Part shown: piece after piece, positions 1 through 23,976 of the stretch | Layout of the letters: every line of letters starts with the position of its first letter | Position numbering within the stretch: the first letter of the stretch is position 1 | IMG/VR virus record: IMGVR_UViG_3300022859_000019 | Location: 1 to 23,976 of that record | Origin: a virus | Direction: 5' to 3' (one strand) | DNA: 23,976 nucleotides | Translations under genes and position numbers: made by a program | The notes under the pieces: generated by a model | What the model saw: only the letters and a program-made list of their open reading frames with translations | Told to the model about the DNA's origin: nothing | Database searches by the model: none

Positions 1-1
1 T

Positions 2-148
2 GGGACCACTGAGGGCGTCGCCGAGCTGGCGAGCAAAGGCCCAAACGCCGACTCGAAAATCGGGTGCGCTGCCGATATCGAGGCAATCCACGACATCACC
101 GCCGTATGGGCTGTGACGGAAAAGGCGGAGGCCGCATGGACCTCCTGA
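2..148 (+). CDS. C-terminal end of an unknown protein, cut by the window edge
   Basis: An open frame enters from the left edge and ends in TGA after 48 codons. The visible residues start GTTEGVAELASKGPNADS and end [12 protein letters not shown], a mixed composition typical of real coding. The last codons overlap the start of the next gene at 136, and an AAGGCGGAG stretch inside this gene serves as that gene's ribosome binding site, matching the overlapping style of the downstream block. I do not recognise the family. The N-terminus is missing. Confidence 0.6.
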   Translation, partial: GTTEGVAELASKGPNADSKIGCAADIEAIHDITAVWAVTEKAEAAWTS

Positions 149-660
149 CGCACATCACCAGAGACGATGTCGTGCGCAGTGGAGCCTGCCGCGATGGCGT
201 TGACGATTGGGCTGATAGGCACGCCCCGGGCCTGACGTTGATATCCGTATCAGATGCGCTTAACGAGTGCGCAAACGATCACGAGCGCGAATACATAAGC
301 GATGCAGCTGGGCGCTCCGGGTCCGGCTCCGGGTCCGGGCCCGGGTCCACGGACGGGGGCGGGTTCGGGGTCGGGTTCGGGTCCGGGTTCAGGTTCGGGG
401 AAGGGGATGGATTCGGGTACGGGTCCGGGGAAGGGGATGGGTTCAGGTTCGGGGAAGGGGATGGATTCGGGTACGGGTACGGCGAAGGGTTCGGGCCCGG
501 GTTCGGGTCCGGGTACGGGGATGAGTTCGGGTACGGGGATGGGGATGGGTTCGGGTACGGGTATGGGTACGGGGCCAGGTACGGGTACGGGGGCGGCGGG
601 TCCGGGTACGGGGCCGGGTCCGGGTCCGGGTCCGGGTCCGGGTCCGGGTCCGGGTCATGA
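136..660 (+). CDS. Phage hypothetical protein with long Gly-Ser/Tyr/Phe/Asp repeat tail
   Basis: The protein has 174 residues. I chose ATG 136 over the upstream in-frame start at 64 because AAGGCGGAG lies just before it. Residues 1-60 form a normal-looking head, starting [20 protein letters not shown]. The short segment [15 protein letters not shown] resembles the start of small unknown phage proteins I recall having Gly-rich tails. From about residue 61 to the end the protein alternates Gly with Ser, Tyr, Phe, Asp, Glu or Pro and is probably disordered. It ends in an ATGA overlap with the next gene, which supports this frame over the other open frames of the repeat. Function unknown; a surface or assembly role would be a guess. 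Confidence 0.75.
313..657 (+). repeat. Degenerate hexanucleotide repeat tract (GGGTCC / GGGTAC / GGGGAT)
   Basis: About 345 bp consist of tandem six-base units of type GGG-TNN, most often GGGTCC, GGGTAC, GGGTTC and GGGGAT, with a nearly pure run of GGGTCC at the 3' end. Because the unit is two codons long, its length can change by slippage without breaking the frame. It lies inside the gene at 136-660 and encodes that protein's Gly-rich tail. The tract keeps several frames on both strands open, producing false ORFs. Confidence 0.85.
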
Positions 661-983
661 CCACCGCCCACCTAGAACTCGACCACGGCCACGACGCAGC
701 CGCAGAGGCTCACGACGCAGCGATGGACTTTGTGTGGGCACGCGATGAGGCTGCCGAGGATGAGCTGGCCCGGCTAGTCCGCCGCACTGACTCACTCGGC
801 CTAGCTGTCGCTATCGGGGGTCACGAGGACGACCTGCTCAACGCCGTGCTGGATTCGTTCGACGAGATCGGTGACTCGATCCCGTATCAGGGCGGCAGCG
901 TCGGTGACCAGTGGATACGGATTCTGCAGACCACGGTGGTCGAGTGCATCGCAAAGAGGATGGATCAGGAGCACGAGCTATGA
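657..983 (+). CDS. Hypothetical acidic phage protein
   Basis: The product has 108 residues, is rich in Asp, Glu, Ala and His, and looks mostly helical. ATG 657 overlaps the stop of the Gly-rich gene (ATGA), so translation is probably coupled. The C-terminal half contains DEIGDSIPYQGGSVGDQW and ends in EHEL. No transmembrane or signal segment is visible. Family not recognised. Confidence 0.75.
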   Translation: MTTAHLELDHGHDAAAEAHDAAMDFVWARDEAAEDELARLVRRTDSLGLAVAIGGHEDDLLNAVLDSFDEIGDSIPYQGGSVGDQWIRILQTTVVECIAKRMDQEHEL

Positions 984-1192
984 GCAAGGCAATCACAGAC
1001 AGCGCGGAAATATACGAGACGTTCAGGCAGGACCAGAAATCCGATGACGACGCCCGCCGAGGGTTTTGGATCGACCACGTGAGCGGGCCTCGGTGGCGCG
1101 TCATGCGCGGCGACCAGGTCGCATCCAGGGATTTCGAGACGCTGACCGAGGCCGTGATGGCGCAGACACGGATAGAGGAGCTGCTGGCATGA
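980..1192 (+). CDS. Small hypothetical phage protein (70 aa)
   Basis: ATG 980 overlaps the preceding TGA (ATGA). This start is preferred over the longer in-frame ORF from 911, which would run deep into the upstream gene. The sequence starts MSKAITDSAEIYETFRQD and has a segment GFWIDHVSGPRWRVMRGDQV that looks like a small beta-rich fold, then a helical end. Function unknown. Confidence 0.7.
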   Translation: MSKAITDSAEIYETFRQDQKSDDDARRGFWIDHVSGPRWRVMRGDQVASRDFETLTEAVMAQTRIEELLA

Positions 1193-1386
1193 CCTGGGAG
1201 CAGCACTACCGCGAGCTGGCAGGATGGCGGTGCGACGACTACTGGCGGACGGACGCTGCGTTCATCGGGTCGATGCAGCGGCTATACCCCAAGTCGTTCC
1301 GAACGATGCGCCTTGCATCCATCGTGGACAACGCCCTGATCTTGCTCGTCTACGAGTCGTTAGCTGATGTGGAGGCATCGCTATGA
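1189..1386 (+). CDS. Small hypothetical phage protein (65 aa)
   Basis: ATG 1189 overlaps the previous stop (ATGA), with GAGGAG about eight bases upstream. The protein starts MTWEQHYRELAGWRCDDYW, is rich in Trp and Tyr, and has a hydrophobic stretch VDNALILLVYESL near the end, too short and polar-flanked to be a confident membrane helix. Family not recognised. Confidence 0.7.
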   Translation: MTWEQHYRELAGWRCDDYWRTDAAFIGSMQRLYPKSFRTMRLASIVDNALILLVYESLADVEASL

Positions 1387-1544
1387 CCCACACCGGCCCC
1401 AACCTCACCCACGCCATGCGGCGCGAGTGGAATCGCAAGCTGGTCGAGCGGAGGGCGCGGAGAGCCATCGCGGCCATCCGGTCATCGGCCCCGCAGCCCT
1501 CACTGCTGCGCCTGGTCACTACTGATGGGCCGGATGCGGCCTAG
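1383..1544 (+). CDS. Small basic hypothetical protein (53 aa)
   Basis: ATG 1383 overlaps the previous TGA. The 53-residue product starts MTHTGPNLTHAMRREWNRKL and is strongly Arg-rich in its middle (WNRKLVERRARRAIAAIR), suggesting a nucleic-acid-binding helix, though that is inference from charge only. It is followed by a 21-bp gap before the next gene. Confidence 0.65.
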   Translation: MTHTGPNLTHAMRREWNRKLVERRARRAIAAIRSSAPQPSLLRLVTTDGPDAA

Positions 1545-1565
1545 ACAAACAACGGAGATAGACCC

Positions 1566-1724
1566 ATGGCAGTTGCAAAGATGAGCGAGCGCGCACGTGC
1601 CGCAGTGCGCGATGCGGTTGTGCTCGGGCTCTGCTCCGTCACGACCGTAGACCGGCTCGCAGTCGAAAGGCTCGTCTCGGCCATCGACGCCGGCAAAATC
1701 CCGAACGTCTCGATCAACTATTGA
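1566..1724 (+). CDS. Small hypothetical protein upstream of the recombination genes (52 aa)
   Basis: ATG 1566 is preceded by GGAG at 1554-1557. The protein starts MAVAKMSERARAAVRDAVVL and ends GKIPNVSINY; it is predicted to be largely helical. Its stop region contains GAGG, which serves as the binding site for the ERF gene 12 bp downstream. It probably belongs to the same operon. Function unknown. Confidence 0.65.
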   Translation: MAVAKMSERARAAVRDAVVLGLCSVTTVDRLAVERLVSAIDAGKIPNVSINY

Positions 1725-1735
1725 GGACGACAGTC

Positions 1736-2500
1736 ATGAGCATGGAGCAATCAGATGGCGGCGTGATCATGCCGGAGGCGCGGCAGGCGCGGATGCCTGC
1801 TCAGTTACAAGCGACCGACCTGGTAACGGCTATTGCCAGCGCGGCATCCAATCCCGCAATGGACGTCGAGAAGATGGAGCGCCTGATGGCGATGCACGAG
1901 CGGATGACGGATCAGCACGCGCAACAGGTCTACCAATCCGCGCTGTCACGAATGCAGCCAGACCTGCCCGTGGTCAAGCATCGGGGCGACGCCAATAAGC
2001 GTTACACCTACGCGCTCTGGGAGGACATTCACCGGGCGATCACGCCAGTGATGAGCCGCTACGGGTTTTCGATCTTCTTCAAGGTTGACACCGCCGACGC
2101 CGTGCGCGTCGAGGCAACGCTCGCCCACGAGGACGGCCACCGCGAATCGACAAGCATCACGCTGCCCGCAGATGCCAGCGGCAACAAGAACGCAGTGCAG
2201 GCGGTCGCGTCATCTATCGCCTACGGCAAGCGTTACACGGCTGGCGCCCTCCTTAACTTTGCGACGACCGGCGAGGATGACGACGCACAAGCCGCCGTCG
2301 AGCCTGTCGAGCCCACCATCACCGCCGAACAAGCCAGCGAGATACGCGATCGGGTCAACGGACTTGAGATACCTGAGTCAAAGATTCTTGAACTGCTCGG
2401 GCGCGCAAGAAATCGGGAGCCGTACGCGAGCCTGGCAGAAGTGCCCGCCGGGCTGTTCAAGGCCGCGAGCAACTGGCTTGCCGCGAAGGAGGCCGCGTGA
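1736..2500 (+). CDS. erf: ERF-family single-strand DNA annealing recombinase
   Basis: This is a 254-residue protein of the ERF superfamily, which anneals complementary single strands during phage recombination and genome circularisation. The core runs from about residue 60 to 185. It includes DLPVVKHRGDANKRYTYALW and the family signature AVQAVASSIAYGKRYTAGAL followed by LNFATTGEDDDAQ (about 153-185). The C-terminal region after residue 190 is more variable, as usual in the family. ATG 1736 is chosen over the in-frame TTG at 1721 because GAGG at 1723-1726 gives a good spacing. The exonuclease gene follows with a one-base TGATG overlap, forming an annealase and exonuclease pair like Red beta/exo. 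Confidence 0.93.
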   Translation: MSMEQSDGGVIMPEARQARMPAQLQATDLVTAIASAASNPAMDVEKMERLMAMHERMTDQHAQQVYQSALSRMQPDLPVVKHRGDANKRYTYALWEDIHRAITPVMSRYGFSIFFKVDTADAVRVEATLAHEDGHRESTSITLPADASGNKNAVQAVASSIAYGKRYTAGALLNFATTGEDDDAQAAVEPVEPTITAEQASEIRDRVNGLEIPESKILELLGRARNREPYASLAEVPAGLFKAASNWLAAKEAA

Positions 2501-3189
2501 TGGATCAGGGCTCCCCAGAATGGTTCGAGGCGCGTTTAGGCAAGATCACTGCTTCGCGAATTGGCGACGTGATGGCTAAGGGGCGCTCCGGCGCTCCGTC
2601 CGCAACCCGCGCCAAATACTTGGCGCAGGTCTTGCTCGAACGCCTGACGGGCGACGCGGCGCTGTCTTTCCGGTCTGCAGCGATGCAGTGGGGCAATGAG
2701 CAGGAGGACGCTGCGCGCGCTGCCTACGAGCTGCGCACCGGGAACGACGTGATCACGACCGGGTTCGCGGTACACCCGGAGATTCAAGGCGCCGGCGCCT
2801 CCGCAGATGCGCTCGTTAACGATGACGGCTTGCTCGAGATCAAGTGCCCTGAGTCGCACACGCACCTGGACACGCTCACGGGAGCGCCTATTGATAGACG
2901 GTACGTCCTGCAGATGCAGTGGCAGATGGACTGCGAGCAGCGCGACTGGTGCGACTTCGCGTCATTTAACCCCCGCTTCCCGCCTGGGCTGCAGTTGCAT
3001 GTCCGCCGCGTTGATCGTGACGAGGCGCTGATCGCAGAGATCCGCGAGGCGGTATGGACTGGTCTTGCCGAGATCACGAAGCGCCAGAAAGAACTGCTCG
3101 CGCTGATGGAGGACGCCATCCCCGGCCTAGACGACATGGGAGAGGGCGTGCAGGCCGTGTATCCAGATGGGTGCCGGCCCGGTGATTGA
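2500..3189 (+). CDS. YqaJ-family (lambda exonuclease-like) recombinase nuclease
   Basis: This 229-residue protein matches the YqaJ alkaline exonuclease family, which resects double-stranded ends to give 3' overhangs for the annealing protein. Visible features are the N-terminal QGSPEWFEARLGKITASR (3-20), an acidic helix WGNEQEDAARAAYE with E67/E69, D103 in GASADALV, the E113-x-K115 pair in LLEIKCP, and Gln138/Gln140 in VLQMQWQ. Together these form the expected metal site. AAGGAGG at 2486-2492 sits seven bases before ATG 2500; GTG 2497 is an alternative. The last eight codons lie inside the 85-bp direct repeat, so this 3' end exists twice in the window. Confidence 0.93.
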   Translation: MDQGSPEWFEARLGKITASRIGDVMAKGRSGAPSATRAKYLAQVLLERLTGDAALSFRSAAMQWGNEQEDAARAAYELRTGNDVITTGFAVHPEIQGAGASADALVNDDGLLEIKCPESHTHLDTLTGAPIDRRYVLQMQWQMDCEQRDWCDFASFNPRFPPGLQLHVRRVDRDEALIAEIREAVWTGLAEITKRQKELLALMEDAIPGLDDMGEGVQAVYPDGCRPGD

Positions 3190-3251
3190 CAGAACAGGAG
3201 GGTCCGCCGTGGCCAGTGAGATCGAGACGACCACCAGCGCCGAGAGCCCGC
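3167..3251 (+). repeat. 85-bp perfect direct repeat, copy 1
   Basis: The segment starting ATGGGTGCCGGCCCGGTGAT and ending CGAGAGCCCGC recurs without mismatch at 4246-4330. Copy 1 holds the last codons and stop of the exonuclease gene, a strong binding site AGGAGGG (3196-3202) and a GTG start (3209). It thus spans a gene junction. The flanks on both sides differ from those of copy 2. Confidence 0.97.
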
Positions 3252-3311
3252 GGCACCCGCCTCTGGTCCATCACCCAGAACGAGTATGCGAAGGGAAAGG
3301 TAGAATGCTGA
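3186..3311 (+). CDS. Possible 41-aa protein or remnant of a truncated gene
   Basis: TTG 3186 overlaps the exonuclease stop (TTGA) and opens a 41-codon frame starting MTEQEGPPWPVRSRRPPAPR and ending LWSITQNEYAKGKVEC. Its stop overlaps ATG 3311 of the next gene (TGATG), matching the block's style. The last 18 residues, outside the repeat, look like genuine protein, while the first part is repeat sequence read in another frame. A plausible reading is that the 3' end of an older gene was cut by the recombination that made the repeat. Weak as a functional gene. Confidence 0.35.
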   Translation: MTEQEGPPWPVRSRRPPAPRARGTRLWSITQNEYAKGKVEC

Positions 3312-3664
3312 TGGAAACGCGTCCATTCGACCGTGCCGAGTTCGAAATTCCGCCCGAGGCAAGGGGGTTTCGGGTGTTCGAATTCATGGACCACGTCGGG
3401 CTAGAGAACACCGTCTACTGCACCGCTCTCTGCGACGATCTCCCCGGGTTGCTTCTCGACCTTGAGCAACGGCAAGCCGTTGGCCTTGGGATCGACACTT
3501 GCGCAGCACTATGCGAGCCGATGCCCGGCATGAAATCAGACGGCCCGCATTTCGACGGCTGGCCGCTGAATCGCGGGGGCATCGATTACTTGGTAGAGCG
3601 GTTCGGGCTGCGGGTCTACTGGAACGACGAAATCGCTCTCAGGGTGAGCGAGGCCCGGCGATGA
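3311..3664 (+). CDS. Hypothetical phage protein (117 aa)
   Basis: The protein starts METRPFDRAEFEIPPEARGF and contains a Cys-bearing middle (VYCTALCDDLPGLL, then DTCAALCEPMPG) and the end WNDEIALRVSEARR. ATG 3311 is chosen because it overlaps the upstream TGA and AAAGG lies upstream. ATG 3305 and GTG 3209 are in the same frame. GTG 3209 has the strong AGGAGGG site of the repeat and would add a MASEIETTTSAESP leader that copy 2 also encodes. The frame is certain, the start is not. Family not recognised. Confidence 0.65.
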   Translation: METRPFDRAEFEIPPEARGFRVFEFMDHVGLENTVYCTALCDDLPGLLLDLEQRQAVGLGIDTCAALCEPMPGMKSDGPHFDGWPLNRGGIDYLVERFGLRVYWNDEIALRVSEARR

Positions 3665-3782
3665 GCCACCGCAATCACGGCGCTGCCTGGATGATCTCGA
3701 AAACGAGGGTCTGATCGTGCGGAACATCTCGCGCCTTGCGAATGGCGGGAACGATGGGCTGATCGTGCGGGTGACGATGTGA
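3661..3782 (+). pseudogene. Small gene apparently broken by a one-base frameshift
   Basis: ATG 3661 overlaps the previous stop (ATGA) but its own frame ends after 17 codons (MSHRNHGAAWMISKTRV). The neighbouring frame reads a protein-like sequence from about 3660, PQSRRCLDDLENEGLIVRNI followed by SRLANGGNDGLIVRVTM. Its TGA at 3780-3782 overlaps GTG 3779 of the next gene in the usual GTGA way. One extra base after codon 2 would join MS to that sequence. It may be a real lesion or a sequencing error; initiation at GTG 3717 would give only 21 residues. Confidence 0.4.
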
Positions 3783-4006
3783 CGCCTCCTGAGCGGTGGG
3801 AGTCACGGCCTGAGCCTGCGTCGCCCTGGATAGACGCCCTGCGCGCTGAGATAGCGGATAAGGCGGACACGATTGTGGCCCTGTATGCGCGGATCGAGGG
3901 ACTCAGACTCTGCCTGCACGCTGAGATAGCCACGGTTTCCGACCAAGCCAAGCGGATCGAGGCTCTTGAGGCTGCCCTGCTCACCACACAGGAGTCAGGC
4001 CAGTGA
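3779..4006 (+). CDS. Small coiled-coil hypothetical protein (75 aa)
   Basis: GTG 3779 overlaps the preceding TGA, and the gene ends in a GTGA overlap with the next. The sequence starts MTPPERWESRPEPASPWIDA. From about residue 20 to 70 it is one long heptad-like helix with repeating hydrophobic positions (EIADKADTIVALYARIEGL, then QAKRIEALEAALL), suggesting a coiled coil or dimer. Function unknown. It lies inside the segment bracketed by the 85-bp repeats. Confidence 0.65.
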   Translation: MTPPERWESRPEPASPWIDALRAEIADKADTIVALYARIEGLRLCLHAEIATVSDQAKRIEALEAALLTTQESGQ

Positions 4007-4491
4007 GAACGATGCGAGAACAACACGTTGCGATGCTCCGCAAACGAGCAGCAGACGCGCGCGCCTGCTGGCACGGCATTCTGAAACACCCAGTTGATCC
4101 AGAGGGGCAGGAACTCCTCGACGGCGATGCTATGGGCCTGAGAGCCGATGCCGCGTGGTTCGATGAATTGGCCGATCTGCTATCCCTGCCCGACATACCC
4201 GGCCCCGGTGCTGGGCAACGCAGCCGCGCTTACGCAATGTCGATCATGGGTGCCGGCCCGGTGATTGACAGAACAGGAGGGTCCGCCGTGGCCAGTGAGA
4301 TCGAGACGACCACCAGCGCCGAGAGCCCGCTCGACGGCCTCGAGTTGCAGGAGCTGAGGGAAGAATGCGAGGCGCTGATCGAGAACGTCGATGTGTGGCA
4401 GGAATACGCGCTCGACCCGGGCGCGGCCCGGGTCGTCCTGCGCTTGTTGGATGCGCACGACGCTCGGATCGGTGGGTGCGGCGGTGAGTGA
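4003..4491 (+). CDS. Chimeric ORF fused across the second repeat copy
   Basis: GTG 4003 overlaps the previous stop, with GGAG at 3991-3994. Residues 1-81 (starting MRTMREQHVAMLRKRAADAR) look like one small helical protein. Residues 82-110 are encoded by repeat copy 2, and the rest (LDGLELQELREECEALIENV onward) looks like a second protein. The second protein could start by itself at GTG 4288, which has the repeat-borne AGGAGGG site, giving a 67-residue product. The fusion probably arose when the repeat was created. The C-terminus overlaps the methyltransferase start by eight bases. Confidence 0.55.
   Translation: MRTMREQHVAMLRKRAADARACWHGILKHPVDPEGQELLDGDAMGLRADAAWFDELADLLSLPDIPGPGAGQRSRAYAMSIMGAGPVIDRTGGSAVASEIETTTSAESPLDGLELQELREECEALIENVDVWQEYALDPGAARVVLRLLDAHDARIGGCGGE
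4246..4330 (+). repeat. 85-bp perfect direct repeat, copy 2
   Basis: Identical to 3167-3251, 1079 bp downstream. Here the repeat lies wholly inside an open frame and contributes 29 codons (MGAGPVIDRTGGSAVASEIE onward). It includes a duplicated but out-of-frame piece of the exonuclease 3' end. Recombination between the copies would delete 1079 bp and place the GTG 4288 gene directly after the exonuclease stop. Confidence 0.97.
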
Positions 4492-5488
4492 TCAAACCAG
4501 AGACGGCCGCGCCCGCGTGACCGCCTACTACAACGAATTCGACGCTTACGCTGCCCAATGGCTGCGGAACCTCATCGACGCCGGCCACATCGCGCCCGGC
4601 ATCGTGGATGAACGCAGCATCGTGGAGGTGCAGCCATGCCCCTGCCAACCGTTCAGCGTCGCCGGAGCCCGCGGCGGCGTCGAGGATGAGCGACACCTAT
4701 GGCCTGAGTTTGCGCGGCTCATCGGCCAGTGCCGCCCTGCAAAAATTATTGGAGAGCAGGTTAGTTCAACGCTTGGGCGTGAATGGCTCTCCGGAGTACG
4801 TCTTGACCTGGAGGCGATGGGATATGGCGTCGGGGCCGTCGATATTGGCGCTGCGAGCGTCGGCGCGCCGCACATCAGGCAGAGGCTATGGTGGGTGGCC
4901 GACTCCGAAAGCGACGGACGGGGAAAAGCCGGCAGGGATGAGCCACGCACGGCGGGAGGCGGGAAAGGCGCTCGACAGCTTGCCTCTGGTGGCGTCCGCG
5001 GCGGGCTGGCCGACACCCACAACGCAGGACTCGAGCGGCTCCCGGAGCTCGACAGCGACGAGGAACAATCCAGACTCGAAGCACTGGCCGGGCGTGACCC
5101 TGACGGACGCAGCCCTGTTCGCAGCGAATCTAGCGACACCGGGCGATCCGGTGAGTTCGATGGCGGATCTGACGGCAGCGGGCTGGGCGACACCGTCGGC
5201 GCGAGACTGGAAAGACACGCCGGGGATGGCAACTACAGGGACCAACCCGGACGGATCGACGCGCTCCAGGCTGGATCAGCTTCCGCGACAGGCAGCGATA
5301 GCGGCGACCCCTGGGCAGACGTCCGATGGATCGACTGCGCAGACGGCAAAGCGCGGCGGCTTAAATGTGGAATTGAGCCGCTGGCTCATGGGATACCCGG
5401 CCGAGTGGGCCAGTTGCGCGCCTACGGAAACGCTATCTGTCCTCAAGTCGCGGCGGAAATCCTGATGGCCTGGGGGGTGGAATCATGA
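4484..5488 (+). CDS. C5-cytosine DNA methyltransferase, internally deleted (motif I missing)
   Basis: The 334-residue product fits phage Dcm-type methyltransferases, which move a methyl group from SAM to cytosine C5. Visible parts are an N-terminal TAYYNEFDAYAAQWLRNLI (13-31), the catalytic PCQPFS motif IV (Cys54), GEQV in the motif VI position (90-93), QRLWWVAD as motif VIII (133-140), a low-complexity variable region, and GNAICPQVAAEI as motif X (about 315-326). Between VEVQP and CPCQPFS (junction near 4636) I expect about 40 residues with the SAM-binding FxGxG motif I; they are absent from all frames here. Activity is therefore doubtful. GTG 4484 is used as start; GTG 4517, giving MTAYYNEF, is equally plausible. 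The next gene starts in an ATGA overlap. Confidence 0.85.
   Translation: MSDQTRDGRARVTAYYNEFDAYAAQWLRNLIDAGHIAPGIVDERSIVEVQPCPCQPFSVAGARGGVEDERHLWPEFARLIGQCRPAKIIGEQVSSTLGREWLSGVRLDLEAMGYGVGAVDIGAASVGAPHIRQRLWWVADSESDGRGKAGRDEPRTAGGGKGARQLASGGVRGGLADTHNAGLERLPELDSDEEQSRLEALAGRDPDGRSPVRSESSDTGRSGEFDGGSDGSGLGDTVGARLERHAGDGNYRDQPGRIDALQAGSASATGSDSGDPWADVRWIDCADGKARRLKCGIEPLAHGIPGRVGQLRAYGNAICPQVAAEILMAWGVES
4686..5465 (+). CDS. Overprinted 259-codon ORF with GWPTP repeats inside the methyltransferase gene
   Basis: The +2 frame of the methyltransferase encodes a protein starting MSDTYGLSLRGSSASAALQ. It has YVLTWRRWDMASGP and RASARRTSGRGYGGWPTP, then repeated GWPTP/GWATP units each followed by T/S-x-x-D (AGWPTPTTQDSSGS, AGWATPSARDWKDTPG), and ends near ELSRWLMGYPAEWASCAP. 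From memory, proteins of this exact style are common in phage and metagenome annotations, so either a true overprinted family or a widely propagated shadow ORF is possible. Its GWPTP units are the other reading of the methyltransferase LADT/GDT units. No good binding site precedes ATG 4686. Confidence 0.35.
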   Translation: MSDTYGLSLRGSSASAALQKLLESRLVQRLGVNGSPEYVLTWRRWDMASGPSILALRASARRTSGRGYGGWPTPKATDGEKPAGMSHARREAGKALDSLPLVASAAGWPTPTTQDSSGSRSSTATRNNPDSKHWPGVTLTDAALFAANLATPGDPVSSMADLTAAGWATPSARDWKDTPGMATTGTNPDGSTRSRLDQLPRQAAIAATPGQTSDGSTAQTAKRGGLNVELSRWLMGYPAEWASCAPTETLSVLKSRRKS

Positions 5489-5571
5489 GCCATGAACTAG
5501 TCGAGGGGCAGGCGCTCGCGTGGATCGACGAGCGTGACGATACCCAATCCGTTGTTGTAGTCCGCATCTGA
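5485..5571 (+). CDS. Very small hypothetical protein (28 aa)
   Basis: ATG 5485 overlaps the methyltransferase stop (ATGA), and a purine-rich GGGGGGTGGA lies seven bases upstream. The 28 residues start MSHELVEGQALAWIDERDD and end VVVVRI. The tidy overlap and binding site support translation. Function unknown. Confidence 0.5.
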   Translation: MSHELVEGQALAWIDERDDTQSVVVVRI

Positions 5572-5587
5572 AGAAGGAAACAGCGCC

Positions 5588-5870
5588 GTGAAAAAGGAAT
5601 CAAATCCGCCACCGAACTACAGGAAGCCTCCGCCACCGCCTCCGCCGCCAAGTTGTAGGACCGACCCGCCGCTGCTAGGTGACCCGAGCGGCATCACGGC
5701 GTTTATCGCAACACTGGTCGTGTTCCCGTTGCTCGCGGGCGATCGGGCTGATCTACGGCATCGGCTGGATTGGTGCATGGAGCGAGAGCGCGCGGATATT
5801 CGTTGCCGTTGGGTCGCTGGTTACGGCCGCTGGCGCCGGTGTGCTCAAGAGGCGCGGGCTGCGCCAGTAA
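5588..5870 (+). pseudogene. Pro-rich two-helix membrane protein with a +1 frameshift
   Basis: GTG 5588 follows AAGAAGGA and reads MKKESNPPPNYRKPPPPPPP, then a hydrophobic helix GITAFIATLVVFPLLA. In this frame the following sequence becomes Arg-rich and unlike a protein. In the adjacent frame it continues as AIGLIYGIGWIGAWSESAR and IFVAVGSLVTAAGAGVLKRR, a second membrane segment ending at TAA 5868-5870. Removing one G from the GGG at 5737-5739 joins them into one roughly 93-residue protein. It could be a mutation, a sequencing error or slippage. A holin-like role is possible from topology alone but not supported by context. Confidence 0.5.
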
Positions 5871-5889
5871 CCGTTCGTCGCCCGGCATC

Positions 5890-5938
5890 AAACTATCGCT
5901 AAAACTATTGCGCGCCGATATAGCGTCCGATATAGTTT
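5890..5938 (+). promoter_or_regulatory. Four operator-like half-sites around the promoter
   Basis: AAACTATCGC (5890) and AAACTATTGC (5902) are spaced 12 bp apart. On the right, CGATATAG occurs at 5916 and 5928, also 12 bp apart, and the last extends to CGATATAGTTT. The left pair is roughly the inverse of the right pair (AAACTAT against ATAGTTT at 5932-5938). The layout suggests cooperative binding of a regulator over the -35 and -10 boxes. Confidence 0.5.
5908..5936 (+). promoter_or_regulatory. Predicted sigma70-type promoter
   Basis: TTGCGC (5908-5913) and TATAGT (5931-5936) are separated by exactly 17 bp in the longest non-coding gap of the plus-strand block (5871-5994). This predicts a start near 5943, about 50 bases before the gene at 5995. 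Both boxes overlap operator-like half-sites, suggesting repression. Confidence 0.55.
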
Positions 5939-5994
5939 GTTCATCGGCGCAGCGCGCCACCCGCCACCCGGGGATCAGGGTGAGGAGCAGCAAG

Positions 5995-6435
5995 ATGAGC
6001 CACGCAACCCGCACCGTCGCACTGAGCACCGAGGTCACCGCAGAGATCACTGTGACCAAGACGATCTCAACCGAGTCCTACACGCTCGACGGCGACGGTC
6101 CTTACCGTGGTCCGCAGCAGCTCACCGAATCCTACGAGGTGCGGCTGGTCAAGGCCGGCTCCGTCATCGCTCGCGGACGATTCGGGCGCTTTCCGCTCAC
6201 GAAGCAAGGCGCAGTCGCAGCGGTCGGCAACTTGGGTCTGAGCGAGGCATCTGCCGACAAGGTCGAGCGCGCGCTTGCCGAGGCCCGGGCTGAGGCGGAG
6301 ACCGCCGACGTAGCCGAGTTTCGGGCAGCTCGGGCTGCGGCCCGTCAGGCCGCAGAGGCAGAACTTGCGGATCTCGAATCGTTCCAGCGCCGCGTTCGCG
6401 GCGGCATGAATTCCGATTCCGATTCCGTCGGCTAA
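5995..6435 (+). CDS. Hypothetical phage protein (146 aa), first gene after the regulated promoter
   Basis: ATG 5995 has AGGAG at 5983-5987. Residues 1-80 look beta-rich and start MSHATRTVALSTEVTAEITV; residues 85-135 are an Ala/Glu/Arg-rich helix, probably coiled coil (ERALAEARAEAETADVAEFR). The end is a Ser-Asp run, SDSDSVG. There is no membrane or signal segment. It is probably transcribed from the promoter at 5908-5936. Family not recognised. Confidence 0.75.
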   Translation: MSHATRTVALSTEVTAEITVTKTISTESYTLDGDGPYRGPQQLTESYEVRLVKAGSVIARGRFGRFPLTKQGAVAAVGNLGLSEASADKVERALAEARAEAETADVAEFRAARAAARQAAEAELADLESFQRRVRGGMNSDSDSVG

Positions 6436-6446
6436 CTCGCCAAACA

Positions 6447-6470
6447 GCCCGGCCTCAGAGCAGGCCGGGC
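6447..6470 (+). terminator. GC-rich hairpin after the 5995 gene
   Basis: GCCCGGCCT (6447-6455) pairs perfectly with AGGCCGGGC (6462-6470) over a six-base loop. No T-run follows; a GGAGG binding site begins four bases later. It may be a weak or factor-assisted terminator, or an mRNA-stabilising hairpin between two genes of one operon. Confidence 0.5.
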
Positions 6471-6486
6471 ACTGGAGGATTACCCT

Positions 6487-6612
6487 ATGACCACAGCAAC
6501 AATTACCCGCATTGATTCTGGTTTCGCTAACGCCGGCCGCGATCAGGAGCCACGGCCGTCAGTGGACTACCCGCGTCCTCTGGCCAGGGTCACGGAGGGT
6601 GCTCTCGCGTGA
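6487..6612 (+). CDS. Small hypothetical protein (41 aa)
   Basis: ATG 6487 is preceded by GGAGG (6474-6478). The 41 residues start MTTATITRIDSGFANAGRDQ and end RVTEGALA. The stop overlaps GTG 6609 of the next gene (GTGA), so the two are probably co-translated. Function unknown. Confidence 0.6.
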   Translation: MTTATITRIDSGFANAGRDQEPRPSVDYPRPLARVTEGALA

Positions 6613-7031
6613 GCTATCTCCACCACGTCACGATAGAGACTGGTCACGTGCGTCGATCTCCAGCATCGGAGGTCGAGGCGGGTACGCGGCAGATGCTGCT
6701 GCCGATCCTGCGCCAAGCGCTCAACGGGGGTCAGCCGACTATCCCTGGCGTCGGGCCCTACACCCTATCCGGCGATGCGCGCGGCGGGCGGGCGTCCACC
6801 TGGACTGTGTGCGGACCCCACGGCCCACTCGTGACGTTTGCCGTCTGCTCCGGCGGCAAAGGCGCGCGCGAGTGGGACAATCTCGCCGGTGCCGGCGACC
6901 AGCCACCGCACCCGTGGTGCGCAGTCCGGGTAGAGGATGGGCTCGCGCGTGACCCGTCTACCGCAGAGTGGATCGGCGACCTGGAGCGGTGCGTTGCCTG
7001 GACCTGGCTGGAGGATATGAGGCGCCATTGA
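6609..7031 (+). CDS. Conserved-looking phage hypothetical protein (140 aa)
   Basis: GTG 6609 overlaps the previous stop and has GGAGG at 6594-6598. The pattern is an N-terminal HHVTIETGHVRRSPASEV, a beta-rich middle with GPYTLSGDARGGRASTWTV and GPLVTFAVCSGG, and a C-terminal PHPWCAVRVEDGLARDPSTA followed by EWIGDLERCVAWTWLED. I recall this pattern in small uncharacterised siphovirus proteins, without a known function. It lies near the end of the plus-strand block. Confidence 0.8.
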   Translation: MSYLHHVTIETGHVRRSPASEVEAGTRQMLLPILRQALNGGQPTIPGVGPYTLSGDARGGRASTWTVCGPHGPLVTFAVCSGGKGAREWDNLAGAGDQPPHPWCAVRVEDGLARDPSTAEWIGDLERCVAWTWLEDMRRH

Positions 7032-7102
7032 GCGACGTTGACGCGGAAGGTGCTCACCCCCAGCTGGAGGGCGAGCTTATCTGCTACGTGTACGCCAATT
7101 GA
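7028..7102 (+). CDS. Possible 24-aa terminal peptide gene
   Basis: TTG 7028 overlaps the previous TGA (TTGA), with GAGG at 7019-7022. The frame reads MSDVDAEGAHPQLEGELICY and ends VYAN. The start overlap fits the block but the size makes it uncertain. It is the last plus-strand candidate before the convergent junction; 7103-7182 shows only short imperfect inverted repeats without T-runs. Confidence 0.3.
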   Translation: MSDVDAEGAHPQLEGELICYVYAN

Positions 7103-7182
7103 GCCGCTCTCGACGTGGGCAGTGTCCCTCGCGGAGGGCGGGCGGTCTGTAGGTGATCGCCCGGAATGGCGTGAGAGCGGGC

Positions 7183-7305
7183 CTACTCGTCGTCATCATC
7201 ATCGACTTCGGGCAGCGGCGCCACGCCGGCCGTCGCGTCTTCCAGCTCAAGCGCCCGCGCAGAGTGGAGCCACCCGCGCACGGTCTGGCGGACCATCCGG
7301 CGCAT
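7183..7305 (-). CDS. Small acidic-tailed protein at the end of the late operon (40 aa or longer)
   Basis: On the minus strand the frame reads MRRMVRQTVRGWLHSARALE, then LEDATAGVAPLPEVDDDDDE and TAG. ATG 7305 has no clear binding site. The same frame stays protein-like upstream to about 7400 (VANLATQLAREPHALEPRDS) without a standard start. Either it begins at a non-standard codon, or it was once fused to the gene ending at 7401 and a base has been lost. Function unknown. Confidence 0.5.
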   Translation of the reverse strand: MRRMVRQTVRGWLHSARALELEDATAGVAPLPEVDDDDDE

Positions 7306-7400
7306 AGACGGCGGGCGACCTGGTACGCATGGCGCGCTGGCGGGGCTATCTCGAGGCTCCAGCGCATGGGGCTCGCGTGCGAGCTGAGTCGCGAGATTGG

Positions 7401-7616
7401 CTACGGTGCAGAGCTGTAGGTGTCGCCTACGAGCTGCAGAGCGCCCCAGGCGACGAGCTGATCCAGGTGAATCTGGACGGCAAGCGCCGCGTAGTAGCCG
7501 GCAAGCTCCGGCGTTCCCGCTTGGCGCGCGGCCAAGACGATCTGCGGCGCGGTGCGATCATCTTCACCCACCAACGCCCGGATGGCGTCATGGGCGGGCA
7601 GTGTCTGGACGTTCAT
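7401..7616 (-). CDS. Small hypothetical late protein (71 aa)
   Basis: ATG 7616 is preceded on the minus strand by AAGGAG with nine bases spacing, placed at the 3' end of the upstream gene. The protein starts MNVQTLPAHDAIRALVGEDD and ends LQLVGDTYSSAP; it is helical and Ala-rich. It lies after the hub/adhesin gene, where phages often carry small tail or accessory genes. Family not recognised. Confidence 0.7.
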   Translation of the reverse strand: MNVQTLPAHDAIRALVGEDDRTAPQIVLAARQAGTPELAGYYAALAVQIHLDQLVAWGALQLVGDTYSSAP

Positions 7617-7622
7617 GCGGCA

Positions 7623-7820
7623 TCACTCCTTGAGGATCGCGGTTTCGGTGTCGGTGTCCCATTCGTGGGTCTCGTCGCTGATGTCCGGGTCCGCGCCCGG
7701 CGGCAGCTCGTGCAACGCGTCTCCGGCGGCGAGACTGCTCGAGATCGCCGAGACCACCTCGGCTGGCGCCTCACCGTAGGACTTGATCTCCGCACCGGTG
7801 CAGATCAGGTACCGAATCAA
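7623..7820 (-). CDS. Small acidic hypothetical late protein (65 aa)
   Basis: TTG 7820 overlaps the stop of the hub/adhesin gene (TTGA); a longer in-frame ORF from 7880 would run inside that gene and is not preferred. The sequence starts with start-Met then IRYLICTGAEIKSYGEAPA and ends DTETAILKE, with many Asp and Glu. The C-terminus contains the next gene's binding site. Function unknown. Confidence 0.65.
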   Translation of the reverse strand: MIRYLICTGAEIKSYGEAPAEVVSAISSSLAAGDALHELPPGADPDISDETHEWDTDTETAILKE

Positions 7821-10800
7821 CGGATGATCCTCGCGCTCACTCGGCGGGATCGGGCGATGATGTTCCCGCCCGCGCGCCATGCGTCTTTCTTGAATTGCCA
7901 GCTGAACACATAGGTTCCCGCGGCGATCGTCGCCTGGTAGACATGGATGAAAGGCGTCATTGCGGTTCCAGCGATGTAGATATTGTTGCCGCTCAGGCCA
8001 CCAATCTCGGCCGCATCTCGGAGGGCCTTGACCCGGCAGAAGGTGCTGCTCGCCCCTGCTGAGCGCAGCCAGCCGGAGAAGGTGACCTCGACCGTCCTCG
8101 TGGCATCAAGCACCAGGGTGGCCGTCGCGGCCTCGATGAAGCTCGCCGCGCTGACGCTGGTCAGATCGCCATCTGTCGCCCCCGTGGCGGTGGCGATGAC
8201 GCCGCTCGTGGCCCCCGCCTCGCGGACGCCGTTGACCATGTTCACGGCATTCAGCACGGCCTCGACCGAGGACGCGTTGATATCTCCGGAGGCGACCAGC
8301 GCCGTGAGCCATGCCGGCGTCTGGCCATTGTTCGCCGTGACGTCGGCGCGAGCCTCAGCGGGAGCGTTAACGGTCAGCAGCACATCAATGTCACCAGCGT
8401 GATCGCCAGTGACGTCGGCGCCCAGTTCCAGTTCGCCCCTATTGACGCGTCCTGGCGGCTCCTCAAAGGGCAGCACAGCGCCGCCGAGATGGAGCATTTG
8501 GCGGCGGATGTAATGCGTTTCCGATGTGCTCGGCGAAAATCCAAACACCCGAAGCTCATCAACCGTCGCCGCAACGATTGTACTATTGGAAACCCGCTGA
8601 TAGCTGGCGCCCGTAGCCGGAGCATTTGACGTGGCGACAAACCCGCCGCTGCTGTATTGCTCCACCCGAATGTCAACCGAGTCAACGCCCGCCACAGATC
8701 GCACGTCGGCTGAGTAACTGAACACGTCGCCAACCTCCAAGCCGATGTCTGCAATCATGATCGAGCGGATTGACGCAAACTGCCCGGAGAACGCTTGCTC
8801 GACAGCGGCGACAGCTGGGAGCAGGTTCTGACCAGACACCAGGCCAGTTACGTTGCCCACGGAAACGCCCACGGCGCCGTCCGTGACCGTGACGGATACC
8901 AGATTCGACCGGGACGAAAACGGAGCTTCCAGGAGATTCGACAGGACCGCGACGGCGACGAATTCGAGTGAGGCATTGTCTGCCGGCAGATCGAAAGTCA
9001 GCGCCGGTTCCGCACCACCCAGCAGCGTCCACGCCCCGGTCCCATTGGTGCGCACGTAGACGTTAGCGTGAGAGTAGGCGGCGGTGGTGGCCGTCTCCGT
9101 GATGGTTGCGGTCAGTCGAGTGATCGCCCCATCCGTAACGGTGGAATATGCCTCGACCACGGCCAGGCCAATCGACTCCGCCACAGCGATCGCCTCGTCT
9201 TCCTGATCCTCTGCGGCCGCGCGGCCGGGCGGCATGAACATCACGCGAGACGCGGCGAACGTCGCATCCACCCCAGAGCTAACCGATAGGTCGCGGGTGA
9301 ATCTGTCGTCCGGGATGTCGGTGCCGAAAAGGAATTTCTCGTCAATCACCAGCGAACGAGGCAGGGCGTTGTATGTGGAGCTGGGCAGAGGCGAGGAGCC
9401 ATAGTTCGCGAGCACCTTGCCGGTCAGGGCACTGGGTGCGGCGTTCAGATTCCCGTCCACGATGATCAGGATTCCGCCCGGCGCTCCGCCTGCTCCCGCC
9501 CCTGCATGCGCTGGCTGGTCGTCTCCGGCGTCGTAGGCGCCCACGGAGCCATCGTCTCCGGTCGTGTCGATCTTCCCAGAGGCGCCGAACGCGAAGCCCC
9601 TGGTTACACATACGAGCCCGGCGCCACCTGCGCCACCTGCGCCGCCGATGTTCACCTCGATCAGGTTGGGGCTCGGCTCGGAATCCTCGAAATACCGCAG
9701 ACCACCCGGCCCGCCTGAAGTCCCACGCAGATCACCCGGCAAGCCGTGGACATCGCTGGACCGATAGTCCAGCTGGAACAGGGGCATGACGTCGTAGGCG
9801 CCGGCAGTGATCGGGGCCGCGACAGACTGGAGGATGCCGTGGAACTTGCTGCCAACGCTCTCCTGCCTCACGCGCTCGATCAGTCCGCCGTGCGCCTGCG
9901 TGCTGCCGAAGCCACCCGCCTGCCCGCTCTGGAATGTCACGTCAGTCGGGTTGCGCGTGCCGGGGTAGCTCGGGATGGCCGCCGTTGAGAGCGTGTCAGA
10001 GACACCAGCCAGGCCGTTGCCAGCGCCGTCGATCGTGCCATTTACGGTCAGTGTTCCCAGGACTCGCAGCTGTACGTTGTCGTTGATCGTGAGCGTGATG
10101 CCCGCGGCTATCGTCAGGTCCTTGTCCGCGTAGTAGACGGCGCCGGCTGCCGTCATTGAGACGTTCCCAGCCAGGCTCAGGTCCGCGCCAATCTCGTAAT
10201 AGCTGCCCTCGTCCGTGACGCCGGCCTCGCCGGAAATGTCTGTGCCCGCCGCGGTGAACCAAGCGTCCGCAATGGCTTCGTCGTCTGCGATCGGCGCGAG
10301 AGGATCAGAGACAAGCGAGCTGGCCTCAAGGTTTAGCGTGATGCGGTTGCGCCTCCAATCGGTGCGCTTGCCCTGAATCTCGAAGGGCCTATCCAGGAGG
10401 ACGTTCGCGCCGGTCCAGTCTCGTGCGTGGTCGGTCTTGAGGCGGATCACGTCGCCCACCTCAAGAAACGACATGGAGCCTTGAACCTGAACCGTGGTCC
10501 TGATCGGAGGCCCGGCGCGACGGTCAAACGCCTGCTGGAGAATTGACACCACAGTATCGCGGGAGTGCCGTGAGCCGTGGAGTCCCTTGGCCTCGAATGA
10601 TTGCCGGGTGCGCTGGCCGTAACGAGTGATTGAACTCGCGTCCTGGACAACGATGCTGCGGGTCAATTCTCCGTCCACCTCGTTCCAGCTCAGTTCAATC
10701 TCGTTGGCGATGTCCTCGCCCACATAGGTGAGCATTGGAGCGGCGAGCAGAACAGAGTCATCAATCCACACGGACGCCGCTGCGCCCTCGATGATCCTGC

Positions 10801-11875
10801 GCAGGCGACGAAGGCCCAGCTGCCCATCAGCGAGCACCGGCTGGAACATGCCGCCCGGGCGGAGCAGGTCCTGCTCGATAAACCGCTTTGCGTCCTGCTT
10901 GCCTGGGTCAACGAATCGGAACACAACGCCCGCAGTATCGTCGGCCGGGTCGTAGAGGTCGGCGCCGATCGCTGTGTACTCGGTCAACTTCACATCGCCG
11001 GAAGACATGGCCGCATGCCAGTGCGCCGGGAGCGTGCCGCCCTGGTTGATCAACGCGCCAGTCTGGAGCGCGTATATCATTTTCGGTATAGGCATCTCCA
11101 GATAGATAACCTCTGTGACCTTTTTGCCGCGGTCGGGAGATGTGGCCGCATCCTCGTCGGTCGTGTGCGAGGCAGCCCTGGTGCCGAGCACGCCACGCAC
11201 GCAGTTGACGAATGTTGTGGCCGTGACATCGGTAGCCAAGGTGCGAATGATTTCCTTGTCGATCTTGAAGTAGATCACCCCGGTTGCGGAGGGCGCGTCG
11301 GTGAACGAGGTGCCGTGGTCGAGGCTGTCGAACTCGGAGGTGTCGGCCACAGTGATCGTGGTGGCCGTGTCTGTGACGTTCGCGGTCAGGCGGGTTTCTA
11401 CCGGATCCAGGATGTCCTCGCGCTCGGCGCGCTGAACGTCGCGGCAGCGGAACTCATACTTGCCACCAGAGTGGGACATGGTGCAGGACTGGAGCACCTG
11501 GGTTGATTCAAGCTCATACGAACCAATCGCGATTCGCGAATCGCCCACGTAGAGCTTGACGGTTTTGCCAAGCACGCCGCGGGAGTTGGTGAGCAGTTCG
11601 GTGCGGAGCTTGTCGGAGATAGCCTGCCCGACATCGACAGCCGAGAAGGACAACGCGCCAATCTCCGCCCGGCCTTCGAGCGGCCGCAGTCGCTGGGACA
11701 CTGCGCGCACAGTCTCGACGCGCGCGTTGAGGGTCGTGCCGGAGCCAATGGTCACGTCATCGTGAGAGACGATCCAGAGGTCGGTGCCACCACCCATCGC
11801 GATGTGGATTGCGAACCGGGGCTCCTTCTGATTGCTGGCGTTGAGCGCGCCAAACTCCTTGTTATAGGCGCGCAT
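7817..11875 (-). CDS. Tail hub and Gly-rich adhesin fusion protein (1352 aa)
   Basis: This is the largest gene, after the tape measure and one small tail gene. Residues 1 to about 540 look like a tail-tip hub (SHDDVTIGSGTTLNARVETV near the start; EIELSWNEVDGELTRSIVVQ and MSFLEVGDVIRLKTDH later). About 545-830 is a repetitive, Gly-rich region with NGTIDGAGNGLAG, GGAGGAGGAGLVCV and AGAGAGGAPGGILIIVDG, recalling Gly-rich receptor-binding tips. About 880-1160 is beta-sandwich-like, with SGQNLLPAVAAVEQAFSG suggesting a carbohydrate-binding module. The C-terminal part adds another beta-rich domain. It probably combines hub and host recognition in one chain. Domain limits are my estimates. The start overlaps the upstream stop (TGATG). 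Confidence 0.75.
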   Translation of the reverse strand: MRAYNKEFGALNASNQKEPRFAIHIAMGGGTDLWIVSHDDVTIGSGTTLNARVETVRAVSQRLRPLEGRAEIGALSFSAVDVGQAISDKLRTELLTNSRGVLGKTVKLYVGDSRIAIGSYELESTQVLQSCTMSHSGGKYEFRCRDVQRAEREDILDPVETRLTANVTDTATTITVADTSEFDSLDHGTSFTDAPSATGVIYFKIDKEIIRTLATDVTATTFVNCVRGVLGTRAASHTTDEDAATSPDRGKKVTEVIYLEMPIPKMIYALQTGALINQGGTLPAHWHAAMSSGDVKLTEYTAIGADLYDPADDTAGVVFRFVDPGKQDAKRFIEQDLLRPGGMFQPVLADGQLGLRRLRRIIEGAAASVWIDDSVLLAAPMLTYVGEDIANEIELSWNEVDGELTRSIVVQDASSITRYGQRTRQSFEAKGLHGSRHSRDTVVSILQQAFDRRAGPPIRTTVQVQGSMSFLEVGDVIRLKTDHARDWTGANVLLDRPFEIQGKRTDWRRNRITLNLEASSLVSDPLAPIADDEAIADAWFTAAGTDISGEAGVTDEGSYYEIGADLSLAGNVSMTAAGAVYYADKDLTIAAGITLTINDNVQLRVLGTLTVNGTIDGAGNGLAGVSDTLSTAAIPSYPGTRNPTDVTFQSGQAGGFGSTQAHGGLIERVRQESVGSKFHGILQSVAAPITAGAYDVMPLFQLDYRSSDVHGLPGDLRGTSGGPGGLRYFEDSEPSPNLIEVNIGGAGGAGGAGLVCVTRGFAFGASGKIDTTGDDGSVGAYDAGDDQPAHAGAGAGGAPGGILIIVDGNLNAAPSALTGKVLANYGSSPLPSSTYNALPRSLVIDEKFLFGTDIPDDRFTRDLSVSSGVDATFAASRVMFMPPGRAAAEDQEDEAIAVAESIGLAVVEAYSTVTDGAITRLTATITETATTAAYSHANVYVRTNGTGAWTLLGGAEPALTFDLPADNASLEFVAVAVLSNLLEAPFSSRSNLVSVTVTDGAVGVSVGNVTGLVSGQNLLPAVAAVEQAFSGQFASIRSIMIADIGLEVGDVFSYSADVRSVAGVDSVDIRVEQYSSGGFVATSNAPATGASYQRVSNSTIVAATVDELRVFGFSPSTSETHYIRRQMLHLGGAVLPFEEPPGRVNRGELELGADVTGDHAGDIDVLLTVNAPAEARADVTANNGQTPAWLTALVASGDINASSVEAVLNAVNMVNGVREAGATSGVIATATGATDGDLTSVSAASFIEAATATLVLDATRTVEVTFSGWLRSAGASSTFCRVKALRDAAEIGGLSGNNIYIAGTAMTPFIHVYQATIAAGTYVFSWQFKKDAWRAGGNIIARSRRVSARIIR

Positions 11876-12273
11876 CAGACCACCCGCATGCGGAGCTGGT
11901 AGGCGTAGTTTGCAGAGGTGCCCACACGGCGACGGCGCGTGGTCTTGCTGACCAGCACCACTGTCTGCGGGTCCACGTCGTCGCCGTCGATAGCGTCGCC
12001 GTCGAACGTGAATTGCTCGCCGCCAGCGACCGAATCCAGAAACTCGTGGAACAGCAGAAGCCGTGCAGCCGTCTCGATGAAGTCGGTGGTGCAGCTCCAG
12101 AAAATGTCTATCCGGTGTAGCGCGCTCTCTTGTGTGCCGTCGAGCGCCACCGTATCGTCCCTGTCGAACTTGCGGTCTTGGTCGATCGCAGCACCGTCAA
12201 TCACAAAGTCGTATTCGGTGTCGGCCGAATGCGCGCCAATTATGCTGCGTTTTGCGTTGTACGTGAATCGCAT
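11875..12273 (-). CDS. Small tail protein between tape measure and hub (132 aa)
   Basis: The protein starts MRFTYNAKRSIIGAHSADTE and ends YAYQLRMRVV. It mixes beta strands with one helical segment DFIETAARLLLFHEFLDS. Its position, after the tape measure and before the hub, is that of distal tail proteins, and its stop overlaps the hub start. GGAG eight bases before ATG 12273 is the binding site, squeezed into 12 bp shared with the divergent gene at 12286. The exact family is not recognised. Confidence 0.65.
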   Translation of the reverse strand: MRFTYNAKRSIIGAHSADTEYDFVIDGAAIDQDRKFDRDDTVALDGTQESALHRIDIFWSCTTDFIETAARLLLFHEFLDSVAGGEQFTFDGDAIDGDDVDPQTVVLVSKTTRRRRVGTSANYAYQLRMRVV

Positions 12274-12285
12274 CTCGGAGGCTCC

Positions 12286-12603
12286 ATGAAGTATCTGGCT
12301 GCCGCACTGCTACTGCTCGCCACCCATGCCAACGCCCAAGAGGCCGCGTGTTGGGAGTACCAGGTGGTGAATGCGCCCTATAACGCCGCGTTTACCGAGA
12401 GCATGGTGGAGCAGGCAAAACTGTTCAGCGGAGCGCCGGGAGTGGGCTCCCCGTGGGATGTCCGCGAGGACGGCGGGTGGCTGCATCGTGAGCACACCAA
12501 TTTCCTGAATGAGATGGCACTGCAGGGGTGGGAACTGCACAGCGTCAACCAAGGCGCGCATGCAATTCTCCATTACTTCAGGCGCCCGCGGTCGGGTTGC
12601 TAG
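12286..12603 (+). CDS. Secreted DUF4177-like protein, inserted moron on the opposite strand
   Basis: Among more than 16 kb of minus-strand late genes this one reads on the plus strand. The 105 residues begin with a signal peptide MKYLAAALLLLATHANA, with cleavage expected before QEAACWEY. The mature part fits the DUF4177 pattern, WEYQVVNA at the front and NEMALQGWELHSVNQ then HYFRRPR at the end. GGAGG (12277-12281) precedes ATG 12286; the longer in-frame ORF from 12130 is rejected for lack of a signal and because it lies antisense to the next gene. Its stop overlaps the tape-measure stop at a shared CTAG. No clear promoter or terminator is visible. It probably acts in the periplasm of a lysogen, an inference from location and signal peptide. 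Confidence 0.8.
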   Translation: MKYLAAALLLLATHANAQEAACWEYQVVNAPYNAAFTESMVEQAKLFSGAPGVGSPWDVREDGGWLHREHTNFLNEMALQGWELHSVNQGAHAILHYFRRPRSGC

Positions 12604-14558
12604 GAGCCGCCGAGTTCGAGGGCTTGGCGCGAGCCTTGGGGGATAATCACCCGGTCGCCCTCAAGCACCTCCATTGCGATCGAATCCATGATCGCCTCTG
12701 AGAGTGCGTCACCGCTGGCCATCTCGATCCGCAGAACCAACTCGTTGCTCGCCGCGTTCGTGTCACCTTCGCGGACCTGCGTCGCTGGGTTCGGCAACGC
12801 TGGGGGAGCGCCCTGCCCGCCGAAGCCGAACGACCCGCCGCCTGAGATCGACCCACCGCCACCACCGCCACCGCTGCCGCCAGCAACACCCTGGGCAATT
12901 CCGGTCGCTGCGATCAGTCCCGCACTGATTGCCGAGTGGGCGATCATCTTCGCGGCGATTGCCTCGCCAGCAGGGAAGGGGATCGTGGCGCGGGCAAGCA
13001 TTGCAGCCTGCTGGCCGCGGATGAGCACGTCTGCGATGGCGACCCCTTTCTCAATCGCCAGCAGAGCAATCGCCGCGGCCTTCGATTCCCCTGCGAACGT
13101 GGCCAGCAGCGCGATCCCCTGCTGGACTGCCTGCTGTCGGAATCCGGTGATCGTCGTCTGTAGCTGTTTCTCGACCTGCGCCTGCTTGGCTGCGCGCCGC
13201 TCTTCGATGCTCGCGAGACGGGCCGCATGAGCCAGCGACGCGGCCTCTTCGGCCTCGCGAGCTTCCTGCTGAAACTCGGCTTTTTCCAGCGCGGTCAGTT
13301 GCTCGGACTCGCGGATCAGTTGGTTCTGCTCCTCGAGCCGCTGCATCTCCAAGTCGAAGCGCGCGATCTCGGCTTCCTCGTCGAGCCCCTGAGACTCCAG
13401 CGCCTGCTCGCGCAACGCATCGAAGCGACGCCGCTGCGCTTCGACAAGCCTCTCTGTCTTCTCGCGCTCCTTTTCTTCGGTGTTTGCGACACCGTCAGCG
13501 CCATCAGGCGTGAGCCCCTCCTCATTGAGGCGGTTGACGTTCCGCATCTCCTGGATCCGGTCCAGCAGATCGCGGCGCTGCGCCACCAGCTCCTCGAGGC
13601 GCTTATTCTGAGCCTCGACCGGCGCCACGCTGGCCAGCAGATCGCTCGAGGTGGTGCCGAGGAAGCCACCAGCACCCGCCGCAGCCTCTCCGGCTGCGGA
13701 GCTCTGGGGGATGCCCTTCATGCGCTTCTCGACGAGATCAATCTCGGCGTCGAGCTCCGCGACCTGCGCGAACATCGATAGCTCGCTGCCGCTGTTCATC
13801 ACGTCGAAAAACTCGCGCACCCTGGGCGCCAGTTCGGCGAACGCATTGCCGAGCCCGATCACCACCGGGAACAACTGCGAGAGTGCAATAGTTGCTTGTG
13901 CGCCCGCGATGCGCTGCATGCGGTCTAGCTGGTCTGCGGCGCCCTCTGCCTGCGTCAGCAGGTCCTGGTCGAGCACCAGACCCAGCTCGCGTGCCTTCGC
14001 CCTCAGATCGTCCACGGCGCCGACACCGTCGGCCAGCGCAGCGGCCATCCGCGCGCCGCCAGTCCGGCCGAACAACTGCGCAGCCGCGGCTGCACGCTCT
14101 GCGGGCGACTCTATGCGGCCCAGCGCCTCGGCGACGTCGCGGAACACCTCATCGGAGGAGCGGACGTTGCCGGCGGCGTCCCTGACGCTTACGCCAAGCA
14201 GCTCGAAGTAGCGCCCCGCCTCGCCAGTTCCTGCAGCCGTCTCACCGATCGACTTTGTGAACCGCTCAAGCGAGGAGCCCATCGACTCCTGCTGGATGCC
14301 TAGCTGGCTCCCCGCGAAGATCAGTTCCTGGTATGCGTCCGACGCGAAGCCCGCTGCGCGGGCGTTCTTGGCGATCGCATCGGCGCTGTTCACGGCCTTG
14401 ATCGTGGCGCCAGCCATGGCTGCGCCTATGGCGCCAATCGCCAAGGCGCTGCGTCCTGCAACGACGCTGAGGTCGTTGAGCCGGCGCTCGACGGCGGTGA
14501 ACGTCGCGCGCGTGCGATCGTCCGCCGTGATCAGGAACTTAGCGCTGGTGCTGGCCAT
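12600..14558 (-). CDS. Tail tape measure protein (652 aa)
   Basis: This long helical protein spans the tail lumen and sets tail length. It starts MASTSAKFLITADDRTRATF. Residues 35-60 are hydrophobic (ALAIGAIGAAMAGATIKAV). From about 60 to 220 it resembles the TP901 tape-measure core (AKNARAAGFASDAYQELIFA, SLERFTKSIGETAAGTGEAG). Residues 290-480 are coiled coil rich in Glu, Gln and Arg, and about 490-570 hold hydrophobic segments (IAIADVLIRG-like helices, AHSAISAGLIAATGIAQG), followed by a Gly run. The gene follows the frameshifted chaperone, overlapping it by 20 bp. Its length is short for the group, suggesting a tail near 100 nm. Confidence 0.9.
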   Translation of the reverse strand: MASTSAKFLITADDRTRATFTAVERRLNDLSVVAGRSALAIGAIGAAMAGATIKAVNSADAIAKNARAAGFASDAYQELIFAGSQLGIQQESMGSSLERFTKSIGETAAGTGEAGRYFELLGVSVRDAAGNVRSSDEVFRDVAEALGRIESPAERAAAAAQLFGRTGGARMAAALADGVGAVDDLRAKARELGLVLDQDLLTQAEGAADQLDRMQRIAGAQATIALSQLFPVVIGLGNAFAELAPRVREFFDVMNSGSELSMFAQVAELDAEIDLVEKRMKGIPQSSAAGEAAAGAGGFLGTTSSDLLASVAPVEAQNKRLEELVAQRRDLLDRIQEMRNVNRLNEEGLTPDGADGVANTEEKEREKTERLVEAQRRRFDALREQALESQGLDEEAEIARFDLEMQRLEEQNQLIRESEQLTALEKAEFQQEAREAEEAASLAHAARLASIEERRAAKQAQVEKQLQTTITGFRQQAVQQGIALLATFAGESKAAAIALLAIEKGVAIADVLIRGQQAAMLARATIPFPAGEAIAAKMIAHSAISAGLIAATGIAQGVAGGSGGGGGGGSISGGGSFGFGGQGAPPALPNPATQVREGDTNAASNELVLRIEMASGDALSEAIMDSIAMEVLEGDRVIIPQGSRQALELGGS

Positions 14559-14838
14559 CGATCACTTCCATCGCGTCAATGAATCGGGAGGGCTGATCCA
14601 GAAGCCCACCAGAAAGCGGCAGAATCCCGGCCTTGTAGTGCCGATAGAGCCGGATAAACTCCCAGCTCGTCGGCGTCACCATCTGGCGCAGGCAGCGGTT
14701 CGTGTCTATGACGCCCGGGATGCTCCAGCGCGAATGCGAGTCGGAGAACCCTGGAGCGATGCCGTCGACACAGGAGCAGTGCTCGCAGTCGAAGTCCTTG
14801 AGGTTCTGCGCGACCTCGACTGCGATTCTCAGTTTCCC
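14539..14838 (-). CDS. gpT-like extension of the tail assembly chaperone, made by -1 frameshifting
   Basis: After slippage on GGGAAAC the reading continues GKLRIAVEVAQNLKDFDCEH, then CSCVDGIAPGFSDSHSRW, and ends SRFIDAMEVIDGQHQR at TAA 14539-14541. That gives about 98 residues added to the 121-residue gpG part. The segment has no good start or binding site of its own, yet it is protein-like throughout, so it is almost certainly expressed as a fusion. A DCEHCSC cluster may bind metal. The end overlaps the tape-measure start by 20 bp. Confidence 0.75.
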   Translation of the reverse strand, partial: GKLRIAVEVAQNLKDFDCEHCSCVDGIAPGFSDSHSRWSIPGVIDTNRCLRQMVTPTSWEFIRLYRHYKAGILPLSGGLLDQPSRFIDAMEVIDGQHQR

Positions 14839-15194
14839 GATTCGTCCTCAGCAGGGTCTTCTGAGGCTTCCAGGCTGGCACCGGCCGCGACCGCGTTGAA
14901 CAGCTCGAGCAGGATCATCTCGTCGGCGATCAGGGAAAGGTGCTCCGGCGTGTAGCGGAGCGCCTTGCCATCCTCGTCCGTCACGCCCTCCCACTCCTGC
15001 AGGCACGCGCGGATTGCCAGGACCTGTGCCGCCGCTGGGTAGACGTAGCGGGCGGCGTTGGCAGGGCCACGCTTCTCGACTTGCTGCGCCAGCTCCAGCC
15101 GGTCCTGACCGGTCATGGGCCGAACGCGGAACCGAACGCCAGGTGCAGCGTGGACCTCGATCCATCGAGGCGTGATGTTCGTGTTTAGGCGCAT
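14829..15194 (-). CDS. Tail assembly chaperone, gpG-like zero-frame product (121 aa)
   Basis: The protein starts MRLNTNITPRWIEVHAAPGV, with GGAGG five bases before ATG 15194, and ends EDPAEDESGN. It is an alpha-rich protein between tail tube and tape measure, the place of lambda G. Immediately before its TGA lies the slippery heptamer G GGA AAC, allowing part of the ribosomes to continue in the -1 frame. Such chaperones bind the tape measure and recruit tube subunits. The long ORF start at 15416 is rejected because it overlaps two genes. Confidence 0.8.
   Translation of the reverse strand: MRLNTNITPRWIEVHAAPGVRFRVRPMTGQDRLELAQQVEKRGPANAARYVYPAAAQVLAIRACLQEWEGVTDEDGKALRYTPEHLSLIADEMILLELFNAVAAGASLEASEDPAEDESGN
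14832..14838 (-). promoter_or_regulatory. Programmed -1 frameshift slippery site G GGA AAC
   Basis: On the minus strand the zero frame reads TCG GGA AAC TGA. GGGAAAC matches the X XXY YYZ rule and is one base from the lambda G/GT site GGGAAAG. The zero-frame stop follows directly, which should raise slippage by pausing. Confidence 0.8.
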
Positions 15195-15370
15195 GCAGCC
15201 TCCGAATGACGCCGACCTCTCTGATTGATACGCCGAGCGCGCACCGCTTTGGCAGCCGCGACTCGCGACAGAAGCCTGCGCGGCGTGTCCGCAGTCAGGC
15301 GCATCTCCAGTGGGAAGCACCGAAAAACCAGCCACTGCATGACATTCCCTTGAGCGAAGAAGCTGTCCAT
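15185..15370 (-). CDS. Small basic protein between tail tube and chaperone (61 aa)
   Basis: ATG 15370 overlaps the tail tube TGA (TGATG; GTG 15373 also possible), and the gene overlaps the chaperone start. It fills an otherwise empty 180-bp gap, starting MDSFFAQGNVMQWLVFRCFP, with a basic C-terminal half (RRLLSRVAAAKAVRARRINQ). I do not recognise it, and no strong binding site is seen. Confidence 0.5.
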   Translation of the reverse strand: MDSFFAQGNVMQWLVFRCFPLEMRLTADTPRRLLSRVAAAKAVRARRINQRGRRHSEAACA

Positions 15371-16296
15371 CACGAAAACACCAGGGACAGTTCGTCATCC
15401 CCGGAACTCTCGGCACACCCGAAAGTCAGTTCCAGGGTCCTAACCCCGTCACGATCACCTCGACCGACCTCGCGATACGAGACCGCGGGCATGTCGAGAT
15501 CCCAGATGTTGCCAGCCGTGCCACCGATGCTGCCGATCGTCAGTGCCATGGCCGCGCCGCTGCGCCAGTTGCCGACCCAGTCCTCCGTGGCAACCAGCTC
15601 CATTTCCGGGTCGATCGTGCCGACAGGGTCGCGGCCGGTGATGCGGATGGCCGCGTAGCCGTCGGCGGCATTGACCGAAGGCGGCGTGACGATCTGATTC
15701 TGGAGGTCCGTCGACAGCGTGCCGATGACACCCGCATAGGAGTCGATCGTGAACGCTGCACTCTGGATCACCGGAGGCACCACGGTCGAGAACGAGCCCG
15801 TGATGATCGAGGCGTCGGTCGGACCGGTGAGGTGACCGGTGAACGTAAACGAGAACACGCCGAACTTGCCAGCCTCGCCGCTGATGGACGGGTTGCCCAC
15901 GCAGCCAAGCAGGACGTACAGCGTACCGTCCTCGTAGAACTTGATCGTGACGGACTCCTGACCCGAGGATGCCGGCCTGTAGGTCACGGAGGTCTCCGCA
16001 GACACCGTCTCGCCGAGGCCGCACGCACGCAGCAGATCGCCCGTCTCGGGCGGCGTTCCAGCGGTCCCGGAGCCTGCAATCGGCACGTCGAAGCTGATCG
16101 ATGCCAGCGAACCACCGTAGACGTGCTTCAGCATCCCCAGCGAGCCGCGTGCAGCAGGGCGCTCATGCATGCGCGCGCCTTCCGACAGGTTCAGTTCAAT
16201 GTTCTCGGCTCGCACGACATCGGACGTGCCCGGCGTCGAGTCGACCCCGTAGCTGCTCTCGATCTTGGCCGTCAGTACGCTACGCTTCACCAGCAT
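15370..16296 (-). CDS. Major tail tube protein (308 aa)
   Basis: This beta-rich protein has the position and size of siphovirus tube proteins, before the assembly chaperones. It starts MLVKRSVLTAKIESSYGVDS; SSYGVDSTPGTSDVVRAENI is a typical N-terminal pattern. A repeated layout is visible, with VYGGSLASISFDVPIAGSG then ETGDLLRACGLGETVS, and later EAGKFGVFSFTFTGHLTGPT. The C-terminus (REVGRGDRDGVRTLELTFGC and the following residues) fits these proteins too. It forms the hexameric rings around the tape measure. The gene before it overlaps by 17 bp, showing tight packing. Confidence 0.85.
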   Translation of the reverse strand: MLVKRSVLTAKIESSYGVDSTPGTSDVVRAENIELNLSEGARMHERPAARGSLGMLKHVYGGSLASISFDVPIAGSGTAGTPPETGDLLRACGLGETVSAETSVTYRPASSGQESVTIKFYEDGTLYVLLGCVGNPSISGEAGKFGVFSFTFTGHLTGPTDASIITGSFSTVVPPVIQSAAFTIDSYAGVIGTLSTDLQNQIVTPPSVNAADGYAAIRITGRDPVGTIDPEMELVATEDWVGNWRSGAAMALTIGSIGGTAGNIWDLDMPAVSYREVGRGDRDGVRTLELTFGCAESSGDDELSLVFS

Positions 16297-16402
16297 CGGA
16301 GGTCTCCTCGGTGGCTGGGGCCTTCGGCGTGGGCGCCTTCGGCGGGGTTGTCTTCTTTGATCCGCCCTCGCGGGTTCGGACCGGCTTCCGGTGGTCGGTC
16401 AT
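16280..16402 (-). CDS. Small Lys/Pro-rich hypothetical protein (40 aa)
   Basis: ATG 16402 overlaps the stop of the preceding 34-aa gene (ATGA). The sequence is MTDHRKPVRTREGGSKKTTP then PKAPTPKAPATEETSDAGEA, with low complexity and a change from basic to acidic, probably disordered. The 3' end carries the tail tube binding site and overlaps its start. Function unknown. Confidence 0.5.
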   Translation of the reverse strand: MTDHRKPVRTREGGSKKTTPPKAPTPKAPATEETSDAGEA

Positions 16403-16503
16403 GCTGCGGTCTCCAGGCTGGCCGGCTCGGTGGTTTCTGCCTCGGGCTCGGGTTGCTGCGTCACGACGCCGCCGCTGCGGGTCGTCAGTGTTTTTCGCGC
16501 CAT
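16399..16503 (-). CDS. Small hypothetical protein (34 aa)
   Basis: ATG 16503 has GGAG eight bases upstream, inside the end of the tail completion gene. The product starts MARKTLTTRSGGVVTQQPEP and ends PASLETAA. It is followed by an ATGA overlap. Short and disordered-looking; accepted because of the binding site and the overlaps on both sides. Confidence 0.5.
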   Translation of the reverse strand: MARKTLTTRSGGVVTQQPEPEAETTEPASLETAA

Positions 16504-16505
16504 GG

Positions 16506-16982
16506 TCAGGACTCCAGGCTGGCGACAGATGTGCGGATGTGGATTTGCCACGTTGATCGGAGCGAGACATGCACCTGATCGCTCAGGGCTACGTCGGGCT
16601 CATCAATACCATCGGGGTCCGTGTCGATCACATACGCGAGCCCCTGCGTGTGGTCCGCCATCAGAGCGGCGTGGACTTCTGCCCACAGCGCCTGCGTTGC
16701 CGCAAACCACGTTGACTGCGTTGCGCGGACGTAGATGTCCACGTAGTAGGTCGCGACCCAGTCGATGTGCTGGTAGAGCGTCTGCCCCTCGCCTCCGATC
16801 GGCTGGACGGGGCCAACCACAATGTCCAAGTGCGTGAGCGGGGTCGCTGGGTTAGGTAGTGGGCTTCTGCTCTCCTGCAGGGGTCGCAGGTGCCCGATGT
16901 ACACGCGAGAGCCCGCCGTGGTACTGGCAGCAATCAGCGTGGTCTGGAGGGCGGCAGCGACGCTCGCAACGCGAGTTGTCAT
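16506..16982 (-). CDS. Tail completion or terminator-like protein (158 aa)
   Basis: ATG 16982 overlaps the stop of the head-tail joining gene. It starts MTTRVASVAAALQTTLIAAS and has a core GQTLYQHIDWVATYYVDIYV then AATQALWAEVHAALMAD, an alternating beta and alpha pattern like lambda gpU. Its place between the joining protein and the tail tube fits a tail terminator. The assignment rests on context and pattern; a gpZ-like role is possible. Confidence 0.6.
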   Translation of the reverse strand: MTTRVASVAAALQTTLIAASTTAGSRVYIGHLRPLQESRSPLPNPATPLTHLDIVVGPVQPIGGEGQTLYQHIDWVATYYVDIYVRATQSTWFAATQALWAEVHAALMADHTQGLAYVIDTDPDGIDEPDVALSDQVHVSLRSTWQIHIRTSVASLES

Positions 16983-17296
16983 GCGGCCGTCTCCGAGTGT
17001 TCAAGCAGTACCTGCACCAGCCCGTGGTGGTCACGTTCAAAGCCGGTAGCGGTGTATGTAGCGTCAGCCACGGTAATCTCGTCGCCGTGAGCGATCAGGT
17101 TGCCGTCAGCCGTTGAGACTTCCAGCCAGGTCCGCGCGCCCTCCATCCCGATCCCTGCCGCCTGCTCTGCCGTCACACGGTCAAAAACGCCCGTGATCGT
17201 GCGAGCCTGCCCGTCTGTGGGCGTGTGGGTCACGGTCGCGCCCAAGGCGCTCACGATGTCCACGGTGGCCGCTTCCGCGTCGGTCTGGAATGACAT
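16979..17296 (-). CDS. Head-tail joining protein, gpFII-like (105 aa)
   Basis: The protein starts MSFQTDAEAATVDIVSALGA and has a beta-rich middle ATVTHTPTDGQARTITGVFD then GMEGARTWLEVSTADGN. This is the pattern of small head-tail attachment proteins that close the neck. The gene begins only 11 bases after the T-run of the terminator at 17308-17331. GAGGG at about 17303-17307 is its binding site. Confidence 0.65.
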   Translation of the reverse strand: MSFQTDAEAATVDIVSALGATVTHTPTDGQARTITGVFDRVTAEQAAGIGMEGARTWLEVSTADGNLIAHGDEITVADATYTATGFERDHHGLVQVLLEHSETAA

Positions 17297-17307
17297 GCGA
17301 AACCCTC

Positions 17308-17331
17308 AAAAAAAGGGGCCAAGCTGGCCCC
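17308..17331 (-). terminator. Intrinsic terminator between head and tail gene sets
   Basis: On the minus strand GGGGCCA, a three-base loop and TGGCCCC form a perfect seven-bp stem followed by seven T. It sits after the decoration gene and 11 bases before the next start codon, so it would limit read-through from capsid to tail genes. Confidence 0.85.
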
Positions 17332-17378
17332 CTCGATGCTTCAAGAGAAGGGCCAATCCAAGGCCCCCTCGATGCTTC
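17326..17378 (-). repeat. 17-bp direct repeat giving tandem hairpins
   Basis: GGCCCCCTCGATGCTTC (plus strand) occurs at 17326-17342 and 17362-17378, 36 bp apart. Each copy supplies one arm of a hairpin; the upstream one (GGGCC 17350-17354 with GGCCC 17362-17366) is weaker and lacks a T-run. This looks like a duplication of the terminator arm. Confidence 0.85.
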
Positions 17379-17389
17379 CGTCACCCAGA

Positions 17390-17755
17390 TTAGGTGACGG
17401 TGCCTGAGCCCGGCATCAGCAGCACTTCGACAACGAGCACGCCGCTGCCGGCAGCTTCCAGGGCTACTGCGCCCTTCGAGATGTCACCAGTGGCGGGCGT
17501 TGCAGCGTCGTCGTCGAGATTTCCTGCCGACACGTCCCAGATCACGTTCTCGCCCTGAGCGATTACCGCCCCCGTGGCTTTCACGACGTTGTGGGCCTTG
17601 CCGATCGCAACCCAACCGGTACCCGTGGTGGCTGCGATGTCCTCAAGGGCCACCCCGATCAGGTTGCCGATGATCACTACATCGCCAGAGCTGATCGCAG
17701 AGCCCGAATTGCTGTACAGGACAGAATCACCGTCCCGCGTGTGATTGGTCGTCAT
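17390..17755 (-). CDS. Capsid decoration protein, DUF2190-like (121 aa)
   Basis: The protein starts MTTNHTRDGDSVLYSNSGSA and has the typical Gly/Ala-rich beta pattern (SSGDVVIIGNLIGVALEDIA, AQGENVIWDVSAGN), ending LLMPGSGTVT. DUF2190 proteins decorate or stabilise capsids and lie next to the major capsid gene, as here. GAGGAAT precedes ATG 17755. A strong terminator follows. Confidence 0.85.
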   Translation of the reverse strand: MTTNHTRDGDSVLYSNSGSAISSGDVVIIGNLIGVALEDIAATTGTGWVAIGKAHNVVKATGAVIAQGENVIWDVSAGNLDDDAATPATGDISKGAVALEAAGSGVLVVEVLLMPGSGTVT

Positions 17756-17791
17756 TGCAAAATTCCTCGAAATTGGGTCAGTGGTGCATCA

Positions 17792-17813
17792 CCGGAGCGC
17801 CGAAGCGCCCCGG
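17792..17813 (-). other. Imperfect hairpin between capsid and decoration genes
   Basis: CCGG-A-GCGC, a CGAA loop, then GCGC-C-CCGG form a stem with one mismatch in the 71-bp gap. No T-run follows. It may stabilise the mRNA 3' end of the capsid gene or pause transcription. Confidence 0.45.
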
Positions 17814-17826
17814 ATCAGCGCCCCGA

Positions 17827-19860
17827 TCAGGTGTTGTTTCCGCGCCAGATGTGCCGGTACTCGACAGCTTCTGCCACAGCGTCCATGCGGACTTTGAAGG
17901 TCACACCGTCGCGCGTGAACCCGTCCTGTTCTTCCATAAACGGCGCGTCCTGGCCGTCGAGCAAACCGAGCGCGATGGCTGGGTTGTTCGCGGGGTCGGA
18001 GATGCCGTACCAAGCAGCAGCGTCTTCGGTGTCGAGGCGAGCATCCGCGACGACCTCCCGAACGATGTTTTGCGCCGTGTTCGGGCGCTTGCTGTTGCTC
18101 TGGCTGGCGGCAATCTCCGTCTCCGATGCCACCACTTGGGAGGCTGCGGAGAACAGAGCGAATGGAACCCAGAGGATCGACGGCGAAATGTTCAGGTTCG
18201 TGGCGTTACCGCTGGGGTCGCTCTGCGTGGCCATGCCGGTGCGCATCGCCTCGAACGCTGCCGTAGAGGGAGCCGCGGACCCGGTGTTGTTGTGGTCGGC
18301 ATGGAACAGCGCCTTGCTGTCCACGTCGAGAACGTGACCGGCGCCGGCAACGACAGTCGCCACCAAGTCGCCCACCTTACGGCGTGCGGCTCTGCCCATC
18401 TGACGGGGGATCAGCGTAAATGCACCGAGGTCGTCGTTGATGATTGCGTGGCGCGAGATGCTGAACAGCTTGCCGTAGGTGGTCAGTTGCGCGTTCTCGC
18501 CCACGTCCGTCAAGGCGCCCTGCTTGTACTCGCCCGACTCGCCAACCTCATCGAGGTCGGAGAACGCCGAGAGCCCGGACATCTTCGCCGCCTTGAAATC
18601 CTGGAGGGGGACGATGCGCACGAGCTTTTGGTAGACCTCCTCGGCCTCCTCATAGCCCAACGTGAGCGAGTTGTGCGCCACGTTGGCCAAGAGACTGTCG
18701 AAGTCGTCGCTGCCGTGCGAGAACGCCTCGCCCACGATGCCCATTCGATCGAGGCCCTGAACACTGCGGCCCTTCATCACGAGGGAGTGGCGGGCCATCT
18801 CGCCCATGGTCATCCCGCGGAACTCGTTGCGGCTGTCCTCGGCCGTCGGCTTCACGATTCCGGCGCGGATCAGGATGGCGCGCTCGGCGCCTGCCTTGAA
18901 CTTGTCGGAAACATCCTCGACAACGATGGTACCACCGCTCACCGGGATCGCGGGCTCGGTGCCCTTGGCCTCGGTCAGCGCGGCGATCAGAACGTCCTTC
19001 GCGCCCTCGAGCGTGGTGTCCTTGATCACGCACTCCATCATCGCGGCCTTCAGGCCCTCGTGCTCCAGGTGCGGCGCAAACAGCGCCCGGATGCTTTCGC
19101 GCCGCGCTTCGTCAACGGCCTTGGCTGCTGCGACGGCCTTGGCTGCTGCCGCCTTGATTTCATCGGGGTCCATTGGACTCTCCAGTTGGGGTTCGGCGGC
19201 AGGCGCCGAGAGTTTCGGAACCGCAGAAGCGGCTCCAGTATTTGCCGCAGGCAAGAAGCCATCGGGCAGATTCGGGAACCGCTCGCGGATGTTGAACGCA
19301 TCAGCGTGCGCGGCCATGTCCAGTTGTTCGTCGTCCAGGATCACGTCGATGAACCCAGCGGCCAGAGCTTCCTCGGGCGTCAGCCAGGTTTCGTTGTCCA
19401 TCATCGTCGCCAGTTCGCCCTCTGACAGACTCGACCGGGTGCGGTAAATGTTTATGAACTGACCTTTCATTTTGTCGAGAAGGTCAGCGTGCTTGCGGAA
19501 ATCGTCGGCCTCACCGAAAGCCCCGCCCGCAGGGTTGTGAATCATGAAAAGCGTGTTGGGTGACATGGCCACCTGTTCGCCTGCGAGCGCGATGATGCTG
19601 CCCATGCTCGCGGCCCAGCCGTCCACGAAGGTATCCACCTGGGCGCCGTGCTGGCGGAGGGTGTTGTAGATGGCGATGCCATCCATGACCGAACCACCGG
19701 GGGTGTTGATGTGGACGTTCAGCGGGCGCCCTTCGTATGCCTTCAGTTCTTCGAGGAAGTCGGCGGCGGAAACTCCCCAGTAGCCGATCTCACCGTAGAT
19801 GTAGACCGCGACGGCATTGGCCGCAGCCACGATCGAATACCAGCTCTTGTCATTCTTCAT
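17827..19860 (-). CDS. ClpP-like prohead protease fused to major capsid protein (677 aa)
   Basis: Residues 1-190 form a ClpP-type serine protease. Seen are VHINTPGGSVMDGIAIYNTL (oxyanion region), the nucleophile Ser85 in DGWAASMGS, His108 in LFMIHNPAGG, and ETWLTPEEALAAGFID carrying the likely acidic partner. About 195-290 is a linker or scaffold-like segment with a run of Ala/Lys (IKAAAAKAVAAAKAVDEARR). From about 300 to the end is a capsid domain, with LVRIVPLQDFKAAKMSGLSA, ISRHAIINDDLGAFTLIPRQ and ALFHADHNNTGSAAP. One chain thus gives protease, delta-domain-like region and shell protein. GGAG precedes ATG 19860, which overlaps the portal stop. Confidence 0.92.
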   Translation of the reverse strand: MKNDKSWYSIVAAANAVAVYIYGEIGYWGVSAADFLEELKAYEGRPLNVHINTPGGSVMDGIAIYNTLRQHGAQVDTFVDGWAASMGSIIALAGEQVAMSPNTLFMIHNPAGGAFGEADDFRKHADLLDKMKGQFINIYRTRSSLSEGELATMMDNETWLTPEEALAAGFIDVILDDEQLDMAAHADAFNIRERFPNLPDGFLPAANTGAASAVPKLSAPAAEPQLESPMDPDEIKAAAAKAVAAAKAVDEARRESIRALFAPHLEHEGLKAAMMECVIKDTTLEGAKDVLIAALTEAKGTEPAIPVSGGTIVVEDVSDKFKAGAERAILIRAGIVKPTAEDSRNEFRGMTMGEMARHSLVMKGRSVQGLDRMGIVGEAFSHGSDDFDSLLANVAHNSLTLGYEEAEEVYQKLVRIVPLQDFKAAKMSGLSAFSDLDEVGESGEYKQGALTDVGENAQLTTYGKLFSISRHAIINDDLGAFTLIPRQMGRAARRKVGDLVATVVAGAGHVLDVDSKALFHADHNNTGSAAPSTAAFEAMRTGMATQSDPSGNATNLNISPSILWVPFALFSAASQVVASETEIAASQSNSKRPNTAQNIVREVVADARLDTEDAAAWYGISDPANNPAIALGLLDGQDAPFMEEQDGFTRDGVTFKVRMDAVAEAVEYRHIWRGNNT

Positions 19861-21334
19861 CTTCGTCTCCAGCGGCCGGCGCAGGTGCTGCCGGCTCGGG
19901 TGTCGTGTGGTCCTCGTTGGCGCGTTGACGTTCGACCTCGCGCGGGTCGCGGCCTCTTGAGCGCATCACCGAGGACTTGCTGTTGATGCCCAGCCCCAGT
20001 TCAAGCTCGACGCCCTTCATCTCCTTGACCGGATCAACCCACGGCATGGCCGGGCGGCTGAAGTCGCAATCACGGAGGGTCAGCGGGTCGGACTGCTCGA
20101 GCAGGCCCACAACATCCCGGTCGGCAAGGACCACGGCGTCCAGAAACTCGGACCACTTGGGAAGCTCCCAGCCGGAAACGAACCAGGCCCATAGCATTCC
20201 GTAGTGGGTGTGTTGCTCGATCAGTTCCTGGCGCTGGGCGCTGTAGCTGCCGTCGTAGTGTTTCGAGATGCTGGAGTAGCCGGCGCCCGTGCCACCCGCG
20301 ACGCCGCGCATGTGGTCCTGTCGGAAGGCGATCAATTCGTTGTTTGGCCTGGTTGAGTTGGCGCTCTGCATCTTCTCGCCAGGCTGTAGATCGTCGATAA
20401 CCATTCCGGGCACGAACTCGATTTCGCGATAGTCGCCGCCATCGACCGGCGCGTTGTAGAGGTAGGGGTCGCCCTTCTCGATCCAAACCGCCATGGCTGC
20501 CGACACTCGCGCGGCCACCCGTTCCGTCTCGTCGATTTCGTCGATGTCCGCAATCCGGCTCATCGTCGAAGCGAACAGCGACACGCCCCGAATCTGACGC
20601 GCTCGGTCCACCAGCTTCAGGTGTGTGATCTGCCGAGCCGGCAGGCGGCGCGTGTCTGCCGTCAGCGAGATGCGCGCCGCGGCGTACTCCTCGACAATCT
20701 CGCGCTTCGCCAGGTGGTAGGCGATAGGCCGGCCCCACGCATTGCGCTCCACGCCGTGCTCGATGCCCTTGGCAACATCCCGCTTGAGCATCGGCAGATA
20801 GTCGGGCTCGATGATTTCGTAGCTGTACGGGACCCGCGTCCCGTGCTGAATCTTCCCCGGCCCGGTGACGTGCTGCGCCAGGATTTCGCCATCACGGAGA
20901 GCGGATCGAAATGCCAGGCGCTGGGCCTGGTGCTCGTCGTGCTCCCATGTCACCTCCGGCCGGAGCCTCCAGTCGCGGTGGAGGTCCGCCAGGCGTTGGT
21001 TCAGTTCCTCGTGGAGCGTCCCGTCCGCGAGCCTGATCTGCGGCTCCGGGTTGATCCCCATGCCGATCACGTTGGCCGTCATGACGCCGAGCACGGAGCG
21101 GGCCAGGTCGCTGTTCTGTTCCAGGCTCCGGGCCTGCTCACGGAGCGAAACAGCGGCATCAGCAACTGATTTATTCGGGCCACGAGACTCGCGCGTGGCC
21201 TTGTGCAGGCGGCTTTTCTTCGCAGCCTCGTAGGCGCCCACGGCATCCATCGCCCGCACGGCGCGCATCGCCGCCATGCGACGCAGCGCATACCCTGGGA
21301 AGGTTGCCGCGATAAGCTGGTCGAGACGGCTCAC
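19850..21334 (-). CDS. Portal protein, lambda gpB-like (494 aa)
   Basis: The portal forms the dodecameric DNA channel at the packaging vertex. The protein begins at GTG 21334 with VSRLDQLIAATFPGYALRRM, a lambda-portal-like start, and includes LRDGEILAQHVTGPGKIQHG, SYEIIEPDYLPMLKRDVAKG and VSLFASTMSRIADIDEIDET. The C-terminus is acidic (APAAGDEDEE). I chose GTG 21334 because it overlaps the previous stop (GTGA); the upstream extension to 21529 lies in the previous gene and looks non-protein. The length is a little below lambda gpB. The stop region carries the protease binding site. Confidence 0.92.
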   Translation of the reverse strand: MSRLDQLIAATFPGYALRRMAAMRAVRAMDAVGAYEAAKKSRLHKATRESRGPNKSVADAAVSLREQARSLEQNSDLARSVLGVMTANVIGMGINPEPQIRLADGTLHEELNQRLADLHRDWRLRPEVTWEHDEHQAQRLAFRSALRDGEILAQHVTGPGKIQHGTRVPYSYEIIEPDYLPMLKRDVAKGIEHGVERNAWGRPIAYHLAKREIVEEYAAARISLTADTRRLPARQITHLKLVDRARQIRGVSLFASTMSRIADIDEIDETERVAARVSAAMAVWIEKGDPYLYNAPVDGGDYREIEFVPGMVIDDLQPGEKMQSANSTRPNNELIAFRQDHMRGVAGGTGAGYSSISKHYDGSYSAQRQELIEQHTHYGMLWAWFVSGWELPKWSEFLDAVVLADRDVVGLLEQSDPLTLRDCDFSRPAMPWVDPVKEMKGVELELGLGINSKSSVMRSRGRDPREVERQRANEDHTTPEPAAPAPAAGDEDEE

Positions 21335-21573
21335 GAGAGTTTCGCCACGCTGAAGCCGACCCGGCTGTTGTCCTTGCCAGAATTCCGCGCGCCCCGTTCC
21401 AGTCGAGCCTCTTGCCCTGACCAGAAGTTGATCTGCTTGCGCACCTCCTCTGCATCGGTGCGGGTCAAGGAGCGCCCATTCATCGAGAACATCTGCCCTG
21501 TCGCCAGCGCTGCGTCCGCCGCGAGCCACAGAGCCAGATTCGTCTGGACTGTCGCTAGGGTGATCGTCGGCAT
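21331..21573 (-). CDS. gpW/DUF6148-like head protein (80 aa)
   Basis: The protein starts MPTITLATVQTNLALWLAAD and has SMNGRSLTRTDAEEVRKQIN then FWSGQEARLERGARNSGKD. This pattern fits DUF6148, a small family in the gpW place between large terminase and portal. These proteins help to join head and tail. ATG 21573 is five bases from the terminase stop. The long frame to 21729 is rejected because it overlaps the terminase. Confidence 0.75.
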   Translation of the reverse strand: MPTITLATVQTNLALWLAADAALATGQMFSMNGRSLTRTDAEEVRKQINFWSGQEARLERGARNSGKDNSRVGFSVAKLS

Positions 21574-21577
21574 TATT

Positions 21578-23461
21578 CTATCTCCTGATCCATCCGCCAC
21601 CGCGCCGCGCGTTCCCGCGACCTCCCAGCCACGAGCCTCCGCGCTCATCAGCCTTTTTCGGCTGAGGGCGAGGGCGAGGTGCTGGGAGCTCGGGGTCTGA
21701 CAGCGTAAGTCCGAGGTGCTGCTGGGCAATCCTGATTGCTGCCGTGGCGTAGACGCGGCAGTCCAACGCCTCCACGCGCGGGCGCTTCGCGTGCCACTCC
21801 CAAAACGAATGGCCCCGCTGGAACTTCCGGCGCTTCACTTCGCCGGTCAGCTGGGCGAAATACTCCTCGTCGTAGTCGTCGCCGATGGGCCAGTGGCTAT
21901 ACCCAGGGCCGGGCTCGTCGATAGCGAGCCTCTGGAAAATCAGATCCTTCGCCGTATCGGTTCCAACCTCCGTCAGATAGACCCGCTTTGCGTTGGGCTT
22001 CCGCGGGAAGCTGTGGATCGGCCTGCCCCGCTGGCTTGAACCCTTGATAGGGATGGCCCAGCGCACGCCCGCCTTCTGACTGAACCTGTAAACCTCATCA
22101 GACAAATAGCCCGAATCGACGCATCCGCAGATCACGTCGAGCAGCCGGCCATCCTCTGTGGGGAACTGCGTCCGCAATGCTTTCAACAACTGGAGCCATG
22201 CCTGCGGCTGAGTCGGATCGACATACAGGCGCTGGTAGCCCAGGGACCAGCTTTCTTCGCCGGCCCCCCAGCCGATGTGCTCAACCTCGAACCGATCCGC
22301 CTGGACATCGCAGCCGAACACCACGGCGACAACCGCAGCAGGCGCAAGCGCGTAAGGTTCTCGCCGCCGATACAGGGGCGTCGCATCAACGACTTCCTCC
22401 GCCTCCTGCCATGTCTCGCCGAGGGTGGTGTTCACCCATGCCTTCAGCAGCTCGGGGTCATCCGCAGCGGCGGCGTGTTCAATCGCAATGTCAGCGAGCC
22501 GCGTCCACGGCGAATAGAGCGCCGACAAATGGAATCCGGCGACGCCCCTACTTGCCCCTTGAGCTTCCCAGTGGCCTCGCGCGATTGCCCGCCACCGCTG
22601 GCCATCGGGCCAGAGCGTGCCGCAGTGCTCGCAGCAGTATTCAGCGCGCTCCCGCTCACCCTCCGGCCACGTAACCTGCTTCCAGACGAGGCGCTGCTCC
22701 TGGCCGCAGTCGGGGCAGGGAACCAGAAATATGCGCTTGTCCGACTCGTCGTATGCCTTTTCAATGCGACTCGAGCCAGCCGTGCCTGGCGTGCTGGCCA
22801 AGACAATCTTTCGATTCCAGAAATTCGATGTTCTTTTTCGGGCCAGCGTTACCGGGTCGCCCTCCGTCCCCGCGGATGCCGGGTAGCGATCAACCTCGTC
22901 GGCCAGCACTGCCCGGATCGGCCTCGAGGCCAATGAGGATGGCGAGTTCGCGCCAGCCATCGTCAGATGGCCGCCTGGAAACGTCTTGTGTCGTAAGGTG
23001 TTGCCGCTATCCCTCGCCCGCGGATCTTTGACCAGCCCCTTGAGCGACGGCGTGTCCCTCAACATGGGCGCCAGCCGGTCCTTGGAAAACGCCTCCGCCA
23101 TCTCCAGTGTCGGCTGGAGGAGCAGCATCGGCGCCGGATCTTGCTCAATGTGGTAGCCCAACACGTTCAGCATGATCTCGGTCTTGCCGACCTGTGCCGA
23201 ACTCATCACAACCACTTCACTAATTGACGGATCGCTGATCGCGTCCATGATCCCGCGCTGGTACTCCGCCCGCGCTGTAACCCACCGCCCTGGCTCACTC
23301 GATGCTTCGGGGCTCAGTCGGCGCTGACTGTCTGCCCACTCACTCAGCGACAGCCTGGGTGGCGGACGCAATGTCCGTTTCTTCGTCTCCCGCAGTGCCC
23401 TCGTCAGGCTCTCCGTCGAAAGCCCCAGAGAGTTCACTGAGGACGTCATAGATGCCGTCAT
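21578..23461 (-). CDS. Large terminase subunit, GpA family (627 aa)
   Basis: This motor and nuclease packages DNA into proheads. Visible are Walker A SSAQVGKTE (87-95, Lys93), Walker B VLADE (185-189), a zinc ribbon CPDC (249-252) with CEHC (277-280), and nuclease acidic sites in FGCDVQADRFEVE (Asp385) and CVDSGYLSDEV (Asp449). The end is Arg/Gly-rich (GGSWLGGRGNARRGGGWIRR). Length is normal for GpA. GGAAGGG nine bases before ATG 23461 decides the start, though TTG 23464 is adjacent. The first 41 codons overlap the small-terminase gene. Confidence 0.96.
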   Translation of the reverse strand: MTASMTSSVNSLGLSTESLTRALRETKKRTLRPPPRLSLSEWADSQRRLSPEASSEPGRWVTARAEYQRGIMDAISDPSISEVVVMSSAQVGKTEIMLNVLGYHIEQDPAPMLLLQPTLEMAEAFSKDRLAPMLRDTPSLKGLVKDPRARDSGNTLRHKTFPGGHLTMAGANSPSSLASRPIRAVLADEVDRYPASAGTEGDPVTLARKRTSNFWNRKIVLASTPGTAGSSRIEKAYDESDKRIFLVPCPDCGQEQRLVWKQVTWPEGERERAEYCCEHCGTLWPDGQRWRAIARGHWEAQGASRGVAGFHLSALYSPWTRLADIAIEHAAAADDPELLKAWVNTTLGETWQEAEEVVDATPLYRRREPYALAPAAVVAVVFGCDVQADRFEVEHIGWGAGEESWSLGYQRLYVDPTQPQAWLQLLKALRTQFPTEDGRLLDVICGCVDSGYLSDEVYRFSQKAGVRWAIPIKGSSQRGRPIHSFPRKPNAKRVYLTEVGTDTAKDLIFQRLAIDEPGPGYSHWPIGDDYDEEYFAQLTGEVKRRKFQRGHSFWEWHAKRPRVEALDCRVYATAAIRIAQQHLGLTLSDPELPAPRPRPQPKKADERGGSWLGGRGNARRGGGWIRR

Positions 23462-23900
23462 CAATGATCACCCTTCCTTCCTGGAGCGTTTCGGCGCGAT
23501 AGACCAACGGCGCCACCTTGGGTGCAAGCGCCAGCAAGCGGGCGCGCACATTCGCGAACATCTCGCCGACTGCCTGCGCCACAGCTTCGACGTCAACCAC
23601 CTGGCCGCGGACCTTCGCTAGTTCAATTTCCTTCAGCGCCGCTTCAGCGACCTCTTTGCGCAGCCGCGCTTCTTCGATGCTCGTCGGGTCATCGACCTGA
23701 TTCGCTCGATCCTGCGCACGGACCCAGGCAACGCACTCGTCAACCGCGAACAGCCAGGGCAAACCCTTGCGGCCCTGCTGTCTCCAGGGCATTCCCCGCG
23801 ACACGTACTCGGTCACCGTGGGCGGCGTCACCATCAAAATGCGGGCGATCTGTCCCCGGTTCGCAAGCAGCTCCGTGCCCTCCTGCTTGAGTGCGGTCAT
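23340..23900 (-). CDS. Small terminase subunit, Nu1-like (186 aa)
   Basis: It recognises the phage packaging site. The N-terminus is a winged-helix (ANRGQIARILMVTPPTVTEY, WRQQGRKGLPWLFAVDECVA), followed by a helical linker (ARLRKEVAEAALKEIELAKV) and an acidic C-terminal tail. The order matches lambda Nu1: DNA binding, self-assembly, then contact with the large subunit. ATG 23900 lacks a strong binding site. The last 76 bases of the window upstream (23901-23976) have no gene, and no clear promoter or cos site could be identified in them. Confidence 0.85.
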   Translation of the reverse strand: MTALKQEGTELLANRGQIARILMVTPPTVTEYVSRGMPWRQQGRKGLPWLFAVDECVAWVRAQDRANQVDDPTSIEEARLRKEVAEAALKEIELAKVRGQVVDVEAVAQAVGEMFANVRARLLALAPKVAPLVYRAETLQEGRVIIDDGIYDVLSELSGAFDGEPDEGTAGDEETDIASATQAVAE

Positions 23901-23976
23901 GGCTTGCTCGTTGGGTGGTCGAAAAAAGTAGACTTCAGAGTTCTGTGGCTAGCGCGATTCCGCGACTTGGGCACCA

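Follow-up and report, generated by a model that had tools for sequence, protein, structure and literature searches.

Overlapping frames at a phage cytosine methyltransferase locus are likely to encode the two polypeptides of a split enzyme

The locus and its two reading frames

The stretch of DNA analyzed here (the window) is an IMG/VR virus record of 23,976 bases, for which an exact search found no near relative. Two long, overlapping frames lie on its plus strand (Table 1), downstream of genes for an Erf-like annealing protein and a RecE-like exonuclease, and followed on the opposite strand by the terminase and other phage genes. Frame B, which starts with a GTG overlapping the stop codon of the upstream ORF and is open from position 4391, matches the C5-cytosine methyltransferase family PF00145 (E 8e-13) and phrog_363 (E 9e-62). 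Frame A is in the +1 register relative to frame B, and matches phrog_1008 (E 1e-23) and phrog_31772 (E 4e-18), two families whose name, 'DNA methyltransferase', is an annotation label only; a search for Pfam or NCBIfam families in frame A gave no match. Elsewhere in the window, an exact 85-nt direct repeat (3167-3251 and 4246-4330) supplies two different small ORFs with the same leader, ASEIETTTSAESP, along with a GTG start and an AGGAGG-like sequence; it suggests a recent duplication or rearrangement, or an assembly fault. Further upstream, a glycine-rich ORF at 64-660 is built of ∼12-nt units, with 19 overlapping copies in register, and its remaining frames are open and repetitive too.

Table 1. 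Features of the two overlapping frames, in window coordinates.
Feature	Position	Strand	Basis
Frame B (putative alpha), C5-cytosine methyltransferase ORF	4484..5488	+	PF00145 and phrog_363 matches
Frame A (putative beta), overprinted GWPTP-repeat ORF, +1 frame, 285 aa from ATG 4608	4608..5465	+	ORF list, phrog matches, start-zone statistics
Frame B, junction of in-frame deletion (∼37 residues) removing motif I (HFFAGIGGW...)	4628..4640	+	Window reads SIVEVQPCPCQPFS
Frame B motif IV, PCPCQPFS, catalytic Cys loop	4634..4657	+	Sequence; columns (nearly) invariant in alignment A2
Frame A N-terminal unit, helix and beta hairpin (residues 14-62 from 4686)	4725..4871	+	AlphaFold blocks, pLDDT ∼66-87
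Frame B motif VI equivalent, GEQV (usual ENV)	4751..4762	+	G and E invariant in alignment A2; Asn replaced
Frame B motif VIII, RQRLWWVAD	4877..4903	+	Alignment A2
Frame A GWPTP unit 1 (W71 from 4686); VADS in frame B at 4895	4893..4907	+	Sequence
Frame A GWPTP unit 2 (W108 from 4686); LADT in frame B at 5006	5004..5018	+	Sequence
Frame A GWATP unit 3 (W167 from 4686); LGDT in frame B at 5183	5181..5195	+	Sequence
Frame A motif IX, LNVELSRWLMGYPAEW	5361..5408	+	hhalign to single-chain VIII-X segment, 95% probability
Frame B motif X, GNAICPQVAAEI	5426..5461	+	Sequence; G, N and A nearly invariant in alignment A2

A preliminary description of this DNA had proposed that two family-like proteins are read from one stretch, and both ORFs are indeed present, with stop counts and codon shuffles (see below) that go beyond chance. 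The motifs it quoted were all found, PCPCQPFS, QRLWWVAD and GNAICPQVAAEI in frame B and MSDTYGLSLRGSS, GWPTP/GWATP and RWLMGYPAEW in frame A, as was the correspondence of the repeat units, with VADS, LADT and LGDT of frame B read as GWPTP, GWPTP and GWATP in frame A. Its statement that frame B keeps the methyltransferase motifs holds for those quoted, which include motif VIII (RQRLWWV) and motif X (GNAICPQ), but fails for motif I, the AdoMet-binding FxGxG motif. A FAGIGGW-type stretch is present in 87/87 aligned relatives, and among the 88 sequences is absent only from the window, where its deletion leaves both frames open. Because a search for a second contig covering the junction found none, a real deletion is indistinguishable here from an assembly fault. 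If the deletion is real, the window's frame B product probably does not bind AdoMet, and with motif I missing the window's own copy of the enzyme may be inactive.

The ATG at 4686, plausible at first as the start of frame A and used as such in the preliminary description, is probably not the start because ATG is depleted at this position in relatives (14 observed vs 35 expected by synonymous choice; most have ACG) and canonical starts nearby are at chance level. The A frame is open for ∼50 codons further upstream in 75/76 non-redundant loci (48.5 expected). In a zone 50-68 codons upstream, 35/76 have an ATG together with a Shine-Dalgarno sequence (13.4 expected), while in stretches outside this start zone ATG was not in excess. 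The window's equivalent is the ATG at 4608, where a clear Shine-Dalgarno sequence is absent, and comparison with the relatives makes this the likely start. The first stretch of frame A shows little amino-acid constraint. Escherichia phage N15 departs from this pattern: its frame A has an upstream stop, and its ATG adjoins DERHLW, beside the conserved part.

Selection acts on both frames

We gathered 80 IMG/VR loci using frame B alone as the query and 80 using frame A alone. All 80 of the frame B-collected loci carry frame A, in the same +1 register, and all 80 of the frame A-collected loci carry both frames; a few of the collected loci have breaks that shift both. Stop codons in frame A were compared with those expected after shuffling that swaps codons among synonyms, and so keeps the frame B protein and its codon usage. 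Over the overlap the window has no frame A stop, against a mean of 4.1 after shuffling (p = 0.0012), and frame A is stop-free in 83 of the 88 loci, against 3.0 expected; shuffled B codons would give frame A an average of 2.9 stops per locus. The third frame behaves as predicted from the shuffles, with 8.34 stops per locus observed and 8.29 expected in the 88 loci. Similarity to the window's frame A exceeded that in all 100 B-preserving shuffles in 81/81 loci (mean z 10.4), and when frame A was held fixed the similarity of frame B was likewise never reproduced, in tests that leave shared ancestry in and for which the upstream part of the same gene is the control.

Synonymous codon agreement among the 88 aligned B genes was 1.78 times the expectation within the conserved part of frame A, compared with 1.14 times upstream of that part. 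The constraint rises in a sharp step at 4718, dips to ∼0.9 at frame B motif VIII, opposite a linker in frame A, and fades after ∼5430. Across 37 non-overlapping pairs, B-synonymous third-position change inside the overlap ran at 0.66 of the upstream rate (95% interval 0.61-0.73), and for first-position transversions the ratio of A-nonsynonymous to A-synonymous changes fell from 1.21 upstream to 0.86 inside the overlap. Between motifs VIII and IX, mean identity was 31% for frame A vs 23% for frame B, with A higher in 91% of pairs, and in the catalytic segments frame B was the more conserved frame. In Arthrobacter phages (Colucci gp83 and relatives), the frame A homologue occupies a separate gene, of which only the first part overlaps the methyltransferase gene, and beyond this overlap its dN/dS is ∼0.05-0.3, indicating purifying selection. 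At the level of sequence, these results establish the overprinted family as real, with selection on the protein in each frame. Synonymous constraint in the methyltransferase frame had been set beforehand as the measurement whose failure would count against the overlap; constraint instead rises inside frame A. Together with selection outside the overlap in the Arthrobacter phages, this step favors an overprinted family over false proteins copied between databases, the two options named in the preliminary description, and the widespread phage 'GWPTP' proteins are very probably real second subunits and not annotation errors.

Division of methyltransferase motifs between the frames

Frame B is a C5-cytosine methyltransferase and most likely the catalytic alpha polypeptide of a split enzyme. 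The catalytic fold was examined in the chain of a relative (L001); the model of this complete alpha has the catalytic fold of M.HhaI, to which its best Foldseek matches are (E 2e-7). In the same model, residues 195-278 have pLDDT values below 50, and the segment between motifs VIII and X is predicted to be disordered. The frame B chain is also without motif IX, which was found in frame A.

The most conserved stretch of frame A is LNPxxSRWLMGxPxEW, which aligns (hhalign 95%) with LSPAFVEWMMGLPAGW of actinophage methyltransferases; in those enzymes a single frame encodes it together with motifs I-VIII and X. These single-chain enzymes have PTP repeats too, which like WLMGxP are read in the methyltransferase frame and fall between motif VIII and motif X; in several of them the repeats precede motif IX, at the position expected for the target-recognition domain. 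A profile of the single-chain enzymes aligns with M.HhaI 271-308 and places the WLMGxP stretch on KLHPRECARVMGYP, motif IX of that enzyme, with GNxV (motif X) next in order, a match that is weak alone (1.2 bits) and becomes convincing only through order, spacing and the following GNxV. On the basis of these alignments and the L001 model, alpha is without motif IX and without a folded recognition domain, and frame A, at the recognition position, has motif IX; thus, frame A most likely supplies both motif IX and the target-recognition position, as a beta polypeptide. The recognition part is assigned to frame A because alpha is disordered there and because of where the PTP repeats lie. The N-terminal unit of frame A overlaps frame B motifs VI-VIII and has conserved residues at L22, L26, G34, S35, T41, W42, A58 and S59 (counted from 4686). 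A catalytic motif of its own is absent from frame A, its AlphaFold model is of low confidence (mean pLDDT 63), a search for fold matches to this model found none, and a PDB sequence search with the frame A profile gave no match. Because the model is of low confidence and without a fold match, the suggested recognition role of the PTP repeats is argued from their position.

Three layouts of these motifs were found. Motifs I-X are on a single chain and in one frame in Gordonia phages and others, with a shorter +1 ORF; the enzyme is split in Arthrobacter phages, with motifs IX and X on the second gene; and in the window, N15, Rhodobacter, Burkholderia and enterobacterial phages the two genes are overprinted, with motif IX in frame A and motif X in frame B. 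The single-chain form is represented by the Gordonia phages Derg and MelBins, together with the IMG/VR loci L183, L185 and L186. In these, the methyltransferase frame itself carries the PTP repeats and a motif IX of the LNPxFVEWMMGLP type, after motif VIII and before motif X; unlike in the window, their +1 ORF ends earlier. N15 gp58 belongs to the same methyltransferase family as frame B, with a frame A ORF in the +1 frame, but its alpha has motif I and only the methyltransferase is annotated. The overprinted layout could have arisen from the single-chain one through two shifts of frame, one ahead of the recognition segment and the other separating motif IX from motif X. The public record of Xanthomonas phage PhiXhv-18 (2170-3162) lists the two overlapping frames as separate annotations, each under the name 'DNA methyltransferase'. 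In Komagataeibacter phage phiKX1 (2444-3809), the frame A ORF ends at ∼3287 and frame B is open throughout, and the motif IX end forms a separate ORF ∼400 nt beyond the end of the frame A ORF.

The closest parallel in layout is M.EcoHK31I, a C5 methyltransferase of two polypeptides with the target YGGCCR, whose two genes reportedly overlap in different frames. As outlined in PMC3404938, citing Lee et al. (1995, NAR 23:103), its larger polypeptide carries motifs I-VIII and X and its smaller one motif IX, and a passage in PMC3439449 describes the enzyme as naturally split. The likeness drawn here is one of motif layout, with motif IX alone on the second chain and motif X on the first, and we do not claim that the window pair belongs with M.EcoHK31I. 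The two also differ: the larger M.EcoHK31I chain has motif I in that outline, as do the 87 relatives, whereas the window's alpha has none; the predicted recognition domain of M.EcoHK31I is placed there in the larger subunit, whereas that of the present family is read here as lying in frame A; and M.EcoHK31I is part of a restriction-modification system, whereas such a nuclease was not recognized beside the window gene. A search of plasmids for a restriction-modification version labelled M.EcoHK31I returned 11 plasmids, all labelled 'DNA cytosine methyltransferase'. M.AquI, an alpha/beta C5 methyltransferase, is described in PMC3404938 as naturally split after motif VIII, with motif IX on the second polypeptide. 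In M.AquI motif X is also on the second polypeptide, an arrangement similar to the Arthrobacter pair Colucci gp82/gp83 but not to the window. A search of the literature for this overlap in phages found no description of it.

Interpretation of the overlap

Taken together, we consider it likely that the stretch holds two genuine overlapping genes, for both polypeptides of a split C5-cytosine DNA methyltransferase. Alpha would be the frame B product, in which a low-complexity LADT linker, devoid of a folded target-recognition domain, connects the catalytic domain (motifs IV-VIII in the window, I-VIII in relatives) to motif X. Translation of frame A would begin within the alpha gene and give beta, with its N-terminal unit, the PTP repeats at the recognition position, and motif IX. 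In an assembly modelled on the M.EcoHK31I layout as given in PMC3404938, alpha and beta would associate into one enzyme, with the PTP region reading or contacting DNA, and this enzyme may methylate the phage DNA, most simply as an escape from host restriction.

Other readings have to be weighed against the split enzyme. Frame A might encode a genuine overprinted protein that has a job apart from the methyltransferase, such as regulation or the inhibition of restriction, and is not a subunit of it. Joint action is not required of overlapping genes, frame A has neither a Pfam nor a fold match, and no counterpart of its N-terminal unit was recognized in solved methyltransferases. However, its C-terminal motif is the methyltransferase motif IX that frame B is missing, the actinophage segment with PTP repeats and motif IX belongs to the methyltransferase chain, and frame A constantly accompanies frame B, so that we regard a separate job as improbable. 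The two could instead be joined into one longer B-A chain by programmed ribosomal frameshifting, which would place the catalytic part and motif IX in one polypeptide, and A is in the +1 frame and open well upstream of its conserved part. We rejected this reading, which we hold to be very improbable, because a strongly conserved synonymous site that might serve as a shift signal was not found upstream of 4718; in addition, the upstream A frame has an excess of ATGs accompanied by a Shine-Dalgarno sequence, and the fusion would be without motif X, which sits in frame B.

It is scarcely credible that frame A is an artefact, held open in +1 by GC-rich composition and a conserved methyltransferase and then copied by annotation pipelines. 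Stops are scarce in GC-rich DNA, and many frame A matches are in records named only 'DNA methyltransferase' or hypothetical, but shuffles that preserve frame B seldom leave frame A open, the third frame is as expected, and frame A is under purifying selection outside the overlap. At the level of the family, shuffle similarity, synonymous constraint, stop counts and the Arthrobacter dN/dS refute an artefact. A further reading concerns the window copy only, and is compatible with a split enzyme in the family: the locus may be decaying, with motif I lost from alpha and both frames open only because the deletion is recent and in frame. This is a real possibility, though somewhat short of an even chance. 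The absence of motif I is unique to the window among the 88 aligned sequences, and the nearby 85-nt repeat suggests a recent rearrangement or an assembly fault, but both frames are otherwise intact, with most of the family's conserved residues, and the junction had no second contig match for comparison.

For the split enzyme, the motif comparisons suggest that the overprinted layout is apparently a widespread and mostly unannotated phage variant of the M.EcoHK31I-like layout. We put forward more tentatively that phages of Proteobacteria, Actinobacteria and probably other hosts share a large and old family of overprinted subunits, in which a target-recognition part made of PTP repeats is read out of frame with catalysis and the frame of motif IX depends on the clade. 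If true, few prokaryotic families of overlapping same-strand genes would be larger, and changes in the repeats would alter DNA specificity and the alpha linker together. On the split-enzyme reading, orphan phage methyltransferases annotated as one gene would be half enzymes, which bears on cloning, specificity prediction and anti-restriction work, and the single-chain, split and overprinted forms of one enzyme would provide a large natural data set on the evolution of long same-strand overlaps.
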